Source of the DNA: Lentisphaeria bacterium
Lineage (GTDB): Bacteria > Verrucomicrobiota > Lentisphaeria > Victivallales > Victivallaceae
DNA: 59,907 nucleotides
Reading direction: 5' to 3'
Assembly (NCBI GenBank): GCA_017462015.1
Contig: JAFTRX010000082.1
Coordinates: forward strand, 1 to 59,907
Part shown: piece after piece, positions 1 to 59,907 of the stretch
Layout of the letters: each line of letters starts with the position of its first letter
Numbering within the stretch: position 1 is the first letter of the stretch
The notes under the pieces: generated by a model
Databases searched by the model: none
The model's input: only the letters and a program-made list of their open reading frames with translations
Told to the model about the DNA's origin: nothing
Translations under genes and position numbers: made by a program

Positions 1-127
1 ATATCGCGACGTTAATGTGAGTTTTTTCAAGGCGAAGCTGAGGGAGTGTACGACTGTACTCGACCGAAGCTGAGTCCGCAGAAAAGGCTCGCAGGAACAA
101 GCGAGATTGCCGCCGCAGGTTGTTTTT
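1..127 (+). repeat. R1 dispersed repeat, copy a (cut by window edge)
   Basis: Carries the R1 core 'gagggagtgtacgactgt' (43-60) and the R1 end 'agattgccgccgc' (104-116). The same blocks recur at about 33,995, 34,160 and 41,000. The 'gccgccgc' end faces the stop codon of the minus-strand gene ending at 138. This is the same placement and orientation as in the other R1 copies. Confidence 0.75.
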
Positions 128-137
128 ACAGATAACT

Positions 138-1337
138 TTATTTTAATCTCCCGGTGTAAGCATCGGTTCCCCGGGTGTCGAACTTGCCGTCAAAGAATTT
201 TTTGGCAGCGTTGTTCAAATCAGTTGCCCAGTGACGGGTGTATCCGACAACCTGAACAACGTGAAGTTTAAGTTGCTTCTTCTTCCAGTTGACCGTGCAT
301 CCGGTACGCCACGCTCCGCCGTGGCCCATCGAACCTTTGCCGTCAGCGTTGAGACCGAGCGAGTAATTGCCCAGCTTCCGGGGACGGGTACTGGTGGCGA
401 GCAGAGTTTTCACCGTTTCCTCTTTGAGAATACGGACACCGTTGTCGCCTTTACCGAGGTTCATCAGCATCTTGTAGAATTTAAGCTGATCGCTGGCAGT
501 CGTCCACAATCCGGCTCCGGCAGAAGGAAATACGGTGGGACCGTTGTGCGGAAGCGGCATCCACGGACTGAATTTGCGGAATTTGGCAGGCTGACCTTTT
601 TTGCACTCATACATGGAGATGGATTTGGCAAGCATCTCATCGGTCGGCCAGAAGGTGGTGTTTTTCATACCCAAAGGATCAAGGACGCGTTCTTTGAGAA
701 AGATATCCCACGGTTTGCCGGTGACAACTTCAATGACCGCAGCACCGATATCGATACCGGTATTGGAATATTTCATGCCGGTTCCCGGTTCAAAGAGCAG
801 CGGTTGAGCGGCAGCTTCTCTGGCAGTGTCGCGCAAAGAAAGTGCGGGCCAGCCTTTTTTGACTTTAGTTGGGATCTCAAAGGGGAAACCGCCGGTATGG
901 TTCATGACGTGCCGGATGGTCAAAACATTTTTCGCCGGAACCAGAACCCCTTTCTTTTTGGTCTTGATCTTCAGATTTTTAAACTCCGGAAGATACTTGG
1001 CGACCGGATCATCCAGAGAAATTTTTCCTTCCTCAACCAGAATGGCGATCGTCACACCGCAGAAACCTTTGGTCTGAGAACACTGCATAAAGGGGCTGTC
1101 CATGGTAATGGGCATCTTCTTTGCCACATCCGCCCAGCCGATACAGGCAGTCTCCTGCACACCATCCCGGTAAAGAATACTGATGATACCGGGAAGTTCG
1201 CCGGATTTGACATATTTGCCGACCGCATCGGCGGCAAAACTGGTTTTACTCTCTTTCACCTGCGGTGCGGCACAACAACACCCGGTGATCACAATTGCCG
1301 CGACAACGGCAAACAACATTGAAAAACTTTTTTTCAT
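138..1337 (-). CDS. Serine hydrolase of the beta-lactamase/esterase (class C, PF00144-type) family, lipoprotein
   Basis: A 399-residue secreted serine hydrolase. The N-terminus (MKKSFSMLFA, hydrophobic run, then ITGC with Cys20) fits a lipoprotein signal, so it is probably membrane-anchored. The class C motifs are present: SQTK at 87-90 (Ser-x-x-Lys nucleophile/base), YSN at 190-192 and HGG at 339-341. Family members are esterases, D-amino-acid peptidases or beta-lactamases; the substrate cannot be read from sequence. The start was chosen at the ATG with GAGG upstream. The frame stays open upstream through an R2 hairpin repeat, but that part is not leader-like. It is a single gene between repeats R1a and R2a. 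Confidence 0.85.
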   Translation of the reverse strand: MKKSFSMLFAVVAAIVITGCCCAAPQVKESKTSFAADAVGKYVKSGELPGIISILYRDGVQETACIGWADVAKKMPITMDSPFMQCSQTKGFCGVTIAILVEEGKISLDDPVAKYLPEFKNLKIKTKKKGVLVPAKNVLTIRHVMNHTGGFPFEIPTKVKKGWPALSLRDTAREAAAQPLLFEPGTGMKYSNTGIDIGAAVIEVVTGKPWDIFLKERVLDPLGMKNTTFWPTDEMLAKSISMYECKKGQPAKFRKFSPWMPLPHNGPTVFPSAGAGLWTTASDQLKFYKMLMNLGKGDNGVRILKEETVKTLLATSTRPRKLGNYSLGLNADGKGSMGHGGAWRTGCTVNWKKKQLKLHVVQVVGYTRHWATDLNNAAKKFFDGKFDTRGTDAYTGRLK

Positions 1338-1375
1338 TTCATCCTCATTTTTTTTAACGTTATGTAAATTGCTCA

Positions 1376-1463
1376 GGAGAAGGGAAAAACTTCTTTTCCC
1401 GTGAAAAGAAGTTTTTCCCTTCTCCCGAACCCTCATCCTTTTTCAAGAAAAGCGAAGTATTTT
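1376..1463 (-). repeat. R2 palindromic repeat, copy a
   Basis: A perfect 23-bp-stem hairpin lies at about 1378-1427 (arm GGAGAAGGGAAAAACTTC then TTTTC, loop CCGT). It is followed by the conserved tail 'ctttttcaagaaaagc'. The element is homologous to copies at 8,911, 33,733 and 59,686. It lies just upstream of the serine hydrolase gene, so it may sit in that gene's 5' leader. Confidence 0.8.
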
Positions 1464-1472
1464 GTTTTCTCC

Positions 1473-1583
1473 GTTATCGCGGCATAACTCGCGACCGTGG
1501 TCGCCCAAAAGGCTCGCAGCAACATCCTCCTTCGCCTTGATGGCTGCGGAGGACAGGAGCGAGCTTGCCGCCGTAAGTTGTAT
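1473..1583 (+). repeat. R1 dispersed repeat, copy b (degenerate)
   Basis: Contains the R1 pieces 'aaaaggctcgcag' and 'gagcgagcttgccgccg' in R1 order, with a diverged middle. It ends about 20 bp from the stop codon of the minus-strand gene ending at 1602. This is the usual R1 position and orientation. Confidence 0.6.
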
Positions 1584-1601
1584 TTTTACCAAAATTGAGA
1601 A

Positions 1602-4600
1602 TTATTTTTCAGCAAACTTATCCTGCAAGTTCAACTTAAACGGAGCAGACGGCTTGGAATAATTACCATTCTTGTCACGGTAGACCACAAAGGCGTAAAA
1701 ATCGGTGTTGGCGATAAAACCTTTGACCAGCGTACCGGATTTCTTTATCTTGCGGTTGAGACAGAGTGCGTTGGCACCATCGGGAGTACGGCTGAGCCAG
1801 ATCTCATACTGAACAGCTCCGGGCATCTCTTTGAAGAAAAAGTTGCCGCGCGTACCATCGTAATGGTAGGCAGGTTCCATGACCTTTTCAATCACCGACG
1901 GCGGCAGCGGATTATCCTTCATCAGGGCAATGGGATTGAACTGTTTTGCCGCAACCGGCGGTTTGGGCATGGTTCTGGTGTCGATATTCTTCATATTCTC
2001 CGCATCGGCATATTCGATGTAAAGATCTCCCAATGTGACCGTAGGTTCGTCGACTTTGACCAGATCGTTGAGATACATCGCCTTGCTGCGGCGTTCAACG
2101 AAAATCTTTTCGATCGACAAGGGCAGATCGACAAAACCGTCTCCTTCGCTGGAACCCCACCAGGTCGTTCCGCGTTCACGGAAGTTATCCCAATACAAGT
2201 GTGAAGGCAGTTCAAAACGCACCAGACGTTTGCCGTCAAAGTTGAAGAAGCTGTCATTGGGGGTATCGTCGCAGTTGTAAGATTTACGCTGACCGACACT
2301 CACCCATTTTTCCCCCTTGGCATCGCGCAGAACATAGACAACGCGTCCCCAGTCGGAAGCGGCAGTGACCTCCATGGTGATGTAACGGCCTTTTCCGGGG
2401 ATAACAATCGGTTTTTCCGGTACGAGCGTGGTGTAGTACGGCATGATACCGCGATCGACTTTCTGCGGCGGCAGAGTAATATCCAGTCCGGCGGCACTCT
2501 TTTTGAGTTCCATCGTTGCGGGGAAGCGGCGGATACTGCCGGGAGAGGACATGGTGTATTCGATATCGGTATCCAAGACCTGTTTCGGGAACAAATCTTT
2601 GACATTGCCGAGTTTGAGCAGATTTTTACCGAGCTGGATATCACTGTTGTCGGCTTTTCCGAACTTGATATCTTCGCTCTTGCTGTAAACAAATATCGGT
2701 ATCTGGGAGGCAACCAGCTTTTTGATCGGGTTATCCATGATATCAAAGGCGCGGGTAAACTTCATCGTCACATCGCGCTTGCCGCGCACCGTCCAGATGG
2801 CGTACATGATATCACCGTTGCGGGAATCCTTGTACTGCACACAATAGGTGGACAAACTTCCGGTCGGTATCCACTTGATAAACTCCATGTGTCGCAGATG
2901 GCGGATAAGCGTTGCCTGCGCACCGACCGTGTAGTAAGGATCGACTTTGTGCCGGGTGCTGTTGCCTCCGGCGTAGTGCTGTTCGCCCCAATAGGAGGAG
3001 TTTTCCGGACCGGCACCGATGGTGCTGAAGAAGCGGTTGATGCCGTAGGTGGAAAGAATCAGCATGATACGGATGCTGTGAGATGCGTGCTGTTCTTCAG
3101 TCAGCGCACCTTCTTTAATGCCTCCGATACACGGTCCTTCAACGGTGACGATCAGCGGTTTTTCCTTTTTGTACTTCTTCCAGTACTGCATAAACTGCCA
3201 GACCCCGTGCAGCGTACTGCCGTGGAACTGCATCTCCGGCATACGGTCAAAGAAACCGATATCCAAACCGTATCCGTCGATGTACTCCCGGGTTTCGGGA
3301 TCTTCCAGAAACGGAATGGCAAAGGTCGGCTGTCCCCACGGCATCAATATCTTCTGTCCGGGGAAAAGTTTACGGTACGCTTTACCGAAGTTGATGATGA
3401 TACGCTTGAAGTGCTTGAACCGCTCCTCTTCCGCAGGAGTGCGCTTGTAACGCGGTTCACCGTAAAATTCAGGAAGCGAACCGCCGCCGCCGATACCGCC
3501 GGGTTCAGCAAAAACATACATGAAGCTGGGTTCGCTGTACTGGTTGACCGGATGACGTGTCTCCCAGAGTTTCTTTTCGATATCGGGAGTATCCAACGTC
3601 CAGGAACGGCAGTTGATGTAGCTGGACATGAAGTTTTTCATGCCGTACTTTTTCATCAGATCGGAGTGATAATGCGTGGTGAGAATGTCCGTGGCAAAGG
3701 AGAAGGTCTCTGTACCGAGCCGGGCAGTGTGCGCAATAGAAGTACGCGGCGAGGGGCTGAAATGCATTCCGCTGCGGGCGGGCCATGAACCGAACATAAA
3801 GCCTTTGGCATTGAATTTGCGCAACTTGTGTTCACGCTTCTGGATCCGGGTGAGCGTGTGCGTGTAAAGAACGTCATTGACCCGCAGATCGACACTGTGC
3901 CAACCGTACTTCTGCAACGGCAGATCGAAGCGGTAAACGGCAGTACCATTGGCGGGGACATCGACAACGGCAGCGCGTTTATGCGTCTCTTCTTTATCAT
4001 AACTGCAAGTATTGAGTTTCAGTTCCGCTTTGACCGCTTTGTCCAGCTTATTGGTCAACGTAACTGAGTATGACGGATTGCCGCCGACCCACAAATTGAA
4101 AAGCGAGTCCGGCATGAATTTCACTTCAAGATCAGTTATGCCGAGAGTGACCGCGTAAACCTGCACGCCGGAGGGAACGCCGACACCGTGATAACTGTAA
4201 TAGTTGGGGTCGGGATACGCCCGGAAAAGTTTGACGTCTCCAGTCAATTCCAGTTCGATCACCTCCCGATCCATAAATGAACCCATCACATCCGGGCTGA
4301 ACGGAATTTTGATCAACTGGAGTTTGCCGTCAGTTTTGATGGTCTCTGCCGGAGTGAAGTTCACCGGGAAACCGGAACCGGGACGGTAAAACTGCGCCGT
4401 CAGGCGGTTGACCCGATCCGGACGCTCAGTACAGGAGGCAAGGATGTAGATCGCGTTATACTGCCGGTTGGGGATGCGGAACTGCAATCTGGTGTGGTTG
4501 CCGCTGAGCGCACCGCCCCAGCGGCCGCCGAAAGTTCCGGTCTGCGGTTCTTCATATCCGGTGGAGTTGCCTTCGCGGAACCACGATACGCCCAAATCGA

Positions 4601-5396
4601 CACAATCGTTGCCGTCGGCATTGGCACTCAACGCCTCAAAGGGAACTCCTTCAAAGGTGAAACGGCGGTTGCGGACGATCTTATTTTCGCCTTTGGTATT
4701 GTATTTATTGGCAAGATTGACGGTGTGGAAAAACTTGCCGGAATTTTCCATTTTACTTATCACCGGAGCAGTCAACTCCACATCGCGGGTGATCTGCAAG
4801 GTCAACTGCCGCTCAAAAATCTCCGGCGTTACCGCTTGTTCCTGCAAAAGAATGTTGTCAAAATACCAGCGTATACGACCGTTTTCCACCTCAACGGTCA
4901 ACGGGAAAAAGGTTTTAGTGACATCTTTGAAATATTTGCCGAGAAAGAATGCGTTCCAATCCAGCATCTCAGGTTTCAGCGAAAAGTTCTGAGCGTAACG
5001 GCCGTTGGGGGAGTACTGGGTACGCTCCCACCAATAACGCATTTTCACCGGAAACGGGTCATTTGGGTAACTGCGGATCTGCGGTTCTTCGCCGGTAACC
5101 GACCAGTGCTGCCAGATAAATTCACTGCCATTATTGGAGATGCGGAGCTTCTCCGCGCCGCGCCCGGTGGAAACTGCGATAACACCGCGTTTGGGCAACC
5201 GCACAGAAAGATTCATGCGCCAGTTGTCACCGATTTTCTCCGGCAATTTGATCGTCACCGGAGAACGTCCGGTATTTTTAACGATTCCCTGTTCCTCCTT
5301 CAATGCCCGGCTCCTGCCGTACCACGGCACAGCTGCCAACTCGGATGCGGCAAGCAACGTCATACAAACTCCCAATATTGTTGATAATTTTTTCAT
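1602..5396 (-). CDS. Very large secreted glycoside-hydrolase-like protein
   Basis: A 1,264-residue protein with a clear signal peptide (MKKLSTILGVCMTLLAASELAAVPW). The first ~500 residues look like beta-sandwich, concanavalin-like or carbohydrate-binding modules. The middle (about 560-880) reads like a TIM-barrel glycosidase of the GH-A type: 'YVFAEPGG' places Glu631 and 'VTVEGP' places Glu753 as possible acid/base and nucleophile (inference). The last ~90 residues resemble a fibronectin-III domain. I do not recognise a specific GH family. The start has AGAGGAATT before the ATG. It lies 11 bp downstream of another large secreted protein and is probably the last gene of a prepilin-like/hydrolase/hydrolase operon for polysaccharide use. 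Confidence 0.7.
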   Translation of the reverse strand: MKKLSTILGVCMTLLAASELAAVPWYGRSRALKEEQGIVKNTGRSPVTIKLPEKIGDNWRMNLSVRLPKRGVIAVSTGRGAEKLRISNNGSEFIWQHWSVTGEEPQIRSYPNDPFPVKMRYWWERTQYSPNGRYAQNFSLKPEMLDWNAFFLGKYFKDVTKTFFPLTVEVENGRIRWYFDNILLQEQAVTPEIFERQLTLQITRDVELTAPVISKMENSGKFFHTVNLANKYNTKGENKIVRNRRFTFEGVPFEALSANADGNDCVDLGVSWFREGNSTGYEEPQTGTFGGRWGGALSGNHTRLQFRIPNRQYNAIYILASCTERPDRVNRLTAQFYRPGSGFPVNFTPAETIKTDGKLQLIKIPFSPDVMGSFMDREVIELELTGDVKLFRAYPDPNYYSYHGVGVPSGVQVYAVTLGITDLEVKFMPDSLFNLWVGGNPSYSVTLTNKLDKAVKAELKLNTCSYDKEETHKRAAVVDVPANGTAVYRFDLPLQKYGWHSVDLRVNDVLYTHTLTRIQKREHKLRKFNAKGFMFGSWPARSGMHFSPSPRTSIAHTARLGTETFSFATDILTTHYHSDLMKKYGMKNFMSSYINCRSWTLDTPDIEKKLWETRHPVNQYSEPSFMYVFAEPGGIGGGGSLPEFYGEPRYKRTPAEEERFKHFKRIIINFGKAYRKLFPGQKILMPWGQPTFAIPFLEDPETREYIDGYGLDIGFFDRMPEMQFHGSTLHGVWQFMQYWKKYKKEKPLIVTVEGPCIGGIKEGALTEEQHASHSIRIMLILSTYGINRFFSTIGAGPENSSYWGEQHYAGGNSTRHKVDPYYTVGAQATLIRHLRHMEFIKWIPTGSLSTYCVQYKDSRNGDIMYAIWTVRGKRDVTMKFTRAFDIMDNPIKKLVASQIPIFVYSKSEDIKFGKADNSDIQLGKNLLKLGNVKDLFPKQVLDTDIEYTMSSPGSIRRFPATMELKKSAAGLDITLPPQKVDRGIMPYYTTLVPEKPIVIPGKGRYITMEVTAASDWGRVVYVLRDAKGEKWVSVGQRKSYNCDDTPNDSFFNFDGKRLVRFELPSHLYWDNFRERGTTWWGSSEGDGFVDLPLSIEKIFVERRSKAMYLNDLVKVDEPTVTLGDLYIEYADAENMKNIDTRTMPKPPVAAKQFNPIALMKDNPLPPSVIEKVMEPAYHYDGTRGNFFFKEMPGAVQYEIWLSRTPDGANALCLNRKIKKSGTLVKGFIANTDFYAFVVYRDKNGNYSKPSAPFKLNLQDKFAEK

Positions 5397-5407
5397 AATT
5401 CCTCTGC

Positions 5408-8167
5408 TTATTTGTTGATTTCGATATAACCGCCGCCACTTATAGTTCGGGTATATTTTTTGCCGTTGAACGTTACCGTGACCGGGCACGTTTTTCCGCT
5501 CCAGTTGGCAAGCACGATCAGGTATTTGTCCGGACTTTCCAAGAGATGCGCTTCCACGCGATAGTTACTGCTCTTGACTTTGGGTTCGGGCAGCTTCAAA
5601 GAAGCGATATAATCCCGGTGCGAAAGCGGATAGTTGCGGATGCTGTAAATTTTCCCCGCCCGTTTGGATTCATGCATATAACTTAATCCGGGGAAGAAGC
5701 CGCTGCAAATGATTCTGCCGCTGCCGAATTTGTGTACAGCGTTGAACGGAAGCTGTTCACCTCCGATGACACTCATCTTGCGGAAACGTTTGTTCTTCCG
5801 GCTGGCTCGGACAAAACCGTCATGACCTCTGTTGACCTTGTGCAGTTTGGTAAACTTTTTCCGGGGAATATTCCACTTCAAAGGTTTATTGTTTTCATCG
5901 AACATCAACGCATTGGCGCCGAGATAAAGGGTGTTGCCCGCGCTGACCCAGTCCAGAATATATTTGAGCTGACTGCGCCGGATGTGACTGTCTACAGCAA
6001 ACAGCACCTTGTAAGATTTGAGCTGCGTGGCGATGTCATCTTCATGTACCACATCGACACTGTAATTGCAGTGGCGCAAAAGCAAAGTCAGAAATACCCG
6101 CTCTTTGCCGAACATGTTGTCGGTTTTAAAATTCCAGATATCTCCGGTGCGGCTCAACAGCATTGCGGCATCGGCGGTCACCGGTCGGGCAGCGACCAGA
6201 GTATCTTCCACTTTTCCCGTGGCATAGGTGATATTCTTTATTGCCTGATAGATTTCCGGCCGGGAACTGTTGGTGTCGGAAGCATTGGCATAATGAGGTC
6301 CGTAGCTGAAGAAATGCATCGCCGAGTTCCCCTGCCCGATAGCAGAAAATCCTTTGGCTTCGACTTCCTGCGGCGTGCGGCAGAGGATGTTGTAAATGCC
6401 GTAGGGTATACCCGATTTCCGGCAGGCGGCGCGCATGACCGCATTTTGGAACAACATGCACTGATAGGTTCCGGACAAATTCGCCCAATCCTCGTGCCAG
6501 CCGTAGGTCAGCGCTCCCCGGTTGAAGATTTCAAACCAGTCGCATCCTCTGCCGATACTGGTTCCGCCGGTGACATCCGGGGCAAAATTGGCAGCGGTAC
6601 GCATGGCGGGAGAATTTTTAGCGACTTCCGAAGTTGCCAACTTGAAAAACCGGGTGATCTGATCGTTGCGGAAACGTACAGTCCAGTAGTAGAGCGCACC
6701 TTTGCTCTTATCCAGAGTGGGCGCGCCGGAAACTCCGGCGTTATTGGCAGCAAGATATACCGGAAACTCAGCGCGGCAATGCTTGCAGGAAAGTACATGC
6801 TCCGCCGGAAACTCCGGTTCATCCATCAAATTGATAAACAACGGCTCCCGTCCGATTTTGGTACGGAGGGCGCTCTGTTCCTTCATCAACTTGCCAATTC
6901 CGGCGGTGTCCGGACGCAGGAAGCACTTGTTCCGGTAATGAAACACAAACGCCGTCTGCGTATGAAACGGAAAACTCTTTGCCGCAGCTGCCGAGCGGCA
7001 GAACGCACCGTTTGTACCATTTATGCCGAGGATGTTCAATACGGTACTCTCATTTTTCATCACCGCAGGAGAGACCATATCTTCCTTAAGATGAACTCCG
7101 GTCAAAAAGGGATAACGCACCGGCTTTTTTCCGCCGGGAACATTTCCGGTTGCCTGAGCTCGTTTCAGATTTGCGGCACTTTCGTCCAAGTCACAACTGA
7201 TGATTCCCTTGACCAGATTGATGCTGACCAGCATCCCGTTGCCGTTACCGCGGCGCACAAAACGTTTGATGATATTTTTCTCATCGGGCGTGCGGGAGAA
7301 CAGCACTTCAAACGCGGCGGCTTTGTCCGGTTTGCGATAGCCCTGACGGGTATCAAAAGAGATCCGGTCCCAGCCATGAAAGGTGAGATATCCGGCAATA
7401 TTTATCCACGGAGAAGATTCCCCGGCGCGAAGCCAGTCTTTCTTTTTTCCATCCAGCCCCTTGTATGCTCCGACAAACAGTCCTTTCCGGTTGATATTCA
7501 TGTGCGGCGGATAATGCGGTGCGCGGGAGAGCCGTCCGAAAACGTGGACTGCCGCCGGATTCGGCTGACTGTCCAGCATCCGGATCTGCACATACAGCGG
7601 ATTCAAGTCCATGATATCCGGCTTATAGCTCAAATCTCCGGTAATCAAAAACAGATCAAGATGGCGCGTTCCCTGTGCAGTAAGTCTGCCGCCGGAAAGT
7701 TTAGTCAGCTCAAGTTCGATTTCACCTGCTTCCGGAGCAGTGAATTCAAGCGAGTGCCACATGAAACGGGCAAAACCTTTGCCGTGTTTTTTCTGAACAG
7801 CCAAATCGGCACGCTGGGCTTTCCGGTTGAGTTCCTTTTCCGCAAGCACCGTGCCGGATTGTTTCACGCTGAGCAGAAACGGCGCCGGAAAGGTCAGCAC
7901 ATCCAGATAACGCAAGTGAAGTTTGTATTTGCCGGGGGCGGCAAGTTTGACGACTTTGGATGCCTTGCCGGGCTTTGACGTATGCCCGGAAAGAAAATTG
8001 CCTTGGGACGGGGAGTCCGCATACCAGTTGGGAAAGTGCTTCTTCACCACCCAGCCGCTTTCAACGCTGAAACTTTCAGCTTCAACGATAATCACATCCT
8101 TCGGCAATGCTGCCGTAACGCAAAATGCGGCACACAGTGCCGCAAAGATAAAGTATGTTTTTTTCAT
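5408..8167 (-). CDS. Secreted putative glycoside hydrolase with beta-galactosidase-trimerisation-like C-terminal region
   Basis: A 919-residue protein with a signal peptide (MKKTYFIFAALCAAFCVTAALP). Its N-terminus begins 'DVIIVEAESF', typical of a carbohydrate-binding jelly-roll module (about 22-190). A catalytic-looking barrel follows: 'FINLMDEPEF' (~445) with a nearby C-x-x-C ('CKHC'). Towards the C-terminus, 'VLFAVDSHIRRSQLKYILDW' is like the flavodoxin/amidotransferase-like trimerisation domain of GH42-type enzymes, followed by a small beta domain. The substrate is unknown. The ATG at 8167 overlaps the end of the upstream prepilin-like gene region; an in-frame TTG lies four codons earlier. 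The arrangement implies co-transcription with the prepilin-like gene. Confidence 0.7.
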   Translation of the reverse strand: MKKTYFIFAALCAAFCVTAALPKDVIIVEAESFSVESGWVVKKHFPNWYADSPSQGNFLSGHTSKPGKASKVVKLAAPGKYKLHLRYLDVLTFPAPFLLSVKQSGTVLAEKELNRKAQRADLAVQKKHGKGFARFMWHSLEFTAPEAGEIELELTKLSGGRLTAQGTRHLDLFLITGDLSYKPDIMDLNPLYVQIRMLDSQPNPAAVHVFGRLSRAPHYPPHMNINRKGLFVGAYKGLDGKKKDWLRAGESSPWINIAGYLTFHGWDRISFDTRQGYRKPDKAAAFEVLFSRTPDEKNIIKRFVRRGNGNGMLVSINLVKGIISCDLDESAANLKRAQATGNVPGGKKPVRYPFLTGVHLKEDMVSPAVMKNESTVLNILGINGTNGAFCRSAAAAKSFPFHTQTAFVFHYRNKCFLRPDTAGIGKLMKEQSALRTKIGREPLFINLMDEPEFPAEHVLSCKHCRAEFPVYLAANNAGVSGAPTLDKSKGALYYWTVRFRNDQITRFFKLATSEVAKNSPAMRTAANFAPDVTGGTSIGRGCDWFEIFNRGALTYGWHEDWANLSGTYQCMLFQNAVMRAACRKSGIPYGIYNILCRTPQEVEAKGFSAIGQGNSAMHFFSYGPHYANASDTNSSRPEIYQAIKNITYATGKVEDTLVAARPVTADAAMLLSRTGDIWNFKTDNMFGKERVFLTLLLRHCNYSVDVVHEDDIATQLKSYKVLFAVDSHIRRSQLKYILDWVSAGNTLYLGANALMFDENNKPLKWNIPRKKFTKLHKVNRGHDGFVRASRKNKRFRKMSVIGGEQLPFNAVHKFGSGRIICSGFFPGLSYMHESKRAGKIYSIRNYPLSHRDYIASLKLPEPKVKSSNYRVEAHLLESPDKYLIVLANWSGKTCPVTVTFNGKKYTRTISGGGYIEINK

Positions 8168-8175
8168 GGTCAGAC

Positions 8176-9135
8176 TCAATGGTTGGTCGTGATCTCTTTG
8201 ATACTCGCCGCCGTGGGTGCGTTCCAGATGGCAACATAATTATAAGCACCGTAAATCAACGCATAGTTCCACGTTTCCGCATGTCCGTCAGCAAGCAGAT
8301 GGTTGGCGCCGCCGGGATGCGCTTTATCCGCACCGATGGACAAGCTGTTGGAGGTGGTGTACTGCAGCAGTCCGCGGGTGTTGCTGGCGTAGAGGGTCGG
8401 CTTGAAGCAAGTCCATTTTTCGGTAAAAAGCGTGCTCTTGGTAAGATAGTTGTTTTTGCTTGACCACTTCACCCAGTTCTTGCGGGAGTCAGTCCGGGTA
8501 TCGACCGTACCGTCACCGTTGAAGTAGCCGATACGGCTGTTTAAGGCGTAACTCACATACACGGTGTACGATCCCTGAAAGCTGGTACGCTTGGTATTCG
8601 CCGGACAATTCAGTACCTCCGGATCAAAATAGGTGTGCGCCGGACGTTTGAATTGAATATATTTCTGCAGACAGAACATCTCCTGCCACCAACCGTAACC
8701 GCCCTTGCCTTTATTGGCAGTTGCCGATGGAAGCACATCGTCATTGGCAGCTGAATAGGCAAGGACACCGGAGTAAAGCTGTTTGATATTATTGAGACAT
8801 CCGGTTCCCTGCCCGCGGCGGCGCGCACTCTGCAGCGCCGGAAGCAATATCGCAGCAAGGATTGCAATAATTGCAATAACGACAAGAAGTTCTATTAAAG
8901 TGAAAGGCTTTATGGGAGAGGGGAAAAACTTCTTTTCACGGGAAAAGAGGTTTTTCCCCTCTCCCAAACCCTCACCCTTTTTCAAGAAAAGCGGAGTATT
9001 TTGCACCTCCAGTTTGTCGCCGCGCTTGAAAAAATGCAGAGATGAGATAGAAGTATTCACGAGAAGTTCAATGAGAGTAAAGCGTACCGCTTTACTCCGG
9101 CAGCTGCCGGAATTTTCGGATTGCAGATTTTTCAT
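8176..9135 (-). CDS. Prepilin-like protein (H-X9-DG type) with duplicated prepilin motif and in-frame R2 insertion
   Basis: A 319-residue protein. The C-terminus has the [14 protein letters not shown] motif (H-X9-DG) typical of the DUF1559-type pseudopilin-like proteins expanded in PVC bacteria. The FTLIELLV motif occurs twice, at 9058-9081 and 8881-8904. They are 177 nt (59 codons) apart, and only the inner copy (Phe78) leads into the hydrophobic helix. The 59-residue insert includes an R2 hairpin repeat read in frame (peptide [13 protein letters not shown]). The mature protein would follow a 77-residue leader, far longer than the usual 5-20. The start has GGAGATTATT before the ATG. First gene of the operon with the two secreted hydrolases. 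Confidence 0.85.
8911..8998 (-). repeat. R2 palindromic repeat, copy b, inside a coding sequence
   Basis: A hairpin with a 24-bp stem and one mismatch (arm GGGAGAGGGGAAAAAC then TTCTTTTC, loop ACGG), followed by the R2 tail 'ctttttcaagaaaagc'. It is translated in frame in the prepilin-like gene, between the two FTLIELLV copies. Confidence 0.85.
9076..9110 (-). repeat. Tandem palindromes in prepilin leader (copy 1)
   Basis: AGTAAAGCG-TAC-CGCTTTACT (9076-9096) abuts CCGGCAGCTGCCGG (9097-9110). Both are perfect inverted repeats. They encode the leader residues just before the outer FTLIELLV. The arms differ from those in the other prepilin genes but still pair. Confidence 0.85.
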
Positions 9136-9187
9136 AATAATCTCCTTTTTTCTGTGAATCATCGTTAAATTTTATCAACACTGATTT

Positions 9188-9216
9188 AAGATAACACACA
9201 ATCAACACACTTGCAA
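9188..9216 (-). promoter_or_regulatory. Predicted sigma70-type promoter for the prepilin-hydrolase operon
   Basis: On the minus strand: TTGCAA (9211-9216), 17 bp, TATCTT (9188-9193), ending about 50 bp upstream of the ATG. The -35 hexamer TTGCAA recurs before several other genes in this window. Confidence 0.5.
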
Positions 9217-9224
9217 GTCAGTGA

Positions 9225-9241
9225 TTGATAATATTTATCAA
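9225..9241. promoter_or_regulatory. Perfect inverted repeat upstream of the prepilin operon promoter
   Basis: TTGATAATATTTATCAA: 7-bp arms around 3 bp, just upstream of the -35 hexamer. The pattern 'TTTATCAACACTGAT' recurs near 9174. It could be an operator or an AT-rich spacer; no regulator is identified. Confidence 0.35.
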
Positions 9242-9271
9242 AAGTTGCAACTGTCACTTTTTCGCAACTTT
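9241..9271 (-). terminator. Weak terminator-like stem at the end of the methyltransferase gene
   Basis: AAAGTTGC (9241-9248) pairs with GCAACTTT (9264-9271). The minus-strand transcript ends in a short U tract (CUUUU). The stem overlaps the stop codon of the upstream gene. The 15-nt loop makes it weak. Confidence 0.35.
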
Positions 9272-10216
9272 CAATATAACAATTTTAGTTGAATGATTGA
9301 ACGGAGAAGGATCTGCCACAACTCCGGAAATACCGTTGACGGTAAAATCTTCCGGAATAGAGATAAACTCTCCCCGGCGTAAATAAACCCCATCGCAAAC
9401 GGCATCAACTGCCGCCAGAAAATCTTTTCCGGAAAGATACAATGCGTTGTTGACCAGTATTATTTCTCCGCCGTCCGCAACCACCGGACGGACTTTGTTC
9501 ACCAGCGCCACCGGAGCATTGAGCAGATCCACCACTCCCCGGCTGCTCTGGCTGAAAAACGGCGGATCAAGTATCACCGTATCAAAAACTCTTCCCGCTT
9601 TTTTAAATCCGGCAATCACCGGAAAAAAGTTTCCTTCAACACACTCCATCTTCTCTCCGGCAATGCCGTTCAATTCCAGCGACTTCACCGCAAGTGAGAG
9701 AAACTTACCGGACAAATCGGTCTGAGTCACCATCTCTGCGTTTCCGGCAAGCGCAGCGATGCCGAGGCTTCCGGTGTAAGCAAAGGTGTTCAACACCCTT
9801 TTTCCGGCAGAATTTTCCAGAAGATATTTCCGCAGATTCCGGGTATCTCCGTAAAAACTGTTATCCTGATTCAAGGTCAGATCTACTGCGTATTTCACTC
9901 CATGCTCGCTGATGGTGATCTCCTGCGCTTCTCCGCGCAGCCACACGCCGTTGCGCTCCCGGAAACGTTTGCTGTTCCGCCATTTGACCAGAATATTTTT
10001 CACTTCCGGCAGAAAACGCTCAATGTGTTCCGCTATCGTCCGGGCTATTTCAAAATATATTCCATCCCCGGAGTGGTCGGCAATAACCACCGTTTCTCCA
10101 AAGCGTTCAATCACCAGTTTGGGCAAGCCTTCGGAGAAACCGTTAAACAGCCGCACCATGGCGTTATCCGGAAAATTTTTCCGCTTTTCCAGCGCATCAT
10201 AGATCAGCGAGCGCAT
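9254..10216 (-). CDS. Class I SAM-dependent methyltransferase, RlmI/RlmK-like (putative rRNA methyltransferase)
   Basis: A 320-residue protein of the RlmI/RlmK-type 23S rRNA cytosine methyltransferases. It has a small N-terminal RNA-binding-like region and the Rossmann motifs 'VLNTFAYTGSLGIAAL' (SAM binding), 'TQTDLSGKFL' and 'VILDPPFFSQ' (the PPF catalytic motif of this class). 'NQDNSFYGDTRNLRKYL' is the family's 'gxfxDxRxxR' block. It is shorter than E. coli RlmI (about 396 residues), lacking most of the N-terminal PUA part. Its start overlaps the end of tatC by 13 bp, so translation is probably coupled. The exact RNA target is inferred only from the family. Confidence 0.8.
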   Translation of the reverse strand: MRSLIYDALEKRKNFPDNAMVRLFNGFSEGLPKLVIERFGETVVIADHSGDGIYFEIARTIAEHIERFLPEVKNILVKWRNSKRFRERNGVWLRGEAQEITISEHGVKYAVDLTLNQDNSFYGDTRNLRKYLLENSAGKRVLNTFAYTGSLGIAALAGNAEMVTQTDLSGKFLSLAVKSLELNGIAGEKMECVEGNFFPVIAGFKKAGRVFDTVILDPPFFSQSSRGVVDLLNAPVALVNKVRPVVADGGEIILVNNALYLSGKDFLAAVDAVCDGVYLRRGEFISIPEDFTVNGISGVVADPSPFNHSTKIVILKVAKK

Positions 10217-10920
10217 ATTTGTTCATCCTCTTTATGCCGGATACTGTAAATCCAGAGTGCCGCTTCAAACAGCAGATAACACGGCAGTGCCATCAACACC
10301 TGGCTTGCCACATCCGGCGGAGTCAATATTCCTGCCACGATCAAAATTATAATGATTATCCACCGCCGGAAACGCCGCAACGTGGCAAGAGAGACGATTT
10401 TCAACACCAGCAGAGCGTAGACGATAAGCGGGAACTGAAAGAGCAGCATCCCGGCGATGATCAACCCCAGCACCAGTGAAACAAAATTTCCGATGCCGAT
10501 GACCGGAGTAAACTCGTTCCCGGCGAGCGAAATGGAAAACTCCATCACCGCCGGAACCATGCCAAAAAGCGCCGCCGCCCCTCCGGCAAACGCAAGCACT
10601 ATGATAAAAAATACCGGAACTGCCAGCTTTTTTGCTTCATCATCGCGCAACGCCGGACGGATAAATTCCCAGATGAACATTATCGTAAACGGGAACGACA
10701 CCGCCACCGCCGCCAGCATCGCAACTTCCAGCCGGACAAAAAAGGGTTCCATCAACGAAAAATAGTGCAGTTTGAATCCTTCCGGCGCGGCGTAACGCAG
10801 CAGCGCATCCACCATTTTGCCGGAAAAAATCCAACCGGGGATACAAAAAAGAGCAAATACGGCGAATATTTTAAAAAACATCCGCCGCAATGCTTCAAGG
10901 TGTTCTATGACACCGCTCAT
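10204..10920 (-). CDS. tatC: Sec-independent (Tat) protein translocase TatC
   Basis: A 238-residue polytopic membrane protein, the receptor component of the twin-arginine export pathway. The family signature near the N-terminus is 'IEHLEALRRMFF' (HLEELR-type), followed by six hydrophobic segments, with 'FSLMEPFFVRLEVAML' in the first periplasmic loop and 'FEFPLIVYALL'-like 'FQFPLIVYALL' in the middle. The ATG overlaps the tatA stop by 4 bp (ATGA). The pairing with tatA and the order match the usual tatAC arrangement. No separate tatB is visible. Confidence 0.92.
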   Translation of the reverse strand: MSGVIEHLEALRRMFFKIFAVFALFCIPGWIFSGKMVDALLRYAAPEGFKLHYFSLMEPFFVRLEVAMLAAVAVSFPFTIMFIWEFIRPALRDDEAKKLAVPVFFIIVLAFAGGAAALFGMVPAVMEFSISLAGNEFTPVIGIGNFVSLVLGLIIAGMLLFQFPLIVYALLVLKIVSLATLRRFRRWIIIIILIVAGILTPPDVASQVLMALPCYLLFEAALWIYSIRHKEDEQICAR

Positions 10921-11135
10921 GCGTTTTTATCGCCCTCGTCTTTGCTCTCTGCAGCGACTTTTTTCTCCGGTTCAGAGTCCGCATTTTTGATCTCGTCAGC
11001 GAACTCATCGCGGGCGCGTTTGAACTCTCTGGTAGCTTTCCCCAGACTGCGGGCGATCTCCGGAATACGGTTCGCTCCGAAAAGAAGCAGCACCACCAGC
11101 AAAACAAGTACGATTTCAGGCCAGCCCAGACTCAT
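10917..11135 (-). CDS. tatA: Sec-independent (Tat) protein translocase TatA/TatB-type subunit
   Basis: A 72-residue protein with one N-terminal membrane helix (EIVLVLLVVLLLF), the family hinge 'FGANRIPEIARSLGKA', an amphipathic helix and a charged tail rich in Glu/Lys. It forms the Tat pore with TatC. With only one such gene beside tatC it probably acts as the dual TatA/TatB form (inference). It sits 15 bp downstream of a pseudopilin gene and overlaps tatC by 4 bp. Confidence 0.9.
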   Translation of the reverse strand: MSLGWPEIVLVLLVVLLLFGANRIPEIARSLGKATREFKRARDEFADEIKNADSEPEKKVAAESKDEGDKNA

Positions 11136-11150
11136 AATATCTTCTCCTCT

Positions 11151-11717
11151 TCAAAATTTGGCAATATCGTCACAAATCCACTCGCCGTTTTTCTCATCCC
11201 GGTAATCTTTCACCTCATTCGGCGGATCGGATTCGGCATCGGTACCGAAACCGCCATCCAGTCCGGCGGAAATCAAATCAAAACCGCCATTTTTCAGGAT
11301 TCCGGGATAGCGGAACTTGATTTTATTACCCCAGGCATCAATAACTTCGCCATCCTGAATGAAACGTCCCATTTTGTCCATTTCCAATGTTTTGACAAAA
11401 ATCTGACAGAAGTTGGAGTAAAGTTTGTCTTTGCCCGAGGGATTACTCTTAACTTCATAAGTCACTCCGCCGACAGTCAGCTTTTTGCCGGAAACATCAA
11501 ACTTAATGGAAGAAAATGTTGCCGCCGGCGGCATGAATCCGGTTTTCTGCTGTGCCAGATCGAATGCGGCATGGAGCCGGGTGAGCAGTCCTTCGGTCGC
11601 CGCCTCTTTGCTTTTGGTGTTGGCATAGCTGTAACCGGCAAAGCCCAGCGTTGCCAGAATAGCGATGATCGCCACTACGCCCAGAATTTCAATAAGTGTA
11701 AAAGTTTTCCGTTTCAT
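11151..11717 (-). CDS. Type II secretion GspG-like major pseudopilin
   Basis: A 188-residue pseudopilin. The short leader MKRKT precedes FTLIEIL with Glu5, followed by a hydrophobic helix. The C-terminal half ('DAWGNKIKFRYPG...GFDLISAGLDGGFGTDAESD') is the GspG globular domain, including the calcium-loop-like aspartates typical of GspG. The residue before the cleavage site is Thr rather than the usual Gly. Start at the ATG with AAGGAG 6-7 bp upstream; an upstream in-frame start would overlap the divergent promoter. It heads the operon with tatA, tatC and the methyltransferase. Confidence 0.85.
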   Translation of the reverse strand: MKRKTFTLIEILGVVAIIAILATLGFAGYSYANTKSKEAATEGLLTRLHAAFDLAQQKTGFMPPAATFSSIKFDVSGKKLTVGGVTYEVKSNPSGKDKLYSNFCQIFVKTLEMDKMGRFIQDGEVIDAWGNKIKFRYPGILKNGGFDLISAGLDGGFGTDAESDPPNEVKDYRDEKNGEWICDDIAKF

Positions 11718-11728
11718 AAAAATTCTCC

Positions 11729-11757
11729 TTGATTTCATGTCAATATGGGAATATAAT
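11729..11757 (+). promoter_or_regulatory. Predicted promoter of the short-chain dehydrogenase gene
   Basis: TTGATT (11729-11734), 17 bp, perfect TATAAT (11752-11757), 22 bp before the ATG. It overlaps an opposite-facing promoter for the pseudopilin-tat operon, so the two may interfere. Confidence 0.55.
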
Positions 11758-11778
11758 ATATAAAGGAGGAAAATGCAA
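11750..11778 (-). promoter_or_regulatory. Predicted promoter of the pseudopilin-tatAC operon
   Basis: On the minus strand: TTGCAT (11773-11778), 17 bp, TATATT (11750-11755). It overlaps the plus-strand promoter, forming a face-to-face divergent pair. Confidence 0.5.
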
Positions 11779-11779
11779 G

Positions 11780-12478
11780 ATGAAAATTGAAGGAAAATGC
11801 GTTTTAATTACCGGTTCAGCGAAAAGATGCGGTGCGGAAGCTGCCAAAACCTTTGCCGCATCCGGAGCAAAAGTTATCATCCACTGCAACACATCGGTCG
11901 TTGAAGCGGAGGAACTGCTCGCCCGTCTCCCCGGTTCCGGACACCGGCTGATAAAAGCTGACCTTGCCCTAAAAGATGATATCACCCGGCTGATTTCCCA
12001 GGCGGGAAAGTTCGATATCCTCATCAACAACGCCTCCGTATTTTTCCGCCCCGGTTCCGACGAAGACCTCTCAGGAGAAAAACTCTATCATCAAGTAAAC
12101 TTTCTCGCGCCCCAAACGCTCCTTGAAGCGTGGGCGGCGCAGGAACTTCCGGAGGCATGTGCCGTCAACATTCTCGATCAGGCGGTACTGAACCCCGGTT
12201 CAGGAGCTTACTGGCAATCGCGTTATGACCTTATGCAGTTGACGATCGAACTTGCCCGCACGCTGGGCAGGAAAAATTTCCGGGTCAACGCCGTCGCGCC
12301 GGGACCGATGCTGCCGCCCTACTGGAAACCGGACTCCCGCATGGAGAAAACGTTGCCGGCACTGCCGTTACACCGTCCGGTCTCTCCGCAGGATTTTGCC
12401 GAAGCGGTAAAATTTCTCTGCACCAACGACTCTATCACCGGAGCAGTGCTTCCCGTTGACTGCGGACAGCATTTGTAA
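11780..12478 (+). CDS. Short-chain dehydrogenase/reductase, pteridine-reductase-like, with Arg in place of the catalytic Lys
   Basis: A 232-residue Rossmann-fold SDR. The cofactor loop 'TGSAKRCG' (11-18) matches the TGx3RxG form of pteridine reductases (PTR1/FolM type) rather than the classic TGxxxGxG, suggesting NADPH use. 'NNAS' at 83-86 is conserved. Asp133 fits the catalytic Asp of PTR1. The usual YxxxK is Tyr144-W-Q-S-Arg148, so the lysine is replaced by arginine. The C-terminal 'VNAVAPGPMLPP' block is standard. The ATG has AAAGGAGG 10-11 bp upstream. It may reduce a pterin or quinone-like substrate; not certain. Confidence 0.8.
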   Translation: MKIEGKCVLITGSAKRCGAEAAKTFAASGAKVIIHCNTSVVEAEELLARLPGSGHRLIKADLALKDDITRLISQAGKFDILINNASVFFRPGSDEDLSGEKLYHQVNFLAPQTLLEAWAAQELPEACAVNILDQAVLNPGSGAYWQSRYDLMQLTIELARTLGRKNFRVNAVAPGPMLPPYWKPDSRMEKTLPALPLHRPVSPQDFAEAVKFLCTNDSITGAVLPVDCGQHL

Positions 12479-12483
12479 TTTTA

Positions 12484-13410
12484 TCACAGGAAAAAGGCGA
12501 GCAGCACCGGCATTGTGATCAGCGAAAAGAGCGTGGTCGCAAGGACGAGCTGTCCGGCAAACTCAGCATCTCCGCCATATTCCCGGACGATAAGCACACT
12601 GCCGCAAGATGCCGGCATCACCGACAACACCACGGCGATATTTCTGGCAAGTTCCGGCAGCGGAATGAATTTCAACACCAGAAGCGTCAACAGCGGCATA
12701 ACGATTATCCGTAAAAATGTGGTGTAAAACAAGTCAAGCAGATGCGCCGTCCACTGCGACCGGGAAATCCAGATGGATGCTCCGATAAGCACCAGACAAA
12801 GCGGGATTGCCAAATCCCCGACTTTCGTGGTGAAGTTGATGATATTTGCCGGAAGCCGCAACGGCTGGATCAGATAAAGCACCGCTCCGACTGCGGCAAT
12901 ACTGTTGGGGGAAATCAGATTGAGGAAGATTTTTTTCACATCGTCCACCGCCATAACGGCAATGCCGATCGTCCACTGTCCCATGGTGGCGCCAACACTC
13001 CACAGCAGCAGTGCCGCCACCGTTTTCCCCGGAAAAAGATAACCGATAACGATGATCGGCAGATAAATATAATTATTTACCGTCGCCATGTGCAAAAACG
13101 TGGCGCGGCGGGCGGGTGTTTTACACCGCATCCCCGGCAGAAAAATATATCCGAGCACGGCATGGAAAGCCATCATCAAAAATCCGGCTACCGGAAATAT
13201 CCATGCCGAATAAAGGTCTTCCCGGGTGAATTTCCCGGCAATACTGGAGAACACCATAAAAGGGGTCAGCACATTGATCGTAAACCGGCTGAAACCTCGA
13301 AGTGACTTTTCATCCATCATCTTCCGCCCGACCGCAAATGCTCCCAACGCGAAGAATGTGAACGTTTCCAACACTGCCAAAACCACTTTTATCAATACTT
13401 CGTAATTCAT
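12484..13410 (-). CDS. Auxin-efflux-carrier (AEC) family transporter
   Basis: A 308-residue integral membrane protein with about ten hydrophobic segments. It shows the AEC signature near the first half ('FTINVLTPFMVFSSI') and the C-terminal 'VMPASCGSVLIVREYGGD', matching the 'P.a..s..la..y' family block. Bacterial members export or take up small carboxylates such as malate or malonate; the substrate here is unknown. It is transcribed alone and convergent with the SDR gene, with 5 bp between the stop codons. A promoter-like element lies at 13471-13499. Confidence 0.85.
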   Translation of the reverse strand: MNYEVLIKVVLAVLETFTFFALGAFAVGRKMMDEKSLRGFSRFTINVLTPFMVFSSIAGKFTREDLYSAWIFPVAGFLMMAFHAVLGYIFLPGMRCKTPARRATFLHMATVNNYIYLPIIVIGYLFPGKTVAALLLWSVGATMGQWTIGIAVMAVDDVKKIFLNLISPNSIAAVGAVLYLIQPLRLPANIINFTTKVGDLAIPLCLVLIGASIWISRSQWTAHLLDLFYTTFLRIIVMPLLTLLVLKFIPLPELARNIAVVLSVMPASCGSVLIVREYGGDAEFAGQLVLATTLFSLITMPVLLAFFL

Positions 13411-13470
13411 TTACCTGTCCTTTTTACAAACTGCTCCCTTCCGGATTTTACGGCGGGTTGTCATCCGCAT

Positions 13471-13499
13471 AAAATAGCACCGGGCAGGTGATTTTTCAA
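13471..13499 (-). promoter_or_regulatory. Predicted promoter of the AEC transporter gene
   Basis: On the minus strand: TTGAAA (13494-13499), 17 bp, TATTTT (13471-13476), about 60 bp upstream of the ATG. Confidence 0.45.
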
Positions 13500-13602
13500 G
13501 ACACACGCTCTTTTGTCCCTGTTTTGATTGCATACCTTCAGCTTTTCCGGGGCAATTATCACTAAACCACTGATGATATTAATGTTTTTTTGATTGCAAC
13601 CC

Positions 13603-13630
13603 TTGCATTTTCACGAACAGCACTTAAATT
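13603..13630 (+). promoter_or_regulatory. Predicted promoter of the prepilin-like gene at 13671
   Basis: TTGCAT (13603-13608), 16 bp, TAAATT (13625-13630), 40 bp before the ATG. Confidence 0.4.
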
Positions 13631-13670
13631 ATGCGGCATACATAGAGACAATTTCTATATGGAGAAAAAT

Positions 13671-14453
13671 ATGTTGCGTAAAAAATTCACCTTGATCGAA
13701 CTGTTGGTAGTTATTGCGATTATCGCGATATTGGCAGCAATTCTGCTGCCCGCTCTGCAGAGCGCGCGTGAACGCGGAAAATCCGGAAGCTGTATCAACA
13801 ACCTTAAACAGCTCGGCAGTGCGATGAACTTGTACGCCGAAGATCACAACGGCAATTTTGTCCTCGCGGCACCGGGACCGTTTTACGGCTATACCGGCAA
13901 TGAAGGCAATATCCGTTGGGCTTATCTCTTTGTGACCGGCAACTATATGCCCGGACGCCATACCTTCTTCTGCCCCGGAGCTCCGGCAACTGCCAACTCC
14001 GATCGCAGTATCCCCGGCGGAGCCTCCTGTTTTGCCACCGCCACTCCCCGCAGCGGCGCCGAAATGACTGCCAGTCAGTACATCTCCTACGGTTACAACT
14101 CCAACTGGTTGGGCGGTTACCACGGCGAAGAACCGGAAAGTTACGAATTCTGCCGCCGCACCTACAAAGTCGGCAAAGGCAAAAACTTCTCCAACAAGAT
14201 CATGTATGCTGATGCCTTTGACGGTGTTATCGCCAACGCCAACGAAGGAACCGTCCGCGGCTCCTGGAACATCGTCCGCAAGACCAGCGATTCCGGTTAT
14301 CAGCAGATCAACGACTGCCACCAGAGCTCTGCCAACGTCGCATTCCTGGATATGCACGTTGCCAACGTCAAAAATGCCAAGAAAGAGCTTCAGTTGGAAA
14401 CTTCCGGTACCACCAAGCAGAAAAAGTATTGGAACCCGCTTGCCAGCGAGTAA
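13671..14453 (+). CDS. Prepilin-like protein (DUF1559-like)
   Basis: A 260-residue protein with a short leader (MLRKK), FTLIELLV with Glu5 and a hydrophobic helix, then '[20 protein letters not shown]', the standard block of this PVC family. The C-terminal motif is degenerate: '[17 protein letters not shown]', with DM instead of DG. The start was chosen at the ATG preceded by GGAG; an in-frame ATG four codons earlier would place the ribosome site inside the gene. The leader lacks the paired palindromes seen in other copies. A strong terminator follows, then a GH71-like secreted enzyme gene, repeating the prepilin-plus-hydrolase pattern. Confidence 0.85.
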
Positions 14454-14470
14454 GACTTCGGCGAAGCTTT

Positions 14471-14507
14471 CTGCCGCAGGACATAAAGTTTTGCGGCAGT
14501 TTTTTTA
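14471..14507 (+). terminator. Rho-independent terminator after the prepilin-like gene
   Basis: CTGCCGCA (14471-14478) pairs with TGCGGCAG (14492-14499), followed by eight T residues (14500-14507). It separates this gene from the downstream hydrolase gene, which has its own promoter. Confidence 0.85.
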
Positions 14508-14554
14508 TTTCAGCACATTCGGCACTTTTGTATATTTTATAATCACTTTTGTTA

Positions 14555-14583
14555 TTGCAAAAAATCATGACCGCAAGTATAGT
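14555..14583 (+). promoter_or_regulatory. Predicted promoter of the GH71-like gene
   Basis: TTGCAA (14555-14560), 17 bp, TATAGT (14578-14583), 35 bp before the ATG. Confidence 0.55.
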
Positions 14584-14618
14584 ATGTACCAAACCTAAAC
14601 AACATAAGGAGTCGGATC

Positions 14619-17579
14619 ATGAGAAAATTGTCATTGATACTGTTGTCAACAGCGCTGACACTGCAGCTTACCGCCGCCCCCCGCACGGATGCGGAAGCAG
14701 CAAAACTGCTGAAAACCTACGCAGAAAAAGGCAAAAACAGGAAAAGTTTCAGCGGCCGCACCGCCTTTTTTGCCCGCGGACAATTAAAATACGGTCTGGA
14801 GCGTTACGACTACCTCCACCGCTGGGTCGACCGTCCTCTGTTTCAGGACTCCAGTTTCATCGACGCAAGTACCGGACACTTTCTCAACAACGCGGCATGG
14901 AAAGTCATGCATCGCGTGGTCAAAGATATGTATCAGCTTGACGGCTTTTCCTTCTTCCCGATAACCAAACAGCGCGACGACCTTTACCGTGCTGCCGCGA
15001 CTCCGGATTATCAGATGAATGTGCTTCCGGAATATGTTTCCCCTGCCGCAATCATCAAATACGGCGGCACTCCCGATTGGGCAAAAACCTATCAGCTTAC
15101 CGAACAGGCCCTCAACAGCAAGCAGACTTTCCGTATCAACGGCAAAATCGTCATCACCAGTTACCCTGCTGACACCGATCCGGCCTACTGGGTGGAGTTG
15201 AAAAAGCGTCTCACCGCCCGCTACGGTGACAAATTCATCATCGCTCCGATGCACATGCTTCCGCGCAACATCGTCGCCTCCGGCAAGCCCCTCACCGTCC
15301 GCGATGTCAACACCCTTGCAAACATCATCCGCAAATGGCTGCGCAGTGTAGACGGTTACTACTACAACTTCCCGCCGCTCAACGAGTACCGCCGTTATGA
15401 CGATGATTTTGACAAAAACGTCATGATCCCGCTTCTGACCGGTATTCTTGCCGAAGATGAGTTCAAGGACAAGATCCTCGCCTGGGGAACCAAAGTCGGT
15501 CACGAAAACTTCTATGCCAAAGGAACTTTCACCTACAACTGCGGCGGAACCAGCATGCTGCGCGGCAGTGTCGGCAGTGCCGTTGCCGCCAAGGCGGATG
15601 TGGTGAATCTGGTGGAATGGGATGAACAGAACGAAAACACCTCCTTCCGCCCCACTTTGTACAACTCTTTTTCCACTCAGCGCATCATGCGTTATCTTTC
15701 CGGCGTTGCCAAAGGCAAACTCTTTTCCCGGCTTCCCGGCGATGATGCCTCTGTCCCCAATCTGATCCTCTCCTACCGCAAGATCGTTGTTGCCGGTGAA
15801 ACAGTCGAGTTTGAAATTGTCAACGTTCCGGAAGCGGAAAGCACCGGCAAAGAGTTGAACATCACTCTCACCGTAAAAGACCATCGCGGCAACACCGTCA
15901 AGACCTTCTCCGGCAAAGCAAAAGACAACCGCCTTGCCGAACTGCGTTTCAACGTAAAAGCCGCCGATGTCATTTCCCATCACATCCTCATCCCGGAACT
16001 TACAGTCAACGGTAAAAAATTCGCTTCCGGCTTCACCCCCGTGGAACTGCGCGCCAACTGGAACGCGGACAACAAATGGGTCAAACAGCCTCTGCGCGAC
16101 CTTGCCTCCTGTTCTGCGGAACTCAAGATCGCCGGACGTACCGCTGACGGTTTCATCAAACTTCAGGGTAAAGTCCGTTCCGCCGTTCCGCTTCACAGCG
16201 TCGAAGTCATCGACAGCGGCGACCACATCTACCAGCACCAGAAGAACAATCCGTTCCTGGAAACGGAAGATCGTGCCGTATTTTCGATCATGGTTGAAGG
16301 CTACGACCGCAAAAAGATACGCTTTACCGGCGATATCAAAGTTTGCGATGCCCCCAGCGCCCGCTGCCGCACCCAGCGCACCGGCGGCGAAGCTCCCCGC
16401 AGCAAACTGGATCACGAACTTATCGCCACCACCACCAATTCCGGCTGGCACTTTGTCGGCAAAAAAGCGATCTACGGCAGTTACAACGCCTGTATGTTCC
16501 AGTTAAGTGTGGCAAAGCGCGATCTGGCAAAGGGTTATCTGGATATTTCTGTGGATGCCGTCATTCCCCGCGGTGCGCGTACCACCATCTTCAAGGGCAA
16601 ACTCCCCCTTGCCGAACTTGCCAAAAAGCGGGTTTTCGCCACCAACTCCCTGCTCGGAACCACGCTGACCATCCGCCGTACTGATATTCAGCACATCATT
16701 CCGGAAAGTTTGGATCAGAAAACTGCCGACTTCACCATTCTCGTAAATCCGCATCTGCCGCAGTCGGTGTATTTCATCGAAATCGTCGACAAAAACCGTA
16801 AAACTTTCCGCAGTCTGCCGGTTACGGTCTTCCGTCCATCGGGAAAAAAGGTCAAGTTTTCCAGTTTTGACTTCTTTGACAAGCACCCCATCACGGTAAT
16901 CTGCGACAGCAATATGCTCACGCCGCAGATACTGGACTTTTCCGCAACGCACGGAACCGCGATCAAAAATTCCGGCGGCAACATCCTCACCGGTATGCGC
17001 GGCGGCAACTCCTCCCGTGTCAACAACCTCTATCTTGCCGAAGATTACAAACACGGCAACTTTGCCATGAAGCACATGAGCAAAAACACCCCCGACAACG
17101 TCAAGAGTTTCCCGGAACTGGAAACCCGTTCCGACGGCAAAAACGTCTGGCGCTTCAACGGCAAATGCAACGCTTCACTCCCCGTTGCCTCCATCTACCC
17201 CTACTGCGGTTTTGAGCTGAAACTGAACTTCACCGCCGCAGATGTCAATACCAAACAGATTCTGGTCACCAATTCCGATCAGGCGTTCAATTTGTTCATC
17301 AACAAAGGCCGTCTCTTCGCCTCTTTCTACTCCATGGGCGGAAACGTGGCAAAACAGCCCTTCCTTGTCGCCGGTCCCATGATCGCCCCCGGAGTGGAAA
17401 ATCAAGTGACACTCCGCTTCAACCAGAAGCACGTCCAGATCTTCTGCAACGGCAAAAAAGGTAAGGCAAAGCCCCTCGCCGGTTATCTCCTTTACCCGGC
17501 AGAAACCAGTATCGGTCACGGCTTGCGTAATCTCGGCTTCATTGGAACCATCTCTAAATTTGAACTGCGCCCGCTTTAA
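14619..17579 (+). CDS. Secreted GH71/GH99-like glycoside hydrolase with C-terminal LamG-like domain
   Basis: A 986-residue secreted protein (signal peptide MRKLSLILLSTALTLQLTAAP). The N-terminal half is probably a TIM barrel like the endo-alpha-1,3-glucanase/endomannosidase group. Supporting blocks are 'VDGYYYNFPPLNEY' and 'VNLVEWDEQNENTSFRPT' (about 331-348), the latter resembling the 'W-N-D-x-x-E-S' catalytic end of GH71. The middle holds Ig-like beta modules (380-560). The last ~180 residues look like a concanavalin/LamG domain ending 'GTISKFELRPL'. The family assignment is by pattern only. Start: AAGGAG 9 bp before the ATG. It lies 165 bp after a prepilin-like gene. Confidence 0.65.
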   Translation: MRKLSLILLSTALTLQLTAAPRTDAEAAKLLKTYAEKGKNRKSFSGRTAFFARGQLKYGLERYDYLHRWVDRPLFQDSSFIDASTGHFLNNAAWKVMHRVVKDMYQLDGFSFFPITKQRDDLYRAAATPDYQMNVLPEYVSPAAIIKYGGTPDWAKTYQLTEQALNSKQTFRINGKIVITSYPADTDPAYWVELKKRLTARYGDKFIIAPMHMLPRNIVASGKPLTVRDVNTLANIIRKWLRSVDGYYYNFPPLNEYRRYDDDFDKNVMIPLLTGILAEDEFKDKILAWGTKVGHENFYAKGTFTYNCGGTSMLRGSVGSAVAAKADVVNLVEWDEQNENTSFRPTLYNSFSTQRIMRYLSGVAKGKLFSRLPGDDASVPNLILSYRKIVVAGETVEFEIVNVPEAESTGKELNITLTVKDHRGNTVKTFSGKAKDNRLAELRFNVKAADVISHHILIPELTVNGKKFASGFTPVELRANWNADNKWVKQPLRDLASCSAELKIAGRTADGFIKLQGKVRSAVPLHSVEVIDSGDHIYQHQKNNPFLETEDRAVFSIMVEGYDRKKIRFTGDIKVCDAPSARCRTQRTGGEAPRSKLDHELIATTTNSGWHFVGKKAIYGSYNACMFQLSVAKRDLAKGYLDISVDAVIPRGARTTIFKGKLPLAELAKKRVFATNSLLGTTLTIRRTDIQHIIPESLDQKTADFTILVNPHLPQSVYFIEIVDKNRKTFRSLPVTVFRPSGKKVKFSSFDFFDKHPITVICDSNMLTPQILDFSATHGTAIKNSGGNILTGMRGGNSSRVNNLYLAEDYKHGNFAMKHMSKNTPDNVKSFPELETRSDGKNVWRFNGKCNASLPVASIYPYCGFELKLNFTAADVNTKQILVTNSDQAFNLFINKGRLFASFYSMGGNVAKQPFLVAGPMIAPGVENQVTLRFNQKHVQIFCNGKKGKAKPLAGYLLYPAETSIGHGLRNLGFIGTISKFELRPL

Positions 17580-17583
17580 AACC

Positions 17584-17700
17584 TGGCGCACTGCAAAGCG
17601 CCACATGGAAACCACCGTTAGTACGGATGGGTACGGATAAATACGGACAGGTACGGAGGGGGGGCGGTTGGAGTGAGTTGCAAACTGCTCTGGTGCGGTG
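17584..17700 (-). repeat. R3 dispersed repeat, copy a1
   Basis: Begins at the stop codon of the GH71-like gene with 'ctggcgcactgcaaagcgcc' (a small hairpin with a GCAA loop). Four 10-bp units follow at 17621-17660 (gtacggatgg, gtacggataa, atacggacag, gtacggaggg), then 'ggttggagtgagttg', the R3 far end. The unit type differs from the other R3 copies. Confidence 0.75.
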
Positions 17701-17734
17701 AGGAAAAGCCCGTCTATGGACAAACAACTCTACA

Positions 17735-17822
17735 CTCTCCGTACACATCCGTACACATCCGTACACATCCGTACCGACCGGTCTGTGTGCAAGGGGTTGT
17801 CTGCACTGGCGGCAGCCGTAGT
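17735..17822 (+). repeat. R3 dispersed repeat, copy a2 (inverted relative to a1)
   Basis: Three perfect copies of gtacacatcc (17741-17770) and a fourth related unit gtaccgaccg. A tail 'ctgcactggcggcagccg' resembles the end of other R3 elements. With a1 it forms an inverted pair across about 120 bp. The rest of the 355-bp gene-free gap holds only the HAD promoter. Confidence 0.6.
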
Positions 17823-17862
17823 GTATTTTTACAAAAAATAAGACAACTTCTGCAAAAAAGAC

Positions 17863-17890
17863 TTGCAAGTCAAGAATTTGGTTTTATATT
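17863..17890 (+). promoter_or_regulatory. Predicted promoter of the HAD/glycerol-3-phosphate operon
   Basis: TTGCAA (17863-17868) within the palindrome ACTTGCAAGT, 16 bp, TATATT (17885-17890), 44 bp before the ATG. Confidence 0.55.
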
Positions 17891-17934
17891 ATTAAACTGA
17901 CAACTAAACAAAGCTTTTTTGCAAGGATTTTTTT

Positions 17935-18726
17935 ATGAATGAGCGTTTAAAAAATGTCCGTCAGGTCTTTCTGGATATGGACGGAACCATCTACCACGGT
18001 TCCCGGTTGTATCCGACGACCATCCCGTTCCTCAACTTTCTCAAAAGCCGCAATATCGGCTATAAATTTCTCTCCAACAACTCTTCGTTCAGCACGCAAG
18101 AGTATGTGGCAAAACTCGGAAAACTCGGGATCACCGCCACTCCGGACGAATTTTATATTTCCACCGACTACTGCATCGACTATTTGAAGGCAAATTTTCC
18201 CGGAGTGAAAAAACTTTTCATCATGGGTATGGAGAGTATCTTTTCTGCGTTTGAAGCGGCGGGGTTCTCCGTAACTGACTCAGATCCTGATGCGGTCATC
18301 GTCGCCTTTGACCGGACTCTTACCTATGAAAAGTTGTGCAAAACCGCGTATTTCATCAAACAGGGTGTCCCGGCATTTGCCACCCATCCGGACGTATTCT
18401 GCCCCACTGACCAGCCGACGTTTCTGGTCGATTGCGGCGCCTTCATCGCCTGTCTGGAAACTGCAACGCGCTGCAAGATCACCGTTCTGGGCAAACCGGA
18501 TCCGGGCTTCCTGCGCGCCGCCGCCGCCCGTTGCGGTGTGCTTCCGGAAAACACGCTTATGGCAGGCGACCGTCTCGCCACTGATATCCGTCTGGGTCTG
18601 AACGCCGGAAGTGTCACCTGCCGCCTTACCGGGCCGGGTGCCGACCTGACACCGTGCGACGATGTGACGCCGGATATCACTGTCAACGATCTGGGTGAAC
18701 TCCAAAACATGTGGGAGAAATTATAA
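17935..18726 (+). CDS. HAD-IIA family sugar/polyol phosphatase (NagD/AraL-like)
   Basis: A 263-residue haloacid-dehalogenase hydrolase of subclass IIA. Motif I is DMDGT (14-18, Asp14 nucleophile and Asp16 acid/base). Motif II is 'FLSNNSS' (46-51). Motif III Lys187 lies in 'LGKPDPG' and motif IV is 'AGDRLATDI' (Asp212). A C2-type cap lies between motifs II and III. Relatives hydrolyse phosphoglycolate, glycerol-3-phosphate, p-nitrophenyl phosphate or UMP. Sitting directly before a glycerol-3-phosphate dehydrogenase-like gene (1 bp gap), it may act on glycerol-3-phosphate or clear a side product (inference). RBS: AAGGA before the ATG. Confidence 0.85.
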   Translation: MNERLKNVRQVFLDMDGTIYHGSRLYPTTIPFLNFLKSRNIGYKFLSNNSSFSTQEYVAKLGKLGITATPDEFYISTDYCIDYLKANFPGVKKLFIMGMESIFSAFEAAGFSVTDSDPDAVIVAFDRTLTYEKLCKTAYFIKQGVPAFATHPDVFCPTDQPTFLVDCGAFIACLETATRCKITVLGKPDPGFLRAAAARCGVLPENTLMAGDRLATDIRLGLNAGSVTCRLTGPGADLTPCDDVTPDITVNDLGELQNMWEKL

Positions 18727-18727
18727 T

Positions 18728-20182
18728 ATGATCTACGATGTAGCCATTATCGGTGCCGGTGCCTCCGGTGGTTCGACCGCGTATCAGCTTTCGCATTACA
18801 ACGTAAATGCGATCTTGCTGGAAAAGTGCTGCGATGCTTCTTTCGGTGTCTCCAAAGCCAACAGCGGTATCGTTCACGGCGGATTTCACCATCCGACCAC
18901 CAGTTTGAAGGCAAAACTTGAAGTCGAATCCATCAAAAAATTTGATGCTCTCAAAGCGGAACTCCACTTCCCCTTCGACCGGTGCGGAATTCTGGTTGCC
19001 GCATTTTCGGAAGAGGAACTTGACGTCTGCCGCAAACTTTTTGAACAGGGCAAAGCCAACGGCATATCCAATCTGGTGTGGTGCAGCAAAGAAGATATGC
19101 TCCGCCGCGAACCCAAACTCAACTCCCATGTCACCGGCGGATTTTTCGCTCCGGACGGCGGTGTTATCGAACCTTACGCCTACGTTCAGCGCCTGGTGGA
19201 GTCTGCTTCCGCCAACGGTGTCGCGCTCGGCTTCAACAGCAAAGTGGTCAAAGGTGAGTTCGCTGATGGAGTATGGAATTTGACCGATGAACAGGGTTCG
19301 ATCATTCAGGCGCGCTATGTGGTCAATGCCGCCGGACTCTATGCAGATAAGGTCTCAGAAGCGTGCGGCGCAGAAAAATTCACCATCAGCCCCCGCAAAG
19401 GTGAAGAATACCTCCTTGACCGGGAAAGTCCTGCCCGTCCCAACCACGTTGTCTTCCCCGTTCCGTCCAAACACTCAAAAGGCGTGCTGGTCATCCCCAC
19501 CGTCGGCGGCACGACCATGATCGGACCTACTGCGGATGTGGTGGAGGAAAAAACCGACGACTACACAACTGCCGAAAACTTCTCCCGTATTTTGAAACTG
19601 GTTGAACCGATGGTCTCCGGCATCAGTGCCCGGGATGTCATCACCAGTTTTTCCGGTCTGCGTCCGGTGATCTTGGAGCAGGAGGATTTTTACATTGCCC
19701 CGTCGGAAAAAGTGGCGAACTTCATTCAGGTTGCCGGTATCCAATCCCCCGGACTGACCGCCTCCCCCGCCATTGGTGAATATGTCACCCGGCTCCTTGC
19801 CGAAGCCGGTCTCAAACTGGAAAAGCGCACCGCTCCGCGCGTTACGCTCTCTCCCGCCATTGAGGCACGCAAACTTGCCGCAACTGAACTCGCTCAGCTC
19901 CATGCGGAAAACCCCGCTGTCACCGACTGGGTCTGCCGGTGTGAAAAAATCTCTGAAGCGGAGATCGTTGAAGCAGTCCGCCACGGTCACACCACTTTGG
20001 ACGGCGTTAAATTCTACACCAGATCCGGAATGGGCAGATGCCAGGGCGGCTTCTGCTCCGCCCGCATTATGCGCATTATCGCCAGAGAAAGCGGTATCCC
20101 GCTGGAAGAACTGACCAAACGCGGCGGCAACAGTTATCTGCTTGCCGGTAAACTCGGTTCGCTGGAAGTGAAAGGAAATTGA
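18728..20182 (+). CDS. FAD-dependent glycerol-3-phosphate dehydrogenase-like oxidoreductase with BFD-type [2Fe-2S] domain
   Basis: A 484-residue GlpA/GlpO-like flavoprotein. The FAD-binding 'IIGAGASGGSTAY' lies at the N-terminus and 'VNAAGLYAD' is typical of the DAO fold. The 'SGLRPV' block and C-terminal 'VCRCEKISEAEI...MGRCQGGFC' give four cysteines of a BFD-like Fe-S domain, as in GlpA. It is likely to oxidise glycerol-3-phosphate to dihydroxyacetone phosphate or a related alpha-hydroxy substrate. The neighbouring oxidoreductase and DUF1667 genes form the three-gene set known beside glpK in Thermotoga and clostridia. Start: GGGAGA upstream of the ATG. No glpK is in the window. Confidence 0.83.
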   Translation: MIYDVAIIGAGASGGSTAYQLSHYNVNAILLEKCCDASFGVSKANSGIVHGGFHHPTTSLKAKLEVESIKKFDALKAELHFPFDRCGILVAAFSEEELDVCRKLFEQGKANGISNLVWCSKEDMLRREPKLNSHVTGGFFAPDGGVIEPYAYVQRLVESASANGVALGFNSKVVKGEFADGVWNLTDEQGSIIQARYVVNAAGLYADKVSEACGAEKFTISPRKGEEYLLDRESPARPNHVVFPVPSKHSKGVLVIPTVGGTTMIGPTADVVEEKTDDYTTAENFSRILKLVEPMVSGISARDVITSFSGLRPVILEQEDFYIAPSEKVANFIQVAGIQSPGLTASPAIGEYVTRLLAEAGLKLEKRTAPRVTLSPAIEARKLAATELAQLHAENPAVTDWVCRCEKISEAEIVEAVRHGHTTLDGVKFYTRSGMGRCQGGFCSARIMRIIARESGIPLEELTKRGGNSYLLAGKLGSLEVKGN

Positions 20183-20184
20183 TC

Positions 20185-21432
20185 ATGATCGAATATATCA
20201 AGCGTGATGTTGCCGTTATCGGCGCCGGTGCTGCCGGTTTATTCGCGGCAGCAGAGACTATGAAAGGCGGTTGTTCCACCATCGTCATAGACCGGGAACA
20301 GCGTGCCGGCGGTATTCTCAACCAGTGTATCCACAACGGTTTCGGTCTCCACTGTTTCAAAGAGGAGTTGACCGGACCTGAATTCGCCGCCAAGGCATTT
20401 GAACTTGCCCGATCTGCCGATGCGGAATTCCGTTTCGGAACCACCGTCCGCAGCATAAAGCGTAACGACGATGGAACTTTCACTCTGGAAATGCTCTCCC
20501 GCGCTCACGGTGTCACCCTGCTCGACTGCAAAGCGGTCATCATGGCGGTCGGATGCCGTGAACGCAACCGCGGCAACCTCGCCGTCCCCGGCCGCCGCCC
20601 CGCCGGTGTCTGGACTGCCGGTACGGCGCAGAAACTGCTCAATATCGAAGGCGTTATCCCCGGGAAGAGTGCGGTCATCGTCGGTTCCGGCGACATCGGT
20701 CTTATCATGGCGCGCCGGATGAGCTGGTGCGGTGTCAAGGTGCAGGCGGTCATCGAAATCATGCCCCGCCCCTCCGGTCTGGTGCGCAACATCGCCCAGT
20801 GCCTCGATGACTTCAATATCCCGCTGCACCTTTCACATCAGGTGGTGAACATCCACGGTACGGAACACGTCACCGGTGTTGATGCCGCGCCGCTGGTCGA
20901 CGGTAAACCGGATATGGAAAATATCAAGCACTTTGATTGCGACACGATTTTGTTCTCCGTTGGTCTTGTTCCCTCCAACGAACTCATGCTGCCGCTGGGT
21001 GTGGAGATCGACCCCAACACCGGCGGAGCAAAAGTTGACTCCAACGGCGAAACCAATGTTCCGGGCATCTTCGTTGCCGGAAATGCGCTCCACGTTCACG
21101 ATCTGGTGGACTTTGTCGCCGAAGAGGCCGCAGAAACCGCGCACGCGGTTGTCCGCAAACTCAACGGTACTGCCCCCTGCCCGCGCTATGCGGCAAACAC
21201 CAGAAACAATCTGCGTTATGTGGCGCCTTTGAAATTTGCTTCCGGCGAAAAAATCCATTTCCGTTTCCGTCCCACCATCACCTGCGAAAAAGCCATCCTT
21301 ACCGCTTGCGATGCCGGCGGCAACGAAATCAAACGCTGGACAAAAATGTTTGTCTGTCCGGCAGAGATGATACAAATCGAACTTGATGCCCCCGGCAGTG
21401 ATATAACCTTCAATCTGGAAGAGGTGAAATAA
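20185..21432 (+). CDS. NAD(P)/FAD-dependent oxidoreductase partner of the GlpA-like protein
   Basis: A 415-residue pyridine-nucleotide-disulfide-type flavoprotein. The FAD motif 'VIGAGAAGLFAA' is near the N-terminus, a second dinucleotide motif 'IVGSGDIGLIMARRM' mid-protein, and the late FAD block 'PGIFVAGNALHVHDLVDFV' follows. No redox CxxC of the reductase type is seen. It is the usual second subunit of the GlpA-like/FAD/DUF1667 set and probably passes electrons between the dehydrogenase and a carrier (inference). The ATG with AAAGGA 9 bp upstream was preferred to an in-frame TTG six bases earlier. The stop overlaps the next ATG by one base. Confidence 0.82.
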   Translation: MIEYIKRDVAVIGAGAAGLFAAAETMKGGCSTIVIDREQRAGGILNQCIHNGFGLHCFKEELTGPEFAAKAFELARSADAEFRFGTTVRSIKRNDDGTFTLEMLSRAHGVTLLDCKAVIMAVGCRERNRGNLAVPGRRPAGVWTAGTAQKLLNIEGVIPGKSAVIVGSGDIGLIMARRMSWCGVKVQAVIEIMPRPSGLVRNIAQCLDDFNIPLHLSHQVVNIHGTEHVTGVDAAPLVDGKPDMENIKHFDCDTILFSVGLVPSNELMLPLGVEIDPNTGGAKVDSNGETNVPGIFVAGNALHVHDLVDFVAEEAAETAHAVVRKLNGTAPCPRYAANTRNNLRYVAPLKFASGEKIHFRFRPTITCEKAILTACDAGGNEIKRWTKMFVCPAEMIQIELDAPGSDITFNLEEVK

Positions 21433-21788
21433 TGAAAAAATCCCTCATTTGCATAAGTTGTCCCCGCGGTTGTCACTTGGAAATATCTTCCGCCGCCGCA
21501 GGCGAATGGCTCGTCAGCGGCAATCAGTGTCCGCGCGGCAAACAGTACGCGATCCAGGAAGCCACCGACCCGCGCCGCATGTTGACTGCCGCTGTTCCGG
21601 CAAAAGTTGACGGCGTTCCGTGTGCTTCCGTCCGCAGTACCTCTCCGCTTCCGGTGGCTCTGATTCCGGAACTGCTCAACACTCTCTACAAAATGCGTCT
21701 TGACACCCCGGCCAAGCGCGGCGATGTTTTACTCGCCAACTGGAAAGACTCCGGCATTGACATCATATTCAGTGCCGATTTTTTGTGA
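21432..21788 (+). CDS. DUF1667 (molybdopterin-oxidoreductase-like Cys-rich) protein
   Basis: A 118-residue protein with four N-terminal cysteines: 'CISCPRGCHLEI' then 'GNQCPRGKQYA'. This is the typical DUF1667 pattern (C-x2-C-x3-C ... C-P-R-G), likely to bind an Fe-S cluster. The C-terminal 'GVLLANWKDSGIDIIFS'-type end ('GDVLLANWKDSGIDII') is also characteristic. It completes the three-protein complex with the two flavoproteins upstream, and its ATG overlaps the previous stop (TAATG). An R1 repeat begins within a few bases of the stop. Confidence 0.85.
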   Translation: MKKSLICISCPRGCHLEISSAAAGEWLVSGNQCPRGKQYAIQEATDPRRMLTAAVPAKVDGVPCASVRSTSPLPVALIPELLNTLYKMRLDTPAKRGDVLLANWKDSGIDIIFSADFL

Positions 21789-22000
21789 GGGGCGACGATC
21801 TCGCTTGCTACTGCGAGCCTTTCCGGCGGACGGCGGCTCGGTTGAGGACGCAAGTCCACCTTGTCCCGGCGTAGCTTCAGCGAAGACGGAGCCCTCGCCG
21901 CCGCCTTGGAAAAACTCGCATTAGCGGCGTGATATCGCCGCCTATGAACTTGGCTGGCGGTGTGTCGCCTGACGGCGACCAAGGTAGTGGTGATGGGCGC
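21789..22000 (-). repeat. R1 dispersed repeat, copy c
   Basis: Starts right at the DUF1667 stop with 'ggcgacgatctcgcttgcta'. It contains 'gccttggaaaaactcgcatt' and 'gatatcgccgcctatgaac', and ends with 'tgtcgcctgacggcga', a TGAC-loop hairpin. It is the same element, same orientation relative to the gene before it, as the R1 copies after 138, 34,227 and 48,362. Together with R3b it fills the 467-bp gap; no gene is supported there. Confidence 0.8.
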
Positions 22001-22049
22001 CACCTGCCGGTGGCTTATGAAACGCCTTGCGGCATTTTTTTCGGCATGC

Positions 22050-22195
22050 GCCAACCCAATCCGCTACTCACTCCAGTTGGCTGTCATACAAGTCCTACTT
22101 GTCCTACACGTCCTACACTAAGCTCCCGCTCCACGTGGCACTTTGCAGTGCGCCAGCCGCCGGCCCACTCCGCCGCTCTCTGCAGTGCGCCAGCT
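22050..22195 (+). repeat. R3 dispersed repeat, copy b
   Basis: 'ccaatccgctactcactcca' leads into four 9-bp units (GTCATACAA, GTCCTACTT, GTCCTACAC, GTCCTACAC) at 22083-22118. Then comes 'ctccacgtggcactttgcag', with hairpin GCACT-GCAA-AGTGC on the minus strand. Here every unit uses CTAC/ATAC, unlike the CCGAC units at 48.5 kb. Confidence 0.8.
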
Positions 22196-22201
22196 GCCAG
22201 C

Positions 22202-22240
22202 AAAAAAAAGCGGCAACTTCCACTTATGGGAGTTGCCGCT
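22202..22240 (-). terminator. Rho-independent terminator of the ceramidase-like gene
   Basis: A 12-bp stem, GCGGCAACTTCC/GGGAGTTGCCGC with one mismatch, lies at 22210-22240. On the minus strand it is followed by eight T residues. It starts 16 bp after the stop codon. Confidence 0.85.
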
Positions 22241-22255
22241 TACGCTTACAAAGCA

Positions 22256-23611
22256 TTATTTCTTGATAAGCTCCTGCCAACCGGCGATCAGTGCCTCAGC
22301 AGTACATTTGGAATATCCGGATGAGCGGGGAGTATCCTCATAACCGCCGCGACCATAGTTCCAGGGGTTGGGAATGTAGCCGCCGTAGTAGCCTTCACCG
22401 CCGTTGCAGTTACCATGGGAGGTAAGGAAGCAGAACTTACCGGCACAGACACCTTTGCGCACCTGAAGACCGATTTCCACAAACGGCTCACTGGGAAGTG
22501 AACCGAGAATGGTGTTGTCGCCGAATTTGAAACAGCTCAACAGGAAACGCGGTCCCTGAGTACGGTTGACGATCTTCAGCAGCGCGTTGGCAAAATATTT
22601 GAGCGCGAACGGAGTTCCTTTGGCAAGGTCTTCGCTGGTCAAATCCTTCACCGATTCCGGGCTGTCAACGTCAATATCGGGATATTTCGCCATGATAGCC
22701 TCGGCTTCAGCAATTTCCGCAGCTTCAACTTCCCGGGTTCCCGTGGTGACGACCTGAGAGTTGACGGAGAAACCTTCGCCGCTGATGGGGGACAATTTAT
22801 CCAGCGCGGCAAGGACAGTTTCGGCATAGCCGGTTCCGATACGCACCGGTTCGTCACAGCAGGTCTGATCCATGTCAGTGGTAACATCGAAGTGGTTGAT
22901 GTTGCCGCTGGTACCGACCATCGGAACCATCATCGCGCCCGGAGCCAGTTTCGGTTCCACGATGCGGCGCAGCACACCCGGCCAGTCGGCAGAAACACCG
23001 CAACCGCCGATGGTGTCAGTATGGTTGACCATGGAGGTGAAGAGCAATTTGATTCCGGCAGCAGTACGGAAGGCGATCATCGGGATCTCAGGGTCGATAT
23101 CACCTTCGGGACGGGCGATTTCCGGATTGAGTTTACCGGGGTTGGTGACCACGCGGCCGTCTTTCATCCAGTAACGGCGGTTGAACATATAACGGAAATC
23201 TCTGGTCATACCGGTCAGGATCTCACCTTCTTCCATATTGTTCAACGCATCCTGCAACGCTTCAGCAGCTTTTTTACCGGCAAAGGCGTTGTAAACATCC
23301 GTGTTCGGATCTCCGCCGGTAAGCGGTGCAGTGTGGGTGTGCGTTGCGGCGATAAGCAGATTATTTTCATCGAAACCGGTGATACCGGCAGCGGTGATGG
23401 CATCGCGGATGGCACCGTAAAGCAGCCAGTTGATCGACAGGATGTCGAGATGGATGATCGCGCCGCGCTTGTTGCCGTCATCGAAGACGACCGCACGCAC
23501 TTCGAGATCATCGAGCACGCGATTCCACGGACGGCGGTTGAAATAACCGGCAAGAGAGATCGGAACTTCCGGATTGATACAGCGGCGACCGATACCGAAT
23601 TTGATTTTCAT
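22256..23611 (-). CDS. Neutral/alkaline non-lysosomal ceramidase-like hydrolase (paralogue 1)
   Basis: A 451-residue protein resembling the N-terminal catalytic part of the neutral ceramidase family. It has 'GIGRRCINPEVPISLAGYF', 'ATHTHTAPLTG' (the zinc-binding His-x-His region), 'GTSGNINHFDV' and 'MVNHTDTIG'. The family's usual length is over 600 with a signal peptide; this form is short and has none, so it should be cytoplasmic. A ceramide substrate is therefore doubtful; it may be another amide- or ester-hydrolysing metalloenzyme. Start: GGGAAG before the ATG. It is closely similar to the 47,028 gene ('NRRYWMKDGRVVTNPGKLNP' against 'NRRYIMKNGKTLTNPGKLNP'). Confidence 0.75.
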   Translation of the reverse strand: MKIKFGIGRRCINPEVPISLAGYFNRRPWNRVLDDLEVRAVVFDDGNKRGAIIHLDILSINWLLYGAIRDAITAAGITGFDENNLLIAATHTHTAPLTGGDPNTDVYNAFAGKKAAEALQDALNNMEEGEILTGMTRDFRYMFNRRYWMKDGRVVTNPGKLNPEIARPEGDIDPEIPMIAFRTAAGIKLLFTSMVNHTDTIGGCGVSADWPGVLRRIVEPKLAPGAMMVPMVGTSGNINHFDVTTDMDQTCCDEPVRIGTGYAETVLAALDKLSPISGEGFSVNSQVVTTGTREVEAAEIAEAEAIMAKYPDIDVDSPESVKDLTSEDLAKGTPFALKYFANALLKIVNRTQGPRFLLSCFKFGDNTILGSLPSEPFVEIGLQVRKGVCAGKFCFLTSHGNCNGGEGYYGGYIPNPWNYGRGGYEDTPRSSGYSKCTAEALIAGWQELIKK

Positions 23612-23639
23612 AATAAACTTCCCTTCAAATTTACAATGC

Positions 23640-23685
23640 GACACGGAACGGCAACCTCCTCAGTTGCCATTCCGTGTCACTTTTT
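23640..23685. terminator. Long stem-loop between the EF-G-like and ceramidase-like genes
   Basis: GACACGGAACGGCAAC (23640-23655) pairs with GTTGCCATTCCGTGTC (23663-23678) with one mismatch. The T run (23681-23685) lies on the plus-strand side, whereas both flanking genes are on the minus strand. It is a strong hairpin but without a U tract for the minus-strand transcript. Confidence 0.6.
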
Positions 23686-23723
23686 CTGACTTATTTATAA
23701 TTTACATCAACTTTACGGATTTT

Positions 23724-25733
23724 TCAATCCTTATCCGCTTCCGGCTGATATTTTGCAATGATATCATTGGCAACATTGCCGGGAACCTGTTCATAGCGGT
23801 CGAAATTCATCTCAAACGAACCGCGTCCCTGCGTCATACTGCGCAGTTCGGTGGCATATTTGAACATCTCCGCCATGGGAACTTCCGCATGCACCACCTG
23901 AAGACCTTCGTCCACCGACATACCCAGCACGCGGCCGCGCTTGTGGTTCAAGTCGCCGGTAATGTCGCCCATGTAGGAATCGGGGATATGGATATCGACC
24001 TTCATAATGGGTTCCAGCAGCACCGGTTTTGCCTGTGCGATCGCCTCCCGGAACGCCATACGTCCGGCAATTTTGAACGCCATTTCGTTGGAGTCTACCG
24101 GGTGATATTTACCATCGTAAACCGAAACCTTTATCCGTTCCATGGTACAGCCGACCAGCGGTCCGGAGGTCATGACTTCCTGGATGCCCTTTTCGATGGC
24201 AGGGATGAAGTTTTTGGGAACCGCGCCGCCGACCACATCATTGGAGAACTCGTAACCGGCATCATTGTAGGATATGCGCAGATAAACTTCAGCAAACTGT
24301 CCGGCACCGCCGGTCTGTTTTTTGTGACGGTAATGACCTTCACCGGATGCCGTGATAGTTTCGCGGTACGGAACCTTCGGCGTGGAAAGAACAGCTTCCA
24401 CTTTGAACTGCTCCTTCAACCGCTTGGCAACGATACCGAGGTGCTGATCCCCCATACCGGAGAGGATGAACTCGTGTGTCTCATCCTGCCGGGAAAGCCG
24501 GACGGTGGGATCACATTCGGCAATCTTCTGGAGACCGGCGGCGATTTTTTCATCGTCACCGTTTTTGGCAGCAGTGACGGCATAGGACATGGTGGCTCCG
24601 GGGAACACAATTCCGGGCAGAGATTTACAGTTGGCATTGGCGGCAACGGTATCCCCGATGTTGGTGTTTTTGAGCTTTGCCACAGCAAAAATGGCTCCGG
24701 GACCGGCATCGGAAGTCTGGGTTTGGGTCTTACCGTTCATAGAGAGCAGCTGACCGAAACGCTCCTTCTGTCCGGTAGTGATGTTATAAACTTCGCTGTC
24801 CGCTTTGAACGTACCGGTGACCGTGCGGATAAATGCCAGCTGACCGCTGAACTGGTCGTTGACACTGCGGAAGACCACGCCGTACGCCTCCCCGTCGGCG
24901 GAGATGACCTCCGGTCCGCCCGGAAGCGGAACATATTCCAGCGGAGTCGGGAAGATATCAACGATATTATCCATAAGCTCATCGATTCCGATGCCTTTGC
25001 TGGAACTTCCGGCAAAAACCGGAATGGTACTGCCGGAACGGATGCTGGCACGCAAGCCCTGACGCAGTTCATCGGTGGTCAATTCCTCTCCGGCGAGGTA
25101 ACGTTCCATCAACGCTTCATCAGTTTCGGCAATGGCATCGAGCCAGAGAGCTTTACATTCAGCGACATCATCGGCGATATCAGCCGGGATATCGGTGTCG
25201 AACAGAACGTTGACCACTTTGGAAAATTCCGCAGCTTTACCAACCGGCCAGTAAAGCGGGATGATCACGTTTTTTCCGTGATTTTTGCGCATGACCTCCA
25301 AGGTTGCGCGGAAATCGGCACGATCTTTGTCGAGACGGTTGACGAAACCGAAACGGGGGATCTTGCGCGCTTTGGAAACTTTCCAGGCGCGGGCGGTACC
25401 GACCTGAGGACCGTCAATGGCATCAATGACCACGATAGCGGCATCGGCGGCACGGATAGCTCCGACGACCTGACCGACGAACTCACCATATCCGGGAGTG
25501 TCGACAAAATAGAAGTGGTGATCTTTCCAGGAGCAGTTCATCGTGGAGGCATAAACACTGGATTGCTTTTCCAGCTCTTCCGCCATAAAATCGCTTACGG
25601 TGTTCTTCGATTCGATCGAACCGGCGCGGGCTATTGCACCTGCCTTGAAGAGCATCTGTTCGCAAAGTGTTGTTTTTCCACTCCCGGAGTGACCGGCTAT
25701 GACGAAGTTGCGGTATTTGGCGGCATCGGACAT
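23724..25733 (-). CDS. Elongation factor G-like GTPase (EF-G2/PRK12740-type paralogue)
   Basis: A 669-residue translational GTPase. G1 is GHSGSGKT (14-21), a form typical of the EF-G-like paralogue rather than canonical EF-G (GHIDAGKT). G3 is 'DTPGY' and G4 is 'NRLDKD', with Arg replacing the usual Lys of NKxD. Domains II-V follow: 'GGAGQFAEVYLRI' and 'PVDSNEMAFKIAGRMAFREA' are standard EF-G blocks of domains IV-V. Likely role: accessory ribosomal translocation or recycling factor. Start by an excellent AAAGGAGCTG ribosome site. It has its own promoter; a long stem-loop follows. Confidence 0.87.
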   Translation of the reverse strand: MSDAAKYRNFVIAGHSGSGKTTLCEQMLFKAGAIARAGSIESKNTVSDFMAEELEKQSSVYASTMNCSWKDHHFYFVDTPGYGEFVGQVVGAIRAADAAIVVIDAIDGPQVGTARAWKVSKARKIPRFGFVNRLDKDRADFRATLEVMRKNHGKNVIIPLYWPVGKAAEFSKVVNVLFDTDIPADIADDVAECKALWLDAIAETDEALMERYLAGEELTTDELRQGLRASIRSGSTIPVFAGSSSKGIGIDELMDNIVDIFPTPLEYVPLPGGPEVISADGEAYGVVFRSVNDQFSGQLAFIRTVTGTFKADSEVYNITTGQKERFGQLLSMNGKTQTQTSDAGPGAIFAVAKLKNTNIGDTVAANANCKSLPGIVFPGATMSYAVTAAKNGDDEKIAAGLQKIAECDPTVRLSRQDETHEFILSGMGDQHLGIVAKRLKEQFKVEAVLSTPKVPYRETITASGEGHYRHKKQTGGAGQFAEVYLRISYNDAGYEFSNDVVGGAVPKNFIPAIEKGIQEVMTSGPLVGCTMERIKVSVYDGKYHPVDSNEMAFKIAGRMAFREAIAQAKPVLLEPIMKVDIHIPDSYMGDITGDLNHKRGRVLGMSVDEGLQVVHAEVPMAEMFKYATELRSMTQGRGSFEMNFDRYEQVPGNVANDIIAKYQPEADKD

Positions 25734-26103
25734 TTTACAGCTCCTTTCCGGAATTTCTTCTATTCCGTTGTTTGTGTTGAAAATCCTTTCCACTTGCTTA
25801 CAATGACACGTTTCCCGGTAATTGTCAAGCTGTTTTTCAAAAAAAATGCAAATTTTCCTGCATTTTTCATCTTTCAGAAGCACTTTATTCTGTACAGTTT
25901 AATGTATACAGCAAGAGGTATACCCTATACTGTTTTTAGAGTATATTTTTGGGGACAGCTTGAGGAGTTGCAGAACGACAGGACAGACAAATAACCCAGC
26001 AATCTCCGTTCTCTTCCGTTCCCATTCCGTACAAAACGGCTCGCGCAACAGCCCGTCTTTTGTTGTCCAACCGTTAAATGTAAGAAAATTTTACAAAAAA
26101 GAG
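25734..26103. other. Gene-free divergent region (466 bp to 26199) with AT-rich inverted motifs
   Basis: Besides the two predicted promoters, 25894-25940 holds partly symmetrical 'CTGTACAG', 'GTATACAG' and 'CTATACTG' motifs that could bind a regulator. 26007-26031 holds loosely repeated 'TCCGTT/TCCGTA' units like a decayed R3 array. No open frame with a ribosome site was found. Confidence 0.4.
25800..25828 (-). promoter_or_regulatory. Predicted promoter of the EF-G-like gene
   Basis: On the minus strand: TTGACA (25823-25828), 17 bp, CATTGT (25800-25805), about 65 bp upstream of the ATG. Confidence 0.4.
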
Positions 26104-26132
26104 TTGCTTTTTTTGTATAAAGCGGTTATATT
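26104..26132 (+). promoter_or_regulatory. Predicted promoter of the 26200 operon
   Basis: TTGCTT (26104-26109), 17 bp, TATATT (26127-26132), 67 bp before the ATG. Confidence 0.45.
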
Positions 26133-26199
26133 TTATTTATGTATAAGTGAAATTATGACTTTTCAGTTTAAGAATCACCAAATTTTGGAGGAAACCATC

Positions 26200-26787
26200 A
26201 TGTTGAAACGTAAACTTGCTTTGATCATGCTCATCGCCATCTGCGGCTGCGGACTCTTCGCCGCGCCCTGGTCCACCCACAATGCCCGCCGCAGACCGGA
26301 AACGCTGATGGTCATCGGCAACTACCATACCCCCTATGTTCTGGCTGAAACTTATCACGGCTTGACCAACCAGCCCTATTTGCGCGTTATGCAAGACGGA
26401 AAACTTTATCTGGTGCTGCCCAAAGTCATCCGCGGTATCGCTCCGCAGGAGCTTGCCGGAGTTATCGATTCTCTCGCGCTCAAACGTATCGTCATCATCG
26501 GCGATGAGCGTTTTGTCTCTCTGGATTTTGAGAAAACCCTGCGCAAAACCAACATCAAAGCTACACCCATCGTCCGTATTTACGGCGAAAACTGGCTGCG
26601 TATAGCTCAGGAACTGGACGATTTGCTCAACATCGGTCACCTCTCCGGCAACTTCCGGGAAAACCTTCAGGATGCGAACATCCGCACCAACCCTGCCCAG
26701 CTCCAGCCCCGCCCCATTCAGAAGAAAGCTGATGCTCCGGCTGCCCAGGATGCTCCGGCTGAAGTCCCCGCCACCAAGGTTGACTGA
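26200..26787 (+). CDS. Exported protein of unknown function
   Basis: A 195-residue protein I do not recognise. The N-terminus MLKRKLALIMLIAICGCGLFAAPW is a signal peptide, possibly lipoprotein-type at one of the two cysteines. The middle (about 35-145) looks like a compact alpha/beta domain ('LMVIGNYHTPYVLAE', 'LKRIVIIGDERFVSLD', 'PIVRIYGENWLRIAQELDDL'). The end is a proline/alanine-rich tail (QLQPRPIQKKADAPAAQDAP), likely disordered. Start by GGAGGAAACC before the ATG. It is 27 bp upstream of an ABC-2-type permease gene and then birA, so it may work with the permease (inference only). Confidence 0.7.
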   Translation: MLKRKLALIMLIAICGCGLFAAPWSTHNARRRPETLMVIGNYHTPYVLAETYHGLTNQPYLRVMQDGKLYLVLPKVIRGIAPQELAGVIDSLALKRIVIIGDERFVSLDFEKTLRKTNIKATPIVRIYGENWLRIAQELDDLLNIGHLSGNFRENLQDANIRTNPAQLQPRPIQKKADAPAAQDAPAEVPATKVD

Positions 26788-26814
26788 AGATAATCCCCGG
26801 GGAATCAACTGCTC

Positions 26815-27774
26815 ATGTTGCACCTGTACCGCATCTCCGTCAACACCTTCCGGGAATCCATCCGGGAACCGGTATATTTTCTGATGCTGCTGGCATCACT
26901 GTTGCTGATCGGACATTTTCCGTGGCTGACCATATTCGTCTTTTTTGAACAATTGAAACTGGTTGTGGACAGTTCCATGGCAACGACGATGATTTTCAGT
27001 TTATCGGTCGCGGTGCTGTGTGCCAGTTACACCGTGTCCAAAGAGATGCGCAACGGAACCGTGCTTTTGCTGTTGAGCAAACCGGTCTCCCGCTGGAGCT
27101 TTGTTCTGGGCAAAATAATCGGCATCATCATGGCGGCACTGCTGTTCAGTTTTATCTGCTGCTGTGCTTCGGTGATTTCCGTCTACATCGCAGTTGACCA
27201 GTTCCGCATGGAAATGCATCTCTACGGTGCATTTGTCGGTCTGGTCGGTGTCGGCTGTGTGGTCGGTATGGTGATGAACTTTCTCAACGGAAGTTCCTTT
27301 GCAGAGTTTGCCACCTACGCAACTGCGGTCGTTATCGCCGGGATGTTGTGCTACTGTTTGAAGTTCCGTCCCCATCCGGAGCTGGCACTGAAAGACCTTG
27401 CCAAAGCACTTTTCATGCTCAACATCGCTGTTGTGATCATGTCAACGCTGGCAGTCGGTGCCGCAACGCGACTTGACGTGGTTCCGACGATGTGTTTCTG
27501 CTCCATCTTCTTCTTTCTGGGATTGATGTCCAGCCACCTCTTCCTCCGGCAGAGTGATTCAGAACTTTTGAACATGGTATACAATGTCTGTTATGCCATC
27601 ATCCCCAACTGGCAGTTTTTCTGGTTGGCAGATGCGATCGCCGTCGGCAGACACATCCCCAATACTTATGTGATAAACGGCTGCATCTATGGAGTGATCT
27701 ATTTCCTGATCGCTACCGTCTGGGCGATCGCGCTGTTCCAGGATCGGGAAGCCGCCGCCGGGGCGAGGGACTGA
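26815..27774 (+). CDS. ABC-2-type transporter permease
   Basis: A 319-residue membrane protein with six or more hydrophobic segments. It has the amphipathic N-terminus of ABC-2 permeases ('LHLYRISVNTFRESIREPVY') and the signature 'YTVSKEMRNGTVLLLLSKPVSRWSFVLGK' region (E-x-x-N-G-T-x3-L-L-x-K-P-x-S-R) between the first segments. That pattern is typical of ABC-2 membrane subunits such as those of the GldF/NosY type. No ATP-binding subunit lies beside it, which is unusual; it may be elsewhere. Substrate unknown. Confidence 0.8.
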   Translation: MLHLYRISVNTFRESIREPVYFLMLLASLLLIGHFPWLTIFVFFEQLKLVVDSSMATTMIFSLSVAVLCASYTVSKEMRNGTVLLLLSKPVSRWSFVLGKIIGIIMAALLFSFICCCASVISVYIAVDQFRMEMHLYGAFVGLVGVGCVVGMVMNFLNGSSFAEFATYATAVVIAGMLCYCLKFRPHPELALKDLAKALFMLNIAVVIMSTLAVGAATRLDVVPTMCFCSIFFFLGLMSSHLFLRQSDSELLNMVYNVCYAIIPNWQFFWLADAIAVGRHIPNTYVINGCIYGVIYFLIATVWAIALFQDREAAAGARD

Positions 27775-27787
27775 CCCGGAATCTGCC

Positions 27788-28552
27788 ATGACTGCAAAAC
27801 TTATCACAGTTGAAAGTACCGACTCGACCAATACTGCCGTCAAACAGCTCTTTGATACGCTGGAAGACGGCAGTTGTTTTTGTGCGCTGGAACAACGCGC
27901 CGGACGGGGGCGTTTGGGGCGGAAATGGGTGACTCCGCCGGGAACGGCACTCTGTTTCAGCGCGGCGTTCAAAAACGTTTCCGAAGCGTACCACGCCGGA
28001 GCGATCGTAGCGCTGGCGGCGTTGGATGTATTAAAAAATCACCTGCCTGATCTGCCGGTTTTCTTCAAATGGCCCAACGACCTTTACGTTAGACAAAACA
28101 AATTATCCGGAATTTTATCCGAAGGCGTGATTTCCCACGGCAAACTTGCCGGAGTCATATCCGGTATCGGAATCAACCTCAATCAAAGTAAAGAAGAGCT
28201 GGCGCAGCTGGACAATCCGGCAACATCGCTTTTTGCTGAATCCGGATGCCGTTTTGAAATACCGCCGCTCAGCAGGGAACTTTTTGCGCGCATACAGGAG
28301 TTGTACGCAGAATATCACCACTCTCCCCAAACGATAATCTCCCGCTGGCAGCAAGCCAACGCTCTTATCGGTCACACCCTGGAAATCATCCGTCCGGACG
28401 GAACCCGGATGACCGGAATTTTTTCCGGTATCGCTCAAGATGGGGCAATGCTGCTGAAGATCAACGGTTTTGAAGAACGCTTTGACTGCGGAGATGTCAA
28501 AATAGATCCGGCATCACTGCCCGATTTTCACAATTCGGGCAGATCGGAATAA
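27788..28552 (+). CDS. birA: Biotin-[acetyl-CoA-carboxylase] ligase, monofunctional form
   Basis: A 254-residue class I biotin protein ligase, attaching biotin to carrier proteins. The catalytic loop is GRGRLGRKW (39-47). 'FFKWPNDLYV' and 'KLSGILSEG' form the biotin/ATP site and 'GIGINLNQ' follows; the C-terminal SH3-like cap is present. There is no N-terminal helix-turn-helix, so it is not expected to act as a biotin repressor. The ribosome site is weak, and translation may be coupled to the permease gene 13 bp upstream. It converges on the XRE-cupin gene with a 25-bp overlap of the coding ends. Confidence 0.92.
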   Translation: MTAKLITVESTDSTNTAVKQLFDTLEDGSCFCALEQRAGRGRLGRKWVTPPGTALCFSAAFKNVSEAYHAGAIVALAALDVLKNHLPDLPVFFKWPNDLYVRQNKLSGILSEGVISHGKLAGVISGIGINLNQSKEELAQLDNPATSLFAESGCRFEIPPLSRELFARIQELYAEYHHSPQTIISRWQQANALIGHTLEIIRPDGTRMTGIFSGIAQDGAMLLKINGFEERFDCGDVKIDPASLPDFHNSGRSE

Positions 28553-29103
28553 ATGACCAGAGCCCGGGCGCGGGAACAATTTTCCGGCAAAATCACCCGG
28601 TGCGGCACATTGGCCTGCATATAAACAGTGTCACCTGCGACCATACGTTTTTTCTGCGTATCATCGTAGATGCAGTAGTCAAGTTCCCCCTCCAGCAGAA
28701 CAAAAAACTCTTCCGTATCGTGCATCATAAAATCCCGCTCCGGTCCCGGCGTGTATTCGATGATAAATGGATCCATCTTTCTGCCGATCTGACAATGCGC
28801 CAGCGCGGAATAATGAATACCATGCTCCACACCGGCATCCCGATCCAGCGGTTCGCCGTCAGCAATATTGCCGTAAGTGTACGGACGGTTGGGTGCGCCG
28901 CTTCCGGCAAACAACCGTTCCAAAGATACGCCGAGTGCGGCGGATATTTTCATCAGCGCCTTGAGCGATGGCGTGATACGGAAATTTTCGATTTGCGAGA
29001 TGAATCCTTTGCTGAAGCCGCTTTTTTTTGCCAGCGCTTCCACCGTCATTCCCTGCTTTTTGCGCAAATCCCGTACCGTTTGAGAAAGCTCCAATAAGTT
29101 CAT
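28528..29103 (-). CDS. XRE-family transcriptional regulator with cupin sensor domain
   Basis: A 191-residue protein. The N-terminal helix-turn-helix (residues 6-62: 'LRKKQGMTVEALAKKSGFSK', 'ISQIENFRITPSL') is of the Cro/XRE type. The C-terminal cupin (about 110-190: 'HDTEEFFVLLEGELDYCIYD', 'GDTVYMQANVPHRV') has a metal-binding-type His/Glu set. Relatives (PuuR/SinR-cupin group) sense small molecules and repress nearby transport or catabolic genes. It lies downstream of a lipoprotein and a ZIP transporter gene, overlapping the former by one base. Together they could be a metal-linked unit (inference). Confidence 0.88.
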   Translation of the reverse strand: MNLLELSQTVRDLRKKQGMTVEALAKKSGFSKGFISQIENFRITPSLKALMKISAALGVSLERLFAGSGAPNRPYTYGNIADGEPLDRDAGVEHGIHYSALAHCQIGRKMDPFIIEYTPGPERDFMMHDTEEFFVLLEGELDYCIYDDTQKKRMVAGDTVYMQANVPHRVILPENCSRARALVIYSDLPEL

Positions 29104-29849
29104 TACAAGACATCCTCCGTGATGTTTTTACCATTGACCGAAATAAAAAATTCATATTTTCCGGGAGCGATCCTGCGGTAACAGCATCCCGGCGGCAAAA
29201 CTCCGGTGAAATACGGTCCGCGCCAACGGGTATTATTTCCCGGATCATGCAAAAGAGCCTCCAATACCGGCGGAGCATCTCCGGTGTCCATGATAAATTC
29301 ATCTATTGCCCGGCAGACCATCGCCGCCTGCTCTCCGGCGGCACGCTCTTTACGAACAGTTGCATAACGGTCGGAACGCTTCAGTTCCTCTGCCGTTACA
29401 GCAAGTTCACGGTCGACAAATTCCACCGTCACCGCCCGCACGCCATGCGTGAATGCCCGTTGCAAAGTAACCACTGTCCCCGGAAGTTCACACTTCAATC
29501 TGTCAGCATCAACTTGAGTAAAACTGATATTGAACGCCGCTTCGATATCCCGCTGAGCAACGGACAATACATCTTCACTTCCCGGAATATCCTCAGCAGT
29601 CATCACCACCCGGAACACCCGGTGTTCAAAGGGCAGCACTTCCACAGAGGCACTGACAAACAACCTGGAGAGTTCCGCCTGCTCCACCCGGCACAATTCC
29701 CCTTCTCCGTTGCGCGGAGTGACCACACTGCCCATGACCACGCTGCCGACCTTATTTATCCGTTCCGGCACTTGCGGTTTGCTGCAGCCGCAAACGGTAA
29801 TCAACGCAAGCAGAGATGCCGCAAAAATTTTATTGAACTTCCGCTTCAT
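29103..29849 (-). CDS. Lipoprotein with GspG-like C-terminal domain
   Basis: A 248-residue putative lipoprotein: the signal MKRKFNKIFAASLLALITVCGC carries a lipobox-like 'VCGC'. The middle is of unknown fold. The C-terminal ~80 residues ('AIDEFIMDTGDAPPVLEALL', 'NNTRWRGPYF...PGCCYRR...YEF') resemble the globular part of GspG pseudopilins (x-P-T-x-x-x-G-L-x-x-L ... W-x-G-P-Y), but there is no prepilin helix. It may be a lipoprotein partner of type II secretion or pilus machinery (inference). It overlaps the ZIP gene by 4 bp. Confidence 0.6.
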   Translation of the reverse strand: MKRKFNKIFAASLLALITVCGCSKPQVPERINKVGSVVMGSVVTPRNGEGELCRVEQAELSRLFVSASVEVLPFEHRVFRVVMTAEDIPGSEDVLSVAQRDIEAAFNISFTQVDADRLKCELPGTVVTLQRAFTHGVRAVTVEFVDRELAVTAEELKRSDRYATVRKERAAGEQAAMVCRAIDEFIMDTGDAPPVLEALLHDPGNNTRWRGPYFTGVLPPGCCYRRIAPGKYEFFISVNGKNITEDVL

Positions 29850-30634
29850 AACAACACCAGAGACATAAGCAGCATACCGCTGATGACCCCATATATGGCG
29901 AGATGGTGTTCGCCATACTCCCGCGCCAGCGGCATCAATTCATCAAAGGTGAGAAAGACCATGATCCCGGCGACACCGGCATTTATCAGCATCAACAGCT
30001 TTTCAGAAATAAACGGCAGCAGTATGAAGTAGGCACACGTTGCCCCCAGCGGCTCCGCCAATCCGGAGACAAACGACCAGAGAAACGCTTTTTTCCGGCT
30101 GCCGGTGGCGTGATATATCGGCACTGAAACAGTGATGCCTTCGGGAATATTGTGTATCGCGATTGCCAGAGCGGTAAAAATGCCGCCTTTGACTGAAGTT
30201 GCCCCGGAGATAAAAACCGCCATGCCCTCAGGAAAGTTGTGTATCGTCAGCGCCAGAGCAAATAACGCTCCACTGCGGAACAGACGGCTTTTCTGTTCCG
30301 GAGCATCCATAGCTTCCACCGGCCGCGCTTCATGCGGGTTGCGCGACTCGGGAATCAGCCGGTCAATCAGCATGGACAAGGCGATACCGCTGAAAAAAGC
30401 AGCTATCGCACACACCGCGCCACCTTTTCCCATAAGCTCTTCCAAACCGCTTTTGGATTCTGCCAGCAGTTCGACAAAGGAGATGTAAATCATCACGCCG
30501 CCGGAAAAACCCAGTGCCAGTGATAAAAACTTTTTATTGGAGTGGTTGAAGAAAAATGCTATACAACTGCCGACACCGGTTGCAAGTCCGGCGGCGATAG
30601 AGAGCATAAATGCAAATAATATACGCGAATCCAT
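29846..30634 (-). CDS. ZIP-family metal cation transporter (ZupT-like)
   Basis: A 262-residue membrane protein with about eight hydrophobic segments and the two ZIP signature metal-site motifs, 'HNFPEG' and 'HNIPEG', in the fourth and fifth transmembrane segments. An internal acidic/charged loop ('ARPVEAMDAPEQK') is typical. It probably imports zinc or iron(II)/manganese. The start at the ATG has AGGAAG upstream. It heads an operon with a lipoprotein and an XRE-cupin regulator. Confidence 0.9.
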   Translation of the reverse strand: MDSRILFAFMLSIAAGLATGVGSCIAFFFNHSNKKFLSLALGFSGGVMIYISFVELLAESKSGLEELMGKGGAVCAIAAFFSGIALSMLIDRLIPESRNPHEARPVEAMDAPEQKSRLFRSGALFALALTIHNFPEGMAVFISGATSVKGGIFTALAIAIHNIPEGITVSVPIYHATGSRKKAFLWSFVSGLAEPLGATCAYFILLPFISEKLLMLINAGVAGIMVFLTFDELMPLAREYGEHHLAIYGVISGMLLMSLVLL

Positions 30635-30748
30635 AAGATATCTTCCTGTTTCAATTTGATTTCTCAAGAAGATAATCTAACTCCATAAACGATTTTTTTC
30701 AACAATAATTTGTAATTTTTCTTGAAATATTTCATTTCAAGATGTAAA

Positions 30749-30778
30749 TTGACATGAATACGATTATTTTCATATTAC
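30749..30778 (+). promoter_or_regulatory. Predicted promoter of the DUF89-prc region
   Basis: Consensus TTGACA (30749-30754), 18 bp, TATTAC (30773-30778), 16 bp before the ATG, so the leader would be very short. Confidence 0.45.
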
Positions 30779-30794
30779 AGGAAATTTTCCAAAA

Positions 30795-31652
30795 ATGCGA
30801 ATACAATTTGACTGCTGTGAATGTATTTTCAACCAGTTAATACGGATGTCGAAAGAGCTGGATGAAGCTCCGGATCGCCGTTGGGAATTTTTTCAAAGTG
30901 CAACTGCTTTCTTTCAGGAGCATTGCCGCACTGCCACACCGCCGGAACTGGCGGCACACTACTTTGCCTGTTACGCAAAGTTGAGCGGCGTTGCCGATCC
31001 GTACATGGAAATAAAAGACAACTCCACCGCCATTGCAGTAAAACTTTACAACGAACTTGCCGGCAGTGTCAATTCTTTTGAACTGCGCTTGAAGCTCGCC
31101 ATATCCGGAAATATGATCGATTACGGTGTCAATCCGGATTTTGACCTGGCCGATGCCGAGAACTTCATCCGGGAAGCGATGGCGATGCCGTTCGATCGTG
31201 CCGCCGCAAGCGACCTTGAGAGCCGGATAAACTCGGCAAAGAAGATACTTTACATTCTGGACAACTGCGGAGAAGCGGTCTTCGACCGGCTGCTTCTGGA
31301 GACGATGAAAGGCAAAGTCACCATTGCCGTGCGCGGCGGAGCGATCATCAACGACATCACGCGCCGGGAAGTTGCGGCTTCCAACCTTGCGGATTTTCCG
31401 CTGACAGACACCGGATGTGCCGCACCGGGAGCGCCGCTGCCGCTGATTTCCGCCGACTTCCGCCGGGCAATGGAGACAAGTGACCTGATTATCGCCAAAG
31501 GGCAAGGCAATTTTGAATCGCTGGAAGGTGATTTCACGGCAAAGCCGATATATTTTCTCTTCCGCGCCAAATGCCCTGTGATTCAGAAATACACCAACAG
31601 CGCGCCCGGTTCCATACAAATTATCGGACGCAACTTGAATTTATCCTGTTGA
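30795..31652 (+). CDS. DUF89 (ARMT1-type damage-control phosphatase) family protein
   Basis: A 285-residue metal-dependent phosphatase of the DUF89 family. Landmarks in order: N-terminal 'CCEC', 'SGNMIDYG' (G-N-x-x-D), 'ILDNCGEAVFD', 'VRGGAIINDIT' (metal site), 'IIAKGQGNFESL' and 'LFRAKCPVIQK'. Family members hydrolyse damaged or surplus phosphometabolites such as phospho-sugars and phosphopantetheine. No strong Shine-Dalgarno precedes the ATG, so initiation may be weak. It lies 47 bp upstream of the protease gene. Confidence 0.87.
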   Translation: MRIQFDCCECIFNQLIRMSKELDEAPDRRWEFFQSATAFFQEHCRTATPPELAAHYFACYAKLSGVADPYMEIKDNSTAIAVKLYNELAGSVNSFELRLKLAISGNMIDYGVNPDFDLADAENFIREAMAMPFDRAAASDLESRINSAKKILYILDNCGEAVFDRLLLETMKGKVTIAVRGGAIINDITRREVAASNLADFPLTDTGCAAPGAPLPLISADFRRAMETSDLIIAKGQGNFESLEGDFTAKPIYFLFRAKCPVIQKYTNSAPGSIQIIGRNLNLSC

Positions 31653-31699
31653 TGATGTAAATTTATATGATGTACGTTTTTTTAAATGGAGTTGGTTTT

Positions 31700-33718
31700 A
31701 TGAAAAAATTTCTTGTTCCTGTATTGTTCGTGCTGACGGCGACAGTGTCAGCAGCGCAATCTCAAAAATACACTTCTGACGACTTCCGGCGCATAACCGC
31801 CATGACTGCGCGGGTGCTGGAACGCAACCATTATTCAGCGCGCCCCCAGATGACGGAGAGTTTTTCGGCGCAGATTTTTGACAACTTTATAGATGCACTG
31901 GATCCGGAGCGGCTGCTCTTTTCAGCCGAAGACCTTGCCCCCTATCAGTCGATCCGGGTCCGGCTGGGCTTCATGCTTTCTCAAGGCGATTGCCGTGTCG
32001 CTTTTGATATTTACAATCTCTACCGCACCCGCTACGCCGAATACCGGACTTTTTCCCAGAAGTTTCTTGCCGGAAAAATCGATTTCACCGTCGATGAAAA
32101 CTACACCTTTGACCGCAGTAAACTTCCCCGCCCCAAGTCAAAGCAGGAACTTGCTCCTTTGTGGAGAAAAAAACTTAAACATCAACTGCTCATCTACAAA
32201 CTCATGGAGAGTTCCGAACCCAAACCGGCAAAAAAATCTGCCATTCCCGTCCCCTCACCCTCCGCCCGTATCCTGCACATCCAGCGTGACCTCGGCAACG
32301 CTATCCAGAAACGGGAAAACATCGACATCCTCGGCATACTGCTCAACGCCCTCGCCTCCTCTTACGGCGCCCACTCCAACTACAATGCCCCCAAAGCCAC
32401 GGAGGATTTTGATATTCACATGAACCTCTCCCTCTCCGGTATCGGCGCCACGCTCACCAGCGATAACGGTTATATCAAGATCGTCGAACTCGTTCCCGGC
32501 GGCCCTGCCGCCCGCAGCGGAAAAATCAAAGTCAATGACCGCTTGCTCCGGGTCACTCAGGAAAACGGCGAAAGTACCGATCTTATCGACATGCCGGTAT
32601 CTCAGGCCGTTACCTTCATCCGGGGAGAAAAGGGAACCAAACTCACGCTGGATGTTCTTTCCGGAGAAGCCGGGTCCACCACCAAGGTGACGCTGACCAG
32701 AGACAAAATCAATCTGGAAGACAGTGCCGCCAAAAGTGAAATCAAAACGGTCAAAGATTCAAAATCCGGAAAAACTCTCAAGGTCGGCATCATCAATCTT
32801 CCCAGCTTTTACATGAACTTTGAAGAGGCCGCCCGCGGCAACGCCAACGCCCGCCGCGCCAGTACCGACATCAAAAAGATTCTGGAAAAATTCAACCGGG
32901 AAAAAGTTGACTCCGTGCTGATCGACCTGCGCCGCAACGGCGGCGGCAGTCTGCCCGATGCCGTAAAACTGGCAGGACTTTTCATCAAGCAGGGGCCGGT
33001 GGTACAGGTGCGCGGCAATCGCGGCAGAGCAGAAGTTCTTTCCGATACTGACGGCAAAATCACCTACTCTGGCCCCCTGGTCATCCTCACCAGTAAACTT
33101 TCCGCTTCTGCCGCGGAAATCTTCTCTGCGGCATTACGGGACAGCCGCCGCGCCGTAATGGTCGGAGACAGCCGTACCTTCGGCAAAAGTACCGTCCTCA
33201 ACGTACATGACCTTACCCCGTACAACGCCTTTTTCAAGCGTATCAACGCAGGTTCTCTGATCTTTGAGTCTGCGATGTTCTTCCGCATCAACGGCAACTC
33301 CGTACAGCAGCTCGGTGTATCTCCGGATATCCTCCTGCCCAGCTTGACTGAAGAGATGGAAATCGGTGAAATGTTCTTCGATAATCACCTGCCGTGGGAT
33401 ACCACTAAAGCAGTAAAGTATACCATCTATGATAACGACATGGTACGCAAAATCGCTATTTTGAGAAAGAGTTCCGCCAACCGTATCAAAGCATCCAAAG
33501 AGTACGCAAAACTCCTCAAATATATCGCCATTTACCGCAAAATGCGCGGACGGAAAACCGTCTCACTCAATGAGGAAAAACGCCGCAAAGAGTACGCCGA
33601 AGAGAAGTTGATGCAGGAAAAAAATGAGGAAACTCTGGATAAATCCAAGAGCAAATCCGACAACGATCCCGTCCTCAACGAAGCAATAAACATTGCCGCC
33701 GAACTCAGCACGCTTTAA
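31700..33718 (+). CDS. prc: C-terminal processing peptidase (tail-specific protease, S41 family)
   Basis: A 672-residue periplasmic serine protease with a signal peptide (MKKFLVPVLFVLTATVSAAQ). Order: N-terminal helical domain (30-230), PDZ domain around 'GIGATLTSDNGYIKIVELVP' (250-340), then the S41 catalytic core. The Ser/Lys dyad is Ser470 in 'LSASAAEIF' and Lys496 in 'FGKSTV'. The C-terminal extension (DUF3340-like) is rich in Lys/Glu. The family degrades proteins with apolar C-termini and trims cell-wall enzymes. Start: GGAG 9 bp before the ATG. An R2 hairpin immediately follows the stop. Confidence 0.92.
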   Translation: MKKFLVPVLFVLTATVSAAQSQKYTSDDFRRITAMTARVLERNHYSARPQMTESFSAQIFDNFIDALDPERLLFSAEDLAPYQSIRVRLGFMLSQGDCRVAFDIYNLYRTRYAEYRTFSQKFLAGKIDFTVDENYTFDRSKLPRPKSKQELAPLWRKKLKHQLLIYKLMESSEPKPAKKSAIPVPSPSARILHIQRDLGNAIQKRENIDILGILLNALASSYGAHSNYNAPKATEDFDIHMNLSLSGIGATLTSDNGYIKIVELVPGGPAARSGKIKVNDRLLRVTQENGESTDLIDMPVSQAVTFIRGEKGTKLTLDVLSGEAGSTTKVTLTRDKINLEDSAAKSEIKTVKDSKSGKTLKVGIINLPSFYMNFEEAARGNANARRASTDIKKILEKFNREKVDSVLIDLRRNGGGSLPDAVKLAGLFIKQGPVVQVRGNRGRAEVLSDTDGKITYSGPLVILTSKLSASAAEIFSAALRDSRRAVMVGDSRTFGKSTVLNVHDLTPYNAFFKRINAGSLIFESAMFFRINGNSVQQLGVSPDILLPSLTEEMEIGEMFFDNHLPWDTTKAVKYTIYDNDMVRKIAILRKSSANRIKASKEYAKLLKYIAIYRKMRGRKTVSLNEEKRRKEYAEEKLMQEKNEETLDKSKSKSDNDPVLNEAINIAAELSTL

Positions 33719-33732
33719 GAGCGCTGGCTTTT

Positions 33733-33822
33733 CGGGGAGGGGAAACCTCTCTTTTCACGAGAAAAGAAAGGTTTCCCCTCCCCGAACCCCACCCTTTCCA
33801 GAGAAAAGCGGAGTATTTTTCT
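33733..33822 (-). repeat. R2 palindromic repeat, copy c
   Basis: GGGGAGGGGAAACCT then CTCTTTTC (loop ACGA) pairs across 33735-33784, followed by the tail 'cagagaaaagcggagtattt'. The stem sequence differs from copies a and b, and the changes are paired. It lies 15 bp after the prc stop and could end that transcript. Confidence 0.8.
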
Positions 33823-33859
33823 CCCGCCGACCGCGTTCAGGGCAGTTTTGAACGCACCT

Positions 33860-34226
33860 CCACTGGTGGCGCGGCGCATAGCGCACGCGCGTTTTGCTTA
33901 CGCAAAACACAAAAAGCCAGCCCGCCACATAGGCGGCAATATCGCGCCGCTATCCGGGAGTTTTGCGGAGGAGAAGCGAGGGGAGTGTACGACTGTACTC
34001 GACCCGAGCGGCGACGACAACAAGGCTCGCAGGAGCAAGCAAGATTGCCGCCGCCACCCTAGTCGCCGTCAGGCGACACACAGCCAGCCCGGCACATAGG
34101 CGGCAATATCGCGCCGCTATCCGGGAGTTTTGCGGAGGAGAAGCGAGGGGAGTGTACGACTGTACTCGACCCGAGCGGCGACGATAGCAAGGCTCGCGGG
34201 AGCAAGCAAGATTGCCGCCGCCGCCC
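33860..34226 (+). repeat. R1 dispersed repeat, copies d and e in tandem (period 167 bp)
   Basis: Two near-identical R1 units start at 33916 and 34083 ('gccagcccggcacataggcg'). Both contain 'gagtgtacgactgtactcga' and end in 'gcaagattgccgccgcc'. The second ends against the stop codon of the gene at 34227. Between them is GTCGCC-GTCA-GGCGAC; before them is GTTTTGC-TTAC-GCAAAAC (both perfect hairpins). With R2c they fill the 508-bp gap, with no gene seen. Confidence 0.85.
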
Positions 34227-36038
34227 TTACGGAAGCCAGAAGGCTAAAGAAGCCAGACCGCGGGGAAAGAGCCGGACGTTGCGGTAGCGGGCATCCAAAG
34301 CCACCAGCTGATCCGGGTAAAACATGAACGTATACGGTTGATCGTTGTACAGATGTTTTTCAATCTGATGACAGATAGCAATACGCTTGGTCAGGTCAAA
34401 TTCACCACGCAGAGCAACGATCAGACGGTCGACTTCCGGATTTTTGTAACCGACAAAGTTGTCACCGTCATTGATTTGGCTGGAGTGAAATATCTGGTAG
34501 GGATCGGGATCGATACTGCCCGTCCAGCCGAGGTTGCACGCTTCAAAGTTGCGCGAGGTCAGCCGTTCAATATAGACACTCCATTCGACGGTCTGCAGTT
34601 TCATATCGATACCGGCAGCTGCGAAAAACTCCTTTATCATCGGCAATATCCGCGCCTGCGTGGCACTGCCGGAGATTTGCAGCATGGTGAACTCAAACTT
34701 TTTTCCGTCCCGCTCCAAAATTCCGTCACCGTCAATATCTTTCCAGCCTGCGTTTGCCAGCAGTGTTTTGGCCCGTGCCACATCATATTTGTGCGGAACG
34801 AGGTTCTTGTCGGCGTATACACTGCCGGGAGCAAACGGGCCGTTGGCAAGCTTGCCGCATCCGTGCAGAACCTCCTGCAATATCCGTTCCCGGTCGATGA
34901 GCAGCGTCAGTGCCAGCCGGGTCTCCCGGTCACGGAAGCAGTGTACGGCGGCATTGTAGCCGATATAATTGTAGCCGTCACCACTGTAACGGAAGCGGGA
35001 TATACTGCCGTCTTTAAACTTCTTTTCCCCGGCTCGCCGCACCCATTGTTCCGCGCTCAAACCCATCATATCCAACTTGCCGCCCAACAGCGCCTGCAGC
35101 TGTGTGTTGGGGTGCTTGATGATCTGGAACTCGCGCACTTCCACCGGCGGAGCGATACCCAGCGCCACGCCGAAAAACCGGGGATTGCGGCGCAATCTTA
35201 TCTTCCGGTCCCGATCCCAGCGCTCCAGAATATAGGGTCCACTGCTGATAATGGTGCGGTTGCGTTTGTGGTCATTGTTGAATTTTTTGCCGTCAAATTT
35301 TCCATTTTGCGAATAATATTCCCGCTGCATCGGGGTCAACGCCAGAGTGGATTCCAGCGAACCGTAATACGCCCGTTTCCACCGGACGATCAACTCATAC
35401 TTTCCGCGCGCTTCCACCGTATCCAGATCTTTGTAATAACTGCGCCGCGAAGCACAATCGACATCGGAATTGCGCATTGCTTCCACGGCAAAAACAAAAT
35501 CATCGGCGACGATTTCCCGTGCCGGAACCGTTTTTCCGCTGTCCGGACACACATATTCCTGCCACATGGCATTGCGCCGGAGTTTGATGGTGTAAACCAG
35601 ATGGTCAGCAGATATTTCCCACGATTCAGCCAGCATCGGCTTGAAAACCGCCGGATTCTGCCAATCCCGTTCCGCCAGCGATGATGAACACAATCCCAAT
35701 ATGGTACTGGCAGAGGCTTCATTGACCGTCAGCGGATTGAAATTCGGTGCATCTGCTGACAACGGAGAAATCAACTCTCCGCCAATGCGGGCATTATTAT
35801 CAAAATACTCAGCATTGGCAACGTTGCTTTTTTTTACCGCAGTATCAACAGCCGCCACAGCGGAAACAGTTGTCACCGTCCGTTCCGGATGCTTTGTATT
35901 TTCCAACAGTGCAATGACTTTCATATTGCTCAAATGCAAACGGTCAAGGGTCTGTATCATCGTAAAAAACAAATAGACCACGGCGATAGCCAATATCACC
36001 GTCAACACCCGGAAAAAACGGTCGAAACTGCTGTTCAC
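34227..36038 (-). CDS. ABC-type peptide/oligopeptide solute-binding protein (SBP_bac_5 family), membrane-anchored
   Basis: A 603-residue extracytoplasmic binding protein of the DppA/OppA type. A single N-terminal hydrophobic segment (VLTVILAIAVVYLFFTMIQTL) anchors or exports it. The SBP core starts near 90 ('GGELISPLSADAPNFNPLTV') and contains 'RDWQNPAVFKPMLAESWE', 'SSGPYILERWDR' and a late 'GWTGSIDPDPYQIFHSSQI', all standard in this family. No permease or ATPase is adjacent, so the transporter partner must be elsewhere. Starts with GTG after AGAGG, 6 bp downstream of an LptF/G-like gene. Confidence 0.88.
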   Translation of the reverse strand: MNSSFDRFFRVLTVILAIAVVYLFFTMIQTLDRLHLSNMKVIALLENTKHPERTVTTVSAVAAVDTAVKKSNVANAEYFDNNARIGGELISPLSADAPNFNPLTVNEASASTILGLCSSSLAERDWQNPAVFKPMLAESWEISADHLVYTIKLRRNAMWQEYVCPDSGKTVPAREIVADDFVFAVEAMRNSDVDCASRRSYYKDLDTVEARGKYELIVRWKRAYYGSLESTLALTPMQREYYSQNGKFDGKKFNNDHKRNRTIISSGPYILERWDRDRKIRLRRNPRFFGVALGIAPPVEVREFQIIKHPNTQLQALLGGKLDMMGLSAEQWVRRAGEKKFKDGSISRFRYSGDGYNYIGYNAAVHCFRDRETRLALTLLIDRERILQEVLHGCGKLANGPFAPGSVYADKNLVPHKYDVARAKTLLANAGWKDIDGDGILERDGKKFEFTMLQISGSATQARILPMIKEFFAAAGIDMKLQTVEWSVYIERLTSRNFEACNLGWTGSIDPDPYQIFHSSQINDGDNFVGYKNPEVDRLIVALRGEFDLTKRIAICHQIEKHLYNDQPYTFMFYPDQLVALDARYRNVRLFPRGLASLAFWLP

Positions 36039-36044
36039 TCTATC

Positions 36045-37166
36045 TTACCTCTGCGATATGCGCCAGGTCAGAATCGCCCCCAGCGTCTGGAAGATGATAT
36101 TCGGTATCCACAACAGATATTGCGGATAAAGGCGCGGGAAGTTATCCAGATTCTGGCACATGATGATCGACATGAAAAATATTCCCGCCAACACGATACT
36201 GATAAAGAGTCCGACACTGGTCTCCCGCCGTCCGGTACGGATCGCCAGCGGCATACCGAGAAGCAAAAATGCTATCGGCGAAAGGGCAAACGCGATGCGT
36301 TTGTTCAATTCGATCTCCAAATCCAGAGTCGGCATATTCACCCGCTTGAAGCGGCGGATTTCCCCCAGCAGATCAGCAAGGCGCATATATTTCGCCCGGA
36401 CACTGACCCGTCCGGCGTTGGCTTCTTTGCCGTAATTGAACTTGAACACCAGCTCTTCGGAAAAAACCCGGTCAACCGCTTCGGAGGAATCAGCATTTCC
36501 ACTGCTGGAAACGTTGCTGGTCATACAGTTTTTCAGCACCACAGTGATCATCTGAGTTGCATCATCGGCAGTGATTTCGCCGCTGTCGGCGGTGATGGTC
36601 TGTTCAATAACGTTATCCTTCACCCGCGCTTTACAGAGCAATATTCCCTGCACCGATTTATCCCCCTGCTTGTTGTCGATGTTGATGACCACCAGACTGC
36701 CGCCGGATTTCATAACCAGCGGATGACCGGGTTCAAACATCGCCAGCGGCCGTTCCAATCCCGCCTGTTCCAACATCGTACGGGATTTTCCCAGCAGCGG
36801 CGGGCCGACTTCCACCTGCAAATAGATGCACACGGCAGTCAACCCGATGGTTATCAACAACAGCGGACTGATGATCTGCAAAATCGATATTCCGCACGCC
36901 CGCATAGCGGTGATCTCGCTGTCAGCGGACATACGTCCGAAGACCAGCATCACCGCCACCATAACCGCCCACGGCACGGTAAAAGTCAATATCCGCGGCA
37001 GCATGTAAAGCGTGTAAGTCCCGAACACCGACATCGGTATGCCCCGGGAAACAAAGTCCAGCACTTTGACCAGATTAGCACCGGTCATGGCAAAGGTCAA
37101 AATCAATATTGCCATGAAAAATGCCAGCGCAAAACTGCGGACGACATACCTGTTGAGGATCCTCAT
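36045..37166 (-). CDS. LptF/LptG-type permease (YjgP/YjgQ family)
   Basis: A 373-residue membrane protein with three N-terminal and three C-terminal hydrophobic segments around a periplasmic beta-rich domain (about 115-270). This is the layout of LptF/LptG, which extract lipopolysaccharide from the inner membrane with LptB. The start 'MRILNRYVVRSFALAF' and the 'ADSEITAMRACGISILQI' block (E-x-x-A-x-x-A-x-G) are family signatures. It could be LptF or LptG; only one copy is here. Its ATG overlaps the preceding oxidoreductase stop by 4 bp. Confidence 0.9.
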   Translation of the reverse strand: MRILNRYVVRSFALAFFMAILILTFAMTGANLVKVLDFVSRGIPMSVFGTYTLYMLPRILTFTVPWAVMVAVMLVFGRMSADSEITAMRACGISILQIISPLLLITIGLTAVCIYLQVEVGPPLLGKSRTMLEQAGLERPLAMFEPGHPLVMKSGGSLVVINIDNKQGDKSVQGILLCKARVKDNVIEQTITADSGEITADDATQMITVVLKNCMTSNVSSSGNADSSEAVDRVFSEELVFKFNYGKEANAGRVSVRAKYMRLADLLGEIRRFKRVNMPTLDLEIELNKRIAFALSPIAFLLLGMPLAIRTGRRETSVGLFISIVLAGIFFMSIIMCQNLDNFPRLYPQYLLWIPNIIFQTLGAILTWRISQR

Positions 37167-38395
37167 TTACCATACCCGAATCTGTTTTCAAAGGAGGAGT
37201 AACCGTCGATATCCAAGACTTCGCCGCGACGGATGAAGGGGTAGTCGCACGCATCGAGTATACGCTCTTCATCGTAGGTGCGGCGGATGATCTTTTCAAT
37301 GCCGGAAACCACGTTGCGTTCAACACCGGTCTCATCGAAAGTAACAGTACTCACCAGTTCCGACGGAACATCAACGATGGGCGCGCTGTCAAACACGGCA
37401 TTGCTGACCAGAGTATGGACCGCCGCCATCTCCGGCGTACAGATAAATGCATCTTTTCCATTGATACGGTCGATCAGCGCATCCCAGATATTCTGCCGCA
37501 CCGCAGAGGAAAACGGCACATCTTCGATCTCTTCACCGGCAGCGTTGTACACCTTGCAGGAAGCCGGTGTGCAGCGGGCAAAATGGATCTCGCCTTTTTC
37601 GCACTCGATGATATGCGCCGGGTGACTGGAGAAGTTGCTGGCATGGGTAACGGTGAAGATCAACTCTTTTCCGCACTCACTTTCGATCCGGATACTGGCA
37701 GTGTCACAGCTCTGGATCTTATTGGCACGCATCATCGCCGCCTGCACCCGCGCCGGACGTACCATCTCGTTGAAACTGCATCCGGCAAAGAAGAGCTGCA
37801 ACTGCAAATCATGTGCCAGCGCATTGGTAAAGGGACTGTCCAACACCGGGGCGCCGTCGGCACCGACCAGTGCGCCCGCCCATTTATTTCTGCCGTAATA
37901 GGCGAAACTGCGCGGCCACATGCCGTAACATTTCAACTTCTTTGCCTTGCCGATGATACCGGAGGTAAGGATCTCTTTAACGCGGCGCGTTTCCGGCTGA
38001 TACATATTCTGATAACCGACAGCGATGAATTTTCCGCAACGGGCAGCGGCGGCGGTCATGGCACGCGCTTCATCGACGGTAGCGGAGACCGGTTTTTCCA
38101 CATAAACATTGAATCCCGCTTCCACGGCGGCAACACTCATACTTTTGTGCATGGCGATACCGGTGGGGATGCAGCAAATATCCAGTTTGCCGCTGTATTT
38201 GGCGATCAGCGAATCAAAGTCCGGCAGGATATCGCATCCGATTTCCTGCAAACGCGCGATTTTGTCCTGCGCATCATCCGGATTGATGATGACTGCCGCG
38301 ACCGGCTGTACTCTTCCGGCTTCATATTCACGCAATAAATCATTGTAATGTGTGGCACCGAATCCGGTAACTCCGACGACTGCTGCTTTTATCAT
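37163..38395 (-). CDS. Gfo/Idh/MocA-family oxidoreductase
   Basis: A 410-residue NAD(P)-dependent sugar-dehydrogenase-type protein. The N-terminal Rossmann motif is 'AAVVGVTGFGATHYNDL' and 'YVEKPVSATVDEARAM' carries the family's catalytic EKP lysine. 'AVGYQNMYQPETRRVKEIL' is the substrate-side block. The C-terminal alpha/beta domain is present. Relatives oxidise or epimerise sugars, inositols or aminosugars. A GTG four codons upstream is an alternative start. First gene of an operon with the LptF/G-like and solute-binding genes. Confidence 0.87.
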   Translation of the reverse strand: MIKAAVVGVTGFGATHYNDLLREYEAGRVQPVAAVIINPDDAQDKIARLQEIGCDILPDFDSLIAKYSGKLDICCIPTGIAMHKSMSVAAVEAGFNVYVEKPVSATVDEARAMTAAAARCGKFIAVGYQNMYQPETRRVKEILTSGIIGKAKKLKCYGMWPRSFAYYGRNKWAGALVGADGAPVLDSPFTNALAHDLQLQLFFAGCSFNEMVRPARVQAAMMRANKIQSCDTASIRIESECGKELIFTVTHASNFSSHPAHIIECEKGEIHFARCTPASCKVYNAAGEEIEDVPFSSAVRQNIWDALIDRINGKDAFICTPEMAAVHTLVSNAVFDSAPIVDVPSELVSTVTFDETGVERNVVSGIEKIIRRTYDEERILDACDYPFIRRGEVLDIDGYSSFENRFGYGK

Positions 38396-38445
38396 AAAAA
38401 CGCTCACTTTCTAAAAATTTGAAGTTTGGTACACTATGTGTTTAT

Positions 38446-38474
38446 ACCATATCACACAAATGCTGTTTTTTCAA
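38446..38474 (-). promoter_or_regulatory. Predicted promoter of the Gfo/Idh/MocA-lptF/G-SBP operon
   Basis: On the minus strand: TTGAAA (38469-38474), 17 bp, TATGGT (38446-38451), about 50 bp upstream of the ATG. Confidence 0.5.
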
Positions 38475-38503
38475 GTTAAAACCGCAAATATCCTCCATTA
38501 AAC

Positions 38504-38531
38504 TTGAATATTATTTTTTTGGAGTTATACT
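38504..38531 (+). promoter_or_regulatory. Predicted promoter of dapB-uvrC
   Basis: TTGAAT (38504-38509), 16 bp, TATACT (38526-38531), 47 bp before the ATG. It lies 30 bp from the divergent promoter's -35. Confidence 0.55.
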
Positions 38532-38578
38532 ATATCACTGACAAAGACTGAAATGCTAAAAACAAGGAGAATCAACCT

Positions 38579-39385
38579 ATGATCAATATTGCTGTGATCG
38601 GAGCTGCCGGACGCATGGGCCGCCGTATCATCGCCAACGCCGTTGAAAGCGGAAACTTTGCCGTCACCGGAGCCGTGGAATGGGATGGCTGTCCGCTGTT
38701 GGGACAGGATGCCGGAACGGTTGCCGGAGTGCAGGCTCTCGGCGTGAATATCTGCGCCTCTCTGGAAGAGGTTTTTGCCTCTGCCAAAGTTGATGCGGTC
38801 ATTGATTTTGCCACTTCCGGCGCGGTGGAATGTGCCAGAGTTGCCGTTGCCAACAACGCCGCTTTCGTCTGCGGTGTCACCGCCATGAGCAATGAAGAGC
38901 GTGCCGAACTCAAAGAACTCGGCAAATCCGGCCGCCTCGTTGTCTCCGGCAACATGAGTGTCGGCGTGAATCTGCTCTTCAAACTGGTCAAGGAAGCCGC
39001 CCTCGTCCTCGGAGAAAACTTCGATGTCGAAATCGTCGAAATGCACCACAACCAGAAGATCGACGCGCCCAGCGGCACTGCTGTCCGTCTGGGAGAGGTC
39101 ATCTGCGAAGCGAAAGATTGGGACTATGATGAAGTCGTCCGCAACGGCCGCGCCGGTAAAGTCGGCAAGCGTACCAAACATGAAATCGGTATGCACGCCC
39201 TGCGCGGCGGCGATGTTGTCGGCGACCACACTGTCATCTTCGCCGCCGGCGGTGAACGCGTGGAGTTGACTCACAAGGCTTCCAGCCGCGATACCTTCGC
39301 CAAAGGCGCCCTCCGGGCAGCCGAATTTTTGCAGGGTGCCGCCAACGGTCTCTATGACATGCAGGATGTGTTGAATCTGAAATAA
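38579..39385 (+). CDS. dapB: 4-hydroxy-tetrahydrodipicolinate reductase
   Basis: A 268-residue enzyme of the diaminopimelate/lysine pathway that reduces hydroxy-tetrahydrodipicolinate with NAD(P)H. The nucleotide motif is 'VIGAAGRMGRRI' at the N-terminus. 'GNMSVGVNLL' and 'EIVEMHHNQKIDAPSGTA' contain the catalytic His-His...Lys and the dipicolinate-binding GT. Length is normal for the family. Start with AAGGAG before the ATG. The stop overlaps the uvrC ATG by one base (TAATG). Confidence 0.95.
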   Translation: MINIAVIGAAGRMGRRIIANAVESGNFAVTGAVEWDGCPLLGQDAGTVAGVQALGVNICASLEEVFASAKVDAVIDFATSGAVECARVAVANNAAFVCGVTAMSNEERAELKELGKSGRLVVSGNMSVGVNLLFKLVKEAALVLGENFDVEIVEMHHNQKIDAPSGTAVRLGEVICEAKDWDYDEVVRNGRAGKVGKRTKHEIGMHALRGGDVVGDHTVIFAAGGERVELTHKASSRDTFAKGALRAAEFLQGAANGLYDMQDVLNLK

Positions 39386-40869
39386 TGCGCTTCGACGAAT
39401 ACCACCCGTCAGAGATCCCGGCAAAGCCCGGGGTCTACATGTTCCGCGACCGTTTCGGCAAGGTGATCTACGTCGGCAAGGCGCGGAGCTTGCGGCAGCG
39501 GCTGGGCAACTATTTTCAGCCCTCCCGCCGCCGTACCGGAGATGCCAAACTGCGCTCACTGATAAACTCCATACACGAGTGGTCCTATCAGGTGGTGAAC
39601 AGTGAAGATGAAGCGCTCATTCTTGAGTCCCGTCTGATAAAAGCCTACGCCCCGCATTACAACATTTTGATGCGCGATGACAAGCGTTATCTGCTCTTGA
39701 AGGTCGATGAGAGTGAAAAATTTCCGACGTTGAAACTCGCCCGGATACGGAAACCGGACAACGCCCTCTATTTCGGCCCATTCCCCCACGGCTCCGCCTT
39801 GAAGATGACCCGGGAGTTTCTCCTTGCCCACTTCGGTCTGCGCGGCTGCCGCGACGATGATCCAACGCCGGAAACGCGCAAGCACTGCCTCAAACGGCTG
39901 ATAAAAGATTGCTGCGCCCCCTGCACCGGCAACGTGACTGTTGCAGAGTACCGGGAAAAACTCGATCAGGCACTTGCCGTACTCAACGGTGACATCGCCC
40001 CCATCCGGGAAGCGATAAAAGCGGAAATGCTCGCCGCCGCCGCCGCTCAGAACTTTGAAAAAGCGGCACGTTTGCGGGATGTTTCACTCAACATAGATGC
40101 CGTATTCGGCAAGAAGAACCGCTCTTTTAACAACCCGTCGCTCCCCGATCAGAAAACTCCTCCCGGTACTGCGGCGATCAATGCGCTCGCCCGCCACCTC
40201 GGACTTGCCGCGCCGCCGGAAACGGTTATCTGCTTTGATATATCCAACATTCTCGGCACATTGGCTGTCGCCAGTATGGTCACATTCACCAACGGCAGAC
40301 CGGATCGACAGGCGTACCGCCGTTTCCGGATAAAAACGGTTATGCAGAGCGACGATTTCGCCATGATGAAAGAGGTGGTGACCCGCCACTTTTCCCGTTT
40401 GCTAAATGAAAAACGTCCCCTGCCCGGTTTGATGGTGGTCGATGGCGGCAAGGGTCAGCTCTCTTCTGCCATCGATGCACTGATCGCCATCAAATGCCCG
40501 CCGCTTCCAGTTATCGGACTTGCCGAACGCAATGAGGAAATATTTCTCCCCGGCCGCAGTGAACCGTTGGTGCTTGACCGCCACGATGCCGCGTTGCGGA
40601 TGCTTCAGGCTCTGCGCGATGAAGCGCACCGCTTTGCCATCACCTACCACCGTTCTCTGCGCGAGAAGCGCATCGACACCTCGCTGCTGGATGAAATCAC
40701 CGGTATCGGAAGCATAAGAAAGCGCCAGCTTCTGAAAGCCTTCGGTTCACTGCGGAACCTGGCAAAAGCTGACGCTACGGAAATCGCCGTCCGCGTTCCC
40801 GGCATAGGAAAAACAACCGCTTCAAAACTCGTTGAAGTCTTGAAGCGGAAATCCCCGGAACACACTTAA
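39385..40869 (+). CDS. uvrC: Excinuclease ABC subunit C
   Basis: A 494-residue nucleotide-excision-repair endonuclease. The N-terminal GIY-YIG domain starts 'GVYMFRDRFGKVIYVGKARS' (the 3' incision). The UVR helix hairpin is around 'IREAIKAEML' and 'QNFEKAARLRD' (~205-230) and binds UvrB. The RNase H-like C-terminal half has 'FDISNILGT...ASMVTF' and 'LMVVDGGKGQL' (5' incision). Tandem helix-hairpin-helix motifs 'ITGIGSIRKRQLL' and 'VPGIGKTTASKL' end the protein. It is about 100 residues shorter than E. coli UvrC. Coupled to dapB. Confidence 0.95.
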   Translation: MRFDEYHPSEIPAKPGVYMFRDRFGKVIYVGKARSLRQRLGNYFQPSRRRTGDAKLRSLINSIHEWSYQVVNSEDEALILESRLIKAYAPHYNILMRDDKRYLLLKVDESEKFPTLKLARIRKPDNALYFGPFPHGSALKMTREFLLAHFGLRGCRDDDPTPETRKHCLKRLIKDCCAPCTGNVTVAEYREKLDQALAVLNGDIAPIREAIKAEMLAAAAAQNFEKAARLRDVSLNIDAVFGKKNRSFNNPSLPDQKTPPGTAAINALARHLGLAAPPETVICFDISNILGTLAVASMVTFTNGRPDRQAYRRFRIKTVMQSDDFAMMKEVVTRHFSRLLNEKRPLPGLMVVDGGKGQLSSAIDALIAIKCPPLPVIGLAERNEEIFLPGRSEPLVLDRHDAALRMLQALRDEAHRFAITYHRSLREKRIDTSLLDEITGIGSIRKRQLLKAFGSLRNLAKADATEIAVRVPGIGKTTASKLVEVLKRKSPEHT

Positions 40870-40934
40870 GCGCAGTTAAACAAGGCTGGAAGCATGCTGT
40901 TTTACCCGCAAGAAGCGCCCGCGAAGATTCAGAA

Positions 40935-41070
40935 AAACTGAACTCGACCGGCGGATGCATCGTGGTGCAAGGTTGGGGGTAAATCAAGGCGAAGCCGAGG
41001 GAGTGTACGACTGTACTCGACCGAGGATAAGTCCGCTGATTTGCTCCCAAGATTGCCCGCGAGGCGCCGC
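40935..41070 (+). repeat. R1 dispersed repeat, copy f (partial)
   Basis: Contains 'gaagccgagggagtgtacga', 'ctgtactcgaccga' and 'agattgcccgcgagg'. It lies between the convergent uvrC gene and the DUF4838 gene, with the usual R1 end towards the stop codon at 41079. The rest of the 209-bp gap shows nothing else. Confidence 0.7.
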
Positions 41071-41078
41071 CGCTGGAC

Positions 41079-43442
41079 TCACTCGTGAAGGAACACCAAC
41101 TCTCCAAAGGAACTGACCGAGTGCACCTGACTGCCCGTCCATGAAGAGTGGACATTGTGCTTGCCCTGACCGGTACGGCAGCGGTAGAAGGTCGCTTTCA
41201 CCCGGTTATCCTGCTCGATGGCAAGTTTGACTGATTTCAGCGGGATGATCGCCACGGCGCGCCACTCGTTTTTACCGACTTGAGTTTTCACCTCCCATTT
41301 GGTGTTCCAATCGGGGTTGGTGCCGATGGCATCATATTTTTTACCGTGGAAGTTGAACGCCAGATGGTAGTAACCGTCATCCTTGTTGGCGATAAAAATT
41401 TCAGCGTGGTCGCCGGAGGGGAAACTTTCCGGAACGAGCTGACTCTTGCCGACAAGTTTGCTTTTCTTCGGCATCACGCAGCGGAAACCGACGTAGAGCG
41501 TTTCGCCGTTGTGAATGACCTTGACTTCCGTCGGTTCGGGTGCTTTGACCGAAGAGTTGCCCATGCGGGTGAAGTCGGAAAGTTTGCCGGCTTTCGCCCA
41601 CACTCCGGAGTTGAAGTCAAAACCGGGGAAACCCTTTACTTCAGCTTTGGGAACTTTCTGTTCAGCAGCAATACTGCTGTCGGAACACTTCACCCATTTT
41701 TCAAAGATACCGGTAAGTTTTTCTATCCACGCTTTGGAACGGGGATCTTTGACTGCGGCGGCGGCTTCTTTCAGCGCGGCGCGGCAGGGTTCGACCAGTT
41801 TTTTGCGCACGACGTAGTAGCCCATGTCGCGTTTGTAGGTGTCGTTGAACGATGCCGGAGTGGGATCGAGGAACCAGCTGTCGCGGAGGATCTTGAAGAA
41901 CTTCTGCATTCCGGGCGCACCTTCGCGGCAAACGCGCTTGATGTATTCGTTGCGCAGTTCGTCCGGATCCTGTGCCGGGTCCCAGTAGAGCTGGTTAATG
42001 GTCCAGAACTCAGCACCTGCCATGGTGTAGAAATCATTATCAGAAAATTCGCTGTTGCCCCGTTTCGGGTTATCGACCCAGGAAAGTTCCGGGAACACCA
42101 TGATGATACCGAGTTTGCTGATATAGCGCAAATCCTGGGCGATGACGTTGGCTTGAGCGCGAGGGAACTTGGCGAAACAGTAGTAGTATTCTCTCCAGAT
42201 GACATTGGGACTCATCTCGGCATATTTTTTGGTACGGGCGAGCCACTTGGTATTGCTTTTGCCGTGGAGAGTTTCCTTGTCGTTGCGGACGTAGGGGCAG
42301 AAGCTGACGACGATATTTTTGAAGATCTTGACCTGGGGCGGAACGGCGGTGAAAAAGTAGCCGTAGACTTTTATCTCCAGTTCAGGGTATTTTTCATAAA
42401 TCTTTTCTGCCACATAGTTCTGGAAAATAAAGTACTGGGTCGAACGGAAGGCTTCATCGGTGTCTTTAAGAACACTGCCGTCCGGGAGCGTGATCGGTTT
42501 GTGGCACTCGTCACAGTCACAAACTGACGGAGTATCTTCAATAAGCATATTGACGCGGCCGTAATGTTTGGGAAGTTTAGAAATGATGTCGAGCGACTCT
42601 TTGACGAAAACATCCCACATTTTGCGATTGGTGTAGCAGAGCTGAACCCGTCCGGTAGTCCGGCGTTCACCGTTATTGAGCATATAGAATTCGGGATTGG
42701 TTTTGGCATATTTCTTCAGCGGCAGCCAAATTCTGGTCAGGTTGTGGCCCTGACCGAATTCGAGCAGGAAAGCCTGATCGAGCTGTTCATTAAGACGTTT
42801 TTTATCCGGGCGGCGGGCGTGGTTGTTGCAGAGGCGGGAAACGTAGACTTCAAACTCTCGGCTCCAGGAGTTCGCGCTCCAGGAACGGATGCGGAAAACC
42901 GGATTATCACAATAGCTTTTGACGTTGAGCTTCAAATCCGGGTTGACGGAGTATATCGCCTGTTGACCAAGCGGACGCACCCAGATGAAATCGGTGTGCT
43001 TCATGATGAAGCGGTGAACACCGTTGAGCACGCCGCGCGGAGTGGCGGCGTAGATGACTACGGTATTGCCTTTGACAGCGACAGCATAGCCGTCATATTT
43101 GAATTTGGCGGCATCTTTGCCGACGAACTTTTTGACCAGAGGAGAATCGACTGTACCCAAAACAAAGGAAGAGGTTTTTCCGCCGGGCAGAGTCGGACGG
43201 ACGGAAACCCGGGCGCCGGTCAGCAAGTGAAAGTAGTTCTGCAGCTCTTTTGCCGCGAACTTCACTGTCCGGTTGGCATTGGCATCGACCACGATAGAGG
43301 AAACCGCTTTCCCTTTGGATGCGATCGCCACTCCGACACTCCGGGATTTTACTGATTTGTCACTCTTGCTGATGGCTCGGGAAGGAGCCGCCGCAAGCAC
43401 AAACGCACTGACCAGCAGCACAATTGAGAGAAAACGTTTCAT
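41079..43442 (-). CDS. Secreted DUF4838-type glycoside-hydrolase-like protein with C-terminal CBM9-like domain
   Basis: A 787-residue secreted protein (signal peptide MKRFLSIVLLVSAFVLAAAPSRA). Residues ~45-150 match the alpha-glucuronidase N-terminal-like module ('ANRTVKFAAKELQNYFHLLT', 'ATPRGVLNGVHRFI'). The central DUF4838 barrel includes 'EDTPSVCDCDECHKPI' (~303-318, a Cys-rich site). The last ~200 residues resemble a CBM9-type sugar-binding domain ('TLYVGFRC', 'GDHAEIFIANKDDGYYHLAF', 'WRAVAIIPL'). Probably degrades plant or host polysaccharide outside the cytoplasm; substrate unknown. RBS AAAGGATAAATC. It ends the prepilin/prepilin/secreted-protein operon. Confidence 0.8.
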   Translation of the reverse strand: MKRFLSIVLLVSAFVLAAAPSRAISKSDKSVKSRSVGVAIASKGKAVSSIVVDANANRTVKFAAKELQNYFHLLTGARVSVRPTLPGGKTSSFVLGTVDSPLVKKFVGKDAAKFKYDGYAVAVKGNTVVIYAATPRGVLNGVHRFIMKHTDFIWVRPLGQQAIYSVNPDLKLNVKSYCDNPVFRIRSWSANSWSREFEVYVSRLCNNHARRPDKKRLNEQLDQAFLLEFGQGHNLTRIWLPLKKYAKTNPEFYMLNNGERRTTGRVQLCYTNRKMWDVFVKESLDIISKLPKHYGRVNMLIEDTPSVCDCDECHKPITLPDGSVLKDTDEAFRSTQYFIFQNYVAEKIYEKYPELEIKVYGYFFTAVPPQVKIFKNIVVSFCPYVRNDKETLHGKSNTKWLARTKKYAEMSPNVIWREYYYCFAKFPRAQANVIAQDLRYISKLGIIMVFPELSWVDNPKRGNSEFSDNDFYTMAGAEFWTINQLYWDPAQDPDELRNEYIKRVCREGAPGMQKFFKILRDSWFLDPTPASFNDTYKRDMGYYVVRKKLVEPCRAALKEAAAAVKDPRSKAWIEKLTGIFEKWVKCSDSSIAAEQKVPKAEVKGFPGFDFNSGVWAKAGKLSDFTRMGNSSVKAPEPTEVKVIHNGETLYVGFRCVMPKKSKLVGKSQLVPESFPSGDHAEIFIANKDDGYYHLAFNFHGKKYDAIGTNPDWNTKWEVKTQVGKNEWRAVAIIPLKSVKLAIEQDNRVKATFYRCRTGQGKHNVHSSWTGSQVHSVSSFGELVFLHE

Positions 43443-43461
43443 GATTTATCCTTTTTTGGGG

Positions 43462-44217
43462 TTATTTGATCTCTTCCAACTTATAACTTTTGACAAAACC
43501 CCACATCATAGTAACGCGCAGCCAGCGGGTCTTTGCCGGGGTTTTAAAATTATATATGACCTGCTTATTTTTACCTTTGATCTGGATCTGGGTACGGCTG
43601 CCGCGCACGGTGGCTCCTCTGCCGCCCCGGTCGTGGGTGTAAAACTCCAATCCGGCGCGCAATGCCCGGGAAACTCCGGCATAACCGTACACGGTCAAAC
43701 GGTAACGCTTGCCGCCTTCAACGGGGATGGGGTCGCCGTAGATTTTTCCGAAGCAGACATCGTATATCCCTTTGCCGATCCCGCCGGGGGTGAGGTAAAA
43801 ATCCCGCACCTGACCGGAGACGCGGTGATCCAGCGGGACAGCCAGATTGCTTTCCCCTTCGACCGGAACGATCTTCACATTGCGCACTTCGGCATGTCTG
43901 GGGACGAGCTTGACCATTTTTATGCCTTCTCCGGCATAAAATTCAATGGCACAAGGAACAAATTCTTTACTGTGGAGATTGAAAAAATTTCCCCGCGCCA
44001 TACGGACATATTTCCGGTTTTTGCTGTCGGTGAATTGAAGCGACACACCGGGATAATCAAGTTTCACGCCCTGACAGCGGAACTCTTCAGGAAAAATATT
44101 TTTGGTCGCCCGCGCTTCAAAGGTGGCACGGTAACGCTGACGCGGCGTAACCTTGTACTTTGCAAACAACGGCAGCATCATGCCGCAGAGGCACAATACC
44201 ATCAATATTTTTTTCAT
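43462..44217 (-). CDS. Secreted protein of unknown function (beta-rich)
   Basis: A 251-residue protein with a signal peptide (MKKILMVLCLCGMMLPLFA). The rest alternates short strands: 'YKVTPRQRYRATFEARATK', 'CAIEFYAGEGIKMVKLVP', 'PVEGGKRYRLTVYGYAGVSR', 'TPAKTRWLRVTMMWGF'. This suggests two jelly-roll or carbohydrate-binding-like domains. No catalytic motif is evident. The ribosome site is weak, consistent with coupling: it starts 9 bp after the prepilin-like gene and ends 19 bp before the DUF4838 gene. It may bind the substrate of the DUF4838 enzyme (inference). Confidence 0.7.
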   Translation of the reverse strand: MKKILMVLCLCGMMLPLFAKYKVTPRQRYRATFEARATKNIFPEEFRCQGVKLDYPGVSLQFTDSKNRKYVRMARGNFFNLHSKEFVPCAIEFYAGEGIKMVKLVPRHAEVRNVKIVPVEGESNLAVPLDHRVSGQVRDFYLTPGGIGKGIYDVCFGKIYGDPIPVEGGKRYRLTVYGYAGVSRALRAGLEFYTHDRGGRGATVRGSRTQIQIKGKNKQVIYNFKTPAKTRWLRVTMMWGFVKSYKLEEIK

Positions 44218-44226
44218 ACGTTTTGC

Positions 44227-45012
44227 TTACATCTTGTTGATTGCCCGGTAAATCGGGAAGTTTTCGTAATGCGCCTTCTTCCACGGGCTGTAATAGTAGT
44301 CATCGTTGCTGTCGTTGCGGTTATAAGCCTCGACGTGACCATCGCCCATCAGACAGTTGCAGTTGAAGGAGGGATGGCGGAACGAAACGGCACACTGCGA
44401 ATGTCCGTAGATAAAACGGCCTTCATCATAAAGGGCACCGTTATAATTGTTATGATCGGCAAAGAGCAGCAGCCGCTGCGGTTTTCTGCACTTTTGCACA
44501 TCGTAACGCGGACGGCCGCCAAAAGACGGGTAATTAAGATTGACCAAATCCTGATTTTTCATCTCAACAAATGCCATCGTCACTCCGACATAACTGGTTG
44601 AATACATTGACTTGAACGCCTCATTTTCCGTTCCATCCGGGCAGGTGAACGGCGTATTAGTCATTATCATACGTCCCTGATTGGCATTCCAGTCGGTACC
44701 TTTGGGCAACTTTTTGTACGGACCGTACAATTTATTCAAGATAAACGGCACACCGGCTTTCAAACTGCTGCCGACCTTATTGCAGTCAAGCGGCATATTC
44801 TGATAATCCTGCAAATAGAGCTGAACATACTGACCTACCTGCTTTAAATTGCTGGTACAACTGGTCATCTGACCGCGCTTTCGCGCCTGCTGAACTGCGG
44901 GCAACAGTATCGCTGCAAGGATCGCAATGATGGCGATAACGACGAGAAGTTCGATAAGGGTGAAGCGTGCACGCTTCACCCGCCAGCTGGCGGGATGACT
45001 TGATTTTTTCAT
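44227..45012 (-). CDS. Prepilin-like protein (H-X9-DG type), palindromic leader
   Basis: A 261-residue protein. A 16-residue leader ([16 protein letters not shown]) precedes FTLIELLV with Glu5 and the hydrophobic helix, then '[20 protein letters not shown]'. The C-terminal motif is '[20 protein letters not shown]' (H-X9-DG-like). The residue before the cleavage site is Arg, not Gly. The leader codons form two palindromes (44959-44994). Third of three prepilin-like genes in a row; 33 bp downstream of the previous one, so it is probably in the same transcript. Confidence 0.87.
44959..44994 (-). repeat. Tandem palindromes in prepilin leader (copy 2)
   Basis: GTGAAGCGTGCACGCTTCAC (44960-44979) abuts CCCGCCAGCTGGCGGG (44979-44994), both perfect. 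Its sequence is identical to copy 3 although the flanking codons differ. Confidence 0.9.
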
Positions 45013-45045
45013 AACAACACTCTTTTTTATGATGACACTCTCAAA

Positions 45046-45855
45046 TTATTGAGCAGTAGTATTCTGCTCAACCGTATAAATTTTATCTGCAGACGGCGCC
45101 GCCCAGACATACAAACTCTTGTCGTACAACCGGATATAGTTGCGGGTTTCGGCACGGCCGTCCATAAACAACTGATTGGCACCGCCGGGATGCGCTTTAT
45201 CTCTGAAAATCGACTGACCGACATTGCTTTTCATCATAAAAAGCCAGGTCTCGCCGGTTTCATACTTCTTTCCGGTCTTCCATTTTTCACTCCACAACAA
45301 TGTATCTTTGACCGATACGTTGCGCTGACTGCTCTTTTTGTAGTACAAGGAGCTTCCCAACTGCAAATTTTTACTGCTCAAGTTCCATGCGCCCATGTAC
45401 CAGTTGTACGCGTAACTCAACACGATGCGGTAGTTACCATTATAACCGTATGCGTAACTCATTGAAGGACAGCGCAAAATCGGCACAGTACGAACACTTC
45501 CCTGCACAGTGGCTCCATAATACGCACTTCCGACGGTATACGCCACCTTCTTGTAGGTAATGAGGTACTCAAACCATCTCTGGGAACCGATTTTACCACT
45601 ACTCTTGAGAACAGTCGAATAGCTGTTAAGTATCCACTCGTCATTTTCCGACTGGTACTCCGTCCACGGCACATAGAGCTGTTTCAAATTGTTCAAACAA
45701 CCGGTACTCTGCCCGCGCCGCCGTGCCTGCTGCAACGCCGGAAGCAAAATAGCCGCAAGGATCGCGATAATGGCAATGACCACGAGTAATTCGATAAGGG
45801 TGAAGCGTGCACGCTTCACCCGCCAGCTGGCGGGAAAAATGGATTTATCACTCAT
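45046..45855 (-). CDS. Prepilin-like protein (H-X9-DG type), palindromic leader
   Basis: A 269-residue protein with a 17-residue leader ([17 protein letters not shown]) and FTLIELLV, then '[19 protein letters not shown]'. The C-terminal motif [19 protein letters not shown] is a clear H-X9-DG. The first in-frame ATG is too close to the AAGGA, so the next was taken as the start. Its own promoter and the terminator at 45,950 separate it from the gene before. It is followed by another prepilin-like gene, a small secreted protein and a DUF4838 protein. Confidence 0.87.
45799..45834 (-). repeat. Tandem palindromes in prepilin leader (copy 3)
   Basis: The same two perfect palindromes as copy 2, at 45800-45819 and 45819-45834. 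Confidence 0.9.
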
Positions 45856-45898
45856 TCTAATCATCCTTTATCACAAAAACAAACCGAACCCTGTCTAT

Positions 45899-45927
45899 AA
45901 AATAGCACATATCACACTGTTTGTCAA
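45899..45927 (-). promoter_or_regulatory. Predicted promoter of the prepilin-DUF4838 operon
   Basis: On the minus strand: perfect TTGACA (45922-45927), 17 bp, TATTTT (45899-45904), about 45 bp before the ATG. Confidence 0.55.
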
Positions 45928-45949
45928 GCAATACCGCAAAATTAGCCGC

Positions 45950-45983
45950 AAAAAAAGCTGCCGCAAGCTTCAGCTCCGACAGC
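45950..45983 (-). terminator. Rho-independent terminator of the 46003 prepilin-like gene
   Basis: GCTGTCGGAGCT pairs with AGCTTGCGGCAGC (one bulge and one G-U) at 45957-45983 on the minus strand, followed by seven T residues. It starts 20 bp after the stop codon. Confidence 0.8.
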
Positions 45984-46002
45984 AGTTCTGCGATCCGGCG
46001 TG

Positions 46003-46842
46003 TTACCACATAAGTTCTTTAAGTTCTTTATCCCGCCGCCACGATACCGGCAGATAACGATTGGCGGTACCGCTGGCAACACCATAGAAAAATCTCTGTC
46101 CGTTGGCATGTCCGTCGGCAAACGCCATGTTGGTATTCACTCCATGCGCACCATTGGTTCCGGTGCTGGTTCCGGCGGACGGGCCGATCCACGAAAACGC
46201 CTGCGCATTACCTTTGTTATTATCGCCGTCAGTGTTGTAAGCGCCGCGCGCGGTCTGCGCCGCACCGGGATTCACCCAGTCATCGCAAAGCAGCAGCGCC
46301 TTGGACGCATTGTTGATCTGGCTCATCTTCACCAGTGACGTGCTCGGCGTTGCCAAACTTCCGATATTGGTCCGCGGATTGAAGAAAAAGTTGTACGCAT
46401 AACAGTTTCTTATGACAAATATATTGTAACGGATGCCTTTATTTTTCGCCCGTGCAGTCGGGCACTCCAAAAGCGGAGTTCTGAAGCCGGCAGTCTTATT
46501 ATTGTACATGCGCGCTTCTGTTTTGAGACTGCCGCCCCAATACGGATCTTTACTGGCATTTTCCGACCAGCTCTTGGAAAGATTGGGGTCTGCCGGCCAC
46601 CCTCTGCCATTCAAGACACTCGGATAAAGCTGGTCATCAAAGTCGTTGCTGTACTGCGCCCACTTCTGCGCAAACTGCTTGGTGTTGTTGAGACAGCTGT
46701 TGGCCTGCCCCCGCGCCCGCGCACTCTGCAGCGCCGGAAGCAGTATCGCCGCCAGAATGGCGATGATGGCAATGACCACGAGAAGTTCTATAAGAGTGAA
46801 GCGGGTACGCTTCACTCCACCATGGTGGAGTTTTTTGTTCAT
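46003..46842 (-). CDS. Prepilin-like protein (H-X9-DG type), palindromic leader
   Basis: A 279-residue protein: leader [14 protein letters not shown], then FTLIELLV with Glu5, the hydrophobic helix and '[20 protein letters not shown]'. The C-terminal '[18 protein letters not shown]' is the H-X9-DG motif. Arg replaces Gly at -1. AAGGAT precedes the ATG. It is a single-gene transcript with its own promoter (perfect TATAAT) and terminator, divergent from the second ceramidase-like gene. Its palindromes use different sequence from copies 2 and 3. Confidence 0.87.
46796..46830 (-). repeat. Tandem palindromes in prepilin leader (copy 4)
   Basis: GTGAAGCG-GGTA-CGCTTCAC (46796-46815) overlaps by one base the perfect palindrome CTCCACCATGGTGGAG (46815-46830). 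Confidence 0.9.
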
Positions 46843-46883
46843 AAATACTGAATCCTTGTTTTTGTTGAAATCACACGCGCGTT

Positions 46884-46911
46884 ATTATATTCATTTTTTT
46901 GATTTTTGCAA
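46884..46911 (-). promoter_or_regulatory. Predicted promoter of the 46003 prepilin-like gene
   Basis: On the minus strand: TTGCAA (46906-46911), 16 bp, perfect TATAAT (46884-46889), about 40 bp before the ATG. Confidence 0.6.
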
Positions 46912-46952
46912 GTGTTTTTGAGATTTTTTTCAAAAAAAATCTTTTTTTTCGC

Positions 46953-46980
46953 TTGAAAAATCCTCCATCGGCAGTATTTT
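46953..46980 (+). promoter_or_regulatory. Predicted promoter of the second ceramidase-like gene
   Basis: TTGAAA (46953-46958), 16 bp, TATTTT (46975-46980), 47 bp before the ATG. Confidence 0.45.
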
Positions 46981-47027
46981 TAACCGGATTCGTTTGTACA
47001 CCACAAAAACAACAGGAGTTTTTTACT

Positions 47028-48362
47028 ATGAGCAACTTTGAATTCGGCTTTGCCAAAGAAGACATCACCCCGAAACGCGGACTTCCCCTCGCCGGTTACT
47101 TCAATTTGCGCCCCAACCGCGGCGCCCTTGACCGCCTGGCGATCAAAGCCGCTGTTTTCCGCGAAAACGGTGTTTACACCGCTATCGTCTCCTATGACCT
47201 CTGCCTCTTCTACGCCTCCTTCTGCCGCGACATCGATGCCATGCTCGCCGCCGAAAACTCTCCGCTTGCCGGTAACGTGCTTTACTGCGCCACTCACACC
47301 CATACCGGTCCTTATGTAGTACCTTTCTTCGGCTACTCCTGCGATGATGAATATGTCGCTTCCGTCAAAGCCAAAACCGTTGCCGCCCTCCGCGATGCCC
47401 TCGCCTCCCTCGCTCCGGCAGAACTTTACGCCACTGAAACCGAGTGCTCCTCTCTCGCGTTCAACCGCCGCTACATCATGAAAAACGGCAAAACCCTCAC
47501 CAACCCCGGCAAACTCAACCCCGAAATCGACCACCCCGAAGGTGGTATCGATCCCAGAATCCTTATGCTCGAAGTCCGTCAGGATGAACGCCCTGCCCTG
47601 CTTATTGCCAACATCTCCAACCACACCGACACCATCGGCGGCGATATGGTCTCCGCTGACTGGCCCGGACGCATGGAAGTCGAGATCCAGCAGCACGCCG
47701 GTTACGACATCCCCGTCATGACCGTCATCGCCCCTCAGGGCAACATCAACCACTTCGACGTCTCCACCCCCGCCGACCAGACCAGTTACGCCGAAGCCAA
47801 ACGCATCGGTAAAGCCTACGCCAACGCAGTCATCTCCGCGCTTTACCGTCTGCAGAAGGTCGAAAACACAGCAATCACCGTCAAGCGTACCACCTTTGAA
47901 GCTCCCTACTTGAAGCTCACCGATGAAGAATATGCCGAAGCCAAACGCGTCTACGAAGAAAACAAAGATGCCGTCATGGAACCCGGCAGAGACCTCACCA
48001 GCGAAGATATCGCCCGGGGCGTTCCTGCGGTAAAGAAACTCTTTGCGGAAAAAGCGATCGACTGCCGCGAAAATCCCATCCCCGGCAAACGTATCGAAGA
48101 CCAGATGGCGATCACCTTCGGTGACAGCATCGCTTTCGTCTCCCTCCCGGCTGAACCCTTTGTCGAAATCGGTTACGCCATCCGTAACGCTTCAAAATAC
48201 CGCTACACCTTCATCGCCGCTTTGGGCATGGGTGAAGTCGGTTACGTCGGTCTTTCCCATCACTACGGCAACGGCGGTTATGAAACCAGCCCCAGCCGCG
48301 GCCTTGCCGACCGCACCGTTGGCGACACAATGATTGCCAGCGCCGCTTCACTGCTTAAATAA
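47028..48362 (+). CDS. Neutral/alkaline non-lysosomal ceramidase-like hydrolase (paralogue 2)
   Basis: A 444-residue protein with no signal peptide. It has 'KEDITPKRGLPLAGYF', 'YCATHTHTGPYVV' (metal-binding His-x-His), 'NISNHTDTIGGD', 'APQGNINHFDVS' and 'FVSLPAEPFVEIG'. It is clearly related along its whole length to the 22,256 gene and shares its short, leaderless form. It probably hydrolyses an amide or ester bond with zinc; substrate unknown. Codon use is strongly C-ending in this copy, suggesting high expression. Start: CAGGAG before the ATG. The stop abuts an R1 repeat. Confidence 0.77.
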   Translation: MSNFEFGFAKEDITPKRGLPLAGYFNLRPNRGALDRLAIKAAVFRENGVYTAIVSYDLCLFYASFCRDIDAMLAAENSPLAGNVLYCATHTHTGPYVVPFFGYSCDDEYVASVKAKTVAALRDALASLAPAELYATETECSSLAFNRRYIMKNGKTLTNPGKLNPEIDHPEGGIDPRILMLEVRQDERPALLIANISNHTDTIGGDMVSADWPGRMEVEIQQHAGYDIPVMTVIAPQGNINHFDVSTPADQTSYAEAKRIGKAYANAVISALYRLQKVENTAITVKRTTFEAPYLKLTDEEYAEAKRVYEENKDAVMEPGRDLTSEDIARGVPAVKKLFAEKAIDCRENPIPGKRIEDQMAITFGDSIAFVSLPAEPFVEIGYAIRNASKYRYTFIAALGMGEVGYVGLSHHYGNGGYETSPSRGLADRTVGDTMIASAASLLK

Positions 48363-48498
48363 CGGCGACGATCTCGCTTGCTACTGTGAGCCTTTCCGGC
48401 GGACGGCGGCTCGGTTGAGGACAATAGTCCACGCCCTCGCCGCCGCCTTGGAAAAACTCGCATTAGCGGCGCGATATCGCCGCCTACGGACTTGGCTG
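48363..48498 (-). repeat. R1 dispersed repeat, copy g
   Basis: Begins at the stop codon ('ggcgacgatctcgcttgcta'). It contains 'gccttggaaaaactcgcatt' and 'gatatcgccgcctacggact'. Same orientation relative to the upstream gene as R1c. Confidence 0.82.
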
Positions 48499-48504
48499 GA
48501 GAGT

Positions 48505-48622
48505 GTGTTGCCAGCCCAATCCGCTACACACTCCAAACGCTATTGTCGGACGAGTCCGACCTGTCCGACTCGTCCGACACTCACTTCCGCTCCAAGTGGC
48601 GCTCACGCAGTGCGCCAGCCGC
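48505..48622 (+). repeat. R3 dispersed repeat, copy c
   Basis: 'ccaatccgctacacactcca' precedes four 9-bp units (GTCGGACGA, GTCCGACCT, GTCCGACTC, GTCCGACAC) at 48553-48588. Then come 'cttccgctccaagtggc' and 'gcagtgcgccagccgcc'. The array folds on itself (TGTCGGACGAGT pairs with ACTCGTCCGACA). It lies just upstream of the AIDA-repeat gene promoter and, with R1g, fills the 377-bp gap. Confidence 0.85.
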
Positions 48623-48660
48623 CGCTTCGACAAATTTCTGAAAAATTTTCCAAAACAAAT

Positions 48661-48689
48661 TTGACTTTCTATCATCATGGTGTTAGATT
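48661..48689 (+). promoter_or_regulatory. Predicted promoter of the AIDA-repeat gene
   Basis: TTGACT (48661-48666), 17 bp, TAGATT (48684-48689), about 50 bp before the ATG. Confidence 0.5.
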
Positions 48690-48703
48690 ATATCATGATG
48701 ATA
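48670..48703. promoter_or_regulatory. Candidate operator overlapping the AIDA-repeat gene promoter
   Basis: Perfect 10-bp arms TATCATCATG (48670-48679) and CATGATGATA (48694-48703) around 14 bp. They span the promoter spacer and -10, a position suited to repression. No regulator is known. Confidence 0.5.
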
Positions 48704-48739
48704 TAGAACAGTTAATCATAATGTGTGGGGAATTTTATT

Positions 48740-51700
48740 ATGAAACAAGAAGAATTGTCGTCCGTTTCCAACGATCAGGTAAAAGTTTATTCCAGCGGTA
48801 CTCTGGTCAAACAAGGTACTGTCCTCACCGGCGAAGAGATCATCGCCGGCAGCAACAACGTAATGCGTATCTCCGCTGGTGGTACTGCCAACAGTACGAT
48901 TCTCACCGCGGGCTGGGTTACCGCCGTCAGCGGTGGCATTGCCAACGAAACAGTTTGCGCAGGTAACAGCGATTATTCAATCGGTCGACTTGCCGTATCT
49001 GACGGTGGTATTGCCAATAGTACGGTTGTCAACCGCTTAGGTCGGCTTCGCATTGGAAGCAACGGCATTGCCAACAATACAACAATCAACTCTGGAGCTG
49101 ATATTTACGTCGAATCTGGTGGTATTGCCAGTAACACGGTGATTACCTCCAGCGGTTTCGTTTACATCTTCGGCGGCGGTACAGCAATCAACACGGTTGT
49201 CAACGCAGGCGGTGGCGTTAGTGCCTTAAATGAAGGTGTAGCATCCGATGTTACAATCAATAACAGCGCAAGGCTTTATGTTTCCGGCGGAGGTTATGCG
49301 CAGGATGTATATGTCAATTCCGGTGGACTGTTCCGGGTTTACGGAGAAGAGTACGCCGCAACCGCAGATGATTACCCGGAAGCGCTGCTCGGCAGTGCTA
49401 AAGATGTGACCATTTACGATCAGGGTTCTGCCATTATCAGCGGCGGCGAAGTTACCAATTTGCTGGTCTCTTCCGGCGGTTTTGCTCAAGTTTCCGGAGT
49501 TGCCGATGTTTCAGCTGTTGACGTTCCCGGCTCCATCCACAATGGCGAAATCAAGTCCGGCGGCAGTTTGACCATCGCCAACGGCACTCAGCTTTGGGGT
49601 GCGACCATCCTCGGCGGAACAGTCACTGTCACCGGCAGTGCGGATGTCTACGGCGAACTCAACTTCAACTTGAGTGAACGCACCGTCAATGACACCTTTA
49701 TCGTTGACGATATTACCGGATTAAACGTTTACGAAACCAGTTTTTATTCTATCTCCGTTGCTGACGATCAGGCGGAAGGCACTTACCAACTTGCCGGGAA
49801 CGCCGCCAACTTCAACCAGACCATCTCCATCAAGGGCGAAGTTCTCACCGTCAACGGAGAATCCGTCACCGTGGGCGGTCAGCAATACACCCTTGCCGTC
49901 ACCGATTCGATCCTTACTTTGACCGTCGGCACCTCCACTCCGGAACCGACCGGCAATGTCCTTATTTACTCCGGCGACACACTGGTCAAGCAGGGAGATT
50001 ATTTCAAGGGTGAAGTCATTGAGAAAATACCCGGCAACAATGAAATGCGCGTCATCAACACCGGTCTCGTAGAAAATACAACATTTTATGGAGGTCGTGC
50101 ATCCATCTATGACGGCGGAAAAGCCATTGACACCATCATGTCCGGGGGAACGGTTCATGTTTCAAAATATGGCAACATGAGTAATACCACCATCTACGGC
50201 GGTTACCTTTATGTCGGTCCAAGCTCCGCCTATGCGAGCAACACAATCATCTCCGGCGGCAGCATGAACTTGTGGCACGGCTCATCCTATGATACAGAAA
50301 TTTTCAAGGGACACCTGCACTTGATGAACGGCGGTGTCGCAGTCCGAACCACCTTGCACTCCGGAACCTTCATCGAAGGCGGCTGGCGGGGAACCATTGT
50401 CAGCTCCGCCATCGTCAACGATGGCGCCTATATTTCCGTTTCATCCAATGCGGTGGTAAAAGATACCGTTATCCACAGCGCCGGTTATCTCGAAATCGAA
50501 GATACCAAACTTGAAGGAACCATTCAGCTCGGCGGCAACATGCTGGTGTTGAATGCCTGTACCGGCAATGAGGCAACAGTGGATTTCCTGCTCAATGAAA
50601 GAACAACTGCCGATGCAGTAATAATTGACAACATTGCCAACTTGAGCGGTGTCAGTTACACAGTTACCGTTGCCGACGATCAGGCGGAAGGCACTTACCA
50701 ACTTGCCGGTAACGCCGCCAACTTCAATCAATCCATCTCCATCAAAGGTGAAACTCTCACCGTCAACGGCAATGCCGTTACCGTGGGCGGTCAGCAGTAC
50801 TCCCTTGCCGTCACCGATTCGATCCTTACTTTGACCGTCGGCACCTCCACTCCGGAACCGACCGGAGATCAGGTAAAGGTTTATTCCAGCGGTACTCTGG
50901 TCAAACAGGGTACCGTCCTTACCGGCGAAGAGATCATCGCCGGCAGCAACAACGTAATGCGTGTCTTCGATGGTGGTACTGCCAACAGCACGCTCATCAA
51001 CTCCAGCGGTTACGTTTACGTTTCCAATGGCGGTGTTGCCAATGATACTCTTATCAACGGCTACAACGGAAGCATGTGCGTATACAGCGGAGGTTTTGCC
51101 AGCAACACTTCTATGACCGCTTATGGCCGATTTGTTGTCTATGGCAGCGCCGAACAAACGACATTGACCAATGGTAATATGACCGTCTGTTCTGGAGGAA
51201 TTGCCAACAATATTTACGGAAATGCAAGCAGACATTTAAATGTGTACGTTTCCGGAACAGCTACCAATGCTGAACTGAATGGAAGCAATAGTAACGGGAC
51301 TGTCTATTTCGGACACATGCTAGTCAAAAATTCCGGTTTTGCCGGCAATGTTACTGCTAACGCCTATGGCGGTCTCTGGGTCTCATCCGGAGGAGTTGCC
51401 AGAACTGCAGTTGCAAACAAAAACGGTACTGTCTGGATCAAAGGCGGAGGTTTCGTCCAGGATGTCGATATCAATGCCGGGGGCGTACTCCGGGTTTTAG
51501 GTGAAGAGTACGCCGCAACCGCAGATGATTCCCCGGAAGCGCTGCACGGCAGTGCTAAAGATGTGACCATTTACGATCAGGGTTCTGCCATTATCAGCGG
51601 CGGCGAAGTGACCAATTTGCTGGTCTCCTCCGGTGGTTTTGCTCAAGTTTCCGGAGTTGCCGATGTTTCAGCAGTTGATGTTCCCGGCTCCATCCACAAT

Positions 51701-54700
51701 GGCGAAATCAAGTCCGGCGGCAGTTTGACCATCGCCAACGGCACTCAACTCTGGGATACGACCATCCTCGGCGGTACGGTCACTGTCACCGGCAGTGCGG
51801 ATGTCTACGGCGAACTCAACTTCAACTTGAGTGAACGTACCGTCAATGACACCTTTATCGTTGACGATATTACCGGATTAAACGTTTCCGGAACCAGTTT
51901 TTATTCCGTCACCGTTGCCGACAATCAAGCATACGGCACTTACCAACTTGCCGGTAACGCCGCCAACTTCAACCAGACCATCTCCATCAAGGGCGAAACT
52001 CTCACCGTCAACGGCAATGCCGTTACCGCAGGCGGTCAGCAGTACACCCTTGCCGTCACCGATTCGATCCTTACTTTGACCATCGGCGCCGCTGCCCCGA
52101 CCAACGATGAAGTTCAGGTCTTCAAAGATGACAAGCTGGTCAAGCAGGGAACTGTCCTTACCGGAGAGACCATCATCGGCACAAACAACAACAAAATGTT
52201 TGTTTACGACGGCGGTACTGCCAAAGATACGCTTGTTAACAGCAACGGTTTTATCTACGTCTCCCAAGGCGGTTTGGCGAGCAACACCACTTTGCGCGGA
52301 GCGGAATATGTCGATTACGATGATCCCGGCAGAGGAGTTTACTCACCCGCTCCCGGTTCCATGGGCATTTTTGATGGCGGTATTGCCAGCAACACCCATA
52401 TTTACGAGGGCGGCAGAGCCTTCGTCAGTAAAGGCGGTACTGCCAACGAAGTTATGGTTTACAGCCACGGAAATATCTGGGCGCGCGGCAAAAATGCGGT
52501 AATCAACGGTATCACCACCGACAAATATTGGTGCTGGATCGGCGCTGACAAAGGCGGAACTATCAACGATCTGGTCAATGTCGGAGGTTCGGTCGGCATT
52601 TTTGATGGCGGTACTATCAACAATGCCATTTTGAACGAGTCTCCTGACAGCATCCACGCCGGACTCAATGTCTACACTGGCGGTGTTGCCAACAACACCA
52701 CCATTAACGGAACCTACGCCTGGGCAGAAAAAGGTGCAACTCTCAATAATCTGACTTTGCGCAAACCCGGCTGGATCTCCCTCCAAGCCGGTTCCATCCT
52801 CACCGGAAAACATGTTTACGGCGGAACAGTTGCAGTCCACGGTGAAGTCGATGCCTCTAACGCAGATGTTACCTTCAATATCAGTGAACGTACTACTGCT
52901 GACAGGGTTATCATTAATGACATTACCTATCTGGAAGCAAAGAGTTTCAGCATCACTGTTTCCGCTTCTCAAGCCGAAGGAGCATACAAACTCGCCGGTA
53001 ACGCCGCCGACTTCTCCGGCACACTCACCATCGGCGATGGTACAGTAAACTACGGTTCGCTCACGGTCAACGGAAACGACCTTGTTTACAACAATGTCTC
53101 CTACTCGCTCGATCAGGTCAATGGAAATCTCACCTTGACCATCGGCAATATTATCAGCGTTGATAAAGGCGATGAAGTTCAGGTCTTCAAAGATGACAAG
53201 CTGGTCAAGCAGGGTACTGTCCTTACCGGTGAGACCATCGTCGGCACAAACAACAACAAAATGTTCGTTTACGATGGCGGTACTGCCAAAGATACGCTCG
53301 TTGACAGCAACGGCTTTATCTACGTCTCCAAAGGCGGTCTGGCAAGCAACACCACTTTGCGCGGAGCAGAATATGTCGATTACGATGATCCCGGCAGAGG
53401 AGTTTACTCACCCGCTCCCGGTTCCATGGGAATTTTTGATGGCGGTATTGCCAGCAACACCCATATTTACGAGGGCGGCAGGGTATTCGTCCAAGAGGGC
53501 GGTACTGCCAACGAAGTTATGGTTTACAGCCACGGAAATATCTGGGCGCGCGGCAAAAATGCGGTCATAAATAACATCACCACGGATAAAGATTGGTGCT
53601 GGGTCGGCGCTGACAAAGGCGGAACTATCAACGATCTGGTCAATGTCGGAGGTTCTGTCGGTATTTTCGACGGCGGTACTCTCAACAACGCCGTGCAAAA
53701 TGGCGATGCCGGTATGATATGTGTGTATAATGGCGGAGTTGCCAACAATACAACCGTCAACGGGGCATATATCACGGCTTACGATGCAGCTGCTCTCAAC
53801 AATCTGACTTTGCGCAAGCCTGGTATGCTCATCCTCCAAGCCGATGCCATCCTCACCGGAAAACATGTTTACGGCGGAACGGTTCGGACTTATGGAACGG
53901 TCGATGCCTCAAACGCGGATGTTACCTTCAATATCAGTGAACGCAAAACCACTGACAAAGTCATCGTTGACGATATTGCCAATTTAGATGCCAGAAGTTT
54001 CAGCATCACCGTTTCCGCTTCTCAAGCAGAAGGAGCATACAAACTCGCCGGTAATGCCGCAAACTTCTCCGGCACGCTCACCATTGGCGATGGAACAATC
54101 ACCTACGGTTCACTCACCGTCAACGGTGCAACGCTTACTTACAATGATGTAAATTATACACTGGTGAACAGCAATTCGGAACTCGCACTGCACATTTCCG
54201 GAAATGTCGTCGACATTATCCCGCCGGATGCCCCCATTGCAATCGCGGATATCACCACGCCCACAAATTGCAATGTTACTGTCACAGCGGTCTTTGCACC
54301 TGATGCCGTTCGCAATGAATACACCATCAACGGCAGCGACTGGTTTATCTACGATGGCGGCATCATTTTTACCGACAACGGTTCCGTCAGTTTCCGCAGT
54401 GCCGATGAGGCCGGTAACGTTTCGGCAATTACAACTTATGTTGTCAGCAACATCGACAAAATTGCCCCGGATGCCCCGGTCGTTACGGTCGATGAAGCAG
54501 AACGTCCCGTTGAAAGTGTCACCGTGATCGCTTCCAGCGAAGAGGGCACCATCGAATACAGCTTTGACGGCAGAAATTATCAAACCTATGACGACGCTCT
54601 GGTCGTCACGGTCAACGGAGAAATTTTCTTCCGAACCGTGGATGATGCCGGTAATGTTTCTGAAGTCACCTCCGTGGTAATCGACAACATCGATCACTTC

Positions 54701-56449
54701 TCCGATCCGGTCGATTCGGAATACAACTTCATTAAAAAGAGTTTCTCAACCAAAATCAACGGCAAAACGCAAAATGGTATCGTTCTTGAGTTCGGCAAAA
54801 ATGCATTCTCCCGTTTGGAAGATGCCACCGGCACCATCGCAATTCTGCTTGACTCCAAGACGACGGTTTCCACCATTCCTGCCAATATTGAAGTGATCGC
54901 CGGTAATGCGGATACCCCCGATAACCGGTACAACTTCAATTCGATCCCGTCCCGTACCGTGACCATCTCCGGTATCAATGCCGGAGACGTTGAATTTCTC
55001 CGCTTTGCCACGGTCAGCATCACCGATGGTGCTGTGGTCAGCCACGTCATCGGCGGCAAGGAAAGCGCTTCCGAAACGGTAAAAACTTCGGAGAAAAAAG
55101 GCGTTGTCACGGAAACTGTGACCTACACTCAAAACACCGCAGTTACCGGCAAAGCGATGCTCTCTGATGCTGCGGCAACCTTGATTTCCGGTTATTCAAC
55201 TGTAACCTTGGATAACAGTACGGTGGAAAATCTGCTCAGTACCAATGTCAAAAATACTGAAAACGAAAAGTATATCGACAATATTATCAGTACTGTCTCC
55301 CGCACGGAAACCTGTTCCGCTTCCGGCAGTGTCACGTTGAAAAACAACTCCGAAGCCGGCTTTATTACCGGCTTCAATACCGTAAAAATCACTCAAAGCC
55401 AAACCGGTGATATCACGCGGGGAGAAGCCTATACCCAAAAGTACTCCTTGAAAGACGGCGAAGAGTCGACCACGAAAACCTTCTCCCGTTCCGGAAGTTT
55501 GACCGCCTCCGATGCCGGTATCGGCGATATCTCCGGCTTTGCCACGGTGAAGTTGACCGGCACAGATGCCGGTGACATTGAACTTGGCATCATAGAGAAA
55601 ATCACTGACGATGAGGAGACTATCAAAGCAACCGGAACGCTGACGGCGAAAAACTCTTTCGCCGGAACGATTTCCGGTATTGCCAAAGTCACGCTTACCG
55701 ACAGTAAAGTCATGGATATCATATCCTCGCCGGACAGCAAAGACAAACTTTCCGGCAGTGTCACCATGACCGGTTCTACTGCCGGAAATGTGGAGAATTA
55801 TTCCACGCTGACCCTCTCCGGCAGTATCGTTTCCGATGTCAGCAACGTCAATAAAGTTACTGCAAAGAGTGGCTTCAACACGATTGACAGCTACACCGGA
55901 ACGTCCGGAAACGACACCTTGACCATCAACAAAAATGCGGTTTTAAGTCTGGGTTCAGTTGATATGGGCGAGGGAACGAAAGACAAGTTCGTCAACAACG
56001 GTACGCTCGTTTTAACCTGCGACTTCGACCGGAGTTTCATCTCCGGCAAAGGCGAAATCGTTGCCGCAAGCGGTGTTTACGAAACGTTGGAAAATAAAGA
56101 TAAAGTTCTCAATCTGGGCGCGACTGCCGAAGGTTTCCGCACCACCAAGTACGAAAACAGTGACGACAGTGTCAAAAAAGCTGTCAAGTGGGATCTCAAA
56201 TCGGGCGATCACACCGGATGGCTCGGCAGTTGGAATGGCGGTTCTGACAACGTGGATTTCATCAAGTTCACCGTCAGCAAGAATGATGTCGGCAAAGAGC
56301 TTGCAATCGCAGGTGCCGATGCCGTCTTTGTCGATAAAAAAGGCAATGAACTTGATACGAGCTTTGAAAACCTCGCCGCCGGAACCTACACGCTCAAACT
56401 GGAATGGGACAAATCTGAATCCACCACTTACACCCTCGCCCTGGCATAA
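48740..56449 (+). CDS. Giant AIDA-type (strand-loop-strand) repeat surface protein
   Basis: A 2,569-residue protein made of many GG-x-A-x-x-T-type repeats ('GGTANSTIL', 'GGIASNTVI', 'GGVANNTTI') that should form a long beta-helix, as in autotransporter passenger/adhesin regions. Five modules (about 12-405, 406-709, 710-1117, 1123-1473, 1478-1822) each open with a 'VYSSGTLVKQG' or 'VFKDDKLVKQG' line and close with a 'VTVADDQAEGTYQLAGNAAN'-type block. Two Ig/FN3-like 'APDAP...EAGNVS' repeats (~1825-1987) follow, then more beta-helix and a C-terminal PPC-like domain ending 'STTYTLALA'. No signal peptide and no autotransporter barrel were seen, so the export route is unclear. The ATG at 48740 was chosen (GGGGAA upstream); a GTG lies five codons earlier. 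Confidence 0.8.
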   Translation: MKQEELSSVSNDQVKVYSSGTLVKQGTVLTGEEIIAGSNNVMRISAGGTANSTILTAGWVTAVSGGIANETVCAGNSDYSIGRLAVSDGGIANSTVVNRLGRLRIGSNGIANNTTINSGADIYVESGGIASNTVITSSGFVYIFGGGTAINTVVNAGGGVSALNEGVASDVTINNSARLYVSGGGYAQDVYVNSGGLFRVYGEEYAATADDYPEALLGSAKDVTIYDQGSAIISGGEVTNLLVSSGGFAQVSGVADVSAVDVPGSIHNGEIKSGGSLTIANGTQLWGATILGGTVTVTGSADVYGELNFNLSERTVNDTFIVDDITGLNVYETSFYSISVADDQAEGTYQLAGNAANFNQTISIKGEVLTVNGESVTVGGQQYTLAVTDSILTLTVGTSTPEPTGNVLIYSGDTLVKQGDYFKGEVIEKIPGNNEMRVINTGLVENTTFYGGRASIYDGGKAIDTIMSGGTVHVSKYGNMSNTTIYGGYLYVGPSSAYASNTIISGGSMNLWHGSSYDTEIFKGHLHLMNGGVAVRTTLHSGTFIEGGWRGTIVSSAIVNDGAYISVSSNAVVKDTVIHSAGYLEIEDTKLEGTIQLGGNMLVLNACTGNEATVDFLLNERTTADAVIIDNIANLSGVSYTVTVADDQAEGTYQLAGNAANFNQSISIKGETLTVNGNAVTVGGQQYSLAVTDSILTLTVGTSTPEPTGDQVKVYSSGTLVKQGTVLTGEEIIAGSNNVMRVFDGGTANSTLINSSGYVYVSNGGVANDTLINGYNGSMCVYSGGFASNTSMTAYGRFVVYGSAEQTTLTNGNMTVCSGGIANNIYGNASRHLNVYVSGTATNAELNGSNSNGTVYFGHMLVKNSGFAGNVTANAYGGLWVSSGGVARTAVANKNGTVWIKGGGFVQDVDINAGGVLRVLGEEYAATADDSPEALHGSAKDVTIYDQGSAIISGGEVTNLLVSSGGFAQVSGVADVSAVDVPGSIHNGEIKSGGSLTIANGTQLWDTTILGGTVTVTGSADVYGELNFNLSERTVNDTFIVDDITGLNVSGTSFYSVTVADNQAYGTYQLAGNAANFNQTISIKGETLTVNGNAVTAGGQQYTLAVTDSILTLTIGAAAPTNDEVQVFKDDKLVKQGTVLTGETIIGTNNNKMFVYDGGTAKDTLVNSNGFIYVSQGGLASNTTLRGAEYVDYDDPGRGVYSPAPGSMGIFDGGIASNTHIYEGGRAFVSKGGTANEVMVYSHGNIWARGKNAVINGITTDKYWCWIGADKGGTINDLVNVGGSVGIFDGGTINNAILNESPDSIHAGLNVYTGGVANNTTINGTYAWAEKGATLNNLTLRKPGWISLQAGSILTGKHVYGGTVAVHGEVDASNADVTFNISERTTADRVIINDITYLEAKSFSITVSASQAEGAYKLAGNAADFSGTLTIGDGTVNYGSLTVNGNDLVYNNVSYSLDQVNGNLTLTIGNIISVDKGDEVQVFKDDKLVKQGTVLTGETIVGTNNNKMFVYDGGTAKDTLVDSNGFIYVSKGGLASNTTLRGAEYVDYDDPGRGVYSPAPGSMGIFDGGIASNTHIYEGGRVFVQEGGTANEVMVYSHGNIWARGKNAVINNITTDKDWCWVGADKGGTINDLVNVGGSVGIFDGGTLNNAVQNGDAGMICVYNGGVANNTTVNGAYITAYDAAALNNLTLRKPGMLILQADAILTGKHVYGGTVRTYGTVDASNADVTFNISERKTTDKVIVDDIANLDARSFSITVSASQAEGAYKLAGNAANFSGTLTIGDGTITYGSLTVNGATLTYNDVNYTLVNSNSELALHISGNVVDIIPPDAPIAIADITTPTNCNVTVTAVFAPDAVRNEYTINGSDWFIYDGGIIFTDNGSVSFRSADEAGNVSAITTYVVSNIDKIAPDAPVVTVDEAERPVESVTVIASSEEGTIEYSFDGRNYQTYDDALVVTVNGEIFFRTVDDAGNVSEVTSVVIDNIDHFSDPVDSEYNFIKKSFSTKINGKTQNGIVLEFGKNAFSRLEDATGTIAILLDSKTTVSTIPANIEVIAGNADTPDNRYNFNSIPSRTVTISGINAGDVEFLRFATVSITDGAVVSHVIGGKESASETVKTSEKKGVVTETVTYTQNTAVTGKAMLSDAAATLISGYSTVTLDNSTVENLLSTNVKNTENEKYIDNIISTVSRTETCSASGSVTLKNNSEAGFITGFNTVKITQSQTGDITRGEAYTQKYSLKDGEESTTKTFSRSGSLTASDAGIGDISGFATVKLTGTDAGDIELGIIEKITDDEETIKATGTLTAKNSFAGTISGIAKVTLTDSKVMDIISSPDSKDKLSGSVTMTGSTAGNVENYSTLTLSGSIVSDVSNVNKVTAKSGFNTIDSYTGTSGNDTLTINKNAVLSLGSVDMGEGTKDKFVNNGTLVLTCDFDRSFISGKGEIVAASGVYETLENKDKVLNLGATAEGFRTTKYENSDDSVKKAVKWDLKSGDHTGWLGSWNGGSDNVDFIKFTVSKNDVGKELAIAGADAVFVDKKGNELDTSFENLAAGTYTLKLEWDKSESTTYTLALA
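52106..54205 (+). repeat. Tandem duplication of about 1,065 bp inside the AIDA-repeat gene
   Basis: 'gatgaagttcaggtcttcaa' occurs at 52106 and 53171. The two modules are nearly identical over their first ~500 bp and then drift, indicating a recent in-frame duplication. A second, older pair starts at 48773 and 50869. Confidence 0.85.
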
Positions 56450-56451
56450 GC

Positions 56452-56572
56452 TGATCGAGTGGCTGTCGCACTGCGAAGTGCCACGTGGAGCGGAAGTGAG
56501 TGTCGGACGAGTCGGACAGGTCGGACTCGTCCGACAATAGCGCTTGGAGTGAGTAGCGACAGTTGGCTGGTA
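56452..56572 (-). repeat. R3 dispersed repeat, copy d
   Basis: The inverted counterpart of R3c. On the minus strand it carries the same four units (GTCGGACGA, GTCCGACCT, GTCCGACTC, GTCCGACAC), then 'cttccgctccacgtggcac' and hairpin GCACT-GCGA-AGTGC. It starts at the stop codon of the AIDA-repeat gene, so that gene is bracketed by inverted R3 copies about 7.9 kb apart. Confidence 0.85.
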
Positions 56573-56641
56573 TGCGCTCTGCAAGCGGCGTGGTGATCGT
56601 GCGATGACAACAAGAAAGCGGCGGCCGACGTGAACTTGTGT

Positions 56642-57274
56642 TCACGAGTGCTGCCGCTGACGACGTTGGCGCGCACGAGGACACGCCGCCCCGAACAAGG
56701 AGTTTAAGTCACTGCATAAACGCTCTTCCCACTCCTTGCTGGTAAGCGCTACGTCCAGCGTGTGTGTCAACGTCATCCGGTTGGAAAAGTAAAAATACGA
56801 CACTGCAAGCAGTGTATACAGCCAGCTTTCAAACGAACAGTCCCGGATCGTCCCCTGCTCTACCGCCGCCTCAAAGATAATACGCAAACTGCGATTTTCA
56901 TTTTTCCGCGCCTGATACAGTGATGCCACCCCTGCCCCCTCCAGATTCGCCCAGGAAAGCAATCTCCAGAATGCCGGATGTTCCGCATGTACCCGGATAA
57001 AATTTTTCAACATGATCTCCGTCATATTTCCGGGATCGGCTTCGGCGGCTTTGACACTTTGTTTTGAAAAAAGTTCAACCTGCTGAAATACCGCCAGCAA
57101 CGCCGCTTCAAACAACCCCATTTTAGAACCGTAATACGCGTATATGCGCTGCTTGTTGACTCCGGCTGCGGCAGCGATCTCATCGACGGTCGCTCCATTA
57201 AGACCGTTCTCCGAAAAAATCATCACTGCCGCATCCAATATCCGCTTCCGGGTTTCTATCGCCCGCTGCTGCAT
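56642..57274 (-). CDS. TetR-family transcriptional regulator
   Basis: A 210-residue repressor. The N-terminal DNA-binding domain 'TRKRILDAAVMIFSENGLNG' and 'TVDEIAAAAGVNKQRIYAYY' is a typical TetR helix-turn-helix (residues 8-55). The C-terminal helical ligand domain is unassigned. It starts 2 bp after the DapA-like gene and is the last gene of the operon, so it probably controls this operon. The last ~17 residues (Arg/Gln-rich) look unlike the family's usual end and run into repeat-like sequence. Confidence 0.9.
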   Translation of the reverse strand: MQQRAIETRKRILDAAVMIFSENGLNGATVDEIAAAAGVNKQRIYAYYGSKMGLFEAALLAVFQQVELFSKQSVKAAEADPGNMTEIMLKNFIRVHAEHPAFWRLLSWANLEGAGVASLYQARKNENRSLRIIFEAAVEQGTIRDCSFESWLYTLLAVSYFYFSNRMTLTHTLDVALTSKEWEERLCSDLNSLFGAACPRARQRRQRQHS

Positions 57275-57276
57275 AT

Positions 57277-58338
57277 TCAGTCACTCAGCCATTTTTCAAG
57301 ATTTGCGCGCACAAATTCATCATCGTGCAAGTGCGGATAAGCATCATGCACCCGGGTAATCTCTTCACTCTGCCCCGGCGAAAGCACTTCCGCCGGATTC
57401 AGACACCACGTTCCCTGAAGCAACCCCTGACGGCGCAGCACCTCATGGATTCCGGGAATACATCCGGCAAACTGGTTGCGCGGATCGAAAAATGCCGCGT
57501 TACAATCGGTTATCTGCACATTGCGGGTCAAAAGTTCTGCCGGAACATCTCCACCATTATCGACAATGGAATGGATCTCCTCCAAAAGCGTTACCGCTTT
57601 ACGCGTCCAGCAGCACCAATGGCCAAGCAATCCGCCTTTTATCTGCATTTTCTTTCCGGCAAACTCGTATGCGGTCAGCAAATCGACGGCAATATTGTCA
57701 TCGTTACCGGTGTAAAGAGTGATATCTCTGCCGGATTCCGCGACTGCACGCACCACATCCAGCGTGCAGTAACGGTTGAACGGCGCCATTTTGATCGCCA
57801 CAACGTTGTCGATTTCAGCAAATTCCCGCCAGAACTCGTAAGGCAGTATCCTGCCGCCGACACTGGGCTGCAGATAAAAACCTATCACCGGCATCACTTG
57901 CGCAACCTTGCGGCAATGTTCCAGCATCTCGTCCACACTGCTGTTTGCAAACGCACTCATGCTCAGCAATCCGGCATCATAACCGCAACTTGATGCAAAC
58001 TCAGCTTCATACAGCGCCTGTTCCGTTCTGCCGCAGATACCGTTGACTTTCAAAATCTTCCTCCCGGTACGCTCCGACCATTCGTCGATAAAGCCGGCGG
58101 TCTGCTTCAATACCGGTTCAAAAAGCCCGATCTCCGGCTTGCGTATCTCAAATTGGGTAGAGTGTACTCCCACCGCAATACCGCCGACTCCGGCATCAAT
58201 ATAATAACGGCACAACGCCCGCTGGTAACGGGGAGAAAATTTCCGGTTCTCATCCAGAGCCAGCGGCTGTGCCGGAATAACGGTTCCCTTCCGCAACGCG
58301 GCAAGGACATTTACATCAATATCCGATATCGTCTTCAT
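57277..58338 (-). CDS. DapA/N-acetylneuraminate-lyase-family aldolase
   Basis: A 353-residue (beta/alpha)8 class I aldolase-like protein. The N-terminal 'VIPAQPLALDENRKFSPRYQ' and 'YYIDAGVGGIAVGVHSTQFE' match the DHDPS family entrance motifs. 'DNVVAIKMAPFNR' carries the Schiff-base lysine. It is longer than DapA (about 290 residues), and the true dihydrodipicolinate role is unlikely; it probably cleaves or makes a sugar-acid adduct. The ATG at 58338 (GAAAG upstream) was preferred to an in-frame TTG. It lies 5 bp after the epimerase gene. Confidence 0.82.
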   Translation of the reverse strand: MKTISDIDVNVLAALRKGTVIPAQPLALDENRKFSPRYQRALCRYYIDAGVGGIAVGVHSTQFEIRKPEIGLFEPVLKQTAGFIDEWSERTGRKILKVNGICGRTEQALYEAEFASSCGYDAGLLSMSAFANSSVDEMLEHCRKVAQVMPVIGFYLQPSVGGRILPYEFWREFAEIDNVVAIKMAPFNRYCTLDVVRAVAESGRDITLYTGNDDNIAVDLLTAYEFAGKKMQIKGGLLGHWCCWTRKAVTLLEEIHSIVDNGGDVPAELLTRNVQITDCNAAFFDPRNQFAGCIPGIHEVLRRQGLLQGTWCLNPAEVLSPGQSEEITRVHDAYPHLHDDEFVRANLEKWLSD

Positions 58339-58343
58339 AGCTT

Positions 58344-59378
58344 TCAAAACTTTCCATCATTGACTTCAAAATGAGTCGGTTTACCGATCGACACGCCGCC
58401 GGATGCCAGCCACTGCGCCTGCCAGATGACCAGCTGTTCCAGAGAGACCCGGGGATAACCGAACAAACGGCACATCCGGGAGGCATCATTGAGATAACCT
58501 CTGGTTCCGGTTTCGCCCTTGAACGCGACCTCTTTACCCATGATTTTGCCCATGGCAAGAGCGCATTTTTCCACCGATGCCGTTTCAGGACCTGTGACGT
58601 TGAGAACCGCGCAGGGCGATTCACAAAGTTCCAGAGAACGCAAGGCGGCGGCAGTGGCATCACCCTGCCAGATAACGTTGAAATATCCGACCGTATTATC
58701 CACCGGACGGCCCTCTTTTATGTTCATCGCAATGTCGTGAAGTACACCGTAACGCAAGTCAACAGAGTAATTCAAACGGAACAGCAGCACCGGAGTTCCG
58801 TTTTTATTGGAATAATACTGAAAAATCCGTTCCCGCCCGAGGCAGGATTGGGAATATTCGCCCACCGGTTCCGGAGTGACACTTTCGTTACAGCCGCAAC
58901 TTTTGATGTCGGCAATCGGATAAACACATCCCGTGGAAAAAGCCACGATCCTGCTGGCGGAAAAGTGTTCTGCAACATTTGCCGGAACCAGAATGTTCAT
59001 CGCCCAGGTCTGTTCCTCACTGCCGCCGGTACCGAATTTGCGCCCGGCCATAAAAATAATGTTCCTGACTCTGGGCAAAGCGGCGACAGCCTGACGATCC
59101 ATCAAATCACAGGCAATAGTCTCAACACCATAACTCTCCAGTTTCTCCCGATCAGCAGGATTGGAGAAGCGGGCAACGCCGTAAACCTTCTTTTCCACCC
59201 CGGCGGCGCGGATAGCCTCCACCGCCTGATGCGCCATGGAAACTCCCATTTTTCCGGCGACACCGAGAATCATAATATCGCCATCGATGCGCCGCATCAT
59301 ATCCACCAACCCAGCCGGCGGCAAAGCCAGAAGTTCTTCCAACTCCGCCGTACTTGTAATTGCTTCAGGATAAATCAT
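58344..59378 (-). CDS. NAD(P)-dependent sugar epimerase/dehydratase family protein
   Basis: A 344-residue extended-SDR protein. The nucleotide motif 'IMILGVAGKMGVSMA' lies at residues ~35-49, after an N-terminal extension. 'IIFMAGRKFGT', 'IVAFSTGCVYP' (catalytic Ser/Thr strand) and 'GEYSQSCLGRERIFQYYSN' follow. The YxxxK is degenerate: in 'YSQSCLGRE' no lysine follows the tyrosine at +4. Substrate is unknown, likely a sugar. Start: GGAGG before the ATG. First gene of the operon with the DapA-like and TetR genes. Confidence 0.82.
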   Translation of the reverse strand: MIYPEAITSTAELEELLALPPAGLVDMMRRIDGDIMILGVAGKMGVSMAHQAVEAIRAAGVEKKVYGVARFSNPADREKLESYGVETIACDLMDRQAVAALPRVRNIIFMAGRKFGTGGSEEQTWAMNILVPANVAEHFSASRIVAFSTGCVYPIADIKSCGCNESVTPEPVGEYSQSCLGRERIFQYYSNKNGTPVLLFRLNYSVDLRYGVLHDIAMNIKEGRPVDNTVGYFNVIWQGDATAAALRSLELCESPCAVLNVTGPETASVEKCALAMGKIMGKEVAFKGETGTRGYLNDASRMCRLFGYPRVSLEQLVIWQAQWLASGGVSIGKPTHFEVNDGKF

Positions 59379-59411
59379 AAAAAACCTCCATAAACGATGT
59401 TTTTACACAAA

Positions 59412-59429
59412 AAACCAACCAATCAGTTT
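59412..59429. promoter_or_regulatory. Candidate TetR-type operator
   Basis: AAACCAACCAATCAGTTT, an 18-bp imperfect inverted repeat (AAAC...GTTT outer arms). It lies between the predicted -10 and the gene start, as expected for a TetR-family site. Confidence 0.35.
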
Positions 59430-59439
59430 CTTTTTCTAT

Positions 59440-59468
59440 AATTTACACCATCCATCCGACTTTTTCAA
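59440..59468 (-). promoter_or_regulatory. Predicted promoter of the epimerase-DapA-like-TetR operon
   Basis: On the minus strand: TTGAAA (59463-59468), 17 bp, TAAATT (59440-59445), about 60 bp before the ATG. Confidence 0.5.
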
Positions 59469-59679
59469 GCTGAGAAATAAACTTGGATCAGCCATCTTAT
59501 AAACAAAAGAAGCAAAACACTGCCGCAACAGATTATTTTCTGTGAATAACGGCAAGGTCACGTTGAAAAAAATGTAAAGCAATGCTATGTTTCATGCATT
59601 CAGATCAGCTTGAAAGTCGGTTGGTCAGCAGGCAACTTTAACTGGAACGCTGTGTTCCCAATAAGGGGAGATTGCGCAG
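59469..59679. other. Gene-free stretch
   Basis: No open frame with a ribosome site, RNA gene or repeat was recognised here. The 529-bp end of the window otherwise holds the operon promoter, R2d and an edge fragment. Confidence 0.5.
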
Positions 59680-59752
59680 GAGGAGGGAAAAACTTCTTTT
59701 CACGGGAAAAGAGGTTTTTCTCTTCCACCGCACCCTCATCCCTTTTCAAGAT
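59680..59752 (-). repeat. R2 palindromic repeat, copy d (degenerate)
   Basis: 'ggaaaaacttcttttcacgg', 'gaaaagaggtttttctcttc' and the tail 'ccctcatcccttttcaaga'. The outer stem has mismatches, unlike copies a-c. Confidence 0.7.
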
Positions 59753-59756
59753 ATTA

Positions 59757-59907
59757 TGGGGCTGTTGCAAAACCTCGTCTTGGAATAGTGATGCGAGGCG
59801 GTTGCCGCCGAGCGCGCGCTCCTGGACGAAGCGAACCGCCGGTCAACAGCCGGCGGACGCGCTGAAGAAATTCAGCGCGGGCGGAGGAAGCCGAGCAGTA
59901 AGCCGCG
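59757..59907 (+). other. Possible end of a mobile or repeat element (cut by window edge)
   Basis: 'ggggctgttgcaaaacc' resembles terminal inverted repeats of some insertion sequences. It is followed by GC-rich sequence with small hairpins (ccgccggtcaacagccggcgg region). No transposase frame is visible before the window ends. Confidence 0.2.

Follow-up and report, generated by a model that had tools for sequence, protein, structure and literature searches.

Closest to the palindromes reported here are the Rickettsia palindromic elements and the coding inverted repeats of Nematomorpha mitochondria. Sections of one account of the Rickettsia elements (PMC10969869) describe them as about 150 bp long, divided into ten sequence families, located in reading frames in nearly half of the cases, carrying a conserved peptide, and present in genes unrelated to one another; according to part of another paper (PMC6649704), the identity of their repeats (arms) is lost with time. 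Passages of that second paper (PMC6649704) also report perfect coding inverted repeats in Nematomorpha mitochondria, which are gained and lost, with few imperfect ones, and for which its authors tentatively discuss template switching or repeat conversion. Arm homogenisation together with spacer inversion is, in excerpts from PMC8604942, a published signature of polymerase template switching.

The window analysed here, the whole stretch of 59,907 nucleotides, is one of the 131 contigs of a 2.81 Mb Lentisphaeria genome. Its prepilin-like genes resemble the Rickettsia elements, as far as these are described in the passages cited (PMC10969869, PMC6649704), in having palindromic DNA within translated genes, often in frame and tolerated by the protein. 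Unlike the Rickettsia elements, the palindromes occupy one site in one gene family, their arms stay matched, and the double palindromes (type B, defined below) have no common stem sequence. With the Nematomorpha repeats they share perfect inverted repeats in coding DNA that are gained and lost; however, the latter, in the part of PMC6649704 concerned, reach up to 284 bp, are scattered and encode conserved protein with both arms, whereas those described here are short, double and confined to a single leader site of a multigene family in bacteria, where conserved codons make up one of the arms. Arm homogenisation and spacer inversion are held in common with template-switch mutation of short inverted repeats, which in yeast genes takes the form of scattered mutations in the sections of PMC8604942 concerned, while here it would maintain a whole palindrome set at homologous sites. 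By the features tested, the prepilin-leader set works like the Rickettsia and Nematomorpha palindromes and is a member of neither group. Among the matches listed in the open-licence literature, no description of these prepilin-leader palindromes was found.

Paired palindromes in the window

Four prepilin-like genes of the minus strand, named here by their FTL sites, carry two palindromes before FTLIELLV, as the preliminary description had stated. Genes 44964 (44227..45012), 45804 (45046..45864) and 46800 (46003..46842) score above the TIGR02532 cut-off, and gene 9081 (8176..9162, scanned from 9120), in which FTLIELLV is doubled (9081 and 8904), scores above the cut-offs of both TIGR02532 and H-X9-DG. 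All palindromes below are likewise on the minus strand. In gene 44964 the inner palindrome (44958..44981, GGGTGAAGCGTGCACGCTTCACCC) is perfect over 24 bp and shares three bases with the outer one (44979..44994, CCCGCCAGCTGGCGGG), which is perfect over 16 bp; the same two sequences recur in gene 45804, at 45798..45821 and 45819..45834, respectively. The inner palindrome of gene 46800 (46794..46817, GAGTGAAGCG-TACC-CGCTTCACTC) has arms of 10 and a loop of 4 bases, the loop being inverted in the orthologue (L155 3209), and it overlaps by four bases with a perfect 18-bp outer palindrome (46814..46831, ACTCCACCATGGTGGAGT). In gene 9081 the inner palindrome (9075..9097, GAGTAAAGCG-GTA-CGCTTTACTC), with arms of 10 and a loop of 3 bases, is of the GTAAA/TTTAC version, and two of its bases belong also to the perfect 16-bp outer palindrome (9096..9111, TCCGGCAGCTGCCGGA).

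The two palindromes had been called abutting. They do lie side by side, although by an overlap of 2 to 4 bases in all four genes and not by mere contact, so that the full hairpins of both cannot form at once. In each gene the codons for Phe and Thr, together with the first part of the Leu codon, make up the 3' arm of the inner palindrome, which bears out the earlier statement that this arm is made of cleavage-site codons. Predicted RNA folds of the four leaders gave z scores of -4.2, -3.7, -4.2 and -3.7; among 200 shuffles, 0, 1, 1 and 0, respectively, reached an equally good fold. In the fold predicted for genes 44964 and 45804, the inner hairpin is retained at the cost of a shorter outer one. 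A further prepilin gene of the window, at 13686 on the plus strand, is without such a palindrome, and no Rfam family reaches its gathering score within the window.

The two FTLIELLV copies of gene 9081 enclose an in-frame insert of 51 codons (8905..9057, minus strand), near the right end of which lies a palindromic repeat, here called repeat A. Repeat A together with the start of the second FTL (8895..8985, minus strand) served as query for a search of the window's own genome, which returned 71 rows, with many places on both strands; 40 of 72 candidates were scored. Two further copies in the window, at 1376..1446 and 59679..59749 on the minus strand, are at places without a prepilin gene.

Leader kinds and their distribution

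The prepilin N-terminal motif PF07963 has 75 matches in the own genome at E <= 0.1 and 68 at 0.001. When palindromes of every kind were counted, perfect arms of at least 10 bases turned up in 26 of the 64 prepilin leader windows of the own genome; the corresponding figures were 18 for 4000 random windows of 72 nt and 1 for 432 starts of other genes. Over half of the leader windows (33 of 64) have no perfect arm of at least 8 bases.

By reading leaders of the own genome and its relatives, we distinguished four palindromic kinds (B, A, D and E) besides prepilin genes without a palindrome. Type B is a double palindrome in the translated prepilin leader with the layout (X)-P-X'-Q-X, where X is the gene's own TTYAC(Y) codons, the 5' copy being often shortened, X' is the reverse complement of X, and P and Q, whose sequence is free, are each nearly self-complementary. 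Type-B stems have in common mainly this layout, the matching of the arms and the FTL codons. Type A is a longer palindromic repeat that occurs both in and outside prepilin genes. Type D consists of rows of small hairpins with GCTTCAY after each, the last GCTTCAY unit pairing with the FTLIE codons; these codons follow 17 bases on in seven of ten arrays, the exceptions being L105 and L130, whose listed stretch stops before the FTL codons, and L051, which ends in another hairpin away from prepilin genes. Type E is an insert that encodes KRSHLCCDRVYG... and terminates in a type-B palindrome. A recognisable sequence or peptide in all copies, as in the Rickettsia elements, is present in insert types E and A, whose copies share their sequence, and absent in type B.

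Type B is tied closely to the FTL codons. Its commonest inner arm, searched for as GTGAAGC-N0-12-GCTTCAC, occurs at seven places in the own genome, all of them at FTL codons. Across 34 genomes of the genus the motif has 178 places in 23 genomes, whereas the reversed control motif has two, both in the own genome. When 197 genomes of the class were searched, 56 had a place, mostly single ones outside the carriers. We inspected 57 places in fetched loci, including regions picked by hand from lists of limited length, which cover all nine places of genome G123 and part of the others. FTL codons follow 18 of 22 places in the genus (of the other four, one is a tandem copy, one is near a contig end and two are elsewhere), 14 of 14 in a second genus of the same family and 8 of 9 in a single genome from a different family. 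In the rest of the class they follow 0 of 12. A search for the palindromes outside prepilin genes, which had been proposed as a check, thus found few such places in carrier genomes and none among the seven of the own genome. The exact 20-mer GTGAAGCTGTACAGCTTCAC was found in 63 stretches of a species collection, 62 of them from Lentisphaerae, in a search that may leave out records close to the own genome. Its occurrences terminate in FTL codons in 61 of 66 cases. Of the remaining five, two are tandem copies, a third is in a leader that repeat A interrupts, and the last two lie at a contig end and at a terminator-like place in Pontibacillus. Spread into many unrelated genes, which characterises the Rickettsia elements, is therefore absent in type B. 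In a count of double palindromes, 47 of 169 were marked as prepilin, and a second kind, situated inside the coding region, is among these 47. A hairpin followed by GCTTCA was not enriched as a genome-wide motif (20 of 652, with six other motifs ranging from 5 of 379 to 29 of 652).

Matched arms, turnover and inserts

According to the preliminary description, a change in one arm is matched in the other. In an alignment of 29 leaders, both-side changes affect 67 cells of the inner stem, against a shuffled mean of 25.7, and 81 of the outer stem, against 25.5; none of 500 shuffles reached either value. Both signals are lost when the partner is slid by one base. The excess over shuffles is absent for two other measures, namely pairs with any both-side change and further pair types. 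Of 37 leaders with an inner score of at least 7, the 26 with the common spacing were taken, and three of the four window genes were added (the spacing of 9081 differs), a choice that raises the pairing percentage of the 29. Covariation in a larger alignment, on which the earlier claim was staked, is thus borne out.

The other point on which it was staked, codon bias, was addressed with 190 sites fetched without regard to pairing, leaving out loci fetched by palindrome-like patterns (L001-L008, L147-L153 and L160-L244) and those from L245 onward. A perfect 6-base arm against the FTL codons is present at 33 of these sites, while dealing the codons among genes 1000 times gave a mean of 6.8 and a maximum of 14. 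When 30 leaders were resampled synonymously, an average of 0.65% and at most 4.5% of the draws reached the observed arm, so codon bias alone does not account for the pairing. A larger count (103 of 330, against 31.4) takes in the pattern-fetched loci and is not used as evidence. Those loci and L245 onward were also left out of the centre-spacing count, as were their inner arms from the stem-pair count, and the pattern-fetched loci were taken into the orthologue pairs, loop sets, double-FTL inserts and right-junction comparison.

Several features of the matched arms point to DNA. Selection on RNA pairing would be expected to tolerate G-U better than A-C. In 124 distinct leader stems with 1299 pairs, which include leader hairpins besides type B and exclude stems of more than 16 pairs (repeat A), 25 pairs are non-Watson-Crick: 8 A-G, 6 G-T, 5 A-C and 6 others. 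With 6 G-T against 5 A-C there is no wobble excess, on just 11 cells pooled over several hairpin kinds. Wobble pairs in the covariation counts lie mostly at the stem centre or outer end, past where many stems stop. Stems that have one arm sequence in common but differ in the loop form 15 sets, six of which contain loops that are exact reverse complements of each other. In two of these sets the loops are 4 bases long, TACC/GGTA (gene 46800 against its orthologue) and CCGT/ACGG (repeat A); the other four sets have 2-base loops, for which chance is high, and weigh less. The mark of template switching, perfect arms with inverted spacers among relatives, is thereby present, with only two inverted loops longer than 2 bases. 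Tandem units of 31 or 34 nt were also observed.

Comparison of orthologues revealed turnover. In ten pairs with bodies at least 75% alike and a palindrome in at least one member, we found compensated changes in two (two window genes against their orthologues), a loop inversion in one, a palindrome against none in two, two different palindromes in one, two tandem copies against one in one, different cassettes in two, and no difference in the last. The bodies of genes 44964 and 45804 show no similarity by blastn (E 1e-3), yet the stretch that begins with the outer palindrome and ends with the FTLIE codons is the same in both. In genome G003, the orthologues of the two (bodies 94% and 79% alike) share a different palindrome, the two copies of which differ by one base. 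One leader on unrelated bodies, and another on the orthologues of both, amounts to local copying from paralogue to paralogue.

At 72 sites a second FTL lies downstream, and the insert enclosed by the two FTLIELL copies is nearly always in an open reading frame; a stop occurs inside the insert of L203, and another soon after the FTL of L199. The in-frame, translated palindromic insert of the Rickettsia type is hence present at these FTLIELL-flanked sites, with a stop at one of them (L203). L018 and L176 show an orthologous site without and with the insert, and in L237 and L240 the insertion lies behind an already palindromic leader. By reading, the inserts within each multi-copy kind are alike from the Val codon after FTLIELL onward, while the host codons before it differ. 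At the right ends, the switch from cassette to host codons takes place at varying points within FTLIELL, which suggests homologous recombination or template switching in FTLIELL rather than one cut site.

Origin and maintenance of the palindromes

On balance, we consider it somewhat probable that these are palindromic DNA leader cassettes that are maintained by template switching, spread between prepilin paralogues via FTLIELL, and tolerated in the cleaved leader. Leaders would pass between paralogues by recombination or template switching with the conserved FTLIELL DNA as an anchor. Replication template switching between the palindrome arms would re-match them, sometimes flipping the loop or duplicating a unit; the arms could thus covary without selection on RNA. 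Of the 34 genomes, 32 have a match to the prepilin peptidase, with one match in the own genome, and removal of the leader by this enzyme may be why palindromes are tolerated, with mainly the frame and the absence of stops being of importance. Cleavage before Phe is assumed here; the residue ahead of Phe is often not Gly, and a crude classification finds Arg, His, Pro or Cys there in many leaders. On this view the palindromes are best regarded as DNA that maintains itself, and may be parasitic, at a site where it is protected. Template switching alone leaves unexplained the link of type B with prepilin leaders instead of intergenic DNA.

Another reading, which we put forward tentatively, is that type B represents DNA elements inherited by symmetry and not by sequence, taking host codons as one arm, acquiring the complementary arm and two free palindromes by template switching, and spreading through the prepilin family. 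If so, little but the mirror layout would be conserved between distant copies.

The matched changes had led the preliminary description to conclude that the structure, not the peptide, is selected. In its RNA form this would mean that two mutually exclusive early stems slow or gate prepilin translation and that RNA selection keeps the pairing. Strong covariation, stable predicted folds, competition between overlapping inner and outer stems, a fairly constant spacing and the position at the start of the membrane segment all agree with such hairpins. However, G-U pairs are not in excess (on few cells), about half of the own-genome leader windows have no arm of at least 8 bases, palindromes are gained, lost or replaced between orthologues, inverted loops point to DNA, and the window has no Rfam family. 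Taken together, the lack of a G-U excess (on small numbers), the loop inversions, the tandem units and the orthologue turnover make DNA templating likelier than RNA selection; the conclusion on structure is unsupported as stated, and we regard mRNA hairpins as unlikely.

A site-specific system that inserts leader cassettes by recognising folded single-stranded DNA, as integrons do with attC, appears to us unlikely to a similar degree. The attC sites of integrons keep their structure while their sequence varies. The leaders resemble them in repeated insertion at one site beside a folded palindrome of variable sequence: several cassette kinds start at the Val codon after FTLIELL and finish with FTLIELL, and insertion also took place behind already palindromic leaders (L237, L240). 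Unlike integron cassettes, those described here lie in frame inside genes and their right junctions vary within FTLIELL. None of the 34 genomes has an integron integrase above the cut-off, which speaks against this enzyme as the mover; weaker matches occur in 33 of 34 genomes and likewise in 13 of 14 control genomes. The arms and loop lengths are not fixed, which makes a fixed-sequence recombination site unlikely. Among the three possibilities raised earlier, namely an RNA control element, a recombination site and a Rickettsia-like element, the comparison with Rickettsia palindromic elements stands, while an RNA switch is less likely.

A DNA-binding or hairpin-processing protein that depends on the double palindrome would place the DNA structure itself under selection; we consider this quite improbable. 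The near-constant spacing and arms that are nearly all Watson-Crick would fit such a protein, but sequence is conserved only around the codons, many prepilin genes are without a palindrome, and its presence varies between orthologues. Loss of SbcD was also considered as a possible cause: the own genome has no SbcD match, and the palindrome is present in 4 of 9 genomes with a match above the cut-off and in 19 of 25 without (p = 0.11, uncorrected for phylogeny and with incomplete genomes).

REP-like repeats mobilised by a Y1 (RAYT / IS200-IS605) transposase are very improbable. The hairpins are short and paired, and repeat A, dispersed in and outside prepilin genes, is like a REP or MITE in being a dispersed palindromic repeat; unlike these, type B is hardly found away from prepilin leaders and its stems are without a common sequence. 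No Y1 transposase above the cut-off was found in the own genome. In the genus, nine of the 34 genomes contain a single match, whose presence is not associated with that of the palindromes (Fisher p = 1.0), which speaks against it as the mover. Chance or codon bias, by which conserved FTL codons could make complementary Val-Lys codons recur, is refuted by the 190-site deals and the synonymous resampling.

Covarying positions are usually read as proving that an RNA structure is under selection. With the DNA leader cassettes favoured here, the matched changes appear DNA-templated, which makes these leaders a natural test case for separating DNA templating from RNA selection. Since the site, the frame and some palindrome-free alleles are known, the persistence of self-maintaining palindromes in genes is also testable. 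The relatives with GTGAAGCTGTACAGCTTCAC are Lentisphaerae or Lentisphaeria metagenome assemblies, many of them from the gut (for example sheep colon, yak colon and roe deer caecum). The pattern suggests how, in gut Lentisphaerota, a leader that is cleaved off could turn into a place where in-frame repeats insert. The centres of the outer and inner palindromes are 17 nt apart in 20 of 30 leaders, and this fairly constant layout is compatible with functional constraint or with mere descent.

Hairpin arrays and codon-matched stems

In arrays of type D, which consist of a row of small hairpins, the motif GCTTCAY follows every hairpin, and the stems are unlike one another (loci L021, L022, L139, L140, L229, L314, L315 and L051, fetched from this genome or its relatives). 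In the leaders, the final stem is paired with the FTLIE codons, the conserved prepilin N-terminal stretch, and varies along with those codons (TCAATCAGCG/CGCTGATTGA versus TCGATCAGCG/CGCTGATCGA). An array of the GCTTCAY type in L051 (11960-12028) lies at a site that is not at prepilin genes, and its terminal element is a hairpin.

A palindrome pair within the coding region

A further palindrome pair, GGCAGCAATNNTGCTGCC followed by CGCTCTGCAGAGCG, is located inside a prepilin coding region (window 13733-13764). The same pair, within codons for a stretch of 12 residues, occurs in several prepilin genes of this genome, examples being L050 (6658), L077 (4876) and additional loci. It may represent either family-wide codon usage or further palindromes of the leader kind.

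Repeats and assembly quality

In genomes G000, G001 and G008, several prepilin leaders are no more than a few hundred bases away from where a contig stops; the repeats may therefore fragment the assemblies, and the copies counted may be too few. Runs of N flanked by two copies of one palindrome were found in L143 (9881-10056) and L182 (7642-7802), and look as if assembly or masking had failed at repeated units.

SbcD background and patchy distribution

Of the 34 genus genomes, 9 have an SbcD match over the cut-off, versus 8 of the 14 controls; at E 1e-10 the counts are 12 of 34 and 12 of 14. None was found over the cut-off in the present genome. Its scarcity in the genus is possibly a permissive background for palindromes; a test for association between SbcD and the palindrome gave p = 0.11 (34 genus genomes; uncorrected, kinship ignored). 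In another family of the same order, genome G123 (loci L290-L298) carries eight palindromes at FTL codons, while its genus mate G124 has zero occurrences of the inner-arm pattern GTGAAGC-N0-12-GCTTCAC. The spread is patchy, by transfer or independent origin.
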